Shown here: one piece after another, positions 1 through 64,000 of the stretch
Layout of the letters: the number at the start of each line of letters is the position of its first letter
Numbering within the stretch: position 1 is the stretch's first letter
NCBI GenBank assembly: GCA_903905455.1
Contig: CAIVGN010000017.1
Location: 1 to 64,000 of the forward strand
Direction of reading: 5' to 3'
DNA length: 64,000 nt
Source of the DNA: an uncultured Archangium sp.
GTDB taxonomy: Bacteria; Myxococcota; Myxococcia; Myxococcales; Myxococcaceae
Translations under genes and position numbers: made by a program
The notes under the pieces: model-generated
What the model saw: only the letters and a program-made list of their open reading frames with translations
What the model was told of the DNA's origin: nothing
Database searches by the model: none

Positions 1-936
1 CGCGAGGGCTTCGCGGCGGTGAAGTTGCCGTCCAAGACCATCCGCGAGGAGGTGGGACTCGAGCGCCGCCGCTACCTGAAGCTGGTGCAGACGGTGACCT
101 GGAACACGCTGTCGGCCTTCGACCCCGACGTGCTGGTGGTCGACACCTCGCCCACCGGGAGCTTCGAGGAGCTCATCCCCGTGCTGCGCTGGCGGCAGAA
201 GAATGTCTTCGTCTTCCGCGAGCAGCGCGAGTCGGCGGCGCAGTCCCCGCTGATGCAGGCCACCTTGCCCCTCTACGACGCGGTCATCGTGCCGCACCTC
301 GAGGCGAGCGCGGTGGGGCCGGTGCCCGAGCCACACAAGCTGCGCGCGGTGGGGCCCATTCTCATTCGCGAGCGCGCGGAGTTGCCCTCGCGGGACGAAG
401 CGCGGCGCCGGCTCGGCCTCGGCGCCGAGGAGCGCGTGGTCTACGCGTCGTTCGGTGGCGGGGGAGACCCCGAGGGCGCGGCCGCCCTGGCGCTGACCTC
501 GGAGGTGGTGCGAGCCATCGGCGGCCTCAGGCTGGTGGTGGGCAGCGGGCCTTTGCAGCGCAAGGGGCCTCCGGTGGTGCCCGGCGCGATGGTCGTCTCG
601 GGCATCTACCCCGCGCTCGACCTGTTGCCGGCCTTCGACGTCGCGGTGACGGCCGCCGGGTACAACGCGGTGCACGAGCTGTGTTTCGCCGGCGTGCCCG
701 CGGTGCTGGTGCCCTTCGAGCGCGTGCTCGATGACCAGGACCAGCGCGCGCGGTTGGTGCACGAGGCGGGCGCGGGCCGGGCCCTGCCGGTGCTCACCCG
801 GGACGGGTTGACCGCGGCGCTGCGCGAGGTGCTCGAGCCGCAGCGGCGCAAGGCGATGTCGAAGGCCGCCCTGGCGCTGGTGCCGAAGAACGGAGCCGAG
901 GCCGCCGCCCGGGTGGTGCTCGAGGTGCTGCGGTGA
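1..936 (+). CDS. MurG-like glycosyltransferase, 5' end outside the window
   Basis: The reading frame is open from the first base (REGFAAVKLPSK...), so this is the 3' part of a longer gene; the in-frame GTG at 19 is unlikely to be the true start. The VKLPS segment followed by 'DPDVLVVDTSPTG' resembles the predicted-glycosyltransferase family COG4671, a GT-B relative of MurG. The C-terminal half shows the nucleotide-sugar-binding pattern: YASFGGGGD, then VTAAGYNAVHELCFAGVPAVLVPF, which places a sugar-nucleotide donor site there. No signal peptide or membrane segment is visible. Its TGA overlaps the GTG of the next radical SAM gene, so the two are translationally coupled. Donor and acceptor cannot be inferred. 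Confidence 0.8.
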   Translation, partial: REGFAAVKLPSKTIREEVGLERRRYLKLVQTVTWNTLSAFDPDVLVVDTSPTGSFEELIPVLRWRQKNVFVFREQRESAAQSPLMQATLPLYDAVIVPHLEASAVGPVPEPHKLRAVGPILIRERAELPSRDEARRRLGLGAEERVVYASFGGGGDPEGAAALALTSEVVRAIGGLRLVVGSGPLQRKGPPVVPGAMVVSGIYPALDLLPAFDVAVTAAGYNAVHELCFAGVPAVLVPFERVLDDQDQRARLVHEAGAGRALPVLTRDGLTAALREVLEPQRRKAMSKAALALVPKNGAEAAARVVLEVLR

Positions 937-1961
937 ACCCGCGCCACGAGCGGCTGCTTGGCTTCGTGGAGGGCGTGCCGCGCACCGGCCCCGAGACGGT
1001 GCACATCGACGTGACCAACGCGTGCAACCTCGACTGCGTCACCTGCTGGAACTACGGGCCCGCGCTCGCGACGCCCAAGACCGTGGGGTGGAAGCGCCAG
1101 CGCATCGAGCGCGAGGTCTTCTTACGGGTGCTCGACGAGGTGGCGGCGACGGGCGTGGAGCGCATCGTCATCTCCGGGGGCGGCGAGCCCTTCACGCACC
1201 CCGACATCGACACCTTCCTGCGCGCGGTGAAGGCCAAGGGCCTGCGGCTGACGTTGATCAGCAACGGGACGCTGTGTGACTTCGTCCACGTGCGCACCCT
1301 GGGCATCGACCAGCTGCTGCTCAACGTGGCCTCGGCCTCGCCGCAGACCTACGCCGCGTACCACCCCAACCAGCCGCCCGAGACCTTCCACCGGCTGATG
1401 GCCGGCGTGGAGCTGCTGCGTGGGGTGACCGCGGTGAACATGGTGCAGGTGATCAACGGCCTCAACGCGCACGAGCTGGTGGCCATGGTCGAGCTCGCGC
1501 ACCGCGTGGGCGCACGCTGCAGCTTCAAGGTGGGTGACGTGCCCCCGGGAACGGAGCACTTCGCGCTCACCGAGCTGCAACGCGAGCGGCTGCTCACGAG
1601 TTCGCTGAAGGACGCGCGCAAGAAGGCGAAGGAACTCGGCGTGCGGCACAACCTCGACGCCTACGAGCAGCAGCTGCGCGGGCAACACGACGGGCCCTTG
1701 CCCGACTGCTTCGCGGGCTACCTGTACTCGCGCATCTCCGTCGACGGCCGGGTGTTCTTCTGCTGCGCGCACATCGACGCGGGCCACGTGCAGGAAGGGC
1801 CCTTCGAGCAGGTGTGGCGCAGCCCGCGGTACCAGGCGCTGCGGCAACGGCTCGCGCGCAAGGAGCTGTTCCCCGCGTGCGCCCGCTGCGGGAAACACGA
1901 CATGAACCACGCGGCCGAAGAAGAACTCGCCGAGCTGCGGGACGCGGGCGTGCTGCCGTGA
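933..1961 (+). CDS. radical SAM protein with SPASM-like C-terminus
   Basis: A 342-residue radical SAM enzyme. Cys31, Cys35 and Cys38 (CNLDCVTC) form the CxxxCxxC motif for the SAM-binding 4Fe-4S cluster, and ISGGGEPFTHPD is the SAM-contacting GGE region. The C-terminal part has further cysteines (DCFAGY, FFCCAH, CARCGKH) typical of a SPASM/twitch auxiliary-cluster domain. Such enzymes modify peptides, sugars or cofactors. The GTG start overlaps the glycosyltransferase stop (GTGA), and its own TGA overlaps the next radical SAM gene. No small precursor peptide is visible next to it, so a carbohydrate or cofactor substrate is as likely as a peptide. Confidence 0.85.
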   Translation: MNPRHERLLGFVEGVPRTGPETVHIDVTNACNLDCVTCWNYGPALATPKTVGWKRQRIEREVFLRVLDEVAATGVERIVISGGGEPFTHPDIDTFLRAVKAKGLRLTLISNGTLCDFVHVRTLGIDQLLLNVASASPQTYAAYHPNQPPETFHRLMAGVELLRGVTAVNMVQVINGLNAHELVAMVELAHRVGARCSFKVGDVPPGTEHFALTELQRERLLTSSLKDARKKAKELGVRHNLDAYEQQLRGQHDGPLPDCFAGYLYSRISVDGRVFFCCAHIDAGHVQEGPFEQVWRSPRYQALRQRLARKELFPACARCGKHDMNHAAEEELAELRDAGVLP

Positions 1962-2830
1962 GCGCGATGCGAGCCACGGTCTCGTGGAACATCGTCGGCG
2001 GATGCAACTACCGCTGCAGCTACTGCGTGCAGAAACACGCGCCGGGACTGGGCGCCCCCAGTGACGAGGAGCTCGAGGCCGCGCTCACCACCCTGGAGCG
2101 GCTCGAGGGGCGCTGGGAGTTCAAGATCTCCGGCGGCGAGCCCTTCTTGCTCAAGCGCCTGCCCGAGGTGGCCCGGCGACTCGCAGCGCGCGGTCACCTG
2201 GTGTCGGTGCTCACCAACCTCAGCGCCCCCACGCGCGTGCTCTTCGAGTTCATCGACGCGGCCGGCGCGCAGCTGCGGACCTTCAGCTGCTCGCTGCACC
2301 GCGAGGAGACCACCGAGCCCGAGTTCCTGGAGAAGGCGCAGGCGATCAAGGCCCGGCTCGGGGCGCTCCCGCGGGCGACCTTCGTGGTCAACAGCGTCAT
2401 CGTCCCGGGGCAGGTGGAGACGGTGGCCGCGAGCCGCGCGAGGTTCGAGGCCGCGGGTCTCAAGTTCTACCCCCAGGTGATGCGCCAGGACGGCAAGGCG
2501 GTCACCTACGAGCCCGCCGAAGAGGCGCTGCTGCACGAGGCCTTCGATGATCTCGTGGGGCCGGGGCAGATGAACCGGGGCTACGCGCTCAAGGGCCGCC
2601 TGTGCCACGCCGGCGCGAAGTACTTCATCATTCACCCGCGCGGAGACGCCTTCGCCTGCTACCCGGGCAAGCGGGCGCGGGAGGGGCACCTGGGCAACGT
2701 CTTCGCCGGCACGCTGACCCTGCGAGAGGGCCCCCAGCCGTGCCCCTACGAGGTGTGCCCCTGCACCGTGCCCCAGAACCGCGGCCTCATCGAAGGCTTC
2801 GGCAGCGCGGCGCTCAGCGAACCCGACTGA
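1958..2830 (+). CDS. second radical SAM protein
   Basis: A 290-residue radical SAM protein with Cys16, Cys20 and Cys23 (CNYRCSYC) and KISGGEPFLL as the SAM-contact motif. The C-terminal region has LCHAGA, a FACYPG segment and PCPYEVCPC, consistent with at least one auxiliary Fe-S cluster. GTG 1958 is chosen because it overlaps the upstream stop (GTGA); ATG 1967 is the alternative. With the upstream glycosyltransferase and radical SAM gene it forms a tightly coupled three-gene unit that continues leftward beyond the window. Its last 17 bases overlap the convergent acyl-carrier-like gene. The substrate is unknown. Confidence 0.85.
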   Translation: MSAMRATVSWNIVGGCNYRCSYCVQKHAPGLGAPSDEELEAALTTLERLEGRWEFKISGGEPFLLKRLPEVARRLAARGHLVSVLTNLSAPTRVLFEFIDAAGAQLRTFSCSLHREETTEPEFLEKAQAIKARLGALPRATFVVNSVIVPGQVETVAASRARFEAAGLKFYPQVMRQDGKAVTYEPAEEALLHEAFDDLVGPGQMNRGYALKGRLCHAGAKYFIIHPRGDAFACYPGKRAREGHLGNVFAGTLTLREGPQPCPYEVCPCTVPQNRGLIEGFGSAALSEPD

Positions 2831-3026
2831 TGTACTCGTGGCACCCGGTGACACTTGCCAGCTGCGGGTAGTCCTCGCGCGGGATGTCGAAGTCGAGGCG
2901 CTCGCTGAGCCTGATCACGAAGCGCATGAAGCCAGACGACTGGATGTCGATCGGCTCCCGCAGCGACAGCTCCTGGTGCAACGCAACCGGATCAACGCGG
3001 ATCATGTGGTGATTCGACATCTGCAT
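2814..3026 (-). CDS. acyl carrier protein-like small protein
   Basis: A 70-residue protein. The segment IDIQSSGFMRFVIRLSERL followed by DIPREDYPQLASVTG matches the second and third helices of acyl/peptidyl carrier proteins, with Ser in QSS taking the place of the Ser in DSL that carries phosphopantetheine. The Asp and Leu around this serine are not conserved, so modification is likely but not certain. ATG 3026 follows GGGGGA at a suitable distance; ATG 3020 is a second option. It converges on, and overlaps by 17 bases, the end of the radical SAM gene. No ketosynthase or other fatty-acid or polyketide gene is nearby, so it may act in trans or carry an intermediate for neighbouring enzymes. Confidence 0.7.
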   Translation of the reverse strand: MQMSNHHMIRVDPVALHQELSLREPIDIQSSGFMRFVIRLSERLDFDIPREDYPQLASVTGCHEYISRVR

Positions 3027-3180
3027 GCAGTCCCCCGGTGTGTGGTCCGAATTGCCTGAGCAAGCGCCGATCCACCTCCGTGTGGCCATGCGGCGACCTA
3101 CGGGGGAGAAGCGGCTTACGCAAAACACGCGCGCGCGATGCAGGTGTTGCAGCGGCGTCATTGAGGTACAGGGACGGGGA

Positions 3181-3408
3181 ATGCGCACGCTCGCCACCCT
3201 CTCTGTCGGAGCCACCGCGGCCGTGCGGGGGCTCCACCTGGCCGAGCGCGAGGCGACGTGGTTGCGGGCGGTTGGCCTCTTTGAAGGGGTCGAGGTCACG
3301 CCCCTGCGGTTCGCGCCCTTAGGCGGGCCGATGCACCTGCGCACCAGCACGGGCGCCGAGCTGGCCGTGGATCTCGAGTTGGCGCAGTGCGTCGAGGTGT
3401 CGTCGTGA
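3181..3408 (+). CDS. feoA: FeoA-like ferrous iron transport protein
   Basis: A 75-residue protein with the SH3-like FeoA fold pattern: MRTLATLSVGATAAVRGL, then GLFEGVEVTPLRFAPLGGP and a final beta strand. FeoA proteins are small cytosolic partners of the FeoB iron permease. Length fits the family (about 75-85 residues). A GGGGA ribosome-binding sequence lies just before ATG 3181. Its TGA overlaps the GTG start of feoB (GTGA), which supports co-translation. No clear Fur operator was recognised in the 154 bases upstream. Confidence 0.85.
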   Translation: MRTLATLSVGATAAVRGLHLAEREATWLRAVGLFEGVEVTPLRFAPLGGPMHLRTSTGAELAVDLELAQCVEVSS

Positions 3409-5288
3409 GCCACGTGGTGTTGGTGGGCCGGCCGAACGCCGGCAAGTCGTCGCTGTACAACGCGCTGACGGGCGGCTCGGCGAAGGTGGGCAACTTCCCG
3501 GGCATCACCGTGGACGTGCTCGAGGCGCACCTCGAGCTGACCGACGGTGAGCGCATGACGGTGGTGGACTTGCCCGGGGTGTACTCGGTCGAGGGCCACG
3601 CCGACCCCGAGAGCGACGAGGGGCACGCGCGGCGGTACCTGGACGGGCTGGTCACGTCGAAGACGCCGCATCTCATCGCGCAGGTGCTCGACTGCACGCA
3701 GCTCGAGCTGGGGCTGCGGCTGACCAACGAGCTGCGCCGGCGGGGCGCGCCGCTGGTGGTGTTGGCCACGCAACATGACGTGCTGGTGAGCCAGGGCTCG
3801 GAGCTCGACGCGGCGGCGCTCTCGGCGGCCCTGGGGGTCGAGGTGCTGGTGCTCTCGGTGCGCGAGCCCGGCGTGCAGCAGAAGCTGCGGGTCTTCCTGC
3901 AAGACGCCCAGCGGAAGCTGGAGCTGCCCGGCGTCGGCGCCATCGATCCCTCGAAGCTGGCGAAGCAGGTGCTCAAGCCCCTGGCCAACTTCGCGGCGGC
4001 GGCGGCGAAGGCCCGGGCGCGCACCGCGCAGCTCGACGCGGTGTTGCTCCACCCGGTGTTCGCCCCGTTCTTCTTCGTGGGCCTGATGACGCTGCTCTTC
4101 GCCTCGGTGTTCCTCGTGGCCGACCCGGTGACCAGCTTCATCGACGTCATCATCCGCGCGCTGAGCGAGCGCATCGAGAGTGCCCTGGGGCCGGGCATGG
4201 TGACCTCGCTGCTGGTGGACGGGGTGCTGGGCGGCGCGGGGACGGTGCTCGCGTTCCTCCCGCAGATCGTCATCCTCACCATGGCGATGGAGGTCATCGA
4301 GTCTTCGGGGTACCTCTCGCGCGGCACCTTCTTCGTGCACCGCATCCTGAAGCTCGCGGGCCTGGGAGGGCGCTCCTTCGTGCCGCTGCTCACGGCCCAC
4401 GCCTGCGCGGTGCCGGCCATCCAGTCCGCGCGCATCATCCGGGACCCGGGCCAGCGGCTGCTGACCATCCTCGTGTTGCCGCTGATGACCTGTTCAGCGC
4501 GTATTCCCACGTACGGGCTGTTGATCACCACGTTCTTCTCGGACCGGGCGCCGTGGTTCAAGGGCGCGATGTTCGTGGGCCTGTACTTCGCCGGCGTGTT
4601 CTTCGGCTTCGTGGCCTCGGTGGTGCTGGGCCGCAGCATGAAGCGCACCGCGAAGCCACAGCCGCTGGTGCTGGAGATGCCGGCCTACCGGCGCCCGCAG
4701 CTCAAGGTGGTGTTCCGGCTCGGGGCGCGCGCGGCGAGCCGGTTCGTGAAGGAAGTGGGCTCGGTCATCCTCATTGCCTCGGTGGTGTTGTGGGCGCTGC
4801 TCACCGTGCCCGGGCCCTCGAGCGTGGAGGCCTCGCACGCGGCGCCCCCCGGCTCGTCGGCGCGGGTGCAGGCGATGCACGGGAGCCTCGCGGCCTGGGT
4901 CGGCCGCGCGCTCGAGCCCATCACCCGGCCCGCGGGCTTCGACTGGCGGCTCAACGTGGGCCTCATCGGCTCGGTCGGCGCGCGCGAGCTGATGGTGGGT
5001 ACGCTGGGCGTCATCTTCGGCATCGAAGGCGATGAAGACGTCGCGCCGCTGTCGGCGGAGATCCGCGAGGCGCGCACCGCGAGCGGGGCGAAGGCCTACG
5101 GGGTGCCCACGGCGCTGGCCCTGATGGCGTTCTTCATCATCGCCTGCCAGTGCATGAGCACCCTGGCGGCGGTGCGGCGCGAGACGCGCTCGTGGCGCTG
5201 GCCGGCCTTCGTGTTCGCGTACACCTACGGCGCGGCGTGGTTGCTGGCGGTGGTGGTCTTCCAGTCAGCCCGCGCGCTGGGGTTGTGA
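3405..5288 (+). CDS. feoB: FeoB ferrous iron permease
   Basis: A 627-residue inner-membrane iron transporter with an N-terminal GTPase domain. Seen motifs are G1 GRPNAGKSS, the GNFPGIT switch region, G3 DLPGVYS and a late SVRE that could be G5. The G4 position, normally NxxD, reads ATQHD: the guanine-selecting Asn appears to be Thr, so nucleotide specificity may be relaxed. The C-terminal half has the Gate-type transmembrane segments, including VPLLTAHACAVPAI and LPLMTCSARIPTYGL with the Cys expected in the iron path. GTG 3405 is taken because it overlaps feoA. It is shorter than E. coli FeoB (about 770 residues), which is common. Confidence 0.93.
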   Translation: MSHVVLVGRPNAGKSSLYNALTGGSAKVGNFPGITVDVLEAHLELTDGERMTVVDLPGVYSVEGHADPESDEGHARRYLDGLVTSKTPHLIAQVLDCTQLELGLRLTNELRRRGAPLVVLATQHDVLVSQGSELDAAALSAALGVEVLVLSVREPGVQQKLRVFLQDAQRKLELPGVGAIDPSKLAKQVLKPLANFAAAAAKARARTAQLDAVLLHPVFAPFFFVGLMTLLFASVFLVADPVTSFIDVIIRALSERIESALGPGMVTSLLVDGVLGGAGTVLAFLPQIVILTMAMEVIESSGYLSRGTFFVHRILKLAGLGGRSFVPLLTAHACAVPAIQSARIIRDPGQRLLTILVLPLMTCSARIPTYGLLITTFFSDRAPWFKGAMFVGLYFAGVFFGFVASVVLGRSMKRTAKPQPLVLEMPAYRRPQLKVVFRLGARAASRFVKEVGSVILIASVVLWALLTVPGPSSVEASHAAPPGSSARVQAMHGSLAAWVGRALEPITRPAGFDWRLNVGLIGSVGARELMVGTLGVIFGIEGDEDVAPLSAEIREARTASGAKAYGVPTALALMAFFIIACQCMSTLAAVRRETRSWRWPAFVFAYTYGAAWLLAVVVFQSARALGL

Positions 5289-5337
5289 CGCGCAGGGTTC
5301 GTCGTGGTGGGATGGCCGGCGTCTCGGTGAGGGAACG

Positions 5338-6015
5338 ATGCTCAAGCGGTGGCTCGGTACAGATGGGTGGGGCGCGGTGATGGGCACGCTGCTGCTGCTC
5401 GGCTTCGGCTTGTTCGTCATCTTCATCAGCGCGGCCGACCTCCGCGAGGCGGCGCGTACCGAGCCCGTGGAGCGCACCTGCGCGTCGTGGCTCGCGGACC
5501 CGTCGGGCGCGCGGTGGATCCGCTTGAGCGGCTGCCGGTTGGATCTCGCCGAGGCGGCCTCGCGCCGGTGGAAGGGGTGGCGCTCGGTGAAGGACGGCGG
5601 CGTCGTCGGCGCGCGCTACCTCGAGCTCTTTCTCCCGCTCTACGTCGGTGACCAGCCGCCCGAGAAGCCGCGCGCCGTGCTCGCCACCACCGAGAAGCCG
5701 CTTTTGGCGTTGATGGACGGCATCACCGCGCTGCCCCCCGAGCAGGTCGACGCGTACCTGCAGGCGCACGAGAGCGAGTTCCGGGAGTTGCTCGAGCCGA
5801 AGACCATCACCGGCTACGTCGAGCCGGTGAAGAGCATCGGCGCGAACTCGGCGCTCTCGTTCCTCACCGACGAAGACGCGGTGGTCCTCGAGCAGGGCCG
5901 GGAGCCGCGGCGCGCGAACTCCGTCTTTGGGCTGGTGGTCGGCCTGTTCTGCGTGGCCCTCGGGGTGCGCTCGTTGGGGCGCCGCTTCATGCTCGAGCGC
6001 GACAGCAGCCTGTGA
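5338..6015 (+). CDS. hypothetical protein with two membrane segments
   Basis: A 225-residue protein I do not recognise. A hydrophobic segment at about residues 13-32 (GTLLLLGFGLFVIFISA) and a second near 197-212 (VFGLVVGLFCVALGV) frame a roughly 160-residue domain, probably outside the cytoplasm, with two cysteines (ERTCASW and LSGCRLD). ATG 5338 is preceded by GAGGGA. Its stop overlaps the GTG of the TPR gene (GTGA), and a response regulator gene follows, suggesting one transcript. Two-membrane-segment proteins of this shape are common in myxobacteria; no function is assigned. Confidence 0.75.
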   Translation: MLKRWLGTDGWGAVMGTLLLLGFGLFVIFISAADLREAARTEPVERTCASWLADPSGARWIRLSGCRLDLAEAASRRWKGWRSVKDGGVVGARYLELFLPLYVGDQPPEKPRAVLATTEKPLLALMDGITALPPEQVDAYLQAHESEFRELLEPKTITGYVEPVKSIGANSALSFLTDEDAVVLEQGREPRRANSVFGLVVGLFCVALGVRSLGRRFMLERDSSL

Positions 6016-6947
6016 ACTGGCGCGGGTGTGGTGGGCTCGTCCCGCTCGCGGTCGTCGGCCTCGGGTGGACGCTCCTCGTCGTGCGTCGGGCCCGGGTGCT
6101 CCGGCGCCTGCGGAGCGGAGAGCTCTCTGGGATCGGCGCGCGGCCCCTGGTGGGCGTGCTCTACGAAGAATACGGGGAGGGGCGGCTGTACCCGCGCGTG
6201 CTCGAGGCCGCGAAGGTGCTGCCCGCGCCGACGGGACCGCTCGGGGTCCACGTGCTCAATCGCCTGGTGTGCATCGAGGTCGCCGCGGGTCGCTACCGCG
6301 AGGCGCTCGAGTGGCGCGGGCGCTGGCGAACGCTCGCGGGCACCGGCGACTTCGAGCGCCTGGTGCGGATCAACGAGGCCGAGGCCGTGGCGTGCCTGGG
6401 GCAGCTCGAGGCGTCGCTCGCGCTGACGGATTTCACCGACGCGCGCAGCCCCTTCGTGCGCACGGGGCGCGCCCTGCACCGGGCCTGGGTCCTGGCCGAG
6501 CTCGGGCGCCTCGACGAGGGGCGCGCGGCGCTGCGAGCGGAAGACGTGGCGCTCGCTCAACTTCCATCGGCCTTCTCCGCCGAGTGGCACTTCGCCCGCT
6601 TCGCGCTCGAGTTCGCCGCGCGCGATTGGAAGGCCGCCGCCGCCGCGCTGGTCGATGCGGGCCGGGTCGTGGAGCGTGAGTCGAGCCGGCGGAACCTCGC
6701 GTTCTTGAGCGGGCGCCTCGCCTTCGCGCAGGAGGACTTCACCTTGGCCCTCGCGCACTTCGAGCGCGGCGCGGCGTCGGTGTACCGGGCCCAGGGCGGC
6801 GCCGCGCTGCTCGAGTGGGGCGAGGCCCTGGCGCGCCTGGGCCGGCCTGCGGAAGCGCGCGCTGCGTGGCAGCGGTGCCTCGCGGAGGACGCCCAGTCTC
6901 CCTGTGCGGCGGGGGCAGCCGCGCGCCTCGGGGCTGATCAGGCGTAG
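6012..6947 (+). CDS. membrane-anchored TPR-like protein
   Basis: A 311-residue protein with an N-terminal membrane anchor (GLVPLAVVGLGWTLLVV, residues 8-24) followed by alpha-helical repeats with the alternating Ala/Leu pattern of tetratricopeptide repeats, for example REALEWRGRWRTLAGTG and the final GGAALLEWGEALARLGRPAEA unit. Repeats of this kind are protein-protein interaction platforms. GTG 6012 overlaps the upstream stop. Ten bases after its TAG the regulator gene begins, so the three genes probably share a transcript. The partner is unknown. Confidence 0.75.
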   Translation: MNWRGCGGLVPLAVVGLGWTLLVVRRARVLRRLRSGELSGIGARPLVGVLYEEYGEGRLYPRVLEAAKVLPAPTGPLGVHVLNRLVCIEVAAGRYREALEWRGRWRTLAGTGDFERLVRINEAEAVACLGQLEASLALTDFTDARSPFVRTGRALHRAWVLAELGRLDEGRAALRAEDVALAQLPSAFSAEWHFARFALEFAARDWKAAAAALVDAGRVVERESSRRNLAFLSGRLAFAQEDFTLALAHFERGAASVYRAQGGAALLEWGEALARLGRPAEARAAWQRCLAEDAQSPCAAGAAARLGADQA

Positions 6948-6957
6948 GCTCTCGTGC

Positions 6958-7617
6958 GTGCGCGTGCTCGTGGCCATCACCTCGCAGGTCGACCGCGAGC
7001 GCATCTGCGCCTTGCTGGTGCAGACGGGCCACGTCGTCGAGGCGGTGGACACGCGCGATGCCGCGCTCGCCCGGGGGACCCGCGAGCCCTTCGACCTGAC
7101 CGTGCTCGACCCCACGATGGACGTGCTCGAGGCGCTGCGGTTGGCGCGGCCGGGCATGGCGATCCTCCTCGTGACCGAGCCCGGTGACGTCGACGCGCGC
7201 GTGCTGGGGCTCACCCCGGGCGTCGACGAGGCAGTGGGCGCCGACGTCGCGGGCTCGCAGATGGTGGCCCGCGTGGGGGCGCTGCATCGCCGGCTCTCCC
7301 GGGCGCCGCGCCCGCTCGAGGTGCTGGAGGTCGACGGGTGCCGCATCGACCTCGGCGCGCTGACCGCCACGCGCGGGAACCTCATCGTGCAGTTGGGTTC
7401 GCGCGAGGTGGGCATCCTCCGCTGGCTGCACACGCACCGCGAGCGGGTGGTCAGCCAGGCCGAGTTGCTGGAGCAGGTGTGGGGGTGCTCGCCGAACCTG
7501 CAGACGCGCACCGTCGACGTGGCCATCTCGATGCTGCGCACGAAGCTCGAGGTCGACCCGGCCGAGCCCCGCGTGGTGCGCTCGGTGCGGGGCGCGGGGT
7601 ATCGCTGGGGCGGTTGA
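6958..7617 (+). CDS. OmpR/PhoB-type response regulator with atypical receiver
   Basis: About 219 residues: an N-terminal receiver-like domain and a C-terminal winged-helix DNA-binding domain. The latter is clear: LGSREVGILRWLHTHRERVVS, then LLEQVWG, RTVDVAISMLRTKLE and VRSVRGAGYRW. The receiver keeps an Asp in TVLDPT at the usual phosphorylation position. It lacks the acidic pair after the first strand (ITSQVD instead) and shows no obvious conserved Lys, so phosphorylation by a normal kinase is doubtful. GTG 6958 gives a start directly at the first beta strand (VRVLVAIT). No histidine kinase gene is adjacent. Confidence 0.88.
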   Translation: MRVLVAITSQVDRERICALLVQTGHVVEAVDTRDAALARGTREPFDLTVLDPTMDVLEALRLARPGMAILLVTEPGDVDARVLGLTPGVDEAVGADVAGSQMVARVGALHRRLSRAPRPLEVLEVDGCRIDLGALTATRGNLIVQLGSREVGILRWLHTHRERVVSQAELLEQVWGCSPNLQTRTVDVAISMLRTKLEVDPAEPRVVRSVRGAGYRWGG

Positions 7618-7651
7618 CACCGGCAGTCATGAGCTGGAGGTCGGAAGGCAA

Positions 7652-7694
7652 CTCCCTCGCCCTGCGAGAGCGGGGAGAGGGCCGGGGTGAGGGG
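7652..7694. repeat. REP-like palindromic intergenic element
   Basis: The sequence beginning CTCCCTCGCCCTGCGAGAGC and continuing into GGGGAGAGGGCCGGGGTGAGGGG can fold into an imperfect hairpin (CCCTC pairing with GAGGG). It matches from memory a short palindromic repeat type scattered between genes in many GC-rich proteobacterial genomes. It sits between the response regulator stop and the melibiase-like gene. Only one copy is in this window, so its repeat nature here rests on recognition, not on counting. Confidence 0.55.
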
Positions 7695-7760
7695 CCGAAC
7701 TGGGCACGACCGCCCGACTGCTTTTCAAACAAGACCTGCCGCACGCCTCGACTCCGCGGG

Positions 7761-8996
7761 GTGCCCCGCGCCCCGCGCCTCGCGTTGTGTGTCCTCGCCG
7801 CCTCTCCCGCGCCGGTCGTGCCACCGCCCCCCCTGACGCTCACCGTCGCCGAGGACGGCACCTTCTCCGTCGCGCGCGAAGGCGCGGGCCTCACCGACCT
7901 CACCGCGAGCATCACCGTGTCGGGCGTCGAAGTGCCGCTCGGTGCCGCCACCGCGAGCCACGCGGCCGGTGACGACGCGCTCGGCCACTACGCAGAGACG
8001 CGGCTCGAGCGCACCCAGGATGCCACGCGGCTGCTGCTGACGCTGCATGCGTACCCGGGCTTCGTCACCGCGCGGCTGTCCGCTTCCTGCGTCGGCACCT
8101 GCGCGGGGGCGCGCGTCGAGGGCTTCACGCTCGCGGGCCACGCCCTGACCCAGGTCTCTGAGCCCACCGCGGTCTTCGCGCACGGCTACAGCAGCTGGGC
8201 CCCGAGCTACTACGCGTCGGTGCAGCGCAGCACCGCCCCGAGCGCCGGCGTCGAGACGCTGGGCAACAACGACAACCACCTCACCACCGACGCGCGGCCC
8301 AGTTGGTGGCTCTCGGCGCTGGTGATGCGCACCGACGCCACGGTCGTCTCCGGCGCGCTGACCGCCGACGCGTGGAAGACGAAGGTGCTCACCTGGCGCG
8401 ACGACGGCGTGCAGGTGCGGCTGCGCAGCGGCGGCGGGGGCGACTCGCTCCCCCTGGGCGTCACCGGCGTCGACTCGGAGCTCTTCTTCTTCACCGTGCG
8501 CGAGGCGCTCAACCCCGCGCTCGCGGCCTGGGCAAACGCGGTGGCCACGCTGGCTCCGCCTCCCGAGGCGCCCTTCGTGCCCGTGGGGTGGAACAGCTGG
8601 AACACGCTCTTCGAAGGCGTCACCCCGGACCACGTGCTGGCCAACGTCGCGCGGGCGCAGGAGCTCGGCTTCGCGCTCAACGACGCGCAGGTCGACGACG
8701 GCTGGGAACTCGCCTGGGGCGACTGGAACGCCAACGCGAAGTTCCCCGCGGGCATGGACGGGCTGGCCACGCAGCTCGCCGCCCGGCAGCTCCACGCGGG
8801 CGTGTGGCTCACGCCGCCGCTCGCCAACGACGCCGACACCATCCTCGTGCGCGGTCTGCCCGCGGGCGTGCAACGGCTGCAGGTGACGATGAACCTGCTG
8901 GCGGGGCGGTTGCTGGGGCGCGAGGTGCGCTTCGCCGACGGGGCGTGGCGCGTGACGGTGCCGGGGCGCGACGCGGCGTACCTGCGGCTGCGTTGA
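7761..8996 (+). CDS. alpha-galactosidase (melibiase)-like protein lacking the catalytic core
   Basis: A protein of about 411 residues with a signal-like N-terminus (LALCVLAASPA), a beta-rich N-terminal domain and the start of a GH36/GH27-type barrel: FVPVGWNSWNTLFEGV, then LNDAQVDDGWE and GVWLTPPL. Full-length enzymes continue with a strand bearing the nucleophile Asp and later an acid/base Asp. Here the text jumps from LTPPL to ANDADTILVRGLPAG, which looks like the C-terminal beta domain. The frame stays open, so this appears to be an in-frame internal deletion and the product is probably inactive. The GTG at 7761 is inferred from the signal peptide. A REP-like element lies upstream. Confidence 0.75.
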   Translation: MPRAPRLALCVLAASPAPVVPPPPLTLTVAEDGTFSVAREGAGLTDLTASITVSGVEVPLGAATASHAAGDDALGHYAETRLERTQDATRLLLTLHAYPGFVTARLSASCVGTCAGARVEGFTLAGHALTQVSEPTAVFAHGYSSWAPSYYASVQRSTAPSAGVETLGNNDNHLTTDARPSWWLSALVMRTDATVVSGALTADAWKTKVLTWRDDGVQVRLRSGGGGDSLPLGVTGVDSELFFFTVREALNPALAAWANAVATLAPPPEAPFVPVGWNSWNTLFEGVTPDHVLANVARAQELGFALNDAQVDDGWELAWGDWNANAKFPAGMDGLATQLAARQLHAGVWLTPPLANDADTILVRGLPAGVQRLQVTMNLLAGRLLGREVRFADGAWRVTVPGRDAAYLRLR

Positions 8997-9026
8997 GCGT
9001 TGCCATCACCCCGGCGCCGGGGTCTC

Positions 9027-9818
9027 ATGCCGCCCCCAATGAGCAATGAGCGCCTCCACCGCAAGCTGAACCTCGGCTGCGGCTACGACCGCCGCGAAGG
9101 CTATGTGAACGTCGACCTGCACGAGCGCCACGGGCCCGACGTGGTGGCCAACGTGCTCGAGCTGACGACCTTCCCGGGGAGCTTCTACGAAGAGGTCTAC
9201 GCCCAGGACGTGCTCGAGCACGTCACCCGCGCCGACGTGCGCAAGGCGCTCTTCGAGTGGAACCGGGTGCTGGCCGTGAACGGCCGGCTCTTCGTGCGCA
9301 CCACCGACGTGGGCGGCCTGGTGCGCCAGCTCGAGGCGCCCGAGAACCAGGGCCTGCACGACCAGGAGCGGTTGATCCAGAACATGTTCGGCACGCAGGC
9401 GTACACCGGTGACTTCCATCTCGCCGGGTTCACCGAGCGCATCTTCCGCTTCTACCTGTGGGAGGCGGGCTTCGAGGTCGTCTCCCTGGGGCTCTACGCG
9501 GGCGCGTTCCTCGACTGCTGGGCGCGAAAGGTGCGCGACGTGGGCTTCGCGCGGGTCACGGAAGCGACCGAGGCCGAGCCGTGGGTGCGCAGCGTCTACG
9601 CCGAGTTGGTGCAGCGGCCGCCGCGGGCCGACGAGCTGGCCGAAGGTCTCACCGCGCCCCGGCACGACGTGGTGCAGCGGCTGTTGCTGAGCGACGAGCA
9701 CAAGGCGGGGATGATGGCCCGCGCCCCGGCGTTCCCGCTCTCTCTCCACCGGCCCAGCCTGATTCAGCGCGCCGAGCGCAAGCTCAAGCGCGCGGTGAAG
9801 TCGGTGCTGCGACGCTGA
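9027..9818 (+). CDS. class I SAM-dependent methyltransferase with DUF4214-like tail
   Basis: About 263 residues. The SAM-binding motif is LNLGCGYDRREGYVNVDLHE, followed by AQDVLEHV and the late strand RLFVRTTDVGG; this is the 'predicted SAM-dependent methyltransferase' type often seen in polysaccharide or glycan loci. The C-terminal VRSVYAELVQRPPRADELAEG and VVQRLLLSDEHK resemble a DUF4214 repeat. ATG 9027 is preferred because GGGGT lies just upstream; ATG 9039 is possible. It converges with a lipoprotein gene four bases away. The substrate is unknown. Confidence 0.82.
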   Translation: MPPPMSNERLHRKLNLGCGYDRREGYVNVDLHERHGPDVVANVLELTTFPGSFYEEVYAQDVLEHVTRADVRKALFEWNRVLAVNGRLFVRTTDVGGLVRQLEAPENQGLHDQERLIQNMFGTQAYTGDFHLAGFTERIFRFYLWEAGFEVVSLGLYAGAFLDCWARKVRDVGFARVTEATEAEPWVRSVYAELVQRPPRADELAEGLTAPRHDVVQRLLLSDEHKAGMMARAPAFPLSLHRPSLIQRAERKLKRAVKSVLRR

Positions 9819-9822
9819 AGGT

Positions 9823-10302
9823 TCAGAGCTTCACGGCGTGCGCCAGCAGGTGAATGCGCAGGTCGCGGGGCTTGCCCATCACCACCAGCGGCACGTGCAG
9901 CTCGAAGGGCTGCGCGTCGAAGGAGGCGGCGGCGTTGCCCAGGGCGGGCAGCTCGAAGGTGATCAACCGCGCCCGTACCGACGTGAAGGGCTCGAGGCGC
10001 GCGACGCGGTCGTCGGGCAGGAGGCTGCGCTCCACGCGGTCAGGCCCGATGATGCCCACGCGGTTCCACTCGACGCCGATGGGCTCGGGGGTGCGGTTGG
10101 TGAGCACCAGCAAGATGGCCTGGAACGAGGTGGGGTCGACCAGCAGCTCGACGCGCAGGTCGGGGTCCTCGAACACGTCGCGCTCGCCGGGCCGGGTGAG
10201 GTTCTTCGCGCCGGGGTCGGTGATGTCGAAGTTGAAGTAGTAGCTGGCCGGCGCACAACCGGAGACCAGGACGAAGAGCGCAGCGGCGAGGAGCGTTCGC
10301 AT
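9823..10302 (-). CDS. lipoprotein of unknown function
   Basis: About 159 residues with a signal peptide ending in a lipobox (LFVLVSGC), so it is probably lipid-anchored in the envelope. The mature part is beta-rich with LRVELLVDPTSFQAILLVLTN and TFELPALG, suggesting an immunoglobulin-like beta-sandwich. No enzyme motif was seen. ATG 10302 gives the best signal peptide; an in-frame ATG lies four codons earlier. It lies next to two other envelope genes on the same strand (10323-12319), with 20 bases between the coding regions, so it may be the last gene of that operon. Confidence 0.75.
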   Translation of the reverse strand: MRTLLAAALFVLVSGCAPASYYFNFDITDPGAKNLTRPGERDVFEDPDLRVELLVDPTSFQAILLVLTNRTPEPIGVEWNRVGIIGPDRVERSLLPDDRVARLEPFTSVRARLITFELPALGNAAASFDAQPFELHVPLVVMGKPRDLRIHLLAHAVKL

Positions 10303-10322
10303 GGGGGGCTGCATATCAAACC

Positions 10323-11855
10323 TCAGGGGGTCTCACTGGCGCGACGCTCCTCGACGGCCTTCAAGGCGACCTCGGCGCTCTCGAGCTCGATGCTCGCCTT
10401 CTCCATGACGCGCTCGGCGGTGGCCAGCTGCTTCTCCAGCGCCGGGGTCACGTTGGAGGTGGCCTCGGCCTTCGCCTGCAGCTGGGCCAGCGTGGTCTCG
10501 GCCTTTCCGTAGATGGTGCGTGCCTTCATGGCCCGCTTCCGCGCGGGCACCAGGTCGAGGTCGACGAGGGACACCACCACGCGCTCGCCGGGCTTGATGC
10601 GGGTGAGCACGCGCTTGACGGTGGACCAGGTGGGCTTGGAGATGACGATGGTGTGCTTTCCCTTCGGCGAGACGTAGACATCGAGCGGCGTCGCGCCGAC
10701 CACCACGTCGTCGACCTTCACCTCGGCGCCCGGCGGCGTGGAGGCGACGGCCACCTTCGCGCCATGGGACAGGGTGAAGGAGAGCGGGGCCTCCTGCTCG
10801 GCGAGGGTGACGCGCTGCTGCTGTTGTTCGTAGCCGGCGAGGGTGACGACGATGTCGGCCGGGCCCGGCTCGAGGGGCCCGCTGATGCCCGGGGTCTGCG
10901 GGATGACCACCTGGCCGCCGATGCTCACCTGCGCCCCCGCGGGCTCGGTGGTGACGCGCACGCGGGAGGCCGGGCGCAGGGTGACGGAGACCTCGGTCGC
11001 CTCCTTCGCGTTGGGCTCGAGGGTGCGGCTCTCGGGGAAGAATCCGTCGAGTTCCACGCGCACGGTGTTGTTCCGGGCCGCAGTGAGGCGGGTGCGCAGC
11101 GGGGTCTTGCCGCGCTCGCCCCCGTCGACGAAGACCTTCGCGCCGGTGGGGCTGGAGCTCACCGTGCACCACGGGTGCAGGCCCAGCGAGTCATCGGGGT
11201 CGTCGGCGGAGGGCCGCTTCGCGTTCTCCACGGGGGCGGTCTCCGTCGTCTTCCCCGGGGGCGCCGCGGTGGGCGCCCCGGCAGCGCACTGCTGCTTCGC
11301 GTCGCGCAACCACACCGCGAGGCCGCCCTGCTGGAGCCCGAAGCCCAGGCGCTTGAGGTCGGTCTCGTCGCGCGACGAGGAGGCCTTGCCCGCGACGCAC
11401 TCGCAGACCGCGGGGGCCGTGTCGCGCCCGCAGCGGGCGAGGAAGCCGGCGTGGAAGATGGCCAGTCGCTCCGGGCCCTCGATGGCCGGGCCGCCCTGGC
11501 CCGACGCGCCGCGGGTGAGCGCGCCGATGACCAGGACGCTGCCGAGGCCCAACACGAAGGCACCCGCCTGGAGCACGGCGAAGACCAGCGAGAACCAGCG
11601 GATGCCGGTGCCGAGGCCAAGGTCACGCCACACCGACCAGCCGAAGATGCCGGGGAGCATGGAGCACCCCACGGCGCGGCCCCAGTCGACGCCGGCCATG
11701 CGGTAGATGACCAGGAAGAGGATGAAGCCCACGCCGGTGCAGCCACTGCCACCGCGGGACTGGTTGCGGCTGAGGGCGTCCTCGAGGCCCTGGGCCGCGG
11801 CGAGCGTGCTGAGCAGCAACGACACCGTGAACAGCGGGCGGGCGAAGCGCTTCAT
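10323..11855 (-). CDS. multi-PEGA membrane protein
   Basis: A 510-residue protein. It has a signal peptide (residues 1-21), two or three hydrophobic segments at about 43-120, a Cys-containing stretch (FLARCGRDTAPAVCEC), then three PEGA-like units: TVSSSPTGAKVFVDGGERGKTPL, VRVTTEPAGAQVSIGG and AVASTPPGAEVKVDDVVVGATPL. A C-terminal helical, charged region (KAETTLAQLQAKAEATSN) follows. PEGA domains are surface-layer-like beta modules. The ATG start overlaps the stop of the upstream lipoprotein gene (ATGA), so the two are coupled. The role is unknown. Confidence 0.85.
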   Translation of the reverse strand: MKRFARPLFTVSLLLSTLAAAQGLEDALSRNQSRGGSGCTGVGFILFLVIYRMAGVDWGRAVGCSMLPGIFGWSVWRDLGLGTGIRWFSLVFAVLQAGAFVLGLGSVLVIGALTRGASGQGGPAIEGPERLAIFHAGFLARCGRDTAPAVCECVAGKASSSRDETDLKRLGFGLQQGGLAVWLRDAKQQCAAGAPTAAPPGKTTETAPVENAKRPSADDPDDSLGLHPWCTVSSSPTGAKVFVDGGERGKTPLRTRLTAARNNTVRVELDGFFPESRTLEPNAKEATEVSVTLRPASRVRVTTEPAGAQVSIGGQVVIPQTPGISGPLEPGPADIVVTLAGYEQQQQRVTLAEQEAPLSFTLSHGAKVAVASTPPGAEVKVDDVVVGATPLDVYVSPKGKHTIVISKPTWSTVKRVLTRIKPGERVVVSLVDLDLVPARKRAMKARTIYGKAETTLAQLQAKAEATSNVTPALEKQLATAERVMEKASIELESAEVALKAVEERRASETP

Positions 11856-12319
11856 CGGGGCCTCAGTTCGGCGGCGCAGGCCTGCACGATGGCCGACGCG
11901 TCAGGGGGCACCGCGGCACCGTTGTTGATGCGCTCCTCGAGGTCGACGATCTGCTCGCCGGTGAAGGTGTCGTAGAGCTTGTCCATCACGCAGGCGCAGG
12001 CCTCGGCGTGCATGCCGCGCGTCTTGCACCGCGCCAGGGCGGCCGGCTTGAGGCAGCTCGTCGCGTAGCGCAGCGCCAGGAGCTTGATCTCCTCCTCGTC
12101 GAAGAGCGCCGGCTCCTTCATCCACAACCGCAGCTCGGGCTCGCTCAAGTCGGACGCGAGGCCGTTCATCAGGCACTCGCAGTTCGCCCCGCTCTTCTCG
12201 AACTTCGTCTGCCGACAGCCGCGCACCATCGTGCGCACCATGTTGTCCTTGCCGCCGAGGTTGAGCCGATCGCAGCCCAACGCCAGGAGACACACCGCCA
12301 CCGCCAGGGGAGTTCGCAT
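11852..12319 (-). CDS. Cys-containing lipoprotein
   Basis: About 155 residues with a lipobox signal (VAVCLLALGCDR). The mature protein is helical with regularly spaced cysteines (GCRQTKF, NCECLMN, TSCLKP, ARCKTRG, CACVMDKL), which suggests disulfide-stabilised helices outside the cytoplasm. Its CVMDKLYDTFTGEQIVDLE segment resembles a motif in the neighbouring PEGA protein (CGRDTAPAVCECVAGKA), hinting at related helical domains. Its stop overlaps the start of that gene. ATG 12319 is chosen for the signal peptide. It diverges from the lipoprotein gene at 12396. Confidence 0.75.
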   Translation of the reverse strand: MRTPLAVAVCLLALGCDRLNLGGKDNMVRTMVRGCRQTKFEKSGANCECLMNGLASDLSEPELRLWMKEPALFDEEEIKLLALRYATSCLKPAALARCKTRGMHAEACACVMDKLYDTFTGEQIVDLEERINNGAAVPPDASAIVQACAAELRPR

Positions 12320-12395
12320 GCTGGTGCGCGGGAGCATGCAGCCTGCGCTGCGAGGACGTGGCGTATTTCTCCGACTTCGTGCAGGAACCCGGCCC

Positions 12396-12926
12396 ATGCA
12401 CCCTTCGCTCTGGACGGCGCTGCTCCTGGCTTCGATTGGTTCGTGCGACCCCGCGCAGTTCAAGCACCCGCTCTCCGACCCGGCGAAGATCAAGGCCGAG
12501 CCGAAGCTGACCGGCCAGTGGGCGGGCCACGACGAGCGCACCCAGTTCACGATGTTCATCGGTCCCCGCGAAGACCAGCACCTCGACCTGCTGTTGGTGG
12601 GCACCAGCCCCGGCGAGGGCGTGGCGCAGATCGCCTGGGACGCGTTCCCCACGACGCTCGGCGGGAAGACGTACCTGAACCTCCGCGAGAAGGAATACGC
12701 GGACACCTTCGGCAACCGGTTCACGCTCAAGCCCGGCTACGCGTACATCCGCTACGAGTTGAAGGGCGAGACGCTGAAGCTCGCGTACCTCACGAGCGAC
12801 GCGACCGAGGGTGATGGGGGCGTGCCGGTCGCGGGCGAGACGGAGGCGGTGGCGGCGGCGGTGCAGAAGCTGCCGGTGGGCGCCTTCAAGCCGTTCATCA
12901 CCATGAAGCGGGTGAAGGGGCAGTAA
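12396..12926 (+). CDS. putative lipoprotein
   Basis: About 176 residues with a short signal peptide and possible lipobox (LLLASIGSCDP). The mature part begins with LTGQWAGHDERTQFTMFIG, a pattern like lipocalin-type or 'GxW' beta proteins, followed by strands rich in Thr/Lys such as TYLNLREKEYADTFGNRF. No catalytic motif was recognised. The start ATG 12396 lies 76 bases from the divergent lipoprotein start, so a shared divergent promoter is likely in between. Confidence 0.75.
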   Translation: MHPSLWTALLLASIGSCDPAQFKHPLSDPAKIKAEPKLTGQWAGHDERTQFTMFIGPREDQHLDLLLVGTSPGEGVAQIAWDAFPTTLGGKTYLNLREKEYADTFGNRFTLKPGYAYIRYELKGETLKLAYLTSDATEGDGGVPVAGETEAVAAAVQKLPVGAFKPFITMKRVKGQ

Positions 12927-12974
12927 GGGAACAGCCCGTCACGCCCCCGCCAGAACACGGCTATAGGAGCGCGC

Positions 12975-13364
12975 ATGCTCTGGTTGCTGCGCTCTGCCAT
13001 CGTCATCATCTACCCGCGCACCTCGTTGCCGGGCGCCGCCGACTGCGGCCTCGACGCGCACCTGCTCAAGTTCAAGCGCGAGACGCCCTTCCTCATCTGG
13101 GCGGGCACGGTGCTCGGCGCGCTGGTGTTCCACTTCACGCCGCTCTTCACGGTGTACCTGCCGCTGCCCGCGTTCCTGCTGCCGGCGAAGCTCGCCGATC
13201 GCCACGCCGCGAAGATCACCAGCACCAACGTCTACCTCGTGCGCCAGGCCGTCTTCCTCGTGAAGCTCTGCGCCGGCCTGTGCTGGGGCGCCGACCCCGA
13301 GGTGCGCAAGCGCTTTGCCCTCCCGCCCCTCAAGGCAGACCCCGGCACCTGGAGGACCTCGTGA
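12975..13364 (+). CDS. small membrane protein coupled to a GMC oxidoreductase
   Basis: A 129-residue protein with a long hydrophobic stretch around residues 40-72 (FLIWAGTVLGALVFHFTPLFTVYLPLPAFLLPA) that could form a hairpin in the membrane, and a more polar C-terminus with CAGLCWGADPEVRKRF. Its TGA overlaps the GTG of the GMC oxidoreductase gene (GTGA), so the two are co-translated and the products may act together. I do not recognise the family; a membrane anchor or electron-transfer partner for the oxidoreductase is only a guess. Confidence 0.75.
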   Translation: MLWLLRSAIVIIYPRTSLPGAADCGLDAHLLKFKRETPFLIWAGTVLGALVFHFTPLFTVYLPLPAFLLPAKLADRHAAKITSTNVYLVRQAVFLVKLCAGLCWGADPEVRKRFALPPLKADPGTWRTS

Positions 13365-14860
13365 GCCACGTCAGCTTCCGCGAGAAGGGCCAGGACTTCG
13401 AGGCCTCGTTCGACTTCGTGGTCGTCGGCTCCGGCGCCGGTGGTGCGGCCGCCGCGGCGACGCTCGCGCGCGCAGGGCGCAGCGTGGCCCTGGTCGAGGC
13501 CGGCGCGTGGCGAGACCCCGACGACTACCCGCACTCGGCCTACGGCGGCCTGCGCGACCTCACCGACGCGTGGGGCTCCCAGGTCACCATGGGCCGGGCC
13601 CTGTGGCCGGTGGTCCAGGCGCGCACCGTGGGCGGCACCACGGTCATCAACTCCGCCATCTGCGTGCGCACCCCCAGCGACATCTTCCGCCAGTGGGAAG
13701 CGGAGCACGGCATCTCCGACCTCGAAGCCGCGGTGCTGAAGAAGCAGGACCAGCTCGAGCGCGACCTGAGCGTCGAAGAGGTGCAGCCCAACGCGCTGGG
13801 CCGCGCCAACCTCCTGGCCATCAAGGGCGAAGCGGCGCTGGGCTGGGCCGACCCGCACCCCATGCTCCGCTACACCAGGGGCTGCGACGGCGGGGGCATG
13901 TGCCTGCAGGGCTGCAGCACGCGCAAGAAGCAGAGCACCAACATCGTCTTCGTGCCCGAGGTGCTCCGCCTCGGCGGCACGCTCGTCACCTGCGCCCCGG
14001 TGGATCGCGTGCTCTTCGAGGGCACGAAGGCCGTGGGCGTCACCGGCCGCTTCCTGCACCCCGAGCGCCGGTCGAAGGGCGCCACCTTCACCCTGCGCGC
14101 GACGAAGGCCGTGGTCATCGCCGCCTCGGTCACGCACTCGCCCGTCATCCTCATGCGCTCGGGGCTCAAGCTGCCCGCCCTGGGCAAGTACTTCCGCGCG
14201 CATCCCGGCACCGGCGTGTTCGGCGTGTACGACGAGCCGGTGGACATGAACATCGGCGCGACCCAGGGCTGGGCCTCGACCGCGTTCCGCCAGACCCCGG
14301 GCCTCAAGCTCGAGACCCTGGCCATTCCACCGGAGCTCGTCGCCAGCCGGCTCTCGGGCGGGGGCGTGCAGTTGATGGAGCGCCTCGCGCAGTACCGGCA
14401 CATCACCATGTGGTGTCACGCCGTGCGCGCCGAGACCGCGGGCCGGGTCACCCGGTCTCTCTTCGGCAACCCGGTGGTGCACTACACGCTCGATCGCCCC
14501 GACATGGAGCGCTTCCGGGCCGGCATGGTGTTGCTCGCCAGGCAACACTTCGCCGCGGGTGCGCGCGCGGTGATCCCCGGCATCGCGGGCATGCCCTACG
14601 AGCTCTCCCCCGACCAGGTGGGCCTGCTCGACGACGCGCCGCTCGACCCGCAGAAGTACATCGCCATCTTGAGCCACCTCTTCGGGGGGTGCGTGATGGG
14701 CAAGGACGCGCAGACCAGCGTCACCGACGGAAACGGGCGCGTGCACGGCGTGCAGCACCTGGTGATCGCCGATGCATCGGTCATTCCCACCAACCTCGGG
14801 GTCAACCCGCAGCACACCATCATGGGCCTCGCGCAGGTCTTCGCCGAGCGGCTCGTCTGA
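13361..14860 (+). CDS. GMC-family FAD oxidoreductase
   Basis: A 499-residue flavoprotein. The N-terminal dinucleotide fold is DFVVVGSGAGGAAAAATLA, followed by the acidic strand end VALVEAGAW and the GMC signature region TVGGTTVINSAI. The C-terminal signature includes SHLFGGCVMG and VIADASVIPTNLGVNPQHT, where the His of NPQHT corresponds to a conserved active-site residue. GMC enzymes oxidise alcohols such as sterols, choline or sugars. There is no signal peptide, so membrane association may come through the coupled upstream small membrane protein. Four closely spaced cysteines (RGCDGGGMCLQGCSTRK) are notable. The substrate is unknown. Confidence 0.9.
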   Translation: MSHVSFREKGQDFEASFDFVVVGSGAGGAAAAATLARAGRSVALVEAGAWRDPDDYPHSAYGGLRDLTDAWGSQVTMGRALWPVVQARTVGGTTVINSAICVRTPSDIFRQWEAEHGISDLEAAVLKKQDQLERDLSVEEVQPNALGRANLLAIKGEAALGWADPHPMLRYTRGCDGGGMCLQGCSTRKKQSTNIVFVPEVLRLGGTLVTCAPVDRVLFEGTKAVGVTGRFLHPERRSKGATFTLRATKAVVIAASVTHSPVILMRSGLKLPALGKYFRAHPGTGVFGVYDEPVDMNIGATQGWASTAFRQTPGLKLETLAIPPELVASRLSGGGVQLMERLAQYRHITMWCHAVRAETAGRVTRSLFGNPVVHYTLDRPDMERFRAGMVLLARQHFAAGARAVIPGIAGMPYELSPDQVGLLDDAPLDPQKYIAILSHLFGGCVMGKDAQTSVTDGNGRVHGVQHLVIADASVIPTNLGVNPQHTIMGLAQVFAERLV

Positions 14861-14982
14861 ACGGTCTGCGAGGCGGCGTTGCGCACGGCGCAGTGCCTGC
14901 GCGGGGCTCGTAGGGGGGCTGCTGCGGTCTCGCGGCCTTCGGTGCCTGTGGGCGTGGCACGCTGCTTGGAACACCTCGTGGC

Positions 14983-15888
14983 ATGAGCGCTCTCGCTTCT
15001 GTCACTGCCCACGGACCCGAGGAGGAGCGCGCGACCCGCCACCTCCAGCTCGCGCACCACGCCGCCAGCCGACTGGGCGACGTGCTCGTGCGGCAGGGGC
15101 TCATTCGTCCTGATGCACTTCAGATCGTCTTGAATGAGCAGCGCGCCGAGGCGAACCAGGGGCACTGGATCCTGCTGGGCGATCTCCTGGAGCAGTGGCA
15201 CCTCAGCACCCACGACGAGATCGACGCCGCGCTCAGCGAACTGACCCGGGAAAACGAGCCGGTGCACTTCGACGGGCACGCGCACGCCTCGGTGGCGAAC
15301 CGGCTCAAGCGCCTGCTGGACATCGTCGGGGCGCTGGTCGGCCTGGGCCTCGCGCTGACCGTGTTGCCCTTCGTAGCGCTCGCCATTCACCTCGAAGACG
15401 GCGGGCCGGTGTTTTTCCAGCAGCACCGCGTGGGGTGCCATGGCTGGCAGTTTCCCATCTGGAAGTTCCGCACCATGGTGCCGCACGCGGACCGCCTGAA
15501 GCTCTCGGTGAAGAGCGCCGACGCGCTGTTTTTCAGCCCCACCGGGAAGGACCCGCGCATCACCCGCGTGGGTCACGTGCTGCGCAAGACGATGCTCGAC
15601 GAGCTGCCCCAGTTCTGGAACGTGCTCAAGGGCGAGATGAGCCTCGTGGGCACCCGGCCGCCGACGCTCGACGAGGTCTGCCACTACTCGGCCGAACATT
15701 GGCGGCGCCTGGAGGTGAAGCCAGGCCTCACCGGGCTGTGGCAGGCCAGCGGAAATCGCCACTTGCGCGGCTTCGACGACGTGGTCGCGCTGGACCTCGA
15801 GTACCAGCGCACCTGGAGCATCGGACTGGATCTTTCCATTCTGCTGCGAACGGTGATCAGCGCCCTGCGCAAGCCGACTGGGATGTGA
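14983..15888 (+). CDS. initiating sugar-phosphate transferase with N-terminal GspE_N/MshEN-like domain
   Basis: A 301-residue protein. From about residue 107 it is a bacterial sugar transferase of the WcaJ/PglC type: RLKRLLDIVGALVGLGLALTV (membrane helix), then GGPVFFQQHRVGCHG, FPIWKFRTMVPHAD, RKTMLDELPQFWNVLKGEMS, LVGTRPP and KPGLTGLWQ. It would transfer a sugar phosphate to undecaprenyl phosphate to begin exopolysaccharide synthesis. Residues 30-88 (RLGDVLVRQGLIRPDALQ, then LLGDLLEQWHLSTHDEIDAAL) look like two GspE_N/MshEN half-repeats, a fold that in other proteins can bind cyclic di-GMP. No other polysaccharide genes follow directly. Confidence 0.88.
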   Translation: MSALASVTAHGPEEERATRHLQLAHHAASRLGDVLVRQGLIRPDALQIVLNEQRAEANQGHWILLGDLLEQWHLSTHDEIDAALSELTRENEPVHFDGHAHASVANRLKRLLDIVGALVGLGLALTVLPFVALAIHLEDGGPVFFQQHRVGCHGWQFPIWKFRTMVPHADRLKLSVKSADALFFSPTGKDPRITRVGHVLRKTMLDELPQFWNVLKGEMSLVGTRPPTLDEVCHYSAEHWRRLEVKPGLTGLWQASGNRHLRGFDDVVALDLEYQRTWSIGLDLSILLRTVISALRKPTGM

Positions 15889-15934
15889 GCTCGAGATGAC
15901 ATCGCCGTGACGCGCGGTGGGCTACGAATGCACC

Positions 15935-16939
15935 ATGGACATCGCCGTGGTGGTGAACCTCAACGCGAAGAACGGGTCGGAACGCTTTGCCTCGCGGGCC
16001 CGCGTGGCGTTGCCCAGGTCCCGGGTGGTGGCGACGCGGACCCTCGAAGATCTCCACCGCTTCGTCGATGAATCGAAGAACCGCGACGCGCCGGGGCTGG
16101 TGCTCTCGGGTGGTGGTGACGGCACGGCCATCGGCCTGCTCGACGCCATGCGCGCGCGCGACGTCGCCTTCCCCCCGCTGGGGCTGGTGCCGCTGGGCAC
16201 GGGAAACGCCTGGGCCATCGGCACGAAGGCGCCGTCACCGCGCGGCGTGCTCGAGGTGATGTCGCGGCTCACGGCGCGCGGCGAGAAGACCGTGCCCACC
16301 ACCGACTTCTCGCTCATCGAGGTCGAGGGCCGGGTCACGCCCTTCGCCGGCGCCGGGTGGGACGCGGAGCTGCTCCACGACTACCGCGAACAGCGCGCCG
16401 CGACGCCCGAGCGCTTCCGTCGCTTCGTCGAAGGCGGCGGGGGGTACTTCTTCTCGCTCTTCGGGCGCACCATTCCGCGCAACCTCCGCGCGCACACGCG
16501 GCCGCAGGTGCGCGTGACGAACCTCGGCGCCCCGGCGCTGGGCGTCGACGCCGCGGGGAAGGTGATCGAGCTGCCTCACGGCGGGCCCGGCGAGGTGCTC
16601 TACGAAGGGCCGTACGGCGTGGCCGGCGCAGGCACCACCAAGGAGCTGGGCTTCGGCTTCCAGGCGCTGCACTTCGCGAGGACCATGCCCGGGCGCATGC
16701 ACGTGCGCGTGTACGCGGCGACGGCGGCCGAGGCGACGCGGCGCTTGCCCGACCTCTGGCGCGGGGTGCACCCCATCCCCCACAGCCACGACTACCTGCT
16801 GACCGCGTGCCGCATGGACTTCGACCGCGAGGTGCCGGTGGAGGTCGGCGGCGACGTCATCGGGCTGCGCAAGTCGGTCGAGTACCGCATCGCCAAGCAG
16901 GTGGTGTCCATCGTCGACTGGGCGAAGCTCAAGCGCTGA
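15935..16939 (+). CDS. diacylglycerol/sphingosine kinase-like protein
   Basis: About 334 residues. The N-terminus VVVNLNAKNGS and the catalytic loop VLSGGGDGTAIGLLDAM match the DAG-kinase catalytic domain (GGDGT), with GLVPLGTGNAWA as the following nucleotide-binding strand. These enzymes phosphorylate lipids such as diacylglycerol using ATP. The C-terminal half (GAGWDAELLHDYREQR, GFGFQALHFARTMPGRM) follows the family pattern. ATG 15935 is chosen because the kinase fold begins right there. It ends 27 bases before the convergent RNA methyltransferase gene. Confidence 0.87.
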   Translation: MDIAVVVNLNAKNGSERFASRARVALPRSRVVATRTLEDLHRFVDESKNRDAPGLVLSGGGDGTAIGLLDAMRARDVAFPPLGLVPLGTGNAWAIGTKAPSPRGVLEVMSRLTARGEKTVPTTDFSLIEVEGRVTPFAGAGWDAELLHDYREQRAATPERFRRFVEGGGGYFFSLFGRTIPRNLRAHTRPQVRVTNLGAPALGVDAAGKVIELPHGGPGEVLYEGPYGVAGAGTTKELGFGFQALHFARTMPGRMHVRVYAATAAEATRRLPDLWRGVHPIPHSHDYLLTACRMDFDREVPVEVGGDVIGLRKSVEYRIAKQVVSIVDWAKLKR

Positions 16940-16966
16940 TCCAGGCTCCCGGGACAGGGGCGCGGT

Positions 16967-17650
16967 TCACCACTCCCGGGCGAGCGCCCGCATCCACCGA
17001 GCCGCTTCGTCTTCGGTGAGCGCGGCGTTGCGCAGCGTGGTCATCAACTCCTCGACCGCCGACACGGGGAACTCGAAGGCGCGCATGCGCTCGATCAACT
17101 CGAGCCGCAGCCTCCGCAGCGCCGCGTCATCCGCGAGCACCCGGGAGGCGCCTCCCTCGGCACGCCCGCCACAGAACAACTCGTAGCCGTAGACCACGAC
17201 CGCCTGGGACAGGTTGAGCGAGGGCTGTTCTTCCGACGAGGGAATGAACGACACCGCGTGGCACTGCTCGAGGTCGTCGTTCTGCAGGCCGTTGGTCTCG
17301 GCCCCGAACACCAGCGCCCAGCGCGCGTCTCCGCGGGCCGCGACGTGGCGGACCAATTCACGCGGGGTCAGCCGGGGCCGGCCCTCGAACTCGCGCATGG
17401 TGGTGCCCACCACGAACGAACAATCAGCGACGGCCTCTTCGATGGTGTCGACCCGGCGCAGCGTGTCCACGAGCGCGTCGTTCTGGGAAGGCTCGCGGTG
17501 CTTGCTGAGCACCTCGCGCATGCCCTCGAGGTGCACCTTCGAAGACACCGCAACCCAGTCGACGAGGCCGAAGCCGCGCATCGAGCGGGCGATGGACACG
17601 AGGTTGTCGGCGTTGCGCGGTCGAACGAGGACGATGCGGGGCGCAGTCAC
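16967..17650 (-). CDS. trmJ: TrmJ-like tRNA/rRNA 2'-O-methyltransferase (SPOUT)
   Basis: A 227-residue SpoU/TrmH-family methyltransferase. The first strand IVLVRPRNADNLVSIARSM is motif 1 of the TrmJ type; motif 2 is LVFGAETNGLQNDDLEQC; motif 3 is EEQPSLNLSQAVVVYGYEL, containing the Asn and knot residues for SAM binding. The C-terminal extension (RMRAFEFPVSAVEELMTTLRN) also fits TrmJ, which methylates position 32 of tRNAs. In motif 1 the position usually occupied in 'PxNxGN' is 'PRNADN', so the exact RNA target is not certain. The gene stands alone on this strand. Confidence 0.85.
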   Translation of the reverse strand: MTAPRIVLVRPRNADNLVSIARSMRGFGLVDWVAVSSKVHLEGMREVLSKHREPSQNDALVDTLRRVDTIEEAVADCSFVVGTTMREFEGRPRLTPRELVRHVAARGDARWALVFGAETNGLQNDDLEQCHAVSFIPSSEEQPSLNLSQAVVVYGYELFCGGRAEGGASRVLADDAALRRLRLELIERMRAFEFPVSAVEELMTTLRNAALTEDEAARWMRALAREW

Positions 17651-17725
17651 GAGGCCTGCGCGCGTAGCAGGAACGCCGCCCTGGTCCGAACCCTTTGCGC
17701 AGGCCCGGACGCTCTCGACAGCCTC

Positions 17726-18004
17726 ATGTCGTGGCTCAAGTGGCTGCTGGGCAGGCTCAACGCGTTCATCACCGAGCTCGAGTACCGGGCCCGCATCGCG
17801 TCGCCCGTCGCCTTTGGTGGCGCCACGAAGCGCGTCTTCTTCCCCGGGTGCTCGCTGCCCGCGGCCGACCCCGAGCGGGTGGGTGTCAACCCCTCGACCG
17901 CGGCGCGGCTGTCACATGCCCCGTGGGCCGCGGCCTTCGATGTGTATGGTCCCGACGGGAAGCGCCTCGTGGGGTCGGTACCGTCGACCTCGTGTTGCGC
18001 GTGA
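17726..18004 (+). CDS. small hypothetical protein
   Basis: A possible 92-residue protein filling the gap between the methyltransferase gene and the phosphorylase gene. It starts with an amphipathic segment (MSWLKWLLGRLNAFITELEY) and contains a central strand-rich part (RVFFPGCSLPA) and a C-terminal VYGPDGKRLVGS. I recognise no family. It ends 18 bases before the next start, which is compatible with an operon. Coding bias resembles the neighbours, but the upstream region also carries a long spurious open frame, so confidence is moderate. Confidence 0.45.
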   Translation: MSWLKWLLGRLNAFITELEYRARIASPVAFGGATKRVFFPGCSLPAADPERVGVNPSTAARLSHAPWAAAFDVYGPDGKRLVGSVPSTSCCA

Positions 18005-18022
18005 CACGAGAGGATCCAGGAC

Positions 18023-18910
18023 ATGGCGCAGGGTCGCGTAGGCATCATCGGAGGCAGCGGGTTGGGCCAGGCGTTGGGCAGCCTGCTGACGCACAGCGAA
18101 TCGAAGGAAGTCGAGACGCCCTTCGGCCGCCCCTCGGCGCCCATCCTCACCGGGGAGATCGCCGGGGTGCCCGTCGCGCTGCTGCCGCGCCACGGCCACG
18201 GTCACGTGTACAACCCCTCGGTGGTGCCGTACCGCGCCAACCTCTTCGCGCTCAAGACGCTGGGGGTGACGCACCTGCTCACCACCTCGGCCGTCGGCAG
18301 CCTGCGCGAAGAGATCGCCCCGCGCGATCTCGTGGTGCCGGACCAGGTCATCGACCGCACCCATCGCCGCGCGTCGACCTTCTTCGACGACCTCGTGGTG
18401 CACGTCGAGCTCGCGAACCCGTGGTGCTCGCACCTGCGAGAGGACCTGCTCGTCGCGGCACGGCAGACCTCCAGCACGGTGCACGAGGGCGGCACGCTGG
18501 TGGTGATGGAAGGCCCGCAGTTCTCGACCCGCGCCGAGAGCGAGCTGCACCGCAGCTGGGGCGCGAACCTCATCGGCATGACCTCGCAGCCCGAGGCGAA
18601 GCTCGCGCGCGAAGCCGAGCTGTGTTGCGCGACGCTGCTGCTCCCCACCGACTACGACTGCTGGCGCCCGCACAAGGGCGAGCTCGATCGTCACGAGCTG
18701 CTGCGGGAGATCATCGGCAACCTCGAGGCGGCCACGCACCGGGCGCTGGAGACGCTCAAGCGTGCGCTCCCGCTGGTGGCCGCGCGCTTCGACACCCCGT
18801 GCAGTTGCCAGAGCGCGCTGGAGCTCGGCGTGTGGTCCGAGCGCAGCCGCATCGACCCCAAGCAACTCGAGCGCCTCACGCCGTTGCTCGGCCGCGCCCT
18901 CAAGTACTGA
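18023..18910 (+). CDS. mtnP: S-methyl-5'-thioadenosine phosphorylase
   Basis: A 295-residue PNP/MTAP-family phosphorylase. It shows VGIIGGSGLGQ at the phosphate site, LPRHGHGHVYNPSVVPYRANL, LTTSAVGSLREEIAP, VVMEGPQFSTRAES with the Glu-Met region for the ribose, NLIGMTSQPEAKLAREAEL and the base-site LLPTDYDCW. It cleaves methylthioadenosine, the by-product of polyamine and radical SAM chemistry, into adenine and methylthioribose-1-phosphate. Asp in the TDYD motif favours 6-aminopurines, i.e. MTA over inosine. The ATG follows AGGATCCAGGAC. It lies upstream of the Cys-rich/radical SAM cluster, which may be coincidence. Confidence 0.9.
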   Translation: MAQGRVGIIGGSGLGQALGSLLTHSESKEVETPFGRPSAPILTGEIAGVPVALLPRHGHGHVYNPSVVPYRANLFALKTLGVTHLLTTSAVGSLREEIAPRDLVVPDQVIDRTHRRASTFFDDLVVHVELANPWCSHLREDLLVAARQTSSTVHEGGTLVVMEGPQFSTRAESELHRSWGANLIGMTSQPEAKLAREAELCCATLLLPTDYDCWRPHKGELDRHELLREIIGNLEAATHRALETLKRALPLVAARFDTPCSCQSALELGVWSERSRIDPKQLERLTPLLGRALKY

Positions 18911-18947
18911 CGCGAACCGCGAGCGACTCCCTCGGGCTCCCAGCCGC

Positions 18948-19961
18948 ATGGTGACCACGCCCCATGTCAGCGGCTGCCTGTCGTGCGGCGCCGAGCTCGC
19001 GTACCTCGAGTGCGCCGCATCCATGGTGTGCGAGGGCTGCGGGCGAACGCACCAGAGCAACGCGCGCTGCCTGGCGGGGCACTTCTTCTGTGACGTGTGC
19101 CACTCCGGCGAGACGGTGGAGGTCATCGAGCGGCTGTGCCTCGACTCGACCCAGACCGACCCCGTGGCCATCACCCTTTCGGCCATGCGTCACCCGAAGG
19201 TGAAGATGCACGGCGCCGAGCACCACTACCTCGCCCCGGCGGCGCTGCTCGCGGCCTACTGCAACCAGCGCGGGGAGCCCCTCGAGCGCAAGGCCTCGCT
19301 GCTCGCCGAGGCGAAGAAGCGGGCGGCGCAGGTGCCCGGGGGCACATGTGGCTTCTGGGGTGCCTGCGGGGCCGCCATCGGCAGCGGCATCTTCGTGAGC
19401 CTCGTCACCGGCGCCACGCCGCGCTCGAAGGAGCCGTGGGCCCTGGCCCAGGCGATGACCTCCGAGGTGCTGGGCGTCTACGCGAAGCTCGGCGGCCCGC
19501 GCTGCTGCAAGCGCAACACCTGGGTGGCCACGCTCGCGGCGGCGAAGTTCGCGCGCCAGCGCCTCGACACGCCGATGCGCGCGAAGGGCGCCCGCTGCGA
19601 GTTCAGCGCGCTGAACCCCGACTGCCACAAGCACGAGTGCCCGTTTCACCCGCGCCCCGGGCCTGACGCGGACGCCCGCGCCCTCGAGTCGCTCGAGCTT
19701 GCGCTGCTGGGCATAGAAGATGAGTTCTTCAACGCGGTTGCGCTTCTGGTGCTCGGGGGTGAAGGGCGAAGCGTCGGCCACGCGCATCACCTCGGCGCGC
19801 TCCGGTTCGAGGTAGCTCGACACGTCCTTCGTCAGATCCGGCCGGGTCAAGGTGGGGCAATCGGCCGGCATGCGCGAACAGTCACCCCGAAAGGCGGCCG
19901 CGGTGTGACAGGTGGCGCACCCGTAGAGGTGTTCGTTCGTCATCGGCATCGCGTGCGTTGA
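18948..19961 (+). CDS. DUF5714-like Cys-rich protein with chimeric C-terminus
   Basis: The first ~235 residues match a zinc/metal-binding DUF5714-type protein: GCLSCGAELAYLEC, VCEGCGRTHQSN, CDVCHSGE, then GGTCGFWGACGAAIGSG and CEFSALNPDCHKHECPFHP, where the family normally ends. The frame then continues for about 100 residues that are exactly the antisense of a DUF1847-like fragment on the other strand. This indicates a deletion that removed this gene's stop and the end of the convergent gene. The tail is probably meaningless sequence. The gene lies directly upstream of an ArsM-like methyltransferase, peptide and radical SAM cluster. Its function is unknown. Confidence 0.75.
   Translation: MVTTPHVSGCLSCGAELAYLECAASMVCEGCGRTHQSNARCLAGHFFCDVCHSGETVEVIERLCLDSTQTDPVAITLSAMRHPKVKMHGAEHHYLAPAALLAAYCNQRGEPLERKASLLAEAKKRAAQVPGGTCGFWGACGAAIGSGIFVSLVTGATPRSKEPWALAQAMTSEVLGVYAKLGGPRCCKRNTWVATLAAAKFARQRLDTPMRAKGARCEFSALNPDCHKHECPFHPRPGPDADARALESLELALLGIEDEFFNAVALLVLGGEGRSVGHAHHLGALRFEVARHVLRQIRPGQGGAIGRHARTVTPKGGRGVTGGAPVEVFVRHRHRVR
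19690..19949 (-). pseudogene. DUF1847-like gene fragment (N-terminal part only)
   Basis: Reading from ATG 19949 the minus strand encodes HLYGCATCHTAAAFRGDC, then MPADCPTLT and NRVEELIFYAQQRKLE. This is the pattern of the start of DUF1847 proteins (Cys-rich N-terminus followed by an R-x-E-E-hhh-F-A helix). The family normally continues with a Gly-Ile-Ala-Phe-Cys strand and more than 100 further residues; here the sequence runs straight into the antisense of the DUF5714-like gene near 19690. So the gene is truncated at its 3' end. It diverges from the methyltransferase gene. Family assignment is from memory of the motif. Confidence 0.55.
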
Positions 19962-20034
19962 GAGCAGCGGAGCGGGTGAACGGTTCGCTTCGACGCAGGT
20001 GAACCGAACGCGGTGGGCGTCGGCTCCAAAGCCC

Positions 20035-20682
20035 GTGACCTCCTCCGTCAGTCCCGCCATCCAGCAGCGCTACGGCGTCCTCGCGACGCAGCCCGGCAGC
20101 CTCTCGTGTGGAGGCGCCGCGACTTCGTGTGAGGCCACGCCGGGTCAGACCTGTGTCGATCTCGGCTGCGGGCGGGGTCGCGACGTGCTGGTGCTGGCCC
20201 AGAAGGTCGGCCCGTACGGTCACGTGTTCGGCATCGATGGCTCGCCGGCCATGGTGGAGGCCGCCCAGTCCCTGGCGCGGGAAGCGGGCCTGCGCAACGT
20301 CACCATTCGCGAGTCGTCGCTGGAGGCGCTCTCGCTGGCCGACGCCTCGGTGGACTGGGTGGTGTCGAACTGCGCCCTGAACCACGCGCGCGACAAGGCC
20401 CGCGTGTGGAGCGAGATCGCGCGCGTCCTCACGCCGGGCGGCCGCTTCCTCGTCAGCGACATCTACGCGGTCGAGGCCATCGCCGAGGAGCACCGCAACG
20501 ACCCCGTCGCCGTGGCCGAGTGCTGGGCCGGCGCCGAGACCCGGCCGGAGTACCTGGCCCACGTCGCCGCCGCCGGCTTCGATCAGGTCGAGGTCACCTC
20601 CGAGCGCGCCCCGTACCGCAAGCAGCACGCGCTGCTGGCGAGCTTCACGCTGTCTGGCCGCAAGACCGCCCACGCCCGCTGA
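20035..20682 (+). CDS. ArsM-like SAM-dependent methyltransferase
   Basis: About 215 residues. The motif CVDLGCGRGRDVLVLAQKVG is the SAM site, followed by FGIDGSPAMVEAA and VDWVVSNCALNHARDKARV, which closely follows the arsenite methyltransferase pattern (SNCVINL-x-DK). A further Cys in AECWAGAETRPEYL sits where ArsM enzymes have a metalloid-binding Cys; the second classical C-terminal Cys is not seen, so arsenic methylation is not assured. Upstream cysteines SLSCGGAATSC are also present. GTG 20035 is preferred; GTG 19999 is an alternative. The adjacent Cys-rich peptide is a possible substrate or metal carrier, which is inference. Confidence 0.8.
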   Translation: MTSSVSPAIQQRYGVLATQPGSLSCGGAATSCEATPGQTCVDLGCGRGRDVLVLAQKVGPYGHVFGIDGSPAMVEAAQSLAREAGLRNVTIRESSLEALSLADASVDWVVSNCALNHARDKARVWSEIARVLTPGGRFLVSDIYAVEAIAEEHRNDPVAVAECWAGAETRPEYLAHVAAAGFDQVEVTSERAPYRKQHALLASFTLSGRKTAHAR

Positions 20683-20704
20683 ACGGGGCGCGGAGCCCAC
20701 GTCG

Positions 20705-20713
20705 AGGAGGTGA
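20705..20713 (+). promoter_or_regulatory. perfect Shine-Dalgarno sequence for the Cys-rich peptide gene
   Basis: AGGAGGTGA lies six bases before ATG 20720, a nine-base match to the usual 16S rRNA 3' end (recalled consensus). Few other genes in this window show a comparable site; most rely on overlaps or weak GGAG-type sequences. It strongly supports real and high translation of a peptide of only 36 codons. Confidence 0.8.
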
Positions 20714-20719
20714 ATCACC

Positions 20720-20830
20720 ATGAAGTCGCTCATCAAGAAGCCCGCAACCGCCTGCTGCGCCCCCTCGCAAGAGAAGGTCGCGCAGTGCTGCGCGAAGGTC
20801 TCGAAGAACGTCGCCGGCTGTCACGACTGA
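20720..20830 (+). CDS. Cys-rich peptide, putative RiPP precursor
   Basis: A 36-residue peptide that starts MKSLIKKPATACCAPS and then carries AQCCAKVSKNVAGCHD at the C-terminus. It has five cysteines arranged as CC, ten residues later CC, then a single Cys three residues from the end. The N-terminus is Lys-rich and could act as a short leader; the C-terminal two thirds could be the core. It follows the ArsM-like methyltransferase gene and lies 73 bases before a radical SAM/SPASM gene, the usual layout for a modified peptide. The near-perfect ribosome-binding site supports translation. Alternatives are a small metallothionein-like metal binder or metallochaperone. Confidence 0.72.
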   Translation: MKSLIKKPATACCAPSQEKVAQCCAKVSKNVAGCHD

Positions 20831-20903
20831 CGTCGCCTTGAACACCCCGCGGGGCCCGGCTCGCCAACGGGTCGGTCCCGCATCTTTCCCCCGCAGGAGC
20901 CCC

Positions 20904-22214
20904 ATGCAGCCTTCCAAGCACAACATCCTCACCCAGGTGGCGGGCAGCGAGTCGTGGCTGCTGGTGAACCTGCTCGCTGGCCAGGCCGATCTCCTCGACG
21001 CCGACACCGCGGCCCGCTTTCAACGCGGCGAGCTGCTCGATCCCGAGGCCTTCGCCGCCAAGGGCTACCTCGTCGAACCGGCGGAAGAGGCGCGTCGCTA
21101 CGCGGCCGCGAAGGAGAAGTTCGCCGAAGGGCAGAAGGACGACGAGGTGCAGCTGTTCTTCGTGCCCTCGTACGCCTGCAACTTCGGCTGTTCGTATTGT
21201 TTCCAGGACGAGTACGCGCCGCAGAAGACCCACGACCCCGACGCGGTCATCGACGCGTTCTTCTCGTACGTCGACGACACCTTCGCCGGGCGCCGCAAGT
21301 ACGTGACGCTGTTCGGCGGCGAGCCGCTGCTCGACACCCCGAAGAACCGTCACGTCGTCGAGAAGTTGATCGAGGGCACGAAGGCGCGCGGCCTCGACCT
21401 GGCGATCATCACCAACGGCTATTCGCTCGAGAGCTACGTGCCGCTGCTGCAGACCGGGCGCATTCGCGAGGTGCAGGTGACCCTCGATGGGCCGCGCGCG
21501 ATGCACGACCAGCGACGCTCCCTCAAGGGCGGGGGCCCCACGTTCGACCGCGTGGTGGAGGGCATCAACGCGGCGCTCGAAGGCGGCCTCACCGTCAACC
21601 TGCGCGCGGTGCTCGACAAGGAGAACCTCGGCGGCTTCGGCGAACTCGCGCACTTCGCCATTGCCCAGGGGTGGACGGAGAACAGGCGCTTCAAGACGCA
21701 GGTCGGTCGCAACTACGAGCTGCACCACTGCCAGACGAACAACACCCGGCTCTACACGCGGCTCTCGCTCTGGGAGGACATGTACGAGCTCATCCAGGCC
21801 GACCCGGAGATCCTGCGCTTCTACCGGCCCGCGTACTCGGTCTCGCGCTTCCTCTTCGACGAGGGGCAGCTCCCCGAGCCGCTGTTCGATTCGTGCCCGG
21901 CCACCAAGACCGAGTGGGCCTTCGACGCCACCGGCTCGATCTACCCGTGCACCGCGAACGTGGGCAAAGACGCCGAAGAGATCGGCACCTTCTTCCCCAC
22001 CCGCACCTTGAAGGCCGACGAGGTCAGCGACTGGTCCGGCCGCGACGTCACCAGCATCTCGAGCTGCAGCAGTTGTTCGAACCAGCTCGCCTGTGGCGGT
22101 GGTTGCGGCGCGGTGTCCAGGAGCTGGAAGGGCACCATTCGCGCGTCCGACTGCCGGCCGGTGAAGGAGTTGCTCGGCATGGGCTGCGCCCTCTACGGCC
22201 AGCGAGAACTCTGA
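20904..22214 (+). CDS. radical SAM/SPASM peptide maturase
   Basis: A 436-residue enzyme. Residues 1-80 form an N-terminal domain common to peptide-modifying SPASM enzymes (HNILTQVAGSESWLLVNLLAG, then KGYLVEP). Cys92, Cys96 and Cys99 (CNFGCSYCFQD) bind the SAM cluster; TLFGGEPLLD is the GGE motif. The SPASM region has CPATKTEWAFDATGSIYPC, then SSCSSCSNQLACGGGCG and DCRPVKELLGMGC, enough cysteines for two auxiliary 4Fe-4S clusters. Such enzymes cross-link or epimerise residues in ribosomal peptides. ATG 20904 follows CAGGAG. The adjacent Cys-rich 36-residue peptide is the obvious candidate substrate. Confidence 0.88.
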   Translation: MQPSKHNILTQVAGSESWLLVNLLAGQADLLDADTAARFQRGELLDPEAFAAKGYLVEPAEEARRYAAAKEKFAEGQKDDEVQLFFVPSYACNFGCSYCFQDEYAPQKTHDPDAVIDAFFSYVDDTFAGRRKYVTLFGGEPLLDTPKNRHVVEKLIEGTKARGLDLAIITNGYSLESYVPLLQTGRIREVQVTLDGPRAMHDQRRSLKGGGPTFDRVVEGINAALEGGLTVNLRAVLDKENLGGFGELAHFAIAQGWTENRRFKTQVGRNYELHHCQTNNTRLYTRLSLWEDMYELIQADPEILRFYRPAYSVSRFLFDEGQLPEPLFDSCPATKTEWAFDATGSIYPCTANVGKDAEEIGTFFPTRTLKADEVSDWSGRDVTSISSCSSCSNQLACGGGCGAVSRSWKGTIRASDCRPVKELLGMGCALYGQREL

Positions 22215-22241
22215 AAGCAGCAGCACCCCGAAGGAGCCACC

Positions 22242-23531
22242 ATGTCCGACGCCGTTCGTGAAATCACCGCCGCCGAGTTTCCCGCGGTGCTCGCCTCGAA
22301 GAAGAAGGTGGTGGTCGACTTCTATTCGAGCGAGTGCCCGCCCTGCGAAGCGCTCGCGCCCAAGTACGAGGCCGTCGCCGGGCTGTTCCGCGAAGACGTC
22401 GAGTTCGTGAAGGTGTTCCGCCAGCAGAACCGGGAGCTGGCCACCGAGCTGGGAGTGAAGGGATCCCCCACGGTGCTCTTCTTCGAGAACGGGAAGGAGG
22501 TCAGCCCGCGGTTGACCGCCGCCATCAAGCGCTCCGAGCTGCTGCAAGGCCTCCACGCGCTGGTGCCCGGACCGCGCTTCGAGACCCTCAAGGCGCAGGC
22601 GAAGACGAGCCACACCGAGGCCGACGTGCTGATCCTCGGGGCCGGCCCGGCGGGCGTCACGGCGGGCATCTACTGCGCGCAGGCAAGGCTCAACACGGTG
22701 ATGGTGGACCTGGGCCTGGGCGGCGGCAACGTGGCCACCACGCACCAGGTCTCGAACTTCCCCGGCTTCCCCAGGGCCATGCCCGGGTACCTGTTGGCGG
22801 ATCACCTGGTCGAGCAGGCGAAGCTCGCCGGCGTGCACCCGCGGCTCGCGGCCGAGGTGACGAGCATCGACCTCGAGAAGAAGACCGTGGTGCTCGACGG
22901 GCTCGAGACCATCGTCGCCAAGCGGCTGATCATCGCCACCGGTTCGACCCCGCGCATCATCGGGGTCAAGGGCGAGCGCGAGTTCAAGGGCAAGGGCGTG
23001 TCGTACTGCGCGACCTGCGACGCCAAGTACTACGAGGGCAAGCACGTGGTGGTCATCGGCGGCGGCAACTCGGCCGTCGAGGAGTCGCTGTTCATCGCGC
23101 GGTTCGCCGCGAACATCACCATCGTCAACCAGTTCCCCACGCTCCAGGCCAACCAGCACGCGCAGGCCCAGGCGAAGGCCGAACCGAAGATCGAGTTCCG
23201 CCTCTCGACCCAGCCCCGCGAGTTCCTCTCCCGGGGAGGGAAGGGCGTGGACGGGGTGCTGGTGGAGGACCTCGCGACGCACGAGCAGTACGTCCTGGAC
23301 TGCGACGGGGTGTTCGTCTTCGCCGGCATGGTGCCCAACCTCGAGCTGCTCGAGGGGCGCTTCAAGCTCGACAGCTGGGGCTACATCGCGGTCGACGACG
23401 AGATGCGCACCAACGTGCCCGGGGTGTTCGCCGCCGGTGACGTGGCCACCAAGAAGTTCCGGCAGATCACCACCGCGGTCGCCGACGGCACCATCGCCTC
23501 GATGGCCCTGGCCAAAGAGCTGACGGTGTGA
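22242..23531 (+). CDS. thioredoxin-thioredoxin reductase fusion
   Basis: A 429-residue two-domain protein. Residues 1-105 are a thioredoxin with active site CPPC at Cys32/Cys35 and the cis-Pro loop GSPTVLFF. From about residue 125 it is a low-molecular-weight thioredoxin reductase: VLILGAGPAGVTAGIYCAQA for FAD, then CATC as the redox disulfide, VVVIGGGNSAVEESL for NADPH and VFAAGDVATKKFRQI at the C-terminus. It would pass electrons from NADPH to a disulfide substrate in one polypeptide. An AAGGAG site precedes the ATG. Its stop overlaps the OPT transporter start (GTGTGA). In this cluster it may keep the Cys-rich peptide or its partners reduced. Confidence 0.9.
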   Translation: MSDAVREITAAEFPAVLASKKKVVVDFYSSECPPCEALAPKYEAVAGLFREDVEFVKVFRQQNRELATELGVKGSPTVLFFENGKEVSPRLTAAIKRSELLQGLHALVPGPRFETLKAQAKTSHTEADVLILGAGPAGVTAGIYCAQARLNTVMVDLGLGGGNVATTHQVSNFPGFPRAMPGYLLADHLVEQAKLAGVHPRLAAEVTSIDLEKKTVVLDGLETIVAKRLIIATGSTPRIIGVKGEREFKGKGVSYCATCDAKYYEGKHVVVIGGGNSAVEESLFIARFAANITIVNQFPTLQANQHAQAQAKAEPKIEFRLSTQPREFLSRGGKGVDGVLVEDLATHEQYVLDCDGVFVFAGMVPNLELLEGRFKLDSWGYIAVDDEMRTNVPGVFAAGDVATKKFRQITTAVADGTIASMALAKELTV

Positions 23532-25300
23532 CCGACGAAGAGCGGTGGGTGCAGGAGGTCTACCAGGGGCCTGACCGCCAGCTCACCGTCCGCGCGGCGC
23601 TCACCGGCATGGGCCTGGGCGCGGTGCTGTGCCTCTCGAACCTCTACGTGGTGCTCAAGACCGGGTGGAGCCTCGGCGTCACCATCACCGCCACCATCGT
23701 CGCCTACGGCCTGTTTCGCGCGCTGCGGCTCGGTGGCTTCAGTCGCACGCCCTTCTCGGCGCTGGAGAACAACGCCGTCGCCTCGGTCGCCTCGTCGGGT
23801 GCGTGGATGACCGGCGGTGGCAACATGGCGGCGCTGCCCGCGCTGCTGCTCTTGACCGGCCAGCGCCCCGGAGGCCTGGTGATGGTGGCGTGGTTCGCGC
23901 TCATCGCCGCCCTCGGCGTCTTCGTGGCCATCCCCCTCAAGCGGCAGTTCATCAACCGCGAGAAGCTCCCGTTCCCCATGTCGGTGGCCACGGCCGAGGC
24001 CATCCGGACCATGCATGGCACCGGTGACGCGCGCCCGGCGCGGCTGCTGGTGCAGGCGGGCCTCGTGGCTTCGCTGTTCACCCTGTGGCGCGACGTGCGC
24101 GGGCCCTTCTCGTTTCCCTGGAGGCTCGCGGCGCCGTTCTCGCTCTCCGGTCACCCCGCGGCCGCGTGGTCGCTGGGCTTCGACTCGAGCCTGGTGCTGC
24201 TGGGCGGTGGCTCGTTGATGGCCCCGCGCACCGCGGCCTCGATGCTGCTCGGCGCGCTGTTGACCTGGGGCGTGCTGGCGCCGTGGGTGGTCGCCTCGGG
24301 CTTCGTGAGCAGCGTGGACTTCAAGGCCCTCGTGCAGTTCATGCTCTGGCCCGCGGCCGCGCTGCTGGTCACCTCGGGGGTGCTCTCGTTCGTGCTGCGG
24401 TGGCGCTCGCTGCTCGACGCGCTCTCGAGCCTGGGCGCCGTGCTGCGTCCCGGGGCGAGGCCAGCCCCCTCCGCGGTCGACGCGGTCGAGGCGCCGGCAT
24501 GGTGGGCCGTGGCCGGCTTCGTGGTGCTCGCGCCGCCGCTGGTGCTGTTGATGTGGTGGCAGTTCGACATTCCGCTCTGGGCTGGGGCGCTGGCCATGCC
24601 CCTGGCCTTGCTGGTGGGCGCCATCGCCGCGCGGGTGACCGGCGAGACCGACATCACGCCCACCAAGGCCATGGGACCGCTGACCCAGTTGGTGTTCGGC
24701 GTCGCGTTGCCCGGGCACGTCGCGGCCAACGTGATGAGCGCCAACGTGACCTCGGGCGTGGGGTTGCACGCGGCGGACCTCCTGAGCGATCTCAAGACTG
24801 GCTGGGTGCTGGGCGCCGACCCGCGCCAGCAGGTCTACGCGCAGTTCCTCGGACTGGTGGTGGGCGCAGCGGTGGTGGTGCCCGCCTTCACGCTGCTGAT
24901 CCCCGACGCATCGGTGCTCGGCTCCGAGCAGTTCCCCGCGCCGGCGGTCATGGTGTGGGCCGGGGTCTCGAAGGTGCTGGCGGGCGGCCTCGGTGGGTTG
25001 CCGCGCGGGGCCGTGGGGGCGATGTTCGCGGCCGCCGCGCTGGGCATGGTGCTCTCGGTGCTCGAGGCGCTGCTCCCCGCCCGGCGCAAGGCGTGGTTGC
25101 CCTCACCGTCGGCCCTGGGCATCTCCATGGTGATTCCCGCGGCGACCGCGTTGACCATGGTGGCCGGCGCCGTGGGGGGCGCGGTGCTGCGGCGGCGTTG
25201 GTCGACCGCCACCCTGACGCCGGTGGCCTCGGGCCTCATCGCGGGCGAGAGCGTCACCGGCGTGGCCCTGGCGCTGGGGCGCGTGTTGTTCGGCGGCTGA
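23528..25300 (+). CDS. OPT-family oligopeptide transporter
   Basis: A 590-residue polytopic membrane protein with about 14-16 hydrophobic segments. Motifs include LCLSNLYVVLKTGWSLGVTI at the first helix, SGAWMTGGGNMAAL, KLPFPMSVATAEAIRTMHG, GETDITPTKAMGPLTQLVFG and QQVYAQFLGLVVGA, typical of the bacterial OPT branch. OPT transporters move oligopeptides, glutathione or metal-ligand complexes (YSL type), usually driven by protons. The GTG overlaps the preceding reductase gene, so it belongs to the same operon. Import or export of the modified peptide, possibly loaded with metal, is the plausible role; this is inference. Confidence 0.88.
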   Translation: MTDEERWVQEVYQGPDRQLTVRAALTGMGLGAVLCLSNLYVVLKTGWSLGVTITATIVAYGLFRALRLGGFSRTPFSALENNAVASVASSGAWMTGGGNMAALPALLLLTGQRPGGLVMVAWFALIAALGVFVAIPLKRQFINREKLPFPMSVATAEAIRTMHGTGDARPARLLVQAGLVASLFTLWRDVRGPFSFPWRLAAPFSLSGHPAAAWSLGFDSSLVLLGGGSLMAPRTAASMLLGALLTWGVLAPWVVASGFVSSVDFKALVQFMLWPAAALLVTSGVLSFVLRWRSLLDALSSLGAVLRPGARPAPSAVDAVEAPAWWAVAGFVVLAPPLVLLMWWQFDIPLWAGALAMPLALLVGAIAARVTGETDITPTKAMGPLTQLVFGVALPGHVAANVMSANVTSGVGLHAADLLSDLKTGWVLGADPRQQVYAQFLGLVVGAAVVVPAFTLLIPDASVLGSEQFPAPAVMVWAGVSKVLAGGLGGLPRGAVGAMFAAAALGMVLSVLEALLPARRKAWLPSPSALGISMVIPAATALTMVAGAVGGAVLRRRWSTATLTPVASGLIAGESVTGVALALGRVLFGG

Positions 25301-25317
25301 CCGGTGCGCAGCCGTGG

Positions 25318-26040
25318 TCAACGCAGCAACTCCGCCTCGATCGGCGCAGCGTCACGTGGCCCCGAGAGCAGTTGCTCGACGCTCAGGCCCGAGCCCAGCG
25401 CGTGGTGCACCAGCAGGTGGTAGCGCAGGTAGAGGCCCGACTTCTCCGGGTCGAGCGTGGGGTCTCCCCGGCGCAGCTTCTCGGTCGCGTCGGCCGCGTC
25501 GAAGGCCCGGTTCGCCACGAAGTCGGGGTAGCCATCTTCCTGCCAGCGCTCGAGGGCGAGGTACCCGCGCAGGCCCAGCGCGTCCCAGGTCTGCGCGTGC
25601 ACCAGTTCGTGCGTGAGGAAGTACACGAGCGTGCGCGGCTCGGGGACGGGCGTGCCCAGCGGGCTGATCAGCCGGTTCGCCGCCAGGTCCACGGGCCGCA
25701 AGAACACCACGTTGGCCAGCCAGAAGTATGTCTCGCCGCCGGTGTCCGGGTGGTGAGGGGAGAAGAACGCATAGAGCGCTGGCGTGTCACAGAGGAAGAC
25801 GTCGTGGGGGTGATCCGCCCGGTACATCGGCGAGGTCGAGAGCCGCGCCTCGACCTCGCGCAGCAGCTCGATGGTGTTGGGCGGAAACGGTTGCCGTGCA
25901 TGCAGCACCACCGTGCCCACCTTCAGCTCGTGGGCGAAGAGCGAGTGCGGGTGGGCGTGCAGCGTCCCGTAGGCGAGCACCAGCAGCAAGAGCCCCGCCA
26001 GGAACCTCACTGCGCTGCGAAGACGGTGTCGGGTGCGCAT
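25318..26040 (-). CDS. membrane-anchored HExxH putative metallopeptidase
   Basis: About 240 residues with an N-terminal membrane segment (FLAGLLLLVLAYGTLHAH). The motif FLTHELVHAQTWDALG contains the zinc-binding HExxH helix, and a later WQEDGYPDFVANRAFD could supply the third ligand Glu, as in gluzincin-type peptidases. The domain in between (TYFWLANVVFLRPVDL) is typical of myxobacterial secreted or periplasmic proteins of this shape. ATG 26040 gives the signal segment directly. It converges with the OPT transporter gene (17 bases apart). Substrate unknown; peptidase activity is inferred from HExxH only. Confidence 0.75.
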   Translation of the reverse strand: MRTRHRLRSAVRFLAGLLLLVLAYGTLHAHPHSLFAHELKVGTVVLHARQPFPPNTIELLREVEARLSTSPMYRADHPHDVFLCDTPALYAFFSPHHPDTGGETYFWLANVVFLRPVDLAANRLISPLGTPVPEPRTLVYFLTHELVHAQTWDALGLRGYLALERWQEDGYPDFVANRAFDAADATEKLRRGDPTLDPEKSGLYLRYHLLVHHALGSGLSVEQLLSGPRDAAPIEAELLR

Positions 26041-26084
26041 CGGGGCCGCCCGCACTACGGGGCCGGGCGGGTCGCATTGCCAGA

Positions 26085-26768
26085 TCAGCGATACAGCGCA
26101 GGCACGCGAGACGAGTTCACGACGTGGCTCCAGTCGACGGGCTCGGCGCGCGCCCCTTCCCTCGGGTTGTCGGTGCCCATGGAGCGGCCGTTGCCGAGGT
26201 AGATCTCGATGTGCGACGCCTTGCCGCTGGGGATGCCGCGGCTGTTCGGGTACCAGATGAAGAGCAGGTCGCCGGGCTTGAGCTCCGAGCGGGTGACGCG
26301 TGAGCCGGCGAAGCGAGCCTGGTACCCCGCGGCGGTGCTGCGGCTGTCGGCGACGCCGGCTTGCTGCAGGGCGTAGTGAATGAGCCCGGAGCAGTCGAAG
26401 GCCCCTGGGCCCTCGGCGCCGAAGACGTACGGTTTTCCCGACTGCGCGGTGGCGATGTCGATGAAGCGCTGCACCTTCGTCGGTACGGATCCGGCGCTGC
26501 CGGGGGCGGTGACCGGCCCGGGTGGCGCCGGCGTGAAGTCGCTGCGGCCGTCCCAGTACTTCGAGTCAGGCGACCCGAAGAGCTTCTGGCTCGTCCTGGG
26601 CCCCACGACGCCGTCCGCACCCAGGCCCCGGGCGTGCTGGAAGGCGAGTACGGCCGCGCGCGTCTTGCGGCCGAAGACCCCGTCGACGCCGCCGGGGTTG
26701 AAGCCCGCGGCCGTCAGTTGCTGCTGCAATCTCGAGACGTCAGAACCGCGTGTGCCAGTCGACAACAT
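26085..26768 (-). CDS. NlpC/P60 peptidoglycan hydrolase with peptidoglycan-binding domain
   Basis: A 227-residue protein. Residues 1-65 are a PG_binding_1 module (TGTRGSDVSRLQQQLTAAGF, GVDGVFGRKTRAAVLAFQ). Residues 95-227 are an NlpC/P60 domain with catalytic Cys in GAFDCSGLIHYAL, then ELKPGDLLFIW and the catalytic His in ASHIEIYLGNG. It would cleave peptide stems of the cell wall. No N-terminal signal peptide is visible, unusual for a wall hydrolase: it may be exported by another route or act after lysis. A 56-base gap separates it from the divergent small region before the Rpn gene. Confidence 0.9.
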   Translation of the reverse strand: MLSTGTRGSDVSRLQQQLTAAGFNPGGVDGVFGRKTRAAVLAFQHARGLGADGVVGPRTSQKLFGSPDSKYWDGRSDFTPAPPGPVTAPGSAGSVPTKVQRFIDIATAQSGKPYVFGAEGPGAFDCSGLIHYALQQAGVADSRSTAAGYQARFAGSRVTRSELKPGDLLFIWYPNSRGIPSGKASHIEIYLGNGRSMGTDNPREGARAEPVDWSHVVNSSRVPALYR

Positions 26769-26895
26769 GAAGGCCTCCTTGCCGGGGACTCTTCATTGTC
26801 GGACGGGGGCGGGGATCCTTCCGCAGGTCAGATGCAAACAGCCATGACGTTCCGCGGGAATTTCCAGGGCATTTCGAGGTGACGCCAGAGAGCGC

Positions 26896-27873
26896 TCACA
26901 GCCCCAGGGACTTGAGTGACTTCGCGTCGAGCGCGGCGTCGAACCACTGCGTGAGCGTGTCGGGGTCGGCCGCGGCCAGCTTCGCTTCCACGGAGTCAGG
27001 GACCTTCTTGAAGCGCTTCTTGAGCACCCGGCGCAGCGCGTCGCGCAAGGCGTCGCGGCGACCGGCCTCGAGACCCTGCTCGAGACCCTGCTCGAGACCC
27101 TGCTCGAGACCCTGCTCGAGACCCTGCTTCTTCCCTCGACGGAACCCCCGCGACTCGAGGAACTCACTGATGGTCTGCATGGCCTTGCGCTCCTGTCTGC
27201 GCGCTGCGCGTTCCACCACCGGCAGCGCGTCTCTTCCCACGACGGTGACAAGGTACTGGAGGAACAGCCTCAGCGTCGACTCGTCGTCTGAGAGGGCGCC
27301 CATCATCTGGGTGAGGACCGGCTCGAGTTGCTCGGTGGGCGTGGCCGCGGCCTTGAGGCCCAGCAGTCCTCCCTTCAGCGTGGGGTGCGCCGAGAGCGTC
27401 GCGGCGGGCTCTGCGCCCATGTCGAGTAGCACGACCCCGAAGTCCAGGGCGAGCGCCTGGGTTGACGGGGTGTCCTGCAACAGCCCCGAGAAGCGCTGGG
27501 GCCCGCGCCATCTCCGCGCGCCGTTGAAGATGACGAGCGGCACCACCACCGGCAGCTCCCAGTGGGTCTTCGCGAGCTGCGTGTAGAGCGCCGTCACGTA
27601 GCGCAGCACCTGCAGCAGTACCCACCGGTCCTCGGTCCGCTTGTGCTCGATGAGGCAGAGCACGTGCGCCTCCGCGCCGCCCTTGAGCGGCGCACGGAGG
27701 ACCACGTCGGCGACGGCTCCGTGGAGCGCACCGTCGATGAAGGACTCCGACAGGTGTTCGGGCGGACCCTTCATGCGAGCGACGAGCGCGGGCGGGAGTC
27801 GCTCTCGCAGCAGCGCCTCCGCGACACCGCGCTCCTTCATGAGCTTTCGGAAGGCCTTGTCGTGAGGTCCCAC
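26896..27873 (-). CDS. Rpn-family recombination-promoting nuclease/putative transposase
   Basis: About 325 residues of the Rpn (YhgA/transposase_31) family. It begins with [26 protein letters not shown], the family start, then [36 protein letters not shown] and [13 protein letters not shown], which carry the PD-(D/E)xK nuclease residues (Asp, Glu-x-Lys). A helical C-terminus carries a QGLE repeat of five perfect 12-bp units and then a [17 protein letters not shown] tail. GTG 27873 is chosen since family proteins start at this point; ATG 27951 upstream would add 26 residues. Rpn proteins are mobile and fast-evolving, often with variable repeat lengths. Confidence 0.8.
27067..27126. repeat. five perfect 12-bp tandem repeats inside the Rpn gene
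   Basis: CTCGAGACCCTG occurs five times in a row without mismatch. On the coding strand each unit encodes Gln-Gly-Leu-Glu. Copy number could vary by slippage without changing the reading frame, since the unit is four codons, altering the length of a helical linker before the C-terminal domain of the nuclease. Confidence 0.95.
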
Positions 27874-28039
27874 GGACGAGCCGGCGGAGCAGGCCGCGTG
27901 CCACGGCGGGCCCGGGCGGCAGGCGCTTCGGCTCCGTCTCTGCGCGCGCATGGGGCACAGACCCCCCTTCGCGGGTCTCACGAATCGAGAACCGTTGCCG
28001 CCCTCGCGCTTCTTCCCTCGCGGGGCGACACTGCGCGCC

Positions 28040-28507
28040 ATGGCCACCTGGCACCTGCAGATCAACGGGAACGAGCGCGTGGTCGAGGCCGAGTCGGACA
28101 CCCCGTTGCTCTGGGTGCTCCGTGATTCGCTGCAGCTCGTGGGCACCAAGTACGGCTGCGGCGTGGGGCTGTGTGGCAGCTGCACGGTGCACCTCGACGG
28201 CGCGCCGGTGCGCAGCTGCCAGCTCCCGGTGTCCGCGGTCGGCGCCGCGCAGGTCACCACCATCGAGGGCCTCGCGCCGCAGGGGACGCTCACCGCGCTG
28301 CAGCAGGCGTGGGTGGACCTCGACGTCGCGCAGTGTGGCTACTGCCAGGCCGGCCAGCTCATGAGCGCCGCGGCGTTGCTGGCGAAGACCCCGCATCCCG
28401 ACGACGCCGCCATCGACGCCGCCATGGGCGGCAACCTCTGCCGCTGCGCCACGTACACCCGCGTTCGCGCCGCCATTCACCACGCCGCGAAGGGCGGTGC
28501 GCGATGA
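28040..28507 (+). CDS. molybdenum hydroxylase 2Fe-2S small subunit (IorA-like)
   Basis: A 155-residue subunit with two [2Fe-2S] cluster sites: Cys40, Cys45, Cys48 and Cys60 ([22 protein letters not shown]) in the plant-ferredoxin-type domain, and CGYCQAGQ with [11 protein letters not shown] in the C-terminal helical domain. It matches the alpha subunit of isoquinoline 1-oxidoreductase and similar aldehyde dehydrogenases, where it relays electrons from the molybdenum site. ATG 28040 is the start; the stop overlaps the large-subunit ATG (ATGA). No FAD subunit gene is present, consistent with the two-subunit type. Confidence 0.92.
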
Positions 28508-30711
28508 TCAGCCGCCGCGAGTTGATCACCGTGGGCCTGGCCGCCGGCGGCGGGCTCCTCATCGGCTGCGTCACGCCGCGCGTCGGGGGGCCGGCGCCGG
28601 CGACGCCGGTCGAGCCTCCTGCCCCGTTGCCCGACTTCGCGCCGCACGCCTACGTGCGCATCGCCGCGACCGGCGCCGTCACCCTCATCGCCAAGAACCC
28701 CGAGGTCGGCCAGGGGGTGAAGACCTCGCTGCCGATGCTCATCGCCGAAGAGCTCGAGGTGCCGTGGGAGTCCGTCACCATCGAGCAGGCGAAGCTCGAC
28801 CCCGTCTTCGGCCGACAGGTCGCCGGCGGCAGCATGGCCACCACGCTCCACTACGACGAGCTGCGCCGCCTCGGCGCCGTCGCGCGCACGGTGCTCGTCA
28901 ACGCCGCCGCCAGCACGTGGAAGGTGCCGTCGTCGGAGTGCCGCGCCAGCGAAGGGGCGGTGCTGCACGACGCCACCGGGCGCCGCGCGCCCTACGGCAC
29001 GCTCCTCGAGGTCGCCGCGGCGCTCCCCGTGCCGAAGCCCTCCGACGTCACGCTCAAGGACCCGAAGGACTTCAAGATCCTCGGGCGCCGCATCGGCGGG
29101 GTGGACAACCCGAAGATCGTCACCGGCCAGCCGCTCTTCGGCATCGACCAGCGACTCCCCGGCCTGCGCTTCGCCGTCTACGAGAAGTGCCCGGTCTTCG
29201 GCGGCGCCGTGAAGGGCGCGAACCTCGACGAGGTGAAGGCGCTGCCCGGCGTGCGCGAGGCCTTCGTGCTCACGGGCACGCAGGACAAGTTCGGGCTGCT
29301 GCCTGGCGTGGCCATCGTCGCCGACAGCACCTGGGCCGCGTTCAAGGCGCGCCGCGCGCTGAAGGTCGACTGGGTGCTCCCCGACGTGAAGCGCTCGGGG
29401 ACCTCCGGAGAGCTGGCGCGCGACGCCAACGCCTTGCGGGGCCAGCCGCCCGCCACCCTGGTGCGCAACGACGGCGACGTCGCCAAGGCGCTGGCCAGGG
29501 GAGGGAAGAAGCTCGAGGCCAGCTACCACGCGCCGATGATGAGCCACGCCACGCTCGAGCCGCAGAACTGCACCGCGCTCTTCAAGGACGGGGTGCTCGA
29601 GTTCTGGGCGCCGACGCAGAACCCCGCCGCGGGCCAGGAGCTCGTCTGCAAGACCCTCGGCCTTGCGCCCAGCGCCGTGGTCATCCACCTCGTCCGCGCG
29701 GGCGGTGGCTTTGGCCGGCGGCTGCTCAACGACTCCCTCGTCGAAGTCGGCGCCCTCGCCCAGCGCCTCGAGGGCACGCCGGTGCAGGTCATCTGGGAGC
29801 GCGAGCAGGACCTGCAGCACGACTTCTACCGGCCCGAGGCCTTCCACCACCTCGAGGCTGCGCTCGACGCGAAGGGCCGGCTCTCGGCGTGGAAGGACCA
29901 CTTCGTCACCTTCGGCCTCGACCAGGCACAGACCCCGGGCAACGGCGGCGACGTCGACTTCGACGAACTGCCCGCGCGCTTCGTCGAGCACTACCAGCTC
30001 GGGCGCACCATCCTCCCCACGCACGTGCCCATGGGCTGGTGGCGCGCGCCTGGTTCGTGCACCACCGCCTGGGCCGTGCAGAGCTTCCTCGACGAACTCG
30101 CCTTCGCCGCGAAGGTCGACCCGCTCACCTTCCGCCTCGGGCTGCTGGGCGACGCGCGGCAGCTTCCCGTGAAGAACCCGCGCCTGCGGCCCTACGACAC
30201 GGGCCGCATGAAGGGCGCCCTCGAGCTCGTCGCCCAGAAGTGCGGCTGGGGCCGCCGGCTGGAGCGCGGCCGCGGCCTGGGCCTCGCCTTCCACTATTGC
30301 CACCACGGCTACGTCGCCGTGGCCGCGCAGGTGCAGGTCTCGAAGCAGGGTGCGCTGAAGGTCGAGCAGCTGTGGGCCGCGGTGGACGTGGGCCCCATCG
30401 TCAACCGCTCGGGCGCCGAGAACCAGGTCCAGGGCTCGATGCTCGACGGGCTGTCCTCGGCGTGGCTGCAGGAGGTGACCCTCGCCGACGGTCGCGTGCA
30501 GCAGGTCAACTTCGCCGACTACCCGCTGCTGCGCCTGCCCGACGCGCCGCCCATCGAGGTGCACTTCATCGAGTCGAACGTGCCGCCCACGGGCCTGGGC
30601 GAGCCCGCGCTCCCGCCGACCGCGCCGGCCCTGTGCAACGCCATCTTCTCCGCCACCGGCCAGCGCGTGCGGCAACTGCCGCTGCTCAAGGCGAACCTGC
30701 GCTGGTCCTGA
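28504..30711 (+). CDS. molybdopterin-binding large subunit (IorB-like) with Tat signal
   Basis: A 735-residue subunit of a xanthine-dehydrogenase-family hydroxylase. The N-terminus [20 protein letters not shown] combines a twin-arginine signal with a lipobox-like Cys, suggesting Tat export and lipid anchoring. The molybdopterin domain has [19 protein letters not shown], then [21 protein letters not shown] and, near the C-terminus, [14 protein letters not shown] with the catalytic Glu. Coupled to the 2Fe-2S subunit by ATGA. It would oxidise aldehydes or N-heterocycles in the periplasm; the electron acceptor and substrate are unknown, and no cytochrome gene follows. Confidence 0.92.
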
Positions 30712-30714
30712 GGC

Positions 30715-32610
30715 TCACCCGTCCGCGCGATGGAGCGCCGCGGCCAAAGGGGCGGCGCCGAAGGGCTTTTGCAGCCACCCGTCGGGCTGCACCTCGCGGC
30801 GCTCGAGCTTGAGCTGGGCGACGTCGAGGCCGCTGGCCACCACCACGTACACGTCGGGTCGCTGCGCGCGCAGGGCCGCGAGCACCTGCCAGCCATCGAG
30901 CCCCGGCATGTTCAGGTCGAGCACCACGCTGCCGATGGCGTCGGCGTGGTGTCGGAACAGGGTCAACGCCTCCTCGCCGCTCCTCGCGGTGAGGACCTCG
31001 TAGCCGAGGTGTTGCAGCAGCCGCTCGCTCGCGCCGAGGACCAGCGGCTCATCGTCCACCACCAACACCGCGCCGGGCCGGGGTTGCCGGCGCGGGGCCA
31101 CGCGCCGCTCGGTCGCGATGATTGGCCGGGGCGCGCCCAACTCGGCCTGCGTGCTCTGCGGCAGGTAGACCTTCACCGAGGTGCCGTGGCCCGGCGTGCT
31201 GTCGACCGTGATGTGGCCCCCGCACGCGCGCACGATGCCGCGGGTCACCGAGAGCCCCAGCCCTCGCCCGGCGAAGCGGGTGCTGAAGAAGGGGTCGAAG
31301 ATGCGCTCCAGGATCTCGGGCGTCATCCCCGGCCCATCGTCGCTGACCTCGAGGCATACCCACGGGCCCGGGTGTGGCGCCCGGCCCGGCTCTTCGGCCG
31401 AGGGAGGCGGGCTGGCGGCGGGGTGGACAGCGAGCCGCACGGTGCCGCCCTTCGCGGCGACGGCTTCCCAGGCGTTGCTCGCGAGGTTCATCACCACCCG
31501 TCGCAGGCCGCCTGCGTCGATGGTGCTCCACAGCAGCTCGACGGGCGCGTCGAAGGCCAGCTGCACGCCCCGGGGCAGCAGCGCGCGCAGCTGGGGCGCG
31601 AGGTTCGTCACCTCGAGCGACAGGTCGTGGGGCTCGCGGTGCAGCACGTCCTGCCCGAGGTAGCTGAGCATGCTGCCGGAGATGCTCGCCGCCCGACGCA
31701 TGGCGTCTTCGGCGTCGGCGCGCAGCGGGTCGTCGGGCAGCCCGTCGTCGCGGCGCGACAGCTCGAGGTAGCCCTGGATGACCATCAGCAGGTTGTTGAA
31801 CTGGTGCGCGATGCCCGCCGCCATGACCCGCAGGCTGTCGTCTTTCTGGGCGTGGTGGAGCCGGTGCTCCAGTTCCCGGCGCGTCTCCTCCGCCCGCTTC
31901 TGCTCGGTGACGTCGATGGTGTAGCCCCCGAGCATCGTCTTGTGCGCGTGCAGCGCGATGGGGAACTTCACGCTGTGGTAGCGGCGACCGTCGAGCGTCT
32001 CGTCGATCTCGAGCACCTTGCCGCCCGAGACCACCTGCCAGTCGTCGGCGGTCATCTGCGCCGCCATCGCCGGGGGGAACAGGTCGGTCATGGTCTTGCC
32101 GACCAGCTGCGACCCGGGGATGCCCACCATCTGCGCGAAGATCTCGCTGGCTTGCACCACGCGGCTCTGCGTCGCGGTGACCTCCTTGATGTACGCGAAG
32201 ATGGGCGAGTGCCGTACGAAGAGCGAGACCATCTCCTGGGTCTCGCGTTGGGCGGTCACGTCGTTGTGGGTGACCACCACGTGGGGCTGGCCCTCGACTT
32301 CGACGCGGGTCGCGGTGGCCACGAACCACTGGGCCTTTGTGGGCGAGTGGCAGGGGTACTCTTGAGAGAACCGGTCGCGTCGGCCCTCGAGCACGTCGAG
32401 CAACCCCGCGCGAAACGCGTCGCCCACGCCCGGCGTCGCGGCGCAGACCGCGAGGTAGTTGGCGCCCGGGGCGGTCAGCTCGGGGGCGCCGCCGTTGAGC
32501 TCGGCGAAGCGGCGCCAGGCCCGGTTGACCCAGATGATGGTGCCCGACCGATCGAGCACGCACAGGTGCTCGGGCAGGGCGTCCAGGGTGGCCTCGGCGA
32601 GGGCGGGCAT
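30715..32610 (-). CDS. PAS-containing hybrid histidine kinase
   Basis: About 631 residues, no membrane segment. Two PAS domains occupy residues ~5-125 (LCVLDRSGTIIWVNRAWRRF) and ~130-245 (PIFAYIKEVT, YTIDVTEQKRAEE). The H-box GIAHQFNNLLMVIQGYLEL carries the phosphorylated His, then NLASNAWEAV (N box), SDDGPGMTPEILERIFDPFFST and GRGLGLSVTRGIV. A C-terminal receiver has VVDDEPLVLGASE, VVLDLNMPG (phospho-Asp) and LQKPFGA. The kinase would pass phosphate to its own receiver. ATG 32610 follows AAGGA; GTG 32628 is possible. Ligand unknown. It ends four bases after the convergent large-subunit gene. Confidence 0.92.
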   Translation of the reverse strand: MPALAEATLDALPEHLCVLDRSGTIIWVNRAWRRFAELNGGAPELTAPGANYLAVCAATPGVGDAFRAGLLDVLEGRRDRFSQEYPCHSPTKAQWFVATATRVEVEGQPHVVVTHNDVTAQRETQEMVSLFVRHSPIFAYIKEVTATQSRVVQASEIFAQMVGIPGSQLVGKTMTDLFPPAMAAQMTADDWQVVSGGKVLEIDETLDGRRYHSVKFPIALHAHKTMLGGYTIDVTEQKRAEETRRELEHRLHHAQKDDSLRVMAAGIAHQFNNLLMVIQGYLELSRRDDGLPDDPLRADAEDAMRRAASISGSMLSYLGQDVLHREPHDLSLEVTNLAPQLRALLPRGVQLAFDAPVELLWSTIDAGGLRRVVMNLASNAWEAVAAKGGTVRLAVHPAASPPPSAEEPGRAPHPGPWVCLEVSDDGPGMTPEILERIFDPFFSTRFAGRGLGLSVTRGIVRACGGHITVDSTPGHGTSVKVYLPQSTQAELGAPRPIIATERRVAPRRQPRPGAVLVVDDEPLVLGASERLLQHLGYEVLTARSGEEALTLFRHHADAIGSVVLDLNMPGLDGWQVLAALRAQRPDVYVVVASGLDVAQLKLERREVQPDGWLQKPFGAAPLAAALHRADG

Positions 32611-32753
32611 CGGTCTGGTCCTTGTCACGGCGGGAGGCGCGCGGCGCGAAGCAACGGTGGCTGTGTGACAAGCGCAGCTTAACCCAACGAGTCGTCAAAG
32701 CGTCCGAGTCGACGCTTGCCCGGTGGCTGGTTTGCAGTTCTGCTGGTGGGCCG

Positions 32754-33521
32754 ATGCTGTCTCTTCTGCTGGCCGTGACGCTCGCCGCCGCAAGCCCGAA
32801 GGTGGCGAGCCCCGAGTGGAACGTGGTCGACGTGAAGCCAGAGCTCGCCCGCTTCTACGCAGACAACCTCGCCCAGGCGTTGCGCCAGGCGGGCCTCGAG
32901 GTGATGACCGCGCAGGACATCTCGACGCTCTTGAGCGCCGAGCGGCAACGGCAGCTCACGGGGTGCGCCGCAGAAAAGAGCTGCCTCGCGGAACTGGCCA
33001 ACGCCCTGGGCTGCGACGCCACGCTGACGGTGAGCCTCGCGCGCCTCGACGGTGGGTTTCGGGGGTTGCTCAAGGTGCTCAGCAGCCGCGACGGGCACGT
33101 CCTCTCGGCGGTGAAGGTCGACGCGCGCTCCGAGCGCGAGTTGCTCGACGCGCTCGACCGCGCTGCCCCCGAGCTGGCGCGGCCGCTGTTGGCCCCGCGG
33201 CGCGGCTCCGAACCGGCTCCTTCGGCGCGGCGCGGGTGGTGGTTGCCCTCGCTGCTGGGCGTGGCCGGCCTGGGCGGGGGCGCCGCGATGTTCGTGCTCG
33301 CGGGTACCCGCTACGGTCAGTTGGTCGACGCAACGTCGCTGGGGGACGCGCGGCTGGTGTCGGGCCAGGGGCTCACCTTTCAGACCGCGGCGTGGGTGTC
33401 GACCTCGGTGGGCGCCGCGGCGCTGCTGGCGGGCCTGGGGCTGCTGGTGTTCGGCGAGCCCGAGGCGCCGGTGGCGGTCTCCTTGACGGGCAACGGCGTC
33501 GTCTTCTCAGGAGCGTGGTGA
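32754..33521 (+). CDS. secreted/membrane protein with CsgG/TolB-N-like domain
   Basis: About 255 residues. A signal peptide (MLSLLLAVTLAAASP) precedes a domain with LARFYADNLAQALRQAGLEVMTAQDISTLL and ATLTVSLARLDGGFRGLLKV, which looks like the TolB N-terminal/CsgG-like nucleotide-independent fold common in myxobacteria. Two hydrophobic segments follow near the C-terminus (LLGVAGLGGGAAMFVLAG, VGAAALLAGLGLLVF). Its stop is directly followed by the GTG of a lipoprotein gene (zero gap), so the two are likely co-expressed. No function is assigned. Confidence 0.75.
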   Translation: MLSLLLAVTLAAASPKVASPEWNVVDVKPELARFYADNLAQALRQAGLEVMTAQDISTLLSAERQRQLTGCAAEKSCLAELANALGCDATLTVSLARLDGGFRGLLKVLSSRDGHVLSAVKVDARSERELLDALDRAAPELARPLLAPRRGSEPAPSARRGWWLPSLLGVAGLGGGAAMFVLAGTRYGQLVDATSLGDARLVSGQGLTFQTAAWVSTSVGAAALLAGLGLLVFGEPEAPVAVSLTGNGVVFSGAW

Positions 33522-34328
33522 GTGCGTCGACTGCTCGTGGTGATCGCGGTGGGGCTCGCGGGGTGCTGGCCGTTTCAACAGACGCTCGACGAGCGGTGCG
33601 ATGCGGGGCTGCTCGAGGGGTGTGAGCGCGCAGACGGAGGCGCCTCCGCGCCCGACGCGGGCTCCGCCGAGTCAGACGCGGGTGGTGCCGAGCGTGACGC
33701 GGGGCTCGATGCGCCTGACGCGGGCCGCGATGCAGGGCTCCCGGGCGACGCGGGGTCGCGGCGCGTGGTGGTCATGGTCTCGGGCGACGAAGACGACGGG
33801 CTGTGGGTGGTGCACTCGGACGGCGGCACCGAGGAGCGGCTGAGCTACGCGGTCGCCAACAGCGACCCCTACGGGACGATCAGCTCGGACTCCGAGAAGG
33901 CGCGCATGGGCTTTCGCTTCAGCCTCGACGTCCCGCGGGGAGCGAAGATCGACGCCGCGGCGCTGACCATCGAGCGCAAGTACCTGTCGGACAACTCGCT
34001 GGGCGGCGAGGCGATCTCCGTCGATGCCTGGGCCACCGGTGACGTGCCCGCGTTCGACGCCACCCACCGCCACGGCCCCGAGGCGCACGGCAGCCCCCTC
34101 TTCGGGGCGCCCGTGACCGGTTGGCTGATCAACGTCGTCGAGGTCACGATGGTGAGCCAGGACCTGCGCGCCCTGGTGCAGGCCGTCGTCGACCGCGGTG
34201 ACTGGGCGCCCGGAAAGCACATCGGCTTCGTGGCCACGGCCGCGTTCACCGGGCCGCGGTACCTGCAGATCCTCGACGTGAAGGCGGCGCAAGGGGGCCT
34301 GGCGGAGCTGAGGGTCGACTACCACTGA
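33522..34328 (+). CDS. Asp-Ala-Gly-rich lipoprotein
   Basis: A 268-residue lipoprotein: signal peptide with lipobox LLVVIAVGLAGC, then a low-complexity linker of DAG units (APDAG, ESDAGG, APDAGRDAG) at residues 40-80. The C-terminal domain (MGFRFSLDVPRGAKIDAAALTIERK, then YLQILDVKAAQGGLAELRVDY) resembles DNRLRE-type beta-sandwich modules of surface proteins. The linker is the usual spacer of myxobacterial outer-membrane lipoproteins. It starts with GTG immediately after the upstream stop and is probably co-transcribed. Confidence 0.8.
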   Translation: MRRLLVVIAVGLAGCWPFQQTLDERCDAGLLEGCERADGGASAPDAGSAESDAGGAERDAGLDAPDAGRDAGLPGDAGSRRVVVMVSGDEDDGLWVVHSDGGTEERLSYAVANSDPYGTISSDSEKARMGFRFSLDVPRGAKIDAAALTIERKYLSDNSLGGEAISVDAWATGDVPAFDATHRHGPEAHGSPLFGAPVTGWLINVVEVTMVSQDLRALVQAVVDRGDWAPGKHIGFVATAAFTGPRYLQILDVKAAQGGLAELRVDYH

Positions 34329-34349
34329 GCGGTCGAGCACGATGCGCGG

Positions 34350-35762
34350 GTGATCACCCCCGCCCGTATCGTCGTGTTGTGTCTGGCCCTGGTGGGCTGC
34401 TCGCCCGCGCCCGCAGGTGACGATGCGGGCGTGCGCGGTGGCGGCAGCGGCGCGACCGGGGGCGGTTCGAGCGCGACCGGCGGCGGGGCCAACGCGGGTG
34501 GAGGCGCCGCGACCGGCGGAGGCGGTGGGGGCGGAACGACGCTCGACGCCGGGCCCATCGGCACGGGTGACGCGGGCGCGCCCTGCACCACCGCGGGCGA
34601 CTGTGCGTCGGGCGCGTGCCTCGCCTGGTTCCGCGACGCGGGCGCCGTGTGTGGCTGGCCCTGTGAAGACCAGGCGGGCTGCGCCGGCCTCGACCGCTTC
34701 TATTGCAGCCCGGCCCTCGACGGCAGCGGCGGCGTGTGCGTGCCCCAGAGCCCGGCGCACTGCCTGCCCTGCGACTTCGACATCAACTGCGGCGGCCAGT
34801 CGGACGTCTGCGTGCTCGCGCCGGGCGACACCGCGATGAGCTGCCGCGTCGACTGCTCGCTGGCGGGCGCGGCCGCCTGTCCCCCCGAGTACACCTGCAC
34901 CGAGGTGCGCTTCAACGGCGTGCCCCGCTCGTTCTGTACGCCGCCCGCGGGGAGCTGCGGCACGGCCCAGGGCGGCTCCTGCGAGCGCTTCGCCGAGCCG
35001 CAGCCGTGCTCCAGCGCCAACGACGCCGGCCTCTGCCTCGGCGCGCGGGCCTGCGTGGGTGGCCGCTTCTCCACCTGCGGCGCGCAGAGCCCTCGCTGCA
35101 AGGCGACGTGCGAGCAGGCCGATCGCCCCGACTGCACCGAGCCGCTGTGTCCCGAGGCGATCGCGGTGCCCGCGCACTGTGGCAGTTGCTCGACCGCCTG
35201 CCCGGGGGCTGGGGCCCCCAGCACCAACGTCACCTGCGCTGACGGTGGCTGCACCTTCAGCTGCCAGGGCGAGAACTACGACGTCGACAGCCGCCCCGAC
35301 TCCGGCTGCGAGCTGGCCGACGCGCCCCTGGGCAACCACGCGGTGGGCAGCGCCACCAGCCTCGGCTCGCTGCCGTGCGGAGACTCGGCTTCGGCCATCG
35401 ACCGCTCGGGGCTGCTGCCCAGCGACACCCGCGTACACGCGCTGCCGTCGATCGCCGGCTTCGCCACCGCGGAAGGCGCGGCGCCCGACTTCTTCGCGGT
35501 CAGCGCCACCGGAGGCGCGTTGTGCGTCAACGACGTCAGCCTGCAGCTCGCGGTCACCGGCGCGACGAGCCCGACCTGCTACCGGCTCACGGCCAGCACC
35601 GACAAGGGCACCTGGTCGTGCGACCCCACCGCGGCGGGCTCCTGCACCATCACCCAGGGCTCGGGCTCCTACAGCGGCGGCACCACCATCTCCCTGAGCG
35701 TGACGCGCACCTGCCCGGCGGCGGCGTCGCCCGCGAGCTACCGCGTCACTGGCCACTTCTGA
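34350..35762 (+). CDS. Cys-rich lipoprotein with Gly-rich linker
   Basis: A 470-residue surface protein. The signal ends in LVLCLALVGC-like lipobox (VVLCLALVGCSPA). A Gly/Ser/Ala spacer at residues 30-70 is followed by many Cys pairs (GDCASGACLAW, PCDFDINCGGQSD, DCSLAGAAACPPEYTC, CGSCSTACPG) typical of disulfide-stapled myxobacterial 'TIL/notch-like' modules. A beta-rich C-terminal domain (FFAVSATGGALCVNDVSLQL) follows. Start GTG 34350 gives the signal peptide. Function unknown. Confidence 0.82.
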   Translation: MITPARIVVLCLALVGCSPAPAGDDAGVRGGGSGATGGGSSATGGGANAGGGAATGGGGGGGTTLDAGPIGTGDAGAPCTTAGDCASGACLAWFRDAGAVCGWPCEDQAGCAGLDRFYCSPALDGSGGVCVPQSPAHCLPCDFDINCGGQSDVCVLAPGDTAMSCRVDCSLAGAAACPPEYTCTEVRFNGVPRSFCTPPAGSCGTAQGGSCERFAEPQPCSSANDAGLCLGARACVGGRFSTCGAQSPRCKATCEQADRPDCTEPLCPEAIAVPAHCGSCSTACPGAGAPSTNVTCADGGCTFSCQGENYDVDSRPDSGCELADAPLGNHAVGSATSLGSLPCGDSASAIDRSGLLPSDTRVHALPSIAGFATAEGAAPDFFAVSATGGALCVNDVSLQLAVTGATSPTCYRLTASTDKGTWSCDPTAAGSCTITQGSGSYSGGTTISLSVTRTCPAAASPASYRVTGHF

Positions 35763-35941
35763 GCAACGCGCCGGTCCTTCCTCACGTTGGCCCACAGCAG
35801 CCGACAGCCTGACGCCGCATGGTTTGCGCGAGGCGGAGTCTGCGGCCGCGTCGCCGGTGACGTCCCAGAAATTTCACAACATCCGAGAGTTTCCAGCCGA
35901 CAAGCTGCGACACGTCGGCTTCGTTGATCAGGGAGTACGCA

Positions 35942-38900
35942 TTGGTCTCAATCTCGTCTGGTGGCGTTGAGGAGTCTGGGTCGGTCGTTGATGCGGGCGA
36001 GGCCGAGCGCGCGGCAGAAGCGGCGAGGCAGGCAGAAGCGGCACGGCAGGCCGAGGCCGCCCGCCAGGCCGCCGAAGCAGCGAAGGCCGCCGAGGCCGCG
36101 AAGCTCAAGGCGATGGCCGGCGTCGACGGCAACTCGTCGTTCGACAAGGCCGCGGCGACCACCACCGGGGCGGCCGTGGGTGACGACGCGCCTCCGCCGC
36201 AGCCGCGTATGACCGAGGTGTTGCCCCTCGAGGGCGGCCCGCGGTTGACGCCCACCGAGCTCACCTCGCTGCAGGCGAAGGTCGACACCATCGTCGCCGT
36301 CGTCGCCCCTGCGGAGCAGGCGAAGGTGCGCGAGTTCCTCGAGACCAGGGCCGACGTCGCCTCGGTCAACCACGCCTTCGAGCAGGTGCTGGCCGCGGCG
36401 CAGCAGCCGGGCGCCAAGACCCTCCCGCTCAAGCTCGAGAGCCCCACCTTCGACCAGGAAACGGGCGGCGGCGACGGCGGCGGGTGGATGCAGCCGGTCC
36501 CCCTCGCGTCGCTCGACGTCTCGGCGAAGTTCGAGGTGGGCACCGACTTCAAGGTCGACGGCAAGGCGCTGCCCTGTGACCAGGAGCTCTCGGCCGGCCA
36601 GCACGTGGCGCACCTCTCGGAAGCCAGCAAGCGCGACGCCCTGCGCCAGGTGGGCGTGCCCGAGTCATGGCTCAACGGTGCGTCCGGGGCCGAGGTGCAG
36701 CAGGCGCTCTCCCAGGTCGAGGTCGCCCGCGCGAAGCCCGGCCACCAGGAGCTCGACCTCACCCGGCTGACCCGCACCGTCGAGACCCGCTCCGAAGAGG
36801 ACAAGACCGTCTCGTGGGGCGGCGACAACGGCCCTTCGATGAAGCTGGTGCGCGAGGTGAAGACCGAGGCCGTCTCGGCGCACCTCTCGCTCGACGTGGG
36901 GAAGCAAGGCGAGGTCAACGGCCAGGTCTCGAAGGTCGACACCGCGCTCGCCGCGCTGGTCAAGCGCGAGACCGCCGAGTGGCCCAACGGCAAGCCCGAG
37001 AGCTTCATCAAGACGAAGTGCACCCCCACCGCGACCCCGTCCTCGCTGGCCGAGGGCACCACGCGGCAGGGGAAGATCGACACCATCGCCGCGGTGCTCC
37101 CCGAGAGCACCCGGGCCGAGTTCAAGAAGCTCGTCGCCGATGGCGGCTCGACGGCGGCCGACCCGAAGAACCCGTCGTGGAACCAGTCGCAGGAGCGCGT
37201 GCTGTCGGGCGGCATCTCCGACGCGCAGCTCGACCAGGCCTTCGCCACCGTGCTCGCCGCCCGCGACACCCCGGGCAAGAAGAGCCTCGAGCTCGAGCTC
37301 ACGCCGTACCACGACGTCGAGCGCACCGAGTGGGGCGGGGGGGATTCGGGCAACACCACCAGCGTCAGCAAGGTCGATGGCGCGAAGGTGAAGTTCACGG
37401 CGCAGCTCGAGGTGGGCGCCGACGGCTCGGTGAACGGCAAGCCGCTGCCGGCCGATCTCCACGCCCGCCTCTCGACCGAGCTGTCGAAGGTGCCCGGCGA
37501 CTTCAAGGAGCAGACGCTCAAGGAAGCGGGGCTCTCGGAAGACTGGCTGCGCAACGCCACCCCGCTCGACAAGGACTACGCGCTCGCCAAGCTGCGCGAG
37601 GCCACGATGTCGCCGGGCGTCAAGGAGCTCGACCTCGGCTTCTCGCACACCGACCAGGTGTACACGGGCGACGGCGACTCGCGCACCGAGACCCGCACCA
37701 TCGAGGGCAAGCTCAAGCTCGACGTCACCGCCGACGGCAAGGTCAACGGCAAGCAGCTGACCATCGAGACCGCGCTGGCGACGACGCTGGTGATGGACAA
37801 GCTGCCGATGGCCGAGAAGCGCGCGATGCTGGCGAGCCTCGGCTTCGACGCCGAAGCGCAGCGCAACGTGAGCGCCGCCCAGGGCACCGACGTCCTCACC
37901 CGCGCCGCCATGGCCACCCAGACCCCGGGCGAGCACAGCCTCGAGGTCTACGTCGGGGGAGACAAGTACCAGCTGGGCCTGAAAGTCGGCGAGAACGGCA
38001 AGCTCGAGGGCGCCGGCGCGGCGAAGATTCCCCCGCCCCCCGAGAAGAGCTGGTGGCAGACGGCGCTGAGCGTGGTGCTCACCGTGGCCAGCTTCGCCTT
38101 CCCGGCCATCGCGCCCATCGCCAACACCATCAACGGCGTGCTCAGCGTCGCCAACGGCATCAAGAACCACAACATCCTCGGGGTCATCGGCGGCGCGCTC
38201 GGCGTCGCGGGGAACCTCGCCAACTTCGCGGGCGCCGCGGAGCTGGGGACCACGCTGGGCAACGTGGCCCGGGTGGTCAACACCACCAACGGCCTGGTGA
38301 GCGCGGTGAAGAGCGGCGACATCGCGGGGCTGATCAGCTCCGCGGTCTCCACGGCCAGCGCGGTGGGCACGCTCGCCGGCTCGCCCATCAGCAGCAACCT
38401 CGAGGCCATCGGCCAGTTCGCGCGCGGCGCGGGCGGCGTCATCAGCGCGGTCAATTCGCGCGACCTGAGCGGGCTGATCAGCTCGGCCACCACCGCCGCC
38501 GACGCCGTGGGCACGCTCGCGGGCACGCCCCTGAGCGATTCCCTCAAGGACACCTTGGGCACGGTGAGCACCGTGGTGGGCATCGGCCAGTCGCTCGCTT
38601 CGGGCGACTACGGGTCGGCGATCAGCGACATCGCGGGCATGGTCAGCGATCACTTCAAGGCCAACGCCGGCGCCGAGACCGCGGCGACCACCGAGGCCGC
38701 GACGGCCGACGGGACGGACGCCACGGAGTCGACCGACGCCGCGGATTCGACGGACGCGACTGAGGCCACCGAGCCGACGACCGTGCCGGCCACCGAGGGC
38801 ACCTCGCCCCTCGAGGTCGGGCCGCCCACGCCGCAGGCGGAGCTGACGCCCGTGCGCCCCCCGGTCACCGTGGTCGCCGGCGACAACATCAGCCGCATCG

Positions 38901-39658
38901 CCGCCAGGCAGCTGGGTGACGTGAGCCGCGCGCCGGAGATCTACCAGTGGAACCTCGACAAGATCGGCGGGGACCCCAACCTGATCAAGCCGGGCATGGA
39001 GCTGGAGATGCCGCCCGACAGCTTCCGCATGGACTCGCAGCAGCGCGCGGCGTTCTACGCCAGCGCCCACATTCCGGCCGCCGCGCCGAAGCCGCTGCCC
39101 GCGACCCCCGCCGCCGACGCCAGCAGCCAGGTGCAGGTCAACCAGCCTCTCGTCGCCCAGGCCACGCAGCAGCTCGGCCAGCTCACCACCCAGCTCGCGG
39201 CCGCGAAGACCCCTGAAGAGACCAACATCCTCAACAACATGGTCAAGTCGGCCAAGCTCAAGCTCGAGCTGGGCCTCGGGACCAAGAAGATCGAACTCTC
39301 GGTGAACCCCGCGGCGTGGTTCGAGGGCACCGGCGTCGATCTCCTCAAGGGCTGGGAGCTGTCGACCTCGCCGCAGGCCGCGAAGTCCATCGAGGGCCGC
39401 ATCGGCCCGGCGAAGATCAAGCTCGAGGGCGGCTACTCCTTCAACTCCAAGGGCGAGTTCCAGATCGAAGGCAAGGTGGAGACGGCCGCCGGCCCGGTGA
39501 AGGTGTCCACCAAGGCCAGCTACAACCAGAAGGGCGAGCTGGAGTGGACGCCGGTCAGCGTGTCCGAGAGCGGCTCGTTGTGGGGCGCCGGGGCCAAGGT
39601 GTTCGGCATCGGAGTTTCGGTCGGTGTCTCGACCAGCATGGGTAAGGTAGGGGGCTGA
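35942..39658 (+). CDS. large LysM-containing repeat protein
   Basis: About 1,238 residues. The N-terminus has an Ala/Glu-rich coiled stretch (AERAAEAARQAEAARQAE). Residues ~100-700 contain several related units, each with a KVDGKALP/KVNGKQLT-type 'beta plus K/G' segment and a helical 'PxxxRxxLxxxGxxxxW' half. A hydrophobic glycine-rich stretch (SVVLTVASFAFPAIAPIA, ANFAGAAELGTTLGNVA) follows, then a LysM domain (TVVAGDNISRIAARQLGD, YQWNLDKIGGDPNLIKPGM) and a C-terminal beta domain. TTG 35942 is chosen because AGGGAG lies six bases before it; TTG 35924 is possible. No signal peptide. A gene for a helical partner follows 2 bases later. Confidence 0.82.
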   Translation: MVSISSGGVEESGSVVDAGEAERAAEAARQAEAARQAEAARQAAEAAKAAEAAKLKAMAGVDGNSSFDKAAATTTGAAVGDDAPPPQPRMTEVLPLEGGPRLTPTELTSLQAKVDTIVAVVAPAEQAKVREFLETRADVASVNHAFEQVLAAAQQPGAKTLPLKLESPTFDQETGGGDGGGWMQPVPLASLDVSAKFEVGTDFKVDGKALPCDQELSAGQHVAHLSEASKRDALRQVGVPESWLNGASGAEVQQALSQVEVARAKPGHQELDLTRLTRTVETRSEEDKTVSWGGDNGPSMKLVREVKTEAVSAHLSLDVGKQGEVNGQVSKVDTALAALVKRETAEWPNGKPESFIKTKCTPTATPSSLAEGTTRQGKIDTIAAVLPESTRAEFKKLVADGGSTAADPKNPSWNQSQERVLSGGISDAQLDQAFATVLAARDTPGKKSLELELTPYHDVERTEWGGGDSGNTTSVSKVDGAKVKFTAQLEVGADGSVNGKPLPADLHARLSTELSKVPGDFKEQTLKEAGLSEDWLRNATPLDKDYALAKLREATMSPGVKELDLGFSHTDQVYTGDGDSRTETRTIEGKLKLDVTADGKVNGKQLTIETALATTLVMDKLPMAEKRAMLASLGFDAEAQRNVSAAQGTDVLTRAAMATQTPGEHSLEVYVGGDKYQLGLKVGENGKLEGAGAAKIPPPPEKSWWQTALSVVLTVASFAFPAIAPIANTINGVLSVANGIKNHNILGVIGGALGVAGNLANFAGAAELGTTLGNVARVVNTTNGLVSAVKSGDIAGLISSAVSTASAVGTLAGSPISSNLEAIGQFARGAGGVISAVNSRDLSGLISSATTAADAVGTLAGTPLSDSLKDTLGTVSTVVGIGQSLASGDYGSAISDIAGMVSDHFKANAGAETAATTEAATADGTDATESTDAADSTDATEATEPTTVPATEGTSPLEVGPPTPQAELTPVRPPVTVVAGDNISRIAARQLGDVSRAPEIYQWNLDKIGGDPNLIKPGMELEMPPDSFRMDSQQRAAFYASAHIPAAAPKPLPATPAADASSQVQVNQPLVAQATQQLGQLTTQLAAAKTPEETNILNNMVKSAKLKLELGLGTKKIELSVNPAAWFEGTGVDLLKGWELSTSPQAAKSIEGRIGPAKIKLEGGYSFNSKGEFQIEGKVETAAGPVKVSTKASYNQKGELEWTPVSVSESGSLWGAGAKVFGIGVSVGVSTSMGKVGG

Positions 39659-39660
39659 AC

Positions 39661-40314
39661 ATGGCGACGCAGACGACGATGACCAAGCCGATCGCAGATC
39701 TCGAGAAGCTCCTCGCGGAGAGCGGCGCGCAGATGCAGGCCGCCGCCCCCGAGCAGCATGCGCGCGTGAAGCGCCTGGTGGTGGGCCTCAAGAAGGCCGA
39801 CCCCAAGAAGCTGCCGCAGGAGCTGCAGCGCGACCTGATGGAGCTCTACCGCTGGCAGCTCGAGACGCAGAAGCAGGGCTACCTCGCGCAGCTCGAGACG
39901 CTCAAGAGCGCGCTGAAGACCGGCGACCCGCTGGCGAAGCAGGCCGACGAGGCGCTGCGCAAGGTGGTCGAGGTGCTGGAGCTGGGCATCAGCGGCGCGG
40001 CGAGCCCCACCGACGCGGCGCAGAAGAAGCTCGAGAAGGTCGCGGCCCAGGCCCGCGAGGCGATGCTGGTGCTCGACAAGGCCTACGCCAAGCGCCTCTC
40101 TTCCGCGGCCATGCGCCCGGTGCCCGGCGGGGCCATCGTCTCGCCCGGCGGTGTGGCCCTCAAGGCCGTGGCGCCGCCGAAGAAGGTGCCCGACGCACCG
40201 CTGCAGGCGTTCCGTCTCCTGCCCGGCACGGTGAAGGCCAGCGCGCCGCGGCCCTCGAAGACCACCGCCGCCCCGCCGCCGGCCAGCAAGCCCGGCCCGG
40301 CGAAGAAGAAGTAG
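39661..40314 (+). CDS. helical protein, partner of the LysM protein
   Basis: A 217-residue, mostly helical protein. Residues 1-145 form amphipathic helices rich in Leu, Lys and Glu (ADLEKLLAESGAQMQAAAPEQ, QAREAMLVLDKAYAKRL), likely a coiled coil; the last 55 residues are Pro/Ala/Lys-rich and disordered (PRPSKTTAAPPPASKPGPAKKK). No signal peptide. It begins two bases after the LysM protein's stop, so the two are almost certainly made together. I recognise no family; structural or scaffold protein is the best guess. A possible terminator lies downstream. Confidence 0.75.
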   Translation: MATQTTMTKPIADLEKLLAESGAQMQAAAPEQHARVKRLVVGLKKADPKKLPQELQRDLMELYRWQLETQKQGYLAQLETLKSALKTGDPLAKQADEALRKVVEVLELGISGAASPTDAAQKKLEKVAAQAREAMLVLDKAYAKRLSSAAMRPVPGGAIVSPGGVALKAVAPPKKVPDAPLQAFRLLPGTVKASAPRPSKTTAAPPPASKPGPAKKK

Positions 40315-40334
40315 TCGTCGGCCGTCGTCGCGCG

Positions 40335-40352
40335 GGGGCCGCGTGCCCCTTT
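40335..40352. terminator. possible bidirectional terminator
   Basis: GGGGC CGCGT GCCCC followed by TTT: a five-base-pair GC stem with a five-base loop between the convergent stops at 40314 and 40351. It overlaps the stop of the minus-strand gene. The stem is short, so support is weak. Confidence 0.35.
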
Positions 40353-40791
40353 ACGCGGTGTGCTTCTCGATCACCTTGCCCAGCCGCGGCACGGCCTGCT
40401 CGACGTTCTTCTTCGCGGTACCGCGCAGGCGCTCGTAGGTGCCCTTCACCACGCCCGAGGTCGAGCGCTGCGCCTTGCCGTCGGTGATCGACAGCAGGGC
40501 GTCGGCGACGCGGCCGGCGTTGGCGTTGAAGTGGCTGGTGACCGGCACGGCCTTGGTCTTCGCCTCCTGGAAGAGGGGGTCGAGGGCGGTCGCGAACTCG
40601 GGCAGCAGGTCCACCACCACGTGGCGAATGAAGCCCGGCTTGATGTTCTTCACCGCGGCGTAGCCGGCCTTGATGGCCAGGCCCGAGAGGCCGCCCTTGT
40701 CGGACACTTCCGCGTCGATGACGGTGCAGCAGTCGTCGACCACGAGGTTCTTCTTGGCGTCGCTTGCGAGGATCTCAGGGAGAGAAGACAT
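40351..40791 (-). CDS. conserved protein, DUF6918-like
   Basis: A 146-residue cytosolic protein: PEILASDAKKNLVVDDCCTVIDAEVSDKGGLSGLAIKAGY, then IRHVVVDLLPEFATALDPLFQEA and NANAGRVADALLSITDGKA. The pattern matches small conserved proteins I recall as DUF6918, of unknown role, common in actinobacteria and myxobacteria. No catalytic or membrane motif was seen. ATG 40791 gives the family's usual N-terminus. It diverges from the SDR gene with about 70 bases between the starts. Confidence 0.75.
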   Translation of the reverse strand: MSSLPEILASDAKKNLVVDDCCTVIDAEVSDKGGLSGLAIKAGYAAVKNIKPGFIRHVVVDLLPEFATALDPLFQEAKTKAVPVTSHFNANAGRVADALLSITDGKAQRSTSGVVKGTYERLRGTAKKNVEQAVPRLGKVIEKHTA

Positions 40792-40863
40792 GGCGCCCGC
40801 ATACCACCAATGCGGCGCATTTCGGTTGGACACGGCGAGGGGAGGGCGGCAGACAGAAGGTCC

Positions 40864-41649
40864 ATGAGCCCCCCCAGCGTCGCCCTCATCACCGGTGCCT
40901 CCGCCGGCCTCGGAGAGCAGTTCGCCCACCTCTTCGCCCGTGACGGGCACGACCTCGTGCTCGTGGCCCGCAACGAGGCCCGGCTCGAGGCCCTCGCCGA
41001 GCGCCTGCGCGTCCACAAGGTCAAGGCCCACGTGATGGCCGAAGACCTGAGCCGGCCGGGCGCGGCCGCACGGCTCTTCGAGCGCATCAAGAGCAAGGGC
41101 CTCGCGGTGGAGTTCCTGGTGAACAACGCGGGCTTCGGCAGCACCGGTCCGTTCCTCGATCTCCCCGTGGAGAAGGAGGTCGAGATGGTGGAGCTCAACT
41201 GCACCGCGCTGGTGGAGCTGTGCCACCGCTTCGGCCACGAGATGCGCGCGCGCAAGAGCGGCCGCATCCTGAACATCGCCAGCACCGCCGGGTTCCAGCC
41301 CGGGCCGTTCATGGCCACCTATTTCGCCAGCAAGGCCTTCGTCCTCTCGTTCTCCGAGGCCCTGGCCCACGAGCTCCAGGGCTCGGGGGTGACCGTCACC
41401 TGCCACTGCCCCGGGGCGACCGCGACCGAGTTCGCCAGGCGCGCGGGCAACGACGAGTCACGGCTCTTTCAGCGCGGCGGGGTGGCGAAGGCCGACGCCG
41501 TGGCCGCCCACGCCTACGAGGCGATGCTGCAGGGCGAGGTGGTGGCGGTGCACGGCTTCCTCAACTGGGTGGCGACCCAGTCGGTGCGACTCTCGCCGCG
41601 CGCGGTGGTGCGCAGCATCGCGGCCGCGCTCAACACCCGGCCCGAATAG
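40864..41649 (+). CDS. short-chain dehydrogenase/reductase
   Basis: A 261-residue classical SDR. The nucleotide site is ALITGASAGLGEQFA, followed by VNNAGFGSTG, the catalytic Ser in NIASTAGFQPGPFM and the YxxxK motif TYFASKAFVLSF. The GLG motif and Arg at the end of the second strand (LVARNEARLE) favour NADP(H). The family reduces or oxidises steroid, lipid or sugar alcohols/ketones; here the substrate is unknown. ATG 40864 is the start. It converges with the FkbM methyltransferase gene. Confidence 0.9.
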   Translation: MSPPSVALITGASAGLGEQFAHLFARDGHDLVLVARNEARLEALAERLRVHKVKAHVMAEDLSRPGAAARLFERIKSKGLAVEFLVNNAGFGSTGPFLDLPVEKEVEMVELNCTALVELCHRFGHEMRARKSGRILNIASTAGFQPGPFMATYFASKAFVLSFSEALAHELQGSGVTVTCHCPGATATEFARRAGNDESRLFQRGGVAKADAVAAHAYEAMLQGEVVAVHGFLNWVATQSVRLSPRAVVRSIAAALNTRPE

Positions 41650-41657
41650 CCGGCGCC

Positions 41658-42488
41658 TCACTTCGCGCGCAGCCGCTCGACGGCGGCGATGGCCGTGTCT
41701 CCGGGGGAGCGCACCGGCTCGAGCGCCTCGAGGGCGGCGGCGTGGGCGCGGGGCACGGCGAGGACGTTGGCGTCGATGAGCCCCTCGAACACGTCGGCCT
41801 TCGCGCCGCCGAAGTTGTCGGGCCGGAACGCGGGGCTGAAGTGCCAGAAGCAGGCGTAGTCGTGCTCGAGCAGGCGCTCGATGACGGCGGGCGCGGCGGC
41901 CGATGCGGGGTGGGCCACGAAGATCGCGGGCTGCGTGGCCGAGATCAGCTGCCGGGCGCCGTCGAGCACCGCGAACTCCATGCCCCCCGCGTCGATCTTG
42001 ATCAGCGCGCAGTCCTCGAGCTGCAGCGAGTCGAGGGCGAAGACCGGCACCGGCTCCCCCTCGGCGTACGCGCCGAGGTGCAGGTCTCCGAAGTTGCCGG
42101 GCGTCGCGTAGTCGATGGGCGGCACCTGCAGCGAGCCCTTCGCTGCGCCGACCGCGCCGAACATCGCGCGTAGCCACTTCACGCCGTTGAGCGTGGCGTT
42201 GGTGCACAACAGCTGGTGCATCACCCGCTGCGGCTCGAAAGCGAAGACCGTGCCGCCGGGGCCGACCTGCTTGGCGAAGAAGACCGCGTGGGTACCCACG
42301 TTGGCGCCCACGTCGATGGCCACGTCGCCGGGGCCGAGCATCGCGCCGAGCAACTCGAGCTCGGTCTCACCCCACTCGCCGTAGGTGTCGAGCGCGCGGC
42401 CTACGAGGAGATCCGTCGCCAGGTACGCCATCGGCCCGTGCCTGCAGTCCCGCACCCGCATCAACCCGGCCTCGTGGAGAAGTCGCAT
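41658..42488 (-). CDS. FkbM-family methyltransferase
   Basis: About 276 residues. The FkbM pattern is clear: DVAIDVGANVGTHAVFFAKQVGP for SAM, VFAFEPQRVMHQLLCTNATLNG, VPVFALDSLQLEDCALIKIDAGGMEFAVLDGA and a final helix pair. These enzymes O-methylate sugars or other small molecules, and are frequent in glycan or antibiotic loci. ATG 42488 is taken; upstream in-frame codons lack a family-like extension. It diverges from the esterase gene with about 107 bases between starts, and converges with the SDR gene nine bases away. Confidence 0.85.
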   Translation of the reverse strand: MRLLHEAGLMRVRDCRHGPMAYLATDLLVGRALDTYGEWGETELELLGAMLGPGDVAIDVGANVGTHAVFFAKQVGPGGTVFAFEPQRVMHQLLCTNATLNGVKWLRAMFGAVGAAKGSLQVPPIDYATPGNFGDLHLGAYAEGEPVPVFALDSLQLEDCALIKIDAGGMEFAVLDGARQLISATQPAIFVAHPASAAAPAVIERLLEHDYACFWHFSPAFRPDNFGGAKADVFEGLIDANVLAVPRAHAAALEALEPVRSPGDTAIAAVERLRAK

Positions 42489-42595
42489 GAGCGATCGGTA
42501 ACTGGGGCAGCGCGGGCCGCACTCGGCAAAGTTTGCCGGTGTCAGTGGTGTGACGCCCCTGTCTCCGCACCCCGGGCTGTGCTCTAGGAGGCCGC

Positions 42596-43654
42596 GTGAC
42601 GTCCCGACCACTTCTGCTCGCAGTCTCGGTCCTTCTCGTTGGTTGCGGAGGGACCGCGCCTGTCGTCTCCGACGGTGGTGGGGAGACGGACGCGGGGTCG
42701 ACGACCCCCGACGGCGGCTCGGTGGTGCAGGACGCGGGTACGAGGGTGGACGCGGGTACGCCCGACGCGGGCGCCCCCGACGCCGGCACGCGCGCGCCCG
42801 CGGCGGTGGGCTGCGTGACGGACGTGAGCGCGGGTCACCATTCCTTCGGCTGCGAGGGCCTCACCTACGAGGTCGAAGTCTCGGCCGCTTGCGCGCTCGG
42901 CGGCTGCGGCGTGGTGCTCGACGTGCACGGGGCGACGATGAGCGCCGCCTCGCAGAACAAGAGCACCAAGCTGCGCAGCCTTGCCCCGCCCCTGGGCTAC
43001 GTGGTGGTTCAGCCCAGCGCGGCCTCGCTGCTCGGGGTCGTATCGTGGACGCCGTCGCTCGACGACCCGAAGGTCTGGGCGTTCCTCACGGCGCTGCGCG
43101 AGGCCATGGTCATCAACCCGAAGAAGGTGCACGTCACCGGTTTCTCGCAGGGCGGCGCGATGACCTTCCGCTTCCTCTGTGCCCACGCCGACGAGCTCGC
43201 CTCGGTAGCGCCCGTCGCGGCGGGCGATGGCCAGTCGCTCCCCCTTGCCCTCGACTGCTCGTTCAGCGGCGCCGGCGCCCCCTCGCAGCAGGTGCCGGTG
43301 CTGCACATGCACGGCACCCTCGACACCCTGGTGAACGTGACCAAGGGCCAACAGCAGCGCGACGCGGCCATCGCGGGCTGGGGCCTCGGCTCGCCCACGG
43401 TGCTGTCGACCAGCGCTGGCTTCACGCGCACCCGGTACGCCTCGGCGACGGGAACGGTGTACGAGTACCTCGAGCACAGCTACTCGGTGGAGTTCCAGTT
43501 TGCGGTCCTCGGTGGCCACTGCCTGCCGGGGGGCGACGATCTCATCGCCAACGGCGACCTGGGCCAGACCATGTTCTTCAGCTGCGCGGCGCCGGTGGCC
43601 TTCACCTGGGGCGAGCAGGTGATGGCCTTCTTCGTGGCGCACCCCAGGCCCTGA
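42596..43654 (+). CDS. lipoprotein esterase of the PHB-depolymerase/feruloyl esterase (CE1) type
   Basis: A 352-residue secreted lipoprotein. The lipobox LAVSVLLVGCGG is followed by a DAG-rich linker (VQDAGTRVDAGTPDAGAPDAG, residues 45-66). The catalytic domain has LDVHGATMSA (oxyanion region), the nucleophile elbow HVTGFSQGGAMTFRF, a later PVLHMHGTLDTLVN with the acid Asp and a C-terminal His in VLGGHCLPGG. It would hydrolyse ester bonds of polyesters or plant feruloyl esters outside the cell. It starts with GTG and ends four bases before the DUF4239 gene. Confidence 0.87.
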   Translation: MTSRPLLLAVSVLLVGCGGTAPVVSDGGGETDAGSTTPDGGSVVQDAGTRVDAGTPDAGAPDAGTRAPAAVGCVTDVSAGHHSFGCEGLTYEVEVSAACALGGCGVVLDVHGATMSAASQNKSTKLRSLAPPLGYVVVQPSAASLLGVVSWTPSLDDPKVWAFLTALREAMVINPKKVHVTGFSQGGAMTFRFLCAHADELASVAPVAAGDGQSLPLALDCSFSGAGAPSQQVPVLHMHGTLDTLVNVTKGQQQRDAAIAGWGLGSPTVLSTSAGFTRTRYASATGTVYEYLEHSYSVEFQFAVLGGHCLPGGDDLIANGDLGQTMFFSCAAPVAFTWGEQVMAFFVAHPRP

Positions 43655-43658
43655 ACCC

Positions 43659-44450
43659 GTGAACGCGCTGCGCAGGCACGCCCGCCGGTTCGTCCGGCAC
43701 CTGTGGTGGATCTTCCTCGCGGTCACCGGCCTGTTCGCCACGCGGGCCGTGGTCCCCGAGGCGGTGCTGCGGTCGGCCGCCGAGGGCAGCGGCAACTTCC
43801 TGCAGGCCTTCGGCAGCATCTACGGGGTCATCGTCGCCTTCATCCTCTACATGGTGTGGCAGCAGCACAACGACACCCAGGTGGCCGTGGAGCGCGAGGC
43901 CGTCACCCTGGGGGAGCTCTTCCGCACCCTGGGGTGGTTCACCTCGTGGCCGGAGCGGGACGAGGTGCGCCGCCGGCTGCGCGCGTACTCGCGGGTGGTG
44001 CCCATGCTCAACGGCGCGAAGCCCGAGACCCCCGAGGAGGACGACAAGCGCCTGCTCGATCACTCGCTCAACGCCTTCCTGGGCTACGTGCCCTTGCCCC
44101 ACGAGGAGCGGCTGTACGCGCCCGCCTTCGACCTCTTCCACGACTTGAACCAGGTGCGGGAACACCGGCTCACCGTCTCCCGGCTCCACCTGCCCGAGGG
44201 GCTGCGGTGGTTCGTGTTTCTCGGCGGCGCGATCTGCGTGGCCTCGGTGTGGCTGCTGTGGATGGAGCGCGTCGACGTGCAGGCCCTGCTCACCGCGTGC
44301 ATGACCTGGGTCATCGTCGCGGTGGCGGCGTTGATCCTCGATCTCGACGACCCCTACAGCGGGGACTTCGTCGTGGACTGGGGCCGCTTCAACGAGGCCG
44401 CCGCGCGCATGGACGCGCTCCAGTGCCCGTCGATGGAGCCCAGGGCCTGA
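43659..44450 (+). CDS. DUF4239-like membrane protein
   Basis: A 263-residue membrane protein with four likely helices: residues ~13-30 (LWWIFLAVTGLFATRAVV), ~50-66 (FGSIYGVIVAFILYMVW), ~190-206 (FVFLGGAICVASVWLLW) and ~215-230. Between helices 2 and 3 lies a charged cytosolic domain (EREAVTLGELFRTL, HSLNAFLGYVP). This arrangement and the GSIYGVIVAFI motif fit DUF4239, bestrophin-related proteins of unknown function. GTG 43659 starts four bases after the esterase gene, so they may be co-transcribed. Confidence 0.8.
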   Translation: MNALRRHARRFVRHLWWIFLAVTGLFATRAVVPEAVLRSAAEGSGNFLQAFGSIYGVIVAFILYMVWQQHNDTQVAVEREAVTLGELFRTLGWFTSWPERDEVRRRLRAYSRVVPMLNGAKPETPEEDDKRLLDHSLNAFLGYVPLPHEERLYAPAFDLFHDLNQVREHRLTVSRLHLPEGLRWFVFLGGAICVASVWLLWMERVDVQALLTACMTWVIVAVAALILDLDDPYSGDFVVDWGRFNEAAARMDALQCPSMEPRA

Positions 44451-44454
44451 CCCG

Positions 44455-44907
44455 TCAGTACTTGACGATCAGCTTCTGCGGACCGCCACCCTCCAGGTGG
44501 GCGACGGCTGCGTCCTTGAACGACGGCGGGCCGAAGAGGCCCATCGCCCCTCGCGAGAAGCAGAAGCCCTCGGTGGGGATCCCGAAGAACCCGGTGTCGA
44601 TCTTCAGGTTGTCGTTCTCATCGTGGATCAGCGCGATGGCGTAGGTGCCGATGGGGAGGTCGTCCAGTTGCACCGTGAGGGTCCCGGCGTGCGCGGGGAT
44701 GGTCTGCTTGCGGAAGGCCGTCTGCTTCGTCTCCGAGAAGCCGTCCTGGGGGCGGTAGAGCGCGAGCAACACGTGGCCCTCGTCGTTCCGCAGGCCCGTG
44801 ATCTCCACCTGCATCGTGGCCGACGGCACGCCGGCGTCGGCGTCGAGGGCACCTGCGTCGATGTCGGCGAGCAGCGAGGAGATCAGCAGCGTGGCCAGGA
44901 GCTTCAT
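44455..44907 (-). CDS. DUF2141-type secreted protein
   Basis: A 150-residue protein with a signal peptide (KLLATLLISSLLADIDAG) and one beta-sandwich domain: TMQVEITGLRNDEGHVLLALYRPQDGFSET, then PAHAGTLTVQLDDLPIGTYAIALIHDENDNLKIDT and FFGIPTEGFCFSRGA. The HDEND and GIPxEGFGFS motifs define DUF2141, found in outer-membrane or periplasmic proteins of unknown function. Its ATG overlaps the stop of the upstream small gene (ATGA). It ends four bases beyond the convergent DUF4239 gene. Confidence 0.85.
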   Translation of the reverse strand: MKLLATLLISSLLADIDAGALDADAGVPSATMQVEITGLRNDEGHVLLALYRPQDGFSETKQTAFRKQTIPAHAGTLTVQLDDLPIGTYAIALIHDENDNLKIDTGFFGIPTEGFCFSRGAMGLFGPPSFKDAAVAHLEGGGPQKLIVKY

Positions 44908-45392
44908 GGGGTCACCCCGGTGGGCGGCGGCAAGGCGATGAAGGCGGCGAGGTCCCGGGCCAGGCCGGCGTCGGCGCGGGTGGCCTCGTCCTGCCCGGGG
45001 ATCCGCTGGATCTCCTTCGCCAGCTCTTCGGTCGTCTTCACCACGCGCATGTGCTCGGTGCTCACGAGGGCCAGGGCGGCCAGGAAGCTGCGAATGAAGA
45101 TGGCCGCCAGGCCACTCGCCTGGATCGCGGTGATCATCCCGTAGCGCTGCTTCTGCAGTTCCGCGGTATTCTTGTCGATCCTCGCCCGGACCTCGGGGCC
45201 TGGAGGCAGCAGGCCGCCCTTGATGACCGAGACCATGGTGATCTTCCCGAACTTCGCCGCCAACTGGCGGTGGTGGACCTCGAAGCGCTCCAGCGCGGGC
45301 ACCGTCGGCTCCAGGTACCAGACGAGCACCAGGACCGACCCGGAACGGCCGATGCGGCACTCCTTCCGCTCCTCGAGGATCTCGACACCCAT
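44904..45392 (-). CDS. small hypothetical protein coupled to the DUF2141 gene
   Basis: About 162 residues, cytosolic. It starts MGVEILEERKECRIGRSG and has SVLVLVWYLEPTVPALERFEVHHRQLAAKFGKITMVSVI, a beta-alpha-beta pattern reminiscent of SpoIIAA/STAS-like domains, then helices (AIQASGLAAIFIRSFLAALALVS) and KTTEELAKEIQ. The tail is Pro/Ala-rich. ATG 45392 is preferred; ATG 45437 adds 15 residues. Its stop overlaps the DUF2141 start. It is divergent from the CapA-like gene. STAS-like assignment is only suggestive. Confidence 0.6.
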   Translation of the reverse strand: MGVEILEERKECRIGRSGSVLVLVWYLEPTVPALERFEVHHRQLAAKFGKITMVSVIKGGLLPPGPEVRARIDKNTAELQKQRYGMITAIQASGLAAIFIRSFLAALALVSTEHMRVVKTTEELAKEIQRIPGQDEATRADAGLARDLAAFIALPPPTGVTP

Positions 45393-45544
45393 TTCTTCAC
45401 CGTAGTCGAGTCGAACGACAGGCGTCCCTGTAGGCATTCGCGTCGCGAGGCTGCGACCGTTGCTGGCTGGCGAAGGTGGAGGGCGCACCCCGGGCCCTGC
45501 ACCTCGCCGCTCTGCCCGCTACGGGGCTGTTGCACCGCCGTCTG

Positions 45545-45568
45545 CTGATCAACGGGCTGATCAGCGGG
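45545..45568. promoter_or_regulatory. tandem 12-bp direct repeat between divergent genes
   Basis: CTGATCAACGGG is followed at once by CTGATCAGCGGG, differing at one position, 16 bases before the CapA-like start and about 150 bases from the divergent start at 45392. The core TGATCA is palindromic. A pair of in-phase repeats in a divergent promoter region could be an operator for a dimeric regulator; no binding protein is known here. Confidence 0.35.
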
Positions 45569-45584
45569 CATACTCGCCGCACCC

Positions 45585-46829
45585 GTGACGCCGTCCCTGT
45601 TGCTCCTCCTCGCGCTGAGCCAGTCGCCCTCGCGGGTGAGCCTCGTCTTCGGCGGCGACGTCATCCCCCACGACCCCATCAAGCACGTGGCCTCTTCCCG
45701 CGCGCGGCTCGCCGAGGGCGGCAACAACGGCGGGTGGGATCACGTGCTGGGGCCGCTCTCGCCGGTGCTGCAGCGCGCCGACTTCGCCATCGTCAACCTC
45801 GAGACGCCCATCGTGGTGCTCAAGAAGCCCGAGGTGGGCGACATGGTGTTCAACGCCCAGCCGCCGCTGCTCGCGGCCCTCAAGCGCGTGGGCGTCGACG
45901 TGGCCACCTTCGCCAACAACCACTGCCTCGACCAGCACCGCGAAGGCATCGTCTCCACGCGTGGGTACCTGCGCGAGGCGCAGTTGCTGACCGCCGGCTC
46001 GGCCGAGAACGAAGACGCGGCCTGGACGCCGGTGGTGCTCGAGAAGAACGGCCTGCGCATCGGCATCCTCGCGGTCTCGCGCTGGCTCAACGGCTTCAAC
46101 AACAAGAAGGACCCGGCCCAGCCCCACGTGCCCACGGTGCCCTACGCCCGGGAGCCGATCACCGGCGGCCACCCGGTCGACGACTTCCTCGCCACCATCC
46201 GCGCACGGTCAGCCGAGGTCGACGTGCTGCTGGTGAGCATCCACTGGGGCGAGGAGTACCAGTTCGCGCCCTCCCAGGAGGACCGCAAGCTCGCCCGCCA
46301 GATGCTCGACGCCGGCGCCTTCGCGGTCATCGGCCACCACCCGCACGTGCTCCAGCCCGTGGAGTTCGTGGAGCGCAGCGCCGGCGGCAAGGGCCTCGTG
46401 GTGTTCTCCCTGGGCAACCTCGTCTCGAACCAGGACTTCGCCGACGTCAACGGCAGCAAGCGTGACGGGCTGCTCGTCGAGCTCGTGCTGGTGCGCGAGA
46501 CCCCCACCGGCCCGGTGCGCCTGGCCTCGGTCAAGGGCGTGCCCGTGGCCACCGAGAACAAGCTGGGCGGGGGCAAGAAGCGCAACGTGCAGGCGGTGCT
46601 CCTCGACGACGAACTCGAGGCCATCGACGAGCGCCTGCTCGACCTGCGGGGCCGGGTCGATCTCCGCTCGCGAGACGAGAAGAAGACCCTCGAGCAGCGC
46701 CGCAAGGTGGGCCTCGCGCGGCGCGCGCGCATCGAGAGCTTCGTGCTCCCGGGCATGCTCGATCGCGGCTCCGAGTCGACCGCCGCCCTTACGCGCCCCG
46801 GACGCGACCCTGAGTCTTTGACACCCTGA
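45585..46829 (+). CDS. CapA-family metallophosphatase-like protein
   Basis: A 414-residue protein of the CapA/PgsA poly-gamma-glutamate family with a signal-like N-terminus (SLLLLLALSQS). Calcineurin-like motifs: VSLVFGGDVIPHD, ADFAIVNLETPI, FANNHCLDQHREGIVST, LVSIHWGEEYQFAP and FAVIGHHPHVLQPVE, with GLVVFSLGNLVSNQ at the end of the core. These supply metal ligands (Asp, Asn, His). The last 90 residues are charged and helical. It may act in capsule or peptide-polymer handling; no capsule synthesis genes are adjacent. GTG 45585 is the start. Confidence 0.88.
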   Translation: MTPSLLLLLALSQSPSRVSLVFGGDVIPHDPIKHVASSRARLAEGGNNGGWDHVLGPLSPVLQRADFAIVNLETPIVVLKKPEVGDMVFNAQPPLLAALKRVGVDVATFANNHCLDQHREGIVSTRGYLREAQLLTAGSAENEDAAWTPVVLEKNGLRIGILAVSRWLNGFNNKKDPAQPHVPTVPYAREPITGGHPVDDFLATIRARSAEVDVLLVSIHWGEEYQFAPSQEDRKLARQMLDAGAFAVIGHHPHVLQPVEFVERSAGGKGLVVFSLGNLVSNQDFADVNGSKRDGLLVELVLVRETPTGPVRLASVKGVPVATENKLGGGKKRNVQAVLLDDELEAIDERLLDLRGRVDLRSRDEKKTLEQRRKVGLARRARIESFVLPGMLDRGSESTAALTRPGRDPESLTP

Positions 46830-46917
46830 CGGCCCTCGGAGACTCGCCGCGCCCGCTGGCATCCCGAGCCGCGACGGCTACTTCGCCGGGTGCAGGCCTT
46901 GCAACGGCCCGGCCTCC

Positions 46918-48357
46918 ATGGCCCGCCTCGAACAACTCACCGAGTACCTGTTCACCCACCCGGGCAGCTCGATGTCGCTCGACTCGGATACGCCCGGTTT
47001 CTACATCGACGCGGGGGGCTCGGCGACGGCGGTGTTCCGTCACCCCATTCGCACCGGGCAGATCCTCCTGTTGTTCGCCGACCTGGTGCCGCGCGACAAG
47101 AGCCAGGACTTCCTCACGGGCACGCCCACCGACTTCGTCTTCGAGAGCCGCAAGGGCTCGCTGGCGGTGCACATGGTGATTCACGGCAGCGACCTGAAGG
47201 TGCGCGTCAAGCCGGCGCGCGCGGGCGAGGAGATGATGATCGGCGGGCGGGGCCTGTCGTCCGACTCCGCGCTGACCCGGCCCGCGCCGCCGCCGCCGCC
47301 GACCAGCGCCGACACGCCGCGGCCGAACCTGATGGCGATCATCGCGCAGCTCCCCGAGCAGCGGGTCAGCCACCTGCACCTCACGCCCGACCACCACGCC
47401 TTCGCCCGCGTCGACGGCCAGGTGCGCGCGCTCTCCGAGCTGGGTCCCTTCACCGCGTCGGAGATTCGCGAGGCGGTGCTCTCGCTCGCCCCCCAGGCGC
47501 AGCGCGAGCAGCTGGGCAAGAAGCCGGCGTTCGAGTTCAGCCACGTCTCGAAGGACGCGGTGTTTCACGTGCGCGGCCAGCTGGGGCGTGAGGGCTTGAG
47601 CGTGGTGGTGCGCGCGCTGCCCAAGGCGGTGCCCACGCCCGCGAGCCTCGGGCTGCCCGACGACTTCCTGCAGGTGCTGCGCGGTGGAGGCCTGTGGGTG
47701 GTGGCCGGCGGCGCAGGGCAGGGCACCTCGACCACCGTCGCCTCGCTGGTGCAAGCGGCGCTCGAGGCCCGGCCCATGACCGTGTGCACCCTCGAGTCAC
47801 CCATCGACTACGTGCTCGAGGCCAGGTGCGGGCTGGTGCGCCAGCTCGAGGTCGGGGCTCACGTGCCCTCGTTCGCCGCCGCCCTCGACGAGTCGCGCCG
47901 CGACGACGACGACCTGGTGGTGGTGGGGCAGCTCGACGACGCGCAGACGCTCGCCGCGGCGCTCACGCTCGCCGACCGGGGTCGCCTGGTGCTCGGGGTG
48001 CTGCACGCCCGGACGGCGATGAACGCGGTGCAGAAGCTCGTCGACCTGAGCCAGGGCAAGCCGGCGGCCCTGGCCTCGGTGCTCCGCGGGGTGTTCGCCC
48101 AGAGCCTCGTGCCCAACGTCAACCAGGGCCGCAGCCTGTGCTGGGAGCTGCTGCCCGGGTCTGACGTGGTGAAGGCCTTCGTGCGCGATGGGGTGCTGGG
48201 CACGCTGCCCACGCTGTTCACCCGCACCGCCGACCAGTCGTTGATGCAGCTCCTGGTCCGCGGGGAGATCGAGCTCGAGGTCGCGCTCGCCTGTGCCCGG
48301 GACCGGGGCTGGTTCGAAGAGCAGCTGGCCCGCGTGGCCCACCCGCGCGCGGCCTGA
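46918..48357 (+). CDS. PilT-like protein with degenerate ATPase motifs
   Basis: A 479-residue relative of PilT/GspE ATPases. Residues 1-105 and ~135-235 each resemble the PilT N-terminal domain (YIDAGGSATAVFRH, HLHLTPDHHAFARVDGQV), so this domain appears duplicated. The RecA-like half has VVAGGAGQGTSTTVASLV where PilT has a GxxGxGKST P-loop: the Lys is replaced by Thr. The Walker B/Glu site reads DLVVVGQLDD, with Gln for Glu. The His box region (LVLGVLHARTAM) keeps His. It probably binds or regulates a pilus motor rather than hydrolysing ATP; this is inference. A PilZ gene converges with it. Confidence 0.85.
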   Translation: MARLEQLTEYLFTHPGSSMSLDSDTPGFYIDAGGSATAVFRHPIRTGQILLLFADLVPRDKSQDFLTGTPTDFVFESRKGSLAVHMVIHGSDLKVRVKPARAGEEMMIGGRGLSSDSALTRPAPPPPPTSADTPRPNLMAIIAQLPEQRVSHLHLTPDHHAFARVDGQVRALSELGPFTASEIREAVLSLAPQAQREQLGKKPAFEFSHVSKDAVFHVRGQLGREGLSVVVRALPKAVPTPASLGLPDDFLQVLRGGGLWVVAGGAGQGTSTTVASLVQAALEARPMTVCTLESPIDYVLEARCGLVRQLEVGAHVPSFAAALDESRRDDDDLVVVGQLDDAQTLAAALTLADRGRLVLGVLHARTAMNAVQKLVDLSQGKPAALASVLRGVFAQSLVPNVNQGRSLCWELLPGSDVVKAFVRDGVLGTLPTLFTRTADQSLMQLLVRGEIELEVALACARDRGWFEEQLARVAHPRAA

Positions 48358-48379
48358 AGGGCGCCACCCGCGGGGGGAG

Positions 48380-48736
48380 CTACTCCCCGGCGTGCAACGC
48401 GGTCTCGAGCGGCGCCGCGGGGCGCAGCACGGCCTTGAGCTCCGAGGACAGGTGCTCGAAGCGCACCGCGAACAGGTGCCGGCCGTCGGGCGCGGTCTGG
48501 CGCCGGAGCACGTGACCGCTGAGCCGGTGCGGAGCCGCGCCCGCCAACTGGAGCAGCAACTCGATGGGCGCGGCGTCGGGCAGCGGGCCGTCTCCCACCA
48601 GCAGCGCCCCTCCAGCCGAGAGATCCTCGACCAGGTACGAGCCCACGTACTTCGCGCGGGCAAAGACGACGGCGGTGGCGGAGACGGGGGTGCGCGCGTG
48701 CTGGCGCCGTTCACTTCGATTGCTGGAATACGGCAT
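48380..48736 (-). CDS. PilZ-domain protein
   Basis: A 118-residue single-domain PilZ protein. The c-di-GMP-binding motifs are present: RRQHART at the N-terminus (RxxxR) and EDLSAGGALL (D/NxSxxG). A beta-barrel pattern follows (IELLLQLAGAAPHRLSGHVL, RHLFAVRFEHLS). Such proteins change partner activity when c-di-GMP binds. It converges with the PilT-like gene 22 bases away, so a link to pilus regulation is attractive but not shown. Confidence 0.88.
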   Translation of the reverse strand: MPYSSNRSERRQHARTPVSATAVVFARAKYVGSYLVEDLSAGGALLVGDGPLPDAAPIELLLQLAGAAPHRLSGHVLRRQTAPDGRHLFAVRFEHLSSELKAVLRPAAPLETALHAGE

Positions 48737-48864
48737 GGGGTTGGGGGAAGTGATTCACGCCCCGTGCCGCGCGCGGCGCCCTCGGGGGGCCGGGGGAGCC
48801 CCCTGGGTCAGGCCCGGTCGACGGGTCGCCCACCTCCCTCCCGGTGACGGGTAGAGTGGAGGCC

Positions 48865-50079
48865 ATGCACTCGCGCCTCACCTGCCACCTCCACGCGGGG
48901 GCCGACGCGGTCGCCTCGTGCCAGGGCTGCCTCAAGCCCATCTGCGCGCCCTGCACCGTGATGGAAGGGTCGCTCGAGTTCTGTGCCCCCTGCGCCTCGG
49001 CGCACCGCAAGCGCCGCGGGTTCGGCCGGGCCCTGGTGGGCGTGGCGCTGGTGGCCGTGCTCGGCGGGGGCGCCGGCGCGGTCTCGTGGCTGGGCTCGCG
49101 GCCCAGGCCCTTGCCGCCGGCCCCTCCCGCGCCGCCGAAGTACGGCGCCTCCACCGGTCGCGTCGAGGAGCTGCGCAAGAAGCTCGCCCTCGAGCCGTGC
49201 GACCGCAAGGCCGTGCTCGGCCTCACCGAGAGCCTGCTCAAGGGTGACGCGCCCCGCGAGGTCATCGGCGTGGTCGACGACTTCCTCGGCCGGTGCGGCG
49301 CCTACGAGCGCCTGGTGTGGGACAAGTTCGCGGCGCACAAGCGCCTGAGCGAGTTCCCCCAGGCCGCCGCGGCCGCGAGCGTGTTGATGGCCCAGGACCC
49401 CATGGACCACGACTACCCGTGGTGGCGCGGCGAGATGCTCGAGGCCGCGGGCCAGACCGAGGAGGCCATCGTCGACTACCGCCTCGCGATGTCGCTGCTC
49501 CCGCGCATCAACTACGTGCCCACCATGCTCACCGACGCGCTCTTCAAGGTGGGCCGCCCCTGCGAGGCCGAGGCGCCGTTGAACATCTACCTCTACTTCC
49601 ACCCGGAAGCGCGCAGCGCCTCGGCCATCGAGACGCGGCTGGCGAAGCTGGAGGCGGCGAAGTGCGAGGTGTCGCTCGGCGAGGGCACCGCGGTCTTCAC
49701 CGCCCCCCGCGGCGCCACGGCGTTTCGCGGCCAGGTGAAGATCAACGGCAAGGCCACCGGCACGTTCATCGTCGACACCGGCGCCACCTCGGTGGTGCTC
49801 TCGCGGTCGTTCGCCGACAAGCTCGCCCTGGCCGCCCCGACGCGCGAGATCCGCCTGCGCACCGCGGCCGGGCTCAAGTCAGCGCAGCTCACCACCCTCG
49901 ACCTGGTGCAGACCCAGGGCGCGAAGAGCCACCACCTCGAGGCGGCGATCATCGACGACTTCGGCGAGGACGGCCTGCTGGGCCTGAGCTTCCTGAGCCG
50001 CTTCGAGGTGCAGCTCGACTCCGGCAAGCGCACCCTCACGCTGCGGCCGCGCAAGGTGGCCCCCGCGCCGCTTCACTGA
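48865..50079 (+). CDS. membrane protein with B-box-type zinc finger, TPRs and retropepsin-like protease domain
   Basis: About 404 residues. The N-terminus has a B-box-like zinc finger ([21 protein letters not shown], then CTV and CAPCASAH), followed by a transmembrane helix ([21 protein letters not shown]). The middle is helical and TPR-like ([26 protein letters not shown]). The C-terminus is a single-chain retropepsin-type aspartic protease: [22 protein letters not shown] has the DTGA active site, then [12 protein letters not shown]. It would act on the far side of the membrane. ATG 48865 follows GGAGG. Dimerisation would be needed for activity. Confidence 0.85.
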
Positions 50080-51461
50080 ACGGCGGAGGCGCCCTCGACC
50101 AGGGTGCGGATCTCCGCCACCGCGAAGGCCAGCTCGCTCGTCTGGTGCTCGAGGCCGCTGACGGCCTTGGCCACGTCGGTGGCCGCCGAGCCGTTCTGCT
50201 GCGTCGCCCGGTCCATCTGCACCACCGCGCCGCCCACGTCGTCGATGCCCTTCGCCTGCTCGGCCGACGCGGTGCTGATCTGCCCCATGATCCCCGCCAC
50301 CTCCTGCACCGAGGCGACGACCTCCTGGAACGCCTCGTTGGTCTTCTTCACCAGCGCGGTGCCCTCGGCGATGCGCGCCGTCGACCCGTCGATGAGCCCG
50401 GTGATTTCCTGCGCCGCCAGGCCCGTGCGCTGCGCGAGCGCCTGCACCTCGTTGGCCACCACCGCGAAGCCCGCGCCCGCCGCGCCCGCCCGGGCGGCCT
50501 CGACCGACGCGTTGAGGGCCAGCAGGTTGGTCTGGAAGGCGATCTGGTTGATGGACTTGGTGATGTGGGCGATGGCCGTGCTGGTGCTGGCGATCTCCTC
50601 CATCGACTTGACCACCGAGTGCATCGACTCGTTGGCGTGACTGGCCTGCCCGACGGCGCCGTCGATCAGCTCGCGCGCGCGGCCGGCGTGGCCGGCGTTC
50701 TGGTGCGTCATGGCCGTCAGCTGCGTCATGGCCGAGGCGGTGCGGGTGATGGCGTCGGCCTGGGTGGTGAAGCTGTTGGCCAGCGACTGCGAGTCGCCGG
50801 ACAGCGAACTGGTGGTGCTCTCCACTTCCTGGGTGCCGCGGGTGATGGCGACCACCGCCGCGTCGAGCGAGCGCGAGATGCGCGAGGCCGAGAAGCTGCC
50901 GATGGCGAGCACGATGAGGATGCCGAAGGTCCCCGCGGAGAGCACGAAGGCGCGCACGGTGAAGACTTCGCCCTGGAACTTCTGGTGCGTCTGCTCGGCC
51001 CGCGCGGTGCGCTGGTGCAGCAGGGTCGACATCGAGGTGCGGGCCGTGTCGCTGTCCCTCACGCGGGCGCCCCGCGCCGCCCGCCAGCCCTCGATCGCGC
51101 GGGTGAGGTCGGACCACGTCGACACCTCCGGGCCCTTCCGCGCGACTTTCCCCGCCAACGTCAGCTCGGTCTCGAGCCCGTCCCAGGCCTTGCGTTGTCG
51201 GGCCTCCAGGGCCGCGCGCTGGGCCGGCTGATCAGCCGGCGACAGCAGCAGTTCGGCGTCGGCGGCCTGCACCTCACCCAGCGACTCGTCCAGGCGGAAA
51301 TAGGAGGTCAGCGACGGCAGCGTCTCGTCGAAGAGTTGCTGCTGGGCGTTGACGGCGAACGACATGCCCCACAGGCCGACGAGGGTGCCGACGGCGATCA
51401 TGCCGCCGACGATCCCTGCGGCACCCGTGAGCTTCCAGCGCAACGTGAGGTTGAAAGACAT
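50073..51461 (-). CDS. methyl-accepting chemotaxis protein
   Basis: About 462 residues. Helix 1 ([20 protein letters not shown], residues ~14-33) and helix 2 ([19 protein letters not shown], ~170-188) frame an all-helical periplasmic sensor of the four-helix-bundle type. A HAMP-like stretch and a long coiled coil follow. The conserved hairpin tip contains [18 protein letters not shown], then [16 protein letters not shown], typical of MCPs. It would signal to a CheA kinase; no che genes are in this window. ATG 51461 is the start. Its end overlaps the protease-like gene by seven bases. Confidence 0.92.
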
Positions 51462-51565
51462 CGAAGGGACCCCTCTGTCGAAAAAACCTAACGGCCTGTC
51501 TCGCGGCCGCACGCCCCAATTGGTGGGTCACGATTTTGACGGCGCGGGCTGCTACACCTCGCTCC

Positions 51566-53278
51566 GTGTCGAAAGACCGGCTCGTTCTCGGAGGGCGCTT
51601 CAGGCTGATCCGCCACCTCGGGGGTGGAGGCATGGCCGAGGTGTACCTCGCCGAGCAGCTCTCGTTGCGGCGCCAGGTGGCCCTCAAGGTGCTCAAGCGC
51701 GACCTCTCGTCGCAGCCGGCCATGGGCGAGCGCTTCCGCCGCGAGGCGCAGCTGCTCTCCACCGTGGATCACCCCTCGGTGGTGCGGGTCATCGACTTCG
51801 AGACCAACAAGACCGACGGCACGGTGCTGGTGCTCGAGCTGGCCGAGGGCGAGACGCTCGAGGCGGCGCTGCGCATGGGCCCCTTCGAGCCGCGCCGGGC
51901 CATTCGCGTGCTGCTGCAGCTGGCCGAGGGCCTCAGCGCGGTGCACGAGCGCGGCATCATCCACCGCGACCTCAAGCCCCAGAACATCGTCATCACCCCC
52001 GGGCCTCGCGGGGAACAGGCGCGGCTGCTCGACTTCGGCATCGCCCGCCTCATGGAGCTCGACACCGACGCCGGCCCCGCGATGCCGAAGCTCGCCCCGG
52101 GCACCGACCCCTTCACCAGCCTGCCTGGCCAGGCCGTGGGCACGCCCGCCTACGTTGCGCCGGAGCAGGCCATGGCCCAGCCCGTCGACCCGCGCACCGA
52201 CGTGTATGCCTTCGGGGTGGTGGCCTTCCGGGTGCTCGCCGGCCGGTTGCCCTTCGAGGGGCCCGAGGCGCGTGACTACCTCGAGCAGCACGTGCGCGAG
52301 TTGCCGCCGCCGCTCGACGCGGTGGCGCCGCACGTGGTGCCGTACCCCCTGCTGGGCAAGCTGGTCATGCAGTGCCTCGAGAAGAAGGCGAGCAACCGCC
52401 CGAAGGACGGCGCCGCCCTCGTCGAGGCGCTGCGCACGGTGTTGCCGGCGGACCAGCTCGCGCTCTCCACGCAGACCCGGCTGGTGCTCAGCGCGGTGAC
52501 CACCCAGACCCTGAGCGCGGTGAAGGACACGGCCACCAACTTCAGCCAGCGTAGCCTGCAGGGCGTGCAGACCGTGGGGCGGCTCGCGCGCGGCCTCGAT
52601 CGCCAGTTCAAGCAGAGTCTCGTGGTGACCCTGGTGCTCACCGCGCTGGTGCCGCTGACCTGGGCGCTGTGGCCACAGACCGCGGTGGAGCGCGCGGAAG
52701 AAGAGCTGCGCAGTGGGCGCCCGGCCGAGGCCCTCGCCACCATCGACGCCGTGCTTCCCGACGCGAAGGGGCTGTATCCCACGCTGCTCTCGCTGAAGGT
52801 GGGCGCGCTGCACGCCCTGGGGCGCGAAGACGACGCCCGGGCCATCGTGCGGCAGTCGACCTACCAGTCGTTGTTCCCCGCGCGCGAGGCGATGCTCCAG
52901 GCGTTGGCCGAGGGCTTCGCGGCGTCGGAGGCGGACCCGGAGATCGTCGACTGGCTCGCCCTGGTGCCCCCGGCGCTCGGCGACGCCACGCTGGCGCGGT
53001 TCGCGCGGGAGGCTCCCTCGGCCCGGCAGTGGGGCGCGCTGCGCTACCTCGACGGGGCAGGGCGCACCCGGGGGCTGGATCTCTCGGAGCGCTACGCCGC
53101 GTCGTTGCGCGCGAAGTCGTGCGAGGTGCGCTCCCACGCCGCGGTGCGCCTGGGCCAGCTCCAGGAGCCCGAGGCGTTGCAGGCGCTGCGGGAGCTGTCG
53201 GAGTCGCCGAAGGAGGGCACCCGGAACTGTGGCCAGGACGAGGCCGCGGACGCCATTCGGGCCCTCAAGCGGCGCTGA
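51566..53278 (+). CDS. Ser/Thr protein kinase with transmembrane and helical-repeat tail
   Basis: A 570-residue eukaryote-like kinase. GGRFRLIRHLGGGGMAEVYLAE is the Gly loop, VALKVLKRDLSSQ holds the catalytic Lys, GIIHRDLKPQNIVI the HRDLKPxN loop, LLDFGIAR the DFG region and GTPAYVAPEQA the APE motif. A transmembrane segment (VVTLVLTALVPLTWALW) at about residue 360 is followed by a helical HEAT/TPR-like C-terminal domain (RPAEALATIDAVLPDAK, SCEVRSHAAVRLGQLQEPEAL), which likely senses a signal. GTG 51566 gives the usual start. Lies between two MCP genes. Confidence 0.93.
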   Translation: MSKDRLVLGGRFRLIRHLGGGGMAEVYLAEQLSLRRQVALKVLKRDLSSQPAMGERFRREAQLLSTVDHPSVVRVIDFETNKTDGTVLVLELAEGETLEAALRMGPFEPRRAIRVLLQLAEGLSAVHERGIIHRDLKPQNIVITPGPRGEQARLLDFGIARLMELDTDAGPAMPKLAPGTDPFTSLPGQAVGTPAYVAPEQAMAQPVDPRTDVYAFGVVAFRVLAGRLPFEGPEARDYLEQHVRELPPPLDAVAPHVVPYPLLGKLVMQCLEKKASNRPKDGAALVEALRTVLPADQLALSTQTRLVLSAVTTQTLSAVKDTATNFSQRSLQGVQTVGRLARGLDRQFKQSLVVTLVLTALVPLTWALWPQTAVERAEEELRSGRPAEALATIDAVLPDAKGLYPTLLSLKVGALHALGREDDARAIVRQSTYQSLFPAREAMLQALAEGFAASEADPEIVDWLALVPPALGDATLARFAREAPSARQWGALRYLDGAGRTRGLDLSERYAASLRAKSCEVRSHAAVRLGQLQEPEALQALRELSESPKEGTRNCGQDEAADAIRALKRR

Positions 53279-53431
53279 GCGGGTGTCGGGGGCCGCTCCC
53301 GGTGGCGCCCGATGCGCGCGCCGGGCCCGAAGGGCAGGTCGAGCCCAGGCCTCCTTGCACGCGCTGGCGCCGGGGACGCTGTTCACCGGCGCGGTGAGGC
53401 TGACTGGCTGACGCCGAGCCGCGCGAGCGCC

Positions 53432-55012
53432 TCAAGCGTCTGCCTCGAGCCGGTCGTCCAGGCGCTGCTGGCCTCGGAGCCGAAGCCCGGCGCGCCCACC
53501 GGGGGGATGGCCACCGCGCGCCCCGGTACCCTCGAGGCGCGGCCCCTTCGTTCCCCGGGGCGCAGGCGCCTGGACGGAGGCGCTCCCGTGGACGACTTCG
53601 ACCAGCCCCGCAACCATGCCGTCGAGCTCCGTCGCCTGGGCAGACAGTTCTTCGCTTGCCGCGGCTGATTCTTCTGCGGTGGCGGCATTGGACTGGGTCA
53701 GCGTGTCCATTCGCCCGACGGCCGCGTTGATTTGATGAACGCCCGACGCCTGCTGCTCGCTGGCGGTGGCAACGTTCCCGACCAGGCCCGTCACGACCCC
53801 GACGTGGTGCACGATGGCCTGGAGGGCGTCGCCGACCTCGCGGCTCACCACCACGCCGCTCGTGGCATGGCGCTGGGCCTCGTGGATGAGGTGCGCCGTG
53901 CCCTTGGCCGCCTCGGCGCTGCGCAGCGCGAGGTTGCGGACCTCCTCGGCGACGACCGCGAACCCCTTGCCGGCCTCCCCGGCGCGCGCCGCCTCGACGG
54001 CCGCGTTGAGCGCCAGCAGGTTGGTCTGGAAGGCGATCTCGTCGATGGTCTTGACGACCTTCACGGTCTCGGTCGTCGAGGCGCTGATCTGCTCGATGGC
54101 ACTGGCCATGCGCCGCATGCCCTCGGCGCCCCGATGCGCGGCCGCCGCGGCTTGCTTGATCGTGGTGTTGGCCTCGCGCGCGGTGTCGGCGTTCTGTCGC
54201 GCCATCGAGGTCACCTCCTCGAGGGACGACGAGACCTCCTGGAGGTTCGAGGCCTGGGCGCTGGCGCCGCTGGCCATCTGCTGGCTGGCGGAGGCCACCT
54301 GGCCCGAGGCCGAGGCGACCTGGGCGGCGCTGCTGGCCAGGCCCTCGATCACCCGGTCGATGGGCCCGGTGATCGCGCGGCTGATGAGCAGGCCCGCCAC
54401 CACCAACGCGAGCGCGCCGAGGATGCCCGGGAGCGCGAGGGCGAGCCGGGCCGTCTGCGCCGTCGACTGCGCGCGGGCCGACCACTTCGTGGACTCGGAG
54501 TTCTGGAACGCGATGAGCTTGTGCAGGCGATCGCCGTGCGCCTGGTAGGCCGGGGTGAAGTCGTGGTCGAGCGCCCGCTCGAAGCGCTCGGCCTCGGCGG
54601 GGTTCGTGGCGAGGCGCAGCGTGCCCATGGCCTCGGCGGCCGATGCCATCTTCGTCCAGTGCTCGTTCTGGGCGTCGTAGAGCGCCTGCTCTCCTTCGAC
54701 GAACTCGATGGCGTTGTAGGCCTTGTCGTGGGCAGCGTAGTCCGCCAGGGCGTCGCGCAGCTGTGCCTGGGACGCGACGTCCTTCCCGGCTGTCCGCGAG
54801 AGCCGCAGCAGCGCGACGCCGACCTGGTCCGCGCTGCTCGCCATGCCCTCCAGCATGATGGCGTTGCCGAGGTTGATGGTGGCGACGTGATCGTAGTTCT
54901 TGCTCACGTCCGAGAGGAACCACAGCCCCGTCCCTCCGATGCACAGCGCCAGGGCGGCGGCCGCCGTGAACGCGGCGAGCAGCCGGCCCCTCAGGGTCAT
55001 GCTGCTCAGCAC
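53432..55012 (-). CDS. methyl-accepting chemotaxis protein (second)
   Basis: About 526 residues. The N-terminal helix ([21 protein letters not shown]) and a second helix ([20 protein letters not shown], near residue 195) frame a helical-bundle sensor domain with [19 protein letters not shown]. The cytoplasmic part has [15 protein letters not shown], the tip [18 protein letters not shown] and [16 protein letters not shown]. The C-terminal 60 residues are Gly/Pro/Arg-rich and unlike a methylation tail. ATG 55012 is the start; ATG 55000 is possible. Same orientation as the other MCP, separated by the kinase gene. Confidence 0.92.
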
Positions 55013-55428
55013 TGCCAGACCTGCGCCCCATGCGACAGCGGCATGGCCTGCTTCACTGCAATCGACATCGAGCGCCCCATCGTTCGTGGTCCATCACCAG
55101 CGAGGGCTGGCCTGGTTTCCAGGGCCGTTTGCAGTCGATGTGCCACCCGGAGCTCCAGACCCGGGGCCGAAGTGGGGCGAGGTGGTTTGAACGGAAACAT
55201 CCTCGTTGCAGTCGCTTCGCGCGCCCTGGGCCGAGCGGCGCCTGGCCTGGGCAGGGTTCACCGATACCCACGAACCCCGGCGCGACCCTGAACGTCCGGC
55301 CCCGACACCGCAGGGCCTCGCTCGGAGGCAAGGGCTGGCAGGGCCTCCAGGGCGCGCAGCCGGGGGTACTCACCGACGCCAGAGCGTGGTAGCCGGGAGG
55401 TCTCCCCACGCTCCCCCCTGGAGAACCC
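55013..55428. other. intergenic region without a recognised gene
   Basis: About 416 bases between divergent genes (MCP and the thioredoxin lipoprotein). I see several short open frames with no family-like motif, and no clear hairpin, repeat or RNA gene. It probably holds two divergent promoters. Confidence 0.5.
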
Positions 55429-56142
55429 ATGCGGTCACTGTCATCGCCGTTCCTCGCCGCCTTCCTTCTCCTCGGTGCCCTCGCGGGGTGCCAGCCCAAC
55501 GTCATCGGCGCCACGCCCGACGCTGGCGCGGACCCGGTGGTGGACGCGGGACAGAGCGTCGACGCGGGCGAGCCCGGTGACGCGGGCATTCGGGGCGCCT
55601 ACCCGGCGGGCCCGTACGGCATCACCGTCAACCAGCGCATCCAGAACTTCACCTTCACCGGGTACTACTCAGACCAGTCCACCGCGCTGGCGAGCACCTC
55701 GCCGCTGCGTGACTTCGATCTCCAGTCGATCCGCAGCGCGGTCGACGCGAACGGCAAGCCCTACCGCTACCTGCTCATCGCCATCAGCGCCGTGTGGTGC
55801 CAGCCCTGCAACAGCGAGGCGGAGAGCCTCGGCCTGGCCGGCGCGGATCACGCGAACATCGAGCGCTGGCTCGGTCGCGGTGGGCTGTTCATGACCATCC
55901 TCGTCGAGGGCGGTCAGCACGGCGTCTCTCCGACCCAGGCGGAGCTCAACTACTGGATCACCTCGCACAAGGTGACCAACTCCGTGGTGATGGACACCAC
56001 GCACCAGCTCGCGTCGGCCGGCATCGACCCCTACGGCATCCCCGCGAACCTCGTGGTCGACCTGCAGACGATGAAGATGGTCGCTGGCTGGTCGGGCAAC
56101 GATCCCACCTACGCTCGCTGGGAAGGCGTGCTGGCCCAATGA
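55429..56142 (+). CDS. thioredoxin-fold lipoprotein
   Basis: A 237-residue lipoprotein: signal with lipobox (FLLLGALAGCQP), a DAG linker (VDAGQSVDAGEPGDAG), then a thioredoxin-like domain with an active-site CQPC in YLLIAISAVWCQPCNSEAES and a cis-Pro near IDPYGIPANLVVDLQ. Such periplasmic TlpA-like proteins reduce or isomerise disulfides or help cytochrome maturation. Its stop overlaps the ATG of the next TlpA-like gene (ATGA). With the following outer-membrane gene it forms a coupled trio. Confidence 0.88.
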   Translation: MRSLSSPFLAAFLLLGALAGCQPNVIGATPDAGADPVVDAGQSVDAGEPGDAGIRGAYPAGPYGITVNQRIQNFTFTGYYSDQSTALASTSPLRDFDLQSIRSAVDANGKPYRYLLIAISAVWCQPCNSEAESLGLAGADHANIERWLGRGGLFMTILVEGGQHGVSPTQAELNYWITSHKVTNSVVMDTTHQLASAGIDPYGIPANLVVDLQTMKMVAGWSGNDPTYARWEGVLAQ

Positions 56143-56669
56143 GAGCGGCATGGTTGCTGGGCGCGGCGCTCCTCGCCTCGTGCGCGACGACCGGGGGTTC
56201 GGCTGCAGCCCGGCCTGCCTCCGGGCTTCCGGACTTCGAGCTCGACACGGTCGACGGCCAGCGCGTGCGCTTGTCGGACACCGTGGGCACCGGCGTGGTG
56301 GTCCTGGCGTTCTGGGCCACGTGGTGTGAGCCGTGTAAGGCCGAGCTGCCCCAGCTGGAGCAGATCGCCCAGCGGCACCAGGCGCAGGGCCTGAAGATCA
56401 TCGGCATCGCCATGGACGACGCGACCACGGTGGCCCAGGTGGCGCCCTTCGTGCGGCGCAGCCACTTCTCGTTCCCGGTGTTGCTCGACACCGCGGGGGT
56501 CGCGGCCAATCGCTACAACTCGAACAAGTCGGCGCCGTTCACGGTGGTGATCGACCGCGCGGGCACCATCGCCCAAGAGCGCAGCGGGTATGAGCCCGGT
56601 GAAGAGGTCGCGCTCGAGCAGAAGTTGGTCGAGCTCCTGGGCGCGGGCGCCCCCACCGTCAGCCCGTGA
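56139..56669 (+). CDS. TlpA-like thioredoxin lipoprotein
   Basis: A 176-residue lipoprotein with lipobox LLASCATTGG and a TlpA/ResA-type domain: FELDTVDGQRVRLSD, the active site FWATWCEPCKAELPQLE (CEPC), a strand GIAMDDATTVAQ and the cis-Pro region KSAPFTVVIDRAG. It would carry reducing equivalents in the periplasm, for example for apocytochrome reduction. Its start overlaps the upstream gene and its stop overlaps the GTG of the barrel gene. Having two TlpA-like proteins in a row is unusual and suggests different partners. Confidence 0.9.
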   Translation: MRAAWLLGAALLASCATTGGSAAARPASGLPDFELDTVDGQRVRLSDTVGTGVVVLAFWATWCEPCKAELPQLEQIAQRHQAQGLKIIGIAMDDATTVAQVAPFVRRSHFSFPVLLDTAGVAANRYNSNKSAPFTVVIDRAGTIAQERSGYEPGEEVALEQKLVELLGAGAPTVSP

Positions 56670-58273
56670 GCCGGCTGCTGTGGGTCGGCGCGGTGTTGCT
56701 CGCGGCGAGCGCGTCGGCCATCGAGGTCGACGTCGCCGGCGCGCCGCTGCGCCTCAAGTTCTCGGAGTACGCGGTCGGGGCGTACCATCTGGACAACGGC
56801 TACATCTCGCCGCCCGGCAGCCCCACCTACGATCCCACCGGCAGCAACTACGTCGACTGGATCAACCGCTTCCAGGTCGACGCCTCGTGGATGGACTTCA
56901 CGTTGCTCCTGCGGCTCGACTCGGCGCTGTTCGTCAACGCGCCGGTGGCAGCGCCGGGCAACGTGCGCTTCGAGCGGCTGCTCTACCAGCGCTACGTGAG
57001 CCGGGTGGACCTCGAGAAGGCGTCGCTCTCGTGGACCAGCCGCCACCTCGACGTGACCCTGGGCGACATCTACGCCACCTACGGCCGCGGCCTGGTGCTG
57101 GCGCTGCGCAAGGTGGACGCCTTGACCATCGACACCAGCGCCCGCGGCCTGAGCCTCACGGGCAAGGTGGGCGACCTGACGGTCAACGCGCTGGGTGGCT
57201 TCAGCAACATCATCAACGTGGACACCGCGACGGGCCGCACCTCGAACGACCCGTTCGACCTCATCGTCGGTGGGCACGCCGACTACCGGGTCAAGCCGTG
57301 GCTGGTGCCCGGGGTCAGCGCCTCGTGGGTGCGCCTGTCGCGCAACGCCCAGGACGACCTGCCCCAGGCCACGCAGGACCAGACCCTCGCCCTCTCCGGC
57401 TCGCTCGAGGCGCCGTCGCTCTTCGGGTGGGGTTCGGCCTACGTGGAGTACGCGCGGCAGATCCGCACCGTGGGCGGGCTCCCGTACAACAGCGGCGCGC
57501 TCTACGTGAACGCCTCGCTGACCTTCGGGAAGACCACGCTGCAGGCCGAGTTCAAGGACTACCGGAACTACGCGCCGCTGACGACGAGCCTCGACTCCAC
57601 CCGCGTGCCCGAGCTGGCGATGATCAACACCTACTCGGTGCTGCCGACCCTGGAGCGCATGGAGCAGGCGGTGAAGAACAACACCGACGTCACCGGGGCC
57701 CGCGTGCGCGTCGACGTGAACGTGACCGACTCCGTGACGCCCTTCGTGTCCATGGCGGCCTTCGTGGACCGCATCTACGTGGACACCATCCTCGACCCGT
57801 ACGCGGGCTGTGAAATCACCTGGCAGGAGAAGCGCTCGCGGGCGGTGGTGTCCGGCGGCTACCGGCCGTCGATCCACGACGGGGGCCAGCTCGACTCGAG
57901 CGTGTGGCACGCGAAGTACCTGGTGAGCCAGTCCATCGCGGGGCCGTACAGCGTCGAGCTCAACGGGTTGCACATGAGCCAGACGGACCTGGTCGGTGGG
58001 AAGCTCCAGCCGTGGATGCAGGGCCAGGCGTACCTCGCGCTGAAGAGCGCGTCGGGCTGGTCCGCGGCCTTCGGCTACGAGTACTTCACGCAGGCACCCG
58101 AGACGATCCGCGAGCACTACTTCAACGGCAACGTGAGCTGGACCGCGAACCGGAACCTCACGCTGCGCGCCTTCGGGGGCGGGCAGCGTGGCGGCATCAA
58201 GTGCGTCAACGGCATCTGCCGCACCTACCCGGCCTTCAGCGGCGTGCGGCTCGAGGTCGTGCTGACCTACTGA
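56666..58273 (+). CDS. DUF6029-like outer-membrane beta-barrel protein
   Basis: A 535-residue protein with a signal peptide (GAVLLAASASAIEVD) and a long series of amphipathic beta strands ending in aromatic residues (VRLEVVLTY at the C-terminus), as in outer-membrane barrels. Motifs such as LDVTLGDIYATYGRGLVLALRK and GALYVNASLTFGKTTLQAEFKDYRNY match DUF6029 proteins. GTG 56666 overlaps the TlpA stop (GTGA), so barrel and two thioredoxin-like lipoproteins are co-translated. A Cys pair (GIKCVNGIC) near the C-terminus might be their substrate. Confidence 0.85.
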   Translation: MSRLLWVGAVLLAASASAIEVDVAGAPLRLKFSEYAVGAYHLDNGYISPPGSPTYDPTGSNYVDWINRFQVDASWMDFTLLLRLDSALFVNAPVAAPGNVRFERLLYQRYVSRVDLEKASLSWTSRHLDVTLGDIYATYGRGLVLALRKVDALTIDTSARGLSLTGKVGDLTVNALGGFSNIINVDTATGRTSNDPFDLIVGGHADYRVKPWLVPGVSASWVRLSRNAQDDLPQATQDQTLALSGSLEAPSLFGWGSAYVEYARQIRTVGGLPYNSGALYVNASLTFGKTTLQAEFKDYRNYAPLTTSLDSTRVPELAMINTYSVLPTLERMEQAVKNNTDVTGARVRVDVNVTDSVTPFVSMAAFVDRIYVDTILDPYAGCEITWQEKRSRAVVSGGYRPSIHDGGQLDSSVWHAKYLVSQSIAGPYSVELNGLHMSQTDLVGGKLQPWMQGQAYLALKSASGWSAAFGYEYFTQAPETIREHYFNGNVSWTANRNLTLRAFGGGQRGGIKCVNGICRTYPAFSGVRLEVVLTY

Positions 58274-58285
58274 GGCCGCGGCGCC

Positions 58286-60049
58286 TTACAGCTGGCAGGC
58301 GCCGACCTTCGTCGACGGCGACGTGGTGCCGTAGGGCTTGCAGGTCGCGCCCGCGATCTTGCAGCCGGGCCAGTAGTACGGGTACTTGTACTCGAGGTCG
58401 CAGAGCTGCACGCAGGCCGCCTTGGCGCCCGCGAGCGCCCAGCACAACGCGCCGGTCTCGCACTGCATCGTCTTGTCGCAGGCCTCACCGATGCGCTTGG
58501 GCTGCTGGGCCATCGGCGCGCAGTGGGCGTTGACGAAGGGGCGATCCCAGCCGTGCCAGTTGCAGCGCGAGCGCGGGCCACCACACCAGGTCTCACAGCC
58601 CGAGTTCGTCTCGTCGGCGAAGGGGTCGCAGCGCGGGCTGCAGATGCCGATCTGGTTGGCCGAGAAGGTGTCGGGGAACGAGTAGGGCTCGACGCAGGTC
58701 TCGTTGGCGGCGCAGGCCGGGCTCCCGTCCTCGGGCACCGAGGCGTCGCACAGCTTCTGGCACCGCTGGCCGATGCACAGCGCGTCAGGGCCGCAGAGGG
58801 CGGCCGGGCTCTCGGTGCCCGCGCGCACGTCGCAGGCCTTGCCCACGCTCGGCGCGGGGTCCGGTGAGACGGCCTGGCAGAAGCCGAAGGTGTTGCTGTT
58901 GACCGAGTCGCCGAAGAAGTCGGTGTACGTGCGGGCCGACTGGGGCAGGCAGATGGAGTTCGGCTGCCCGGCGCAGGGCTGGTACAGGCGGCGCTTGTCG
59001 TCGCGACCCGGGGCGCCGTCTTCGTAACAAAGCTGCGGCTGGCAGAAGCTCTTGTTGAGGTCGGGGTGGGGGACGCACCACATCGCGATGGGCGCGCCCG
59101 ACGAGAGGATGCCGATGTCGATGCTGCTGGTGAGGTCGTCCAGGTAGAACTGCCCGCCGCAGTCGGCGTTGGTGGTGCAGGTCTCGAGGCAGACCTTGGA
59201 ATTCGTGTCGAGGTCGACGCACTCGGCGGGGCGGCGGGACTCGTTGGGGGTGACGCCGCAGGCCGAGTTGCAGCTCTCGAAGAGCCGCGGCGCATCACAG
59301 ACGCCGCCGTGGCAGCTCAGGACCTGCGAGCGGTACTGGAGCGTGCCGCCGTTGTTGCGAATGCCGCACGGGTCGTAGCCCTGGTTGACGTTGGTGTTCG
59401 GGTCGCAGGCGGCGCCCCGGGCACAGGTCGCGGTGTTGAGCGTGCAGGCGGGCGAGGGGACTTCGATGCCGCAGGAGCCGGGCACGCCGGTGCCGGCGTC
59501 GAGACAGGCGAAGTTGGGCGCGCAGGGGGTCGCGGTGGTGCAGGCCTCACCGCGGGCCGAGAAGCGGCACTTGCGACCGGCGGTGGTGGTGACGCAGGCC
59601 GGGCGGCTGCCGATGGCCGGGTCTCCGCAGCAGTCGGTGTCGGCGGTGCAGTCGTCGAGGTTGCCCTTGCAGCGCTCGACGACGTCGCAGGTACCGTTGA
59701 GGCACGTGGCCGGGGCGCAGCAGTCGCCGGGCGCGGTGCACGTGTCGCCGGGGGAACGGCAGCCGCCGTCGACGTCGCAGGGCAGCTGGCAACGGCCGGT
59801 GGCGTCGCAGGTCAGGCCGGTGCAGCAGACCGGGTTCGCGCCGCCGCACAGGGCGCCCTTCACGGCGACGCACGCGCAGTGCCCCGCGGAACACGAGCTG
59901 CCGTCGCAGCAGGCCTGGGTGTCACTGCAGCCGGCGTCGAGGGTGGAGCACTGGCCCGCGTCGGGTTCAGGCTCGACCACCACCGGCGGCGGGACGGGAC
60001 AGCCGAAGAGCAGCGGCAACACGAGCAGGGCGAGCGATGAGGTTCTCAT
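58286..60049 (-). CDS. large Cys-rich lipoprotein
   Basis: About 587 residues. The lipobox is LALLVLPLLFGCPV. The mature protein is packed with Cys pairs in notch/TIL-like repeats (CSDTQACCDGSSCSAGHCAC, GGANPVCCTGLTCDATGRC, CCAPATCLNGTCD, GRKCRFSARGEACTTATPC), giving about 60 cysteines in all. The end is CCHG-like (CKIAGATCKPYGTT). Such modules are probably disulfide-rich adhesion or predation-related surface parts, typical of myxobacteria. It converges with the barrel gene 12 bases away. ATG 60049 is preferred over 60058. Function unknown. Confidence 0.85.
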   Translation of the reverse strand: MRTSSLALLVLPLLFGCPVPPPVVVEPEPDAGQCSTLDAGCSDTQACCDGSSCSAGHCACVAVKGALCGGANPVCCTGLTCDATGRCQLPCDVDGGCRSPGDTCTAPGDCCAPATCLNGTCDVVERCKGNLDDCTADTDCCGDPAIGSRPACVTTTAGRKCRFSARGEACTTATPCAPNFACLDAGTGVPGSCGIEVPSPACTLNTATCARGAACDPNTNVNQGYDPCGIRNNGGTLQYRSQVLSCHGGVCDAPRLFESCNSACGVTPNESRRPAECVDLDTNSKVCLETCTTNADCGGQFYLDDLTSSIDIGILSSGAPIAMWCVPHPDLNKSFCQPQLCYEDGAPGRDDKRRLYQPCAGQPNSICLPQSARTYTDFFGDSVNSNTFGFCQAVSPDPAPSVGKACDVRAGTESPAALCGPDALCIGQRCQKLCDASVPEDGSPACAANETCVEPYSFPDTFSANQIGICSPRCDPFADETNSGCETWCGGPRSRCNWHGWDRPFVNAHCAPMAQQPKRIGEACDKTMQCETGALCWALAGAKAACVQLCDLEYKYPYYWPGCKIAGATCKPYGTTSPSTKVGACQL

Positions 60050-60058
60050 GGGGGGCAA

Positions 60059-60757
60059 GAGGGTTGCCTAGCAGAGATGGGCTCCACGGATCCGGGCGAT
60101 TGTTTCTCGCGTCGCCGAGGCACGGCGGCGCTCGGACTCCGTCAATCCAGGCTGCGCCAAGGCTCGGACGTCTTCGGGCGTCGCCCTCGGTCTCAGCCCA
60201 GCAGTACCCCATGACGCCCACATCGCGACCTTCGAACAGATCGGGCGTTGCGATCAGCTGAATGAGCGAGGCAAAACACGGTCCACAACGGCTTGAGTGG
60301 GCACCCCCGCGTCGACGACAAGAGGCGGCGGCGTCTCACGGCATCCCAGCGCAAACAGGACGAAGGCAACATGGAGAAGGCTCCTCATCGTGGGCCCCAC
60401 ACGGTGTCGAAACATGTGTGGTGCGCCGCCATTGTTGAGCGTTTGAAATCAGCTTCAATGATTAGCACCATCCGCCCCTTGCCAGCCCCAGCGGGCCTCG
60501 CTTGATGAGCGTCGCCTCAATGGCGATGCGCCCCGTCATCCCCGGGTGACGACCCCCGAGCGCATTCGGCTTCTCCAGCCTTCGTCTCCGCGCTTCGAGT
60601 TCTTCCTCCAGGTCGCGTCGCTGCACCGCGAGTCGCTCTTTCGCCCGACACGCGTCCCGCGCCAAGCGAGCGTACGGCTCGGGAGGAGTTCGTTGAAGGC
60701 CGCCCTCGTCGACCCGCAGTCGCGCACTCCACGATCCGCGCTATTGATCGCGGCCCA
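60059..60757. other. gene-poor region of about 700 bases
   Basis: Between divergent genes. The stretch around 60420-60475 is visibly richer in A and T than the rest of the window. On the minus strand from about 60665 to 60462 a frame reads ARDACRAKERLAVQRRDLEEELEARRRRLE..., coiled-coil-like, but it has no good start and no recognised family; it may be a decayed gene. No hairpin or RNA gene was recognised. Confidence 0.4.
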
Positions 60758-63016
60758 GTGGAAGCTCACCCCCTGAAGAACCGCACGGCCGCGCGCTCAG
60801 CAGCACTCTTCGCCGCGCTCGCCGTGGTCCTCGGTGTGTGGTGGTCCCGGCGCGCCGACCTGCCCCCACCAGGCCCCGCAGCCTGGGTGTCCAACGAGCA
60901 ATGCCTCGGCTGTCACGAAGCGCAGGCCCGCGCATGGCAGGCCTCGCACCACGCGCTCGCCATGGCCGCGCCCTCGCCGACGACGGTGCAGGGTGACTTC
61001 GACGACGCGTCCTTCACGCACCAGGGAGTCACCTCGCGCTTCTCGCGACCCGACGGCGGCTACGTGGTGACCACCGAGGGCCCCGACGGCGGGCTCGCCG
61101 ACTTCCCCGTGGCGTGGGCCTTCGGTGTCGCGCCCGTGCAGCAATACCTGCTCGCGTTGCCCGGCGGCCGGCTGCAGGCGCTGCAGATCGCGTGGGACGT
61201 TCCAGGGCGTCGCTGGTTCCATCTCCGCCCCGACGAGCACACACCGCCCGGTGATGTCTTGCATTGGACCGGCCGCTCACAGACCGCAAACAGCATGTGT
61301 CTCGTGTGCCACGTGACGGCCTTCGAGAAGGGCTACGACGCGAAGGGCGACACCTTCCGCTCTCGCTGGGTCGAGCCGAACGTCTCCTGCCAGGCCTGTC
61401 ACGGCCCGGGCGAAGGGCACGTGGCGTGGGCGCGCATGACGCCGAGGCCTCCCCTCACCGAGCACCTCGCTGCGGTTCGCGAGGAGAGCGCCACCGCGCA
61501 GGTCGATCCCTGCGCCCCCTGCCACGCGCGGCGCAGCGAGCTCATCTCCCGTCCATTGCCGGGACAGCCGTACCTCGATGGGTACCAGCCGAGCCTGCTG
61601 ACCGCGGGCCTGTACCACCCCGACGGCCAGCAACTCGACGAGGTGTTCGTCGACGGCTCGTTCCGCCAGAGCAAGATGTTCCGCCTCGGCGTGACGTGCG
61701 TGGACTGTCACGACCCGCACTCCGGGCGGCCGAAGCACGAGGGGAACGCGCTGTGCCTGCAGTGCCATGGCGCCCAGCCCAACGCCCGCTTCCCCAGCGC
61801 CGCGGGCCCCTACGACTCGCGCGCGCACCACTTCCACCCGGACGGCGCGGTCAGTTGCGTGGGCTGTCACATGCCCTCGAAGCCATACCTGCAATTGCAA
61901 TCACGCCCGGACCACGCCCTGCAGGTGCCGCGGCCGGATCTCTCGGTGAAGCTGGGCACGCCCAACGCCTGCACCGGGTGTCACGTGGAGCATTCGGCGC
62001 AGTGGGCCGCCGAGCAGGTGGTGGCCTGGTACGGGCCTGCGCGCGCGCGTGGGCCGTGGTGGGGCGAGGCGTTCGCCGCGGCCAGGGCAGGGCAGCGCGA
62101 CTCCAGCGCCGGGCTCGCGAAGCTCGTGGGCGATCCGCTCGCGCCGGCCATCGTGCGCGCCACCGCCCTCGACGCGCTGGGCGCCGACGAGTCCACCGCG
62201 TTGCCGCTGCGACTGGCGGCCACGCGCGACCCGGACCCGCAGGTGCGCGCCGCGGCGGCGGACAGTCTCGGGGTCGCACCGGTGGAGGTGCTGGTGCAGG
62301 GGACCGTGCCGCTCCTCGAGGACCCCGTGCGCGCCGTGCGCATCGCCGCGGCGCGCAGCCTCGCGCCCGTGCCTCGGGAGTGGCTCGACGGGGGCACCCT
62401 GGCCGCGCTCGAGGCGGCGCTGGCCGAGGACGACGCCGCGCAGCGCCTCTCGCTCGAGCTGCCGGGGTCCCACTTCAACTTCGCGGTGGCCGCCCAGCGC
62501 ACGGGGCTCGTTGCGGAGGCCGAGCAGCACTACCTCGACGCGCTCACCCTCGACCCTGACTTCTCGCCAGCGCGCGCGAACCTCACCCAGCTCTACGTCG
62601 GCAGCGGCCGGAGCGTGGAGGCCGAGCAGGTGCTGCGAGTGGGGCTGCAGCGCAACCCCACGCAGGGCGAGCTGCACTACGCGCTGGGCCTGTTGTTGGC
62701 CGAGCAGGGTCGCCTCGCGGACGCGGCCGGTTCGCTCGAGCAGGCGGCCCAGTTGCTGCCGACGCGCGCGCGGGTCCACTACAACTTCGGCCTCGCGCTC
62801 CAGCAGTTGGGGAAACGGGAGGACGCGGAGCGGGTGCTCCTTGCGGCGCAACGCCTCGACCCGGCCGACCCGGAGATCGTCTACGCGCTCACCGTCTTCT
62901 ACCTGCAGGCCGGAGCGCCGAGTCGCGCGCTCCCGTGGGCCGAGCGGCTCGCGGTGTTGCGGCCCGGTGATGCCTCCGTCGAGGCGCTCCTCGCGCGGGC
63001 ACGTGGCGCTCGCTGA
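60758..63016 (+). CDS. eight-heme c-type cytochrome with HEAT and TPR repeats
   Basis: A 752-residue secreted cytochrome. An N-terminal membrane segment (AALFAALAVVLGVWW) is followed by eight CxxCH heme sites: CLGCH, CLVCH, CQACH, CAPCH, CVDCH, CLQCH, CVGCH and CTGCH between residues ~50 and ~415. A HEAT-like region follows (TALDALGADESTALPLRLAA, VRAVRIAAARSLAPVP), then three TPR-like units (HYLDALTLDPDFSPARANL, LHYALGLLLAEQGRL, VHYNFGLALQQLGK). Such multiheme proteins move electrons outside the cytoplasm. GTG 60758 is the start. Gene neighbours do not define the pathway. Confidence 0.9.
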   Translation: MEAHPLKNRTAARSAALFAALAVVLGVWWSRRADLPPPGPAAWVSNEQCLGCHEAQARAWQASHHALAMAAPSPTTVQGDFDDASFTHQGVTSRFSRPDGGYVVTTEGPDGGLADFPVAWAFGVAPVQQYLLALPGGRLQALQIAWDVPGRRWFHLRPDEHTPPGDVLHWTGRSQTANSMCLVCHVTAFEKGYDAKGDTFRSRWVEPNVSCQACHGPGEGHVAWARMTPRPPLTEHLAAVREESATAQVDPCAPCHARRSELISRPLPGQPYLDGYQPSLLTAGLYHPDGQQLDEVFVDGSFRQSKMFRLGVTCVDCHDPHSGRPKHEGNALCLQCHGAQPNARFPSAAGPYDSRAHHFHPDGAVSCVGCHMPSKPYLQLQSRPDHALQVPRPDLSVKLGTPNACTGCHVEHSAQWAAEQVVAWYGPARARGPWWGEAFAAARAGQRDSSAGLAKLVGDPLAPAIVRATALDALGADESTALPLRLAATRDPDPQVRAAAADSLGVAPVEVLVQGTVPLLEDPVRAVRIAAARSLAPVPREWLDGGTLAALEAALAEDDAAQRLSLELPGSHFNFAVAAQRTGLVAEAEQHYLDALTLDPDFSPARANLTQLYVGSGRSVEAEQVLRVGLQRNPTQGELHYALGLLLAEQGRLADAAGSLEQAAQLLPTRARVHYNFGLALQQLGKREDAERVLLAAQRLDPADPEIVYALTVFYLQAGAPSRALPWAERLAVLRPGDASVEALLARARGAR

Positions 63017-64000
63017 TCAGCGCACGAACGATCATCGCCCAGGCGCGCGGCACGACATGCACGGGCCGGTGCCACGCATTCGCCAGGAAGAACTGACGCG
63101 CTCCACGAGAACGCACTGAAAAGAACGCCCGCCCGCTCGGGGCAAGCGCTGGTGGAATGATCCACGCACGCCGTGCTGCCATGGAGGCCGCGTCGAGTAG
63201 TGCGCGGCCCGCGCAAAGGCGGAGGCAGTCGTTCAGGACACGGCCCACCTTGCGCCCTCGTGGGTCAGCTCAGCGCTGCCCCGACCTCACGGCGGGAGGT
63301 CGCCGGTCTGAAACGGAGCCACCCCTCGACAGGGGCGCGGCGTGACGGGGCGCTCAGGTGACCGACATTTCGTCATAGGTACTCGAATCATGCGGCCCGT
63401 GGCTTCAACACCACGGCCCACGCAAACGCGGCGGTAGTCGTTGACGACAGAGCCCATGCGACGTCGTCGCCCCCTGGGTCTGCTCCGCGCTGATCGATCG
63501 TCACGGCGAAGTGAGAGGGCGACCAACGCACCACAACCTCGATGCGGCGCAGGCCGGGACGCTGAGCACGTGGAGCTTGAGCGCAACGCCGGTCGCCACT
63601 GGCAGCAGGGGAACGGGAGGGGGCGGCGCATCCGACTCACCTATGACGAAGTGTCGATCAGCCCGGATTTGCGCTCCGGCTTCCGAGGGCGCCGTGCCTG
63701 GCGAGACCGCCGGTCTTCGGACGTGGAGCGAGCGCGCACGACCTTCGTGCGCATCCCGAACCCGCATGTCGCTCACCGAGGGGGTGACCGACATTTCGTC
63801 ATAGGTGCTCGAACCACGCGGCCCGTGGCGTCGCCACGACAGCGCTTCACGGCCCGCGCAACGCTAGCGGTCGTCGTTCACGACGCTGCCCACCCAACGC
63901 CGTCGCCCTGCTGGCTCCGCTCCGAGCTGACCGCGCGTCACGGCGAAAAGAGGGGAGGGCCAACGCACCACAACCTCGATGCGGTGCAGCACGGGAAGCA
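63017..64000. repeat. degenerate ~210-bp repeats in a non-coding region
   Basis: No convincing gene was seen. Related segments occur at about 63195-63300, 63358-63565 and 63784-64000 (running off the end). The 23-base GTGACCGACATTTCGTCATAG block at 63358 and 63784 is identical, followed by CGGCCC-GCGCAA-type and later AACGCACCACAACCTCGATG blocks, 436-437 bases apart. An inverted form of the 23-base block starts at 63639. On the minus strand the copies would read MGSVVNDYRR..., suggesting they come from a decayed coding or mobile sequence. Confidence 0.7.

Follow-up and report, generated by a model that had tools for sequence, protein, structure and literature searches.

A candidate radical SAM RiPP family in which a cysteine-rich peptide with a near-invariant C-terminus co-occurs with an ArsM-like methyltransferase and a thioredoxin system across bacterial phyla

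The window analysed here, a stretch of 64,000 nucleotides, contains a compact operon in which all genes are read on the plus strand. A sequence-only reading of this DNA had described five adjacent same-strand genes, the last two of which overlap; this arrangement and its coordinates were confirmed, the overlap between the thioredoxin-thioredoxin reductase (Trx-TrxR) and OPT genes amounting to 4 bases. The features are as follows.

18948..19961, plus strand: DUF5714 cysteine-rich protein (PF18978, 205 bits)
19701..19946, minus strand: remnant of a DUF1847 gene (the sister genome has a complete minus-strand copy in the corresponding position)
19999..20682, plus strand: ArsM-like SAM-dependent methyltransferase (Pfam Methyltransf_31; start uncertain, GTG at 19999)
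20704..20713, plus strand: Shine-Dalgarno sequence of the peptide gene (GAGGAGGTG region, read directly from the sequence)
20720..20830, plus strand: precursor peptide MKSLIKKPATACCAPSQEKVAQCCAKVSKNVAGCHD, 36 residues (77 of 80 homologous loci)
20904..22214, plus strand: radical SAM/SPASM peptide maturase with an N-terminal RRE-like domain (motifs, AlphaFold model)
22242..23531, plus strand: thioredoxin-thioredoxin reductase fusion (CPPC 32-35, CATC 256-259)
23528..25300, plus strand: OPT-family transporter, a clade-specific accessory (PF03169, 287 bits)

The conserved set consists of the methyltransferase, the peptide, the SPASM enzyme, thioredoxin (CPPC) and thioredoxin reductase. The 5'-methylthioadenosine phosphorylase gene located upstream (18023-18910) does not recur in the homologous loci, and a scan for promoters and terminators gave results not above chance.

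Relatives of the locus were sought genome-wide with the SPASM protein as the sole seed. Among the 148 found, 80 loci were kept, in which the SPASM protein shows 55-85% identity in Myxococcota and 49-54% in Bacteroidota, one Ignavibacteria and one Neomarinimicrobiota genome. In 77 of these 80 loci, which like the genomes considered below are phylogenetically non-independent, a same-strand short open reading frame upstream of the SPASM gene encodes the peptide core, and this pairing extends over Myxococcota, Bacteroidota, Ignavibacteria and Neomarinimicrobiota. The C-terminus of the peptide family reads AQCCAKxSKxVxGCHD up to the stop codon and is nearly identical across these distant bacterial phyla; ten of its last 16 positions (A-16, C-14, C-13, A-12, K-11, S-9, G-4, C-3, H-2 and D-1) are the same in all 77 peptides. 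Synonymous codons at the invariant positions vary freely in low- and high-GC genomes alike, which, given that the amino acids are fixed, indicates selection at the protein level. Because the core is conserved while the codons vary, and because the reversed core pattern, used as a control in a search of 195 genomes, had no match among the genomes listed, the peptide is no chance open reading frame. It is a genuine gene with a strong Shine-Dalgarno signal ahead of its start codon (GAGGAGGTGAATCACC-ATG). Conservation extends to the N-terminus, MK[SNT]L[IV]KK, while the middle part varies in both length and sequence; in the window peptide, the N-terminal MKSLIKK is the probable leader. The earlier description of a five-cysteine peptide applies to most Myxococcota members but does not extend to the family in general, the universal core of which comprises three cysteines, a histidine and an aspartate.

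Three of the 80 loci are without the peptide. One of these, L035, is truncated by the end of its contig. The other two, the Bacteroidota-type loci L086 and L109, keep the SPASM enzyme and Trx-TrxR and are missing both the peptide and the methyltransferase, so that these two genes vary together. Of the loci that could be tested for a given gene, 73/75 have the methyltransferase, 77/79 the peptide and likewise 77/79 Trx-TrxR (64/64 Bacteroidota-type and 13/15 Myxococcota loci). The pairwise distances of the SPASM enzyme, the methyltransferase and Trx-TrxR are strongly correlated (rho 0.85-0.92, with a permutation maximum of 0.25), also when the Bacteroidota-type set is taken alone (rho 0.75-0.82, permutation maximum 0.35), which is consistent with joint inheritance of the three genes.

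The same association is apparent at the level of whole genomes. Of 195 Myxococcota genomes, 24 are SPASM-positive (E <= 1e-60); the exact core pattern occurs in 21 of these and in none of the remaining 171 (Fisher p = 2.6e-25, a value that overstates independence because the Myxococcota genomes are mutually related). Two SPASM-positive genomes without an exact match (G017 and G021) carry a core variant that differs in one residue, CCAKASPLVSGCHD, and a further genome, G029, has the methyltransferase, SPASM, Trx and TrxR genes with no detectable peptide at the usual place. The pairing of peptide and SPASM enzyme also holds in three further Myxococcota families (G150, G155 and G193). More distant SPASM genes in the window organism's own family (27-32% identity) are without the core pattern and seem to be parts of other RiPP systems. 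A plasmid search with the SPASM enzyme produced a single distant match, in Rhodococcus.

An Anaeromyxobacter-like clade, at 42-46% identity, extends this picture. Absence of the peptide from this clade was considered and ruled out: a peptide of the form MKLLT..CC..EK.AQCCAKASRLVSGCHD is encoded elsewhere in the cluster, mostly directly upstream of the thioredoxin gene. In several of these loci Trx and TrxR are encoded by two neighbouring genes; fusion in one clade and adjacency in the other evidently tie the two functions together. Taken together, the SPASM homologues do carry the short cysteine-rich gene and the core genes co-occur; the cluster is thus not the coincidence that the sequence-only reading had allowed for, and its proposal of a SPASM-matured cysteine peptide with a methyltransferase and thioredoxin system of its own is borne out by tight co-occurrence across phyla.

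The maturase contains the radical SAM motif CX3CX2C (C92/C96/C99) and a complete seven-cysteine SPASM motif (C331-x12-G-x4-C349; C388xxC391x5C397x3C401; C417), all invariant in 89 sequences, and C276 is likewise invariant (89/89). Its AlphaFold model (mean pLDDT 86) has CteB as the best structural match (Z 25.8 over 394 residues, N-terminal domain included), followed by anSME and ChlB. Residues 1 to about 60 of the model form three strands followed by helices, in an RRE-like arrangement that was compared only within the full-length match. Because the likeness to CteB is one of shared fold only, it does not prove the thioether reaction. A short gene-encoded precursor and a peptide-modifying enzyme are conserved here as a pair, as in RiPP systems, and the peptide is very likely the substrate of the SPASM enzyme. 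The thioredoxin system retains the cysteines of both of its active motifs (CPPC in thioredoxin and CATC in the reductase), which are invariant in 78 sequences.

The methyltransferase has ArsM enzymes as its closest solved relatives by sequence, and among NCBIfam models it scores best on arsenite methyltransferase PRK11873 (169 bits against a cut-off of 263); in the two lineages tested, every NCBIfam cut-off was missed, including those of all ArsM models. Counting residues from base 20008, Cys 34, 122 and 172 are invariant or nearly so in the family. C34 and C172, both conserved in the family, align with C72 and C174 of CmArsM, which, together with C224, are the As(III)-binding residues of that enzyme. 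The alignment stops before C224; beyond C172 the family has no further invariant cysteine, and ArsM is longer by about 150 residues.

The remaining neighbours are accessory. An OPT gene, a Myxococcota-only addition, follows the cluster in 9 of the 12 Myxococcota loci that could be tested and in none of 45 testable Bacteroidota-type loci. Transport by OPT is therefore no core function, contrary to the earlier suggestion that this protein moves the product, although in Myxococcota it could export or import it. The position of the DUF5714 gene next to the cluster is explained by a local rearrangement only. In the sister genome (G051, locus L031), DUF1847 is complete, lies on the minus strand and adjoins the methyltransferase, and DUF5714 is on a different contig; in the window, the 3' part of DUF1847 has been replaced by DUF5714, the domain of which ends at about 19650, with the frame continuing antisense to the DUF1847 fragment. 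This antisense fragment, located between DUF5714 and the methyltransferase, had previously been overlooked. A small protein encoded by it was rejected as a candidate, given that the intact gene of the sister genome identifies the fragment as a remnant. The family does co-occur with the system in other genomes, however: DUF5714 is found in 13 of 24 SPASM-positive and 5 of 171 other Myxococcota genomes, and DUF1847 in 11 of 24 and 7 of 171, an enrichment that is confounded by shared ancestry and lifestyle. DUF5714 resembles a 'metal-binding double selenoprotein' model with a score below the cut-off, and a search with its structure model (pLDDT 82) gave no hit to a solved structure at E <= 0.001. 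Bacteroidota-type loci show recurring neighbours of their own, namely DUF302 (30/56), DUF6132 (32/56), an extra thioredoxin (21/53) and DUF1847 (19/64), the last located between the SPASM and Trx-TrxR genes in about eleven loci. No transporter, peptidase or protease, or immunity gene recurs in these loci.

Comparison with known systems places the operon close to peptide-derived cofactors in its organisation and outside the curated families in its sequences. The core of mycofactocin is invariant and its enzymes are the same from phylum to phylum, whereas bacteriocin systems differ between strains (PMC3023750). As in mycofactocin (MftA/MftC) and PQQ, one SPASM enzyme accompanies a short precursor whose C-terminus hardly varies, and uniform maturation genes are scattered sparsely over phyla (PMC3023750). 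The present loci show this near-invariant precursor C-terminus together with uniform enzymes across phyla. Unlike in those two systems, however, the core is cysteine-rich and unrelated, and an ArsM-like methyltransferase and Trx-TrxR take the place of the mycofactocin partners; nor is this mycofactocin itself, the SPASM enzyme scoring 41.7 bits on the TIGR03962 maturase model against a cut-off of 265. The maturase shares with CteB/SCIFF and PapB-type thioether maturases an N-terminal RRE-like domain, a radical SAM barrel and a SPASM domain, but differs from them in sequence (17-19% identity) and in its precursor, and remains far below the SCIFF (73 bits, cut-off 425) and PapB (93 bits, cut-off 340) models. 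We know of neither a methyltransferase nor a Trx-TrxR in systems of that type. The nearest curated families, TIGR04463 ('rSAM_vs_C_rich') and NF038107 (CefB), have cysteine-rich peptide partners according to the model names, and the SPASM enzyme scores 121 bits (cut-off 525) and 115 bits (cut-off 600), respectively; one Bacteroidota and one Anaeromyxobacter-like member are about equally far from these models. In the NCBIfam release of June 2026, neither the SPASM enzyme nor the peptide, from three lineages, reached the cut-off of any model except the general SPASM-domain model. Open-access full text yielded nothing on the core motif, on Anaeromyxobacter RiPPs, on DUF1847 or DUF5714, or on clusters of TrxR with a radical SAM enzyme and a precursor, and nothing relevant on TIGR04463 or CefB maturases. 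In our best reading, the operon represents a new radical SAM RiPP family, uncommon in its cofactor-like signature and with a set of partners not described before.

The gene set, its conservation and co-occurrence, the domain and motif content and the predicted fold are direct observations, and from these we infer the type of crosslink, the target of methylation, the reduction of the product and its cofactor role. The maturase would hold the precursor by MKSLIKK through its RRE-like domain and would introduce one or more radical crosslinks into the conserved core, probably cysteine thioethers by analogy with CteB. The ArsM-like methyltransferase may then methylate either the product or a ligand held by its cysteine residues, and the private Trx-TrxR, with NADPH, would keep the thiols of the precursor or the product reduced. 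The product would most likely stay in the cell. We assign a probability of about 0.55 to this reading, under which the operon makes a ribosomally derived peptide thiol compound that is retained and serves as a redox or metal-binding cofactor. Conservation of the tail across phyla, together with the adjoining SPASM enzyme, methyltransferase and thioredoxin system, makes a cofactor-like product probable rather than an antibiotic, and the organisation typical of cofactor systems fits because the core is near-identical over phyla, the enzymes are uniform and no exporter, peptidase or immunity gene recurs in Bacteroidota-type loci. The narrower proposal that the product is an unrecognised ribosomal redox cofactor or low-molecular-weight thiol, which would rank with mycofactocin and PQQ, be common to Myxococcota, Bacteroidota, Ignavibacteria and Neomarinimicrobiota and be recycled by its own NADPH-thioredoxin reductase, is tentative and, on balance, doubtful. 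Peptide cofactors of the mycofactocin kind have a second tier of dependent enzymes, which in mycofactocin are the nicotinoproteins. The presence of OPT in Myxococcota, a possible role of the thioredoxin system in serving the enzymes instead of the product, and the peptide-less cases (L086, L109 and G029) count against the main reading.

The main rival, which we regard as unlikely, is metal binding: the product would be a metallophore or a peptide that binds copper, zinc, mercury or arsenic, with the ArsM-like enzyme methylating the metalloid and OPT moving the complex. The abundance of metal ligands in the core (CC, C, H and D), the relationship of the methyltransferase to ArsM with C34 and C172 on two ligand positions, the OPT gene that adjoins most Myxococcota loci and the likeness of DUF5714 to the selenoprotein model all speak for such a role. 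However, the alignment with the markedly shorter methyltransferase does not reach the third ArsM ligand, OPT is missing from every testable Bacteroidota-type locus, and no arsenic- or metal-resistance family recurs among clustered neighbours or among the 25 most frequent Pfam families of 90 scanned neighbours, which contained 70 further families. With cysteines at two of the three ArsM ligand positions and no recurring arsenic family in this set, the metal or metalloid role put forward in the sequence-only reading gained no specific support, and arsenic in particular is weakly supported. An exported RiPP resembling ranthipeptides or sactipeptides, whether an antibiotic or a signal, would agree with the modelled maturase fold, that of the thioether-forming RiPP enzyme CteB, but seems highly improbable in view of a core that is almost invariant across phyla and of Bacteroidota-type loci in which neither an exporter nor a peptidase nor an immunity gene recurs.

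Two further alternatives concern the roles of individual components. Trx-TrxR might not act on the product at all, but keep the precursor cysteines reduced prior to maturation or supply the SPASM enzyme's Fe-S clusters with electrons. Radical SAM enzymes require low-potential electrons, cysteine substrates must be free thiols, and the genetic linkage of Trx-TrxR is strict; the potential of thioredoxin, however, is normally too high for reduction of a radical SAM cluster, and most SPASM systems, to our knowledge, operate without a private thioredoxin system, so that we consider this assignment possible but rather less than even. The peptide could also function intact as a small structural or sulfur-carrier protein, perhaps in the metabolism of sulfide or persulfide, in which case the enzymes would add one modification. 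Some neighbours in Bacteroidota-type and Anaeromyxobacter-like loci, namely an SQR-type flavoprotein, a YeeE/YedE-type transporter with a rhodanese domain, OsmC and extra thioredoxins, along with DUF302 and DUF6132, families of unexplained role, suggest a sulfur or persulfide role. These neighbours, however, occur in only a fraction of the loci, in counts that carry no background comparison, and use of the peptide as a whole protein appears quite unlikely.

Should the reading of the operon as a new RiPP family with a retained, cofactor-like product be correct, it would add a family of peptide-derived metabolites whose active part is nearly unchanged across phyla, and such constancy would point to a basic cellular role. 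The enzyme set would be complete and compact, occurring also in the Anaeromyxobacter-like clade. An orphan branch of ArsM-like methyltransferases and the Trx-TrxR fusions would thereby gain a role, and the unexplained families DUF1847, DUF5714 and DUF302 may do so as well.

Immediately upstream of the operon, the window carries a junction between two gene families:

18948-19961, DUF5714 reading frame
19701-19946, minus strand, DUF1847 remnant

The 3' half of the DUF1847 gene has been replaced here by DUF5714, about 100 codons of whose frame extend antisense across the remnant. In the sister genome, DUF1847 is intact at the equivalent site and DUF5714 lies on a separate contig. At about eleven Bacteroidota-type loci, DUF1847 is found inside the operon itself, between the radical SAM/SPASM gene and Trx-TrxR (for example, L067:9333-9881).

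Some cluster loci in both phyla have an SQR-type FAD oxidoreductase, a relative of type III sulfide:quinone reductase, within several kb: L111, L114 and L118, together with several of the Bacteroidota-type loci (L080, for example).

Two distant SPASM genes, with 28-30% identity, come from the window's own family:

L027 (843), minus strand, distant SPASM locus
L029 (3255), plus strand, distant SPASM locus

Near these genes are candidate Cys-rich precursors with the C-terminal ends ...CEPNCRCNYLA and ...CCPSNTVPVNPCHTYSTNC, and genes and candidates together probably represent separate RiPP systems.

At some homologous loci, no peptide was detected. The Anaeromyxobacter-like locus L142 (G029:C164) has the methyltransferase, SPASM, Trx and TrxR genes, but inspection of the usual site beside thioredoxin revealed no peptide, and the exact core pattern had no match across the whole genome. 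In two Bacteroidales loci (L086 and L109; SPASM at 8001), SPASM and Trx-TrxR are kept, and both the peptide and the methyltransferase beside SPASM are gone. Judging from this joint loss, the peptide and the methyltransferase behave as if they were paired.

Follow-up and report, generated by a model that had tools for sequence, protein, structure and literature searches.

A conserved PilT homologue that has lost the residues expected of a working ATPase is encoded on the forward strand of the window (the whole stretch of 64,000 nucleotides analysed here), and we give somewhat better than even chances to the reading that it is an ATP-independent subunit or adaptor. Its sequence indicates a protein with the PilT fold that lacks the catalytic features by which PilT is defined. 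Pseudo-enzymes often reveal the non-catalytic jobs of their family, and a naturally dead PilT paralogue (below, the dead PilT) would make it possible to study the role of PilT beyond ATP hydrolysis by itself and to see what use evolution makes of it. Among open-licence papers we found none that describes a naturally occurring PilT pseudo-ATPase, nor, among those on myxobacterial PGA_cap proteins, any report of such a pseudo-ATPase protein. The open reading frame is uninterrupted from ATG to stop and is laid out as follows:

46918..48357, + strand: PilT-fold pseudo-ATPase of 479 amino acids (Pfam/NCBIfam, solved relatives, alignment, AlphaFold, Foldseek)
46918..47217, + strand: first PilT-type N-terminal domain, residues 1-100 (hhalign, AlphaFold, Foldseek)
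47218..47325, + strand: Pro/Ala-rich linker, residues 101-136 (pLDDT under 50 for residues 103-133; fast evolving)
47326..47625, + strand: second PilT-type N-terminal domain, residues 137-236, the counterpart of the ordinary PilT N-domain (solved relatives, hhalign, AlphaFold)
47635..48354, + strand: RecA-like ATPase-fold domain, residues 240-479, with the catalytic residues lost (Pfam, solved relatives, alignment, Foldseek)
47707..47733, + strand: degenerate P-loop GGAGQGTST, residues 264-272, with Lys replaced by Thr270
47917..47940, + strand: degenerate Walker B VVVGQLDD, residues 334-341, with Glu replaced by Gln338 and Arg by Asp340

The PilT-like identity proposed in a preliminary description of this DNA holds when checked against PilT structures. 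The protein matches T2SSE in Pfam with 65.5 bits, its nearest solved relatives are all PilT, with the alignment starting at residue 138, and its top match in the PDB is PilT 2ewv (E 2e-44), which we take to be the Aquifex protein. An AlphaFold model made with nine sequences (pLDDT 81.3, pTM 0.63) returned PilT4 as the top Foldseek hit (E 1e-31, TM about 0.8 by target length) and, among the best PDB matches, the PilT proteins of Geobacter and Aquifex; both parts of the PilT fold, the N-domain and the RecA-like domain, are thus found by AlphaFold and Foldseek. The PilT/PilU type IVa retraction ATPases (TIGR01420) share with it the fold, the domain order from residue 137 on and about 30% identity, and the P-loop region and His box remain recognisable. 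However, the dead PilT scores 198.7 bits against the NCBIfam model pilT_fam (TIGR01420), below the curated cut-off of 319.1; it has lost catalytic residues, among them the Walker A Lys, the Walker B Glu (Gln in the window protein) and the first of the two His of the His box; it carries an extra N-domain; and the region of the AIRNLIRE motif is degenerate.

The presence of two PilT N-terminal-like domains in tandem, also claimed earlier, was confirmed by profiles, AlphaFold and Foldseek together. When residues 1-102 and 134-236 were compared as profiles of 20 sequences, they matched with 97.3% probability (E 2e-11) over 98 columns, compared with 1.5% for a control pairing the first N-domain with the ATPase domain (hhalign). 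Profiles from the ten dead proteins alone gave a weaker match (45.8%), those from ten intact relatives 89.6%, and the first N-domain of the dead proteins matched the second of the intact ones with 88.9%. In the AlphaFold model, nine helices and strands follow one another in identical order in both halves. Modelled alone from a single sequence, the first N-domain reached moderate confidence (pLDDT 63), and the 29 best PDB matches of this model in Foldseek were all chains of PilT or PilU, with alignments of about 100 residues. The duplication itself was ruled out as a mark of lost activity, since intact relatives have the same layout.

These intact relatives, a two-N-domain PilT-like ATPase of Myxococcales (L060, L149 8487-10148, L020), share with the dead PilT the tandem layout and the Pro/Ala-rich linker. 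They differ from it in keeping all catalytic residues, in exceeding the pilT_fam cut-off (452.6 and 455.5 bits for the two tested) and in having a DUF6812 gene upstream, where the dead form has a CapA-like gene; DUF6812 is present in 19 of the 23 genomes with the intact form and in none of the 11 with the dead form. By clustering, this gene precedes the intact ATPase in 6/7 fetched loci, and examples with long Pro/Ala-rich linkers behind DUF6812 are seen at L149 8001-10148 and in L141-L145, an arrangement shared by many Myxococcales. No mention of DUF6812 was found among open-licence papers. A further PilT-like protein with a different N-terminal extension is encoded at L148 3397-5229 (G003).

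The two substitutions on which the preliminary description had rested its case, Thr for the Walker A Lys (Thr270) and Gln for the catalytic Glu (Gln338), are both borne out, the P-loop region reading GGAGQGTSTT and Walker B VVVGQLDD. The damage extends beyond these two sites: an interface Thr, the Asp-box Asp, the first His of the His box and the Arg that follows the Walker B Glu are lost as well. Residues were counted in the 10 of 11 carriers that could be aligned, one of them ending at residue 430 at the end of its contig; the G110 copy, split between contigs, stands outside this ten-protein alignment. Homologues do not keep a complete P-loop: its Lys is Thr (5) or Val (5) in all ten readable orthologues. 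In all ten, likewise, Ser or Ala stands in for the Asp-box Asp, Asp for the Arg two places past the Walker B Glu, and Arg or Lys for the first His of the His box, whereas P-loop Lys, Asp-box Asp, Arg, His and Walker B Glu are canonical in 10/10 intact two-N-domain relatives. A loss of the P-loop Lys that is shared by all ten readable orthologues, the residue being present in all ten intact relatives, is not due to chance. The lack of normal ATPase activity that had been proposed is strongly supported by sequence and by this conserved loss, and we regard it as probable.

The Walker B Glu position is less uniform, with Gln in four orthologues, Ser in one, Arg in one and Glu still in four. Because the Glu survives in these four of ten, catalysis was apparently lost stepwise, a pattern that points to loss of ATP binding before that of the catalytic Glu; the graded series, with Lys lost in all and Glu in some, would then be a natural record of a motor becoming a non-motor. 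Since four orthologues retain this Glu and all ten keep Thr272, Glu293 and the second His, the dead proteins may still bind nucleotide weakly. It could even be supposed that they are active, non-canonical ATPases in which the basic residues Arg354 and Arg/Lys356 replace the P-loop Lys. Arg354 is indeed invariant and position 356 is Arg or Lys in 10/10, both being new in comparison with the intact form, and the surviving Walker B Glu points the same way; but replacement of this Glu by Gln, Ser or Arg in 6/10 and loss of the Asp-box Asp in 10/10 make such activity improbable.

Contacts in the closed interface of Geobacter PilT are reported to include H230-T221, T221-T133 and R195-D161 (PMC6858323). 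T221, T133 and D161 of this protein align with Arg354, Ala266 and Ser294 of the window protein, and among the dead proteins position 354 is always Arg, position 266 Ala or Pro and position 294 Ser or Ala, each in 10/10. Since the equivalents of these interface residues are altered, the machinery for turning ATP into movement also seems to have been taken apart, and because residues of the closed interface have changed too, a static, ATP-independent subunit appears the most likely form for the protein to have taken.

Orthologues were found with a profile of six orthologous sequences in 11 of 96 genomes of one myxobacterial family, spread over three genera, and none outside those three genera among 195 genomes of the phylum; the weakest match listed in the phylum search (G034, 318 bits) is the intact relative L020. 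The nine named copies all come from metagenome-assembled genomes, labelled Archangium, Archangiaceae, Myxococcus, Myxococcaceae or Myxococcales. The idea of a widespread signature was rejected, as a DNA pattern for GAGQGTSTT occurs in 4/195 phylum genomes, all of the window's genus. In a tree of the shared part of the proteins (40 rows), the ten dead proteins form a single clade (support 100/100), whose stem is 2.1 changes per column long, and the intact two-N-domain proteins are its sister in the best tree, with weak support (75/85). This link between the dead clade and the intact two-N-domain lineage is supported by the first N-domain that they share (99.5% profile probability), and the dead PilT presumably arose from a two-N-domain PilT-like ATPase. 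The intact form occurs in 23/96 family genomes, the dead form in 11/96 and both together in none (hypergeometric P 0.04, with kinship ignored).

The ATPase domain of the dead proteins evolves with a dN/dS of 0.17-0.36 in 8/8 pairs (Nei-Gojobori), and that of the intact relatives with about 0.08 (three pairs), these figures being rough as some synonymous distances are large. For the first N-domain, dN/dS is 0.17-0.52 in seven of eight pairs and 1.06 for the pair of window and L017, and the linker evolves faster than the first N-domain in most pairs. The joint alignment has 94 invariant positions within the dead set, compared with 179 within the intact set. The dead PilT is therefore constrained, yet less so than its active relatives, its dN/dS being two to four times higher. 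With orthologues in 11/96 genomes, the Lys lost in 10/10 and dN/dS at 0.17-0.36, the open reading frame is neither an artefact nor a pseudogene. A gene in decay, without function and on its way to being lost, would be compatible with the relaxed dN/dS, with the long stem branch and with its clean absence from G002, a genome of the same genus that is 80% complete and has the locus without the dead PilT or any trace of it, the stop of the CapA-like gene there overlapping the start of the next gene (TGATG; L146 7815-7941). We consider decay very unlikely, however, since 9/11 copies have a full-length open frame and the two exceptions (G111, G110) are truncated by contig ends, since dN/dS of the ATPase domain is clearly below 1, and since the invariant positions have persisted over a divergence that takes identity down to 42%. 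That the dead PilT is dispensable follows from the example of G002.

In 11/11 carriers the dead PilT is immediately preceded, on its own strand, by a gene for a CapA-like protein, a neighbour that the preliminary description had not mentioned:

45585..46829, + strand: CapA-like PGA_cap gene of 414 amino acids, the conserved upstream neighbour (Pfam PGA_cap, 229.8 bits)

The two genes are separated by 88 nt in the window and by about 107 nt in G110, and in nine loci the gap ranges over 73-132 nt. Downstream genes vary between genera, no other gene beside the dead PilT is conserved in all carriers, no pilus-machinery genes were seen beside it, and a scan for sigma-70-like sites only found no sigma-70-like promoter. 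The window's CapA-like protein contains five short motifs that are, we assume, typical of CapA, and it is thought to be exported, a prediction from our reading of its N-terminus. Its match to MslH, a model for lasso peptide Trp epimerase, reaches 66.9 bits, far under the cut-off. Poly-gamma-glutamate synthesis as its role was rejected as far as this could be tested, the host genome having no match to the CapC family PF14102. When 30 of the 84 PGA_cap matches were placed in a tree, the CapA-like proteins linked to the dead PilT fell into one clade of 14 that includes three unlinked ones, and one gain with losses fits the history of the CapA-linked dead PilT.

The main rival to the adaptor reading starts from this neighbour. 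The dead PilT would have departed from pili altogether to become a non-motor protein serving an envelope process of the CapA-like protein, with the PilT fold as scaffold or sensor. That the CapA-like gene is the one constant neighbour, and that DUF6812 is absent from the dead-form carriers, argue for it. On the other hand, PGA_cap homologues are present in 82/96 family genomes, mostly without a dead PilT, and the CapA-like protein is therefore independent of the latter; its export, too, is a prediction. We regard this departure from pili as possible but rather unlikely. As the sole conserved neighbour is CapA-like, the tie of the dead PilT to pili rests on homology.

The host probably has a type IV pilus system, because its genome encodes a PilQ over the curated cut-off and, on contig C113, adjacent PilB-like and PilT-like genes whose motifs are intact. 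Four PilT proteins have been reported in M. xanthus (PMC6060248). A precedent comes from Vibrio cholerae, in which, as reported, an ATP-dead PilT still allows retraction driven by another ATPase, PilU, which is inactive without PilT, and a naturally occurring PilT variant, R206S, changed beside Walker B, characterises a hyperpiliated strain and makes PilU essential (PMC6762196). Judged by its position behind the Walker B Glu, R206 is the counterpart of Asp340 in the window protein. The Vibrio variants were made in the laboratory or belong to a single strain (MO10), whereas the dead PilT described here is a fixed paralogue, and a second N-domain goes unmentioned in the accessible sections of that report (PMC6762196).

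A fixed dead paralogue could fill the same PilU-supporting adaptor role as the dead PilT of Vibrio. It would keep the PilT fold without the residues for ATP binding and hydrolysis and would be a static subunit, serving an active motor as adaptor or partner; its tandem N-domains would offer the docking surface and the co-located CapA-like protein a tie to the envelope. The absence of activity, the assembly with a motor and the envelope role are all points that we infer, as is the target, which would be the pilus motor or another envelope process. A more specific proposal, which we hold to be doubtful, is that a dedicated pseudo-motor, fixed by nature after losing first ATP binding and then the catalytic Glu, and locked in an open interface, joins an active PilT- or PilU-like hexamer and tunes retraction together with an exported CapA-like enzyme of the same operon. 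The preliminary description had spoken of a regulator or capping subunit; a regulatory or non-motor role is the best reading, though a putative one, while the capping subunit had no evidence of its own.

A PilZ gene had also been noted next to the dead PilT, and it does adjoin it:

48380-48736, - strand: PilZ gene, convergent to the pseudo-ATPase (Pfam, 46.1 bits)

An association with it was not supported, however. The gene was not found in the nine other carrier loci searched (tblastn, E 1e-4), of which L081, L085, L086 and L087 ended early at contig ends, G110 being left out, and a functional partnership was rejected since a convergent gene that is not conserved is a chance neighbour. The PilZ protein, which among the examined carrier loci occurs only in the host genome, carries RxxxR and DxSxxG, presumably the signature of c-di-GMP binding. 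Further downstream in the window (48844-50079, + strand), a gene encodes an aspartyl-protease-like domain and TPR-like repeats, with a weak B-box-like zinc motif at its N-terminus.
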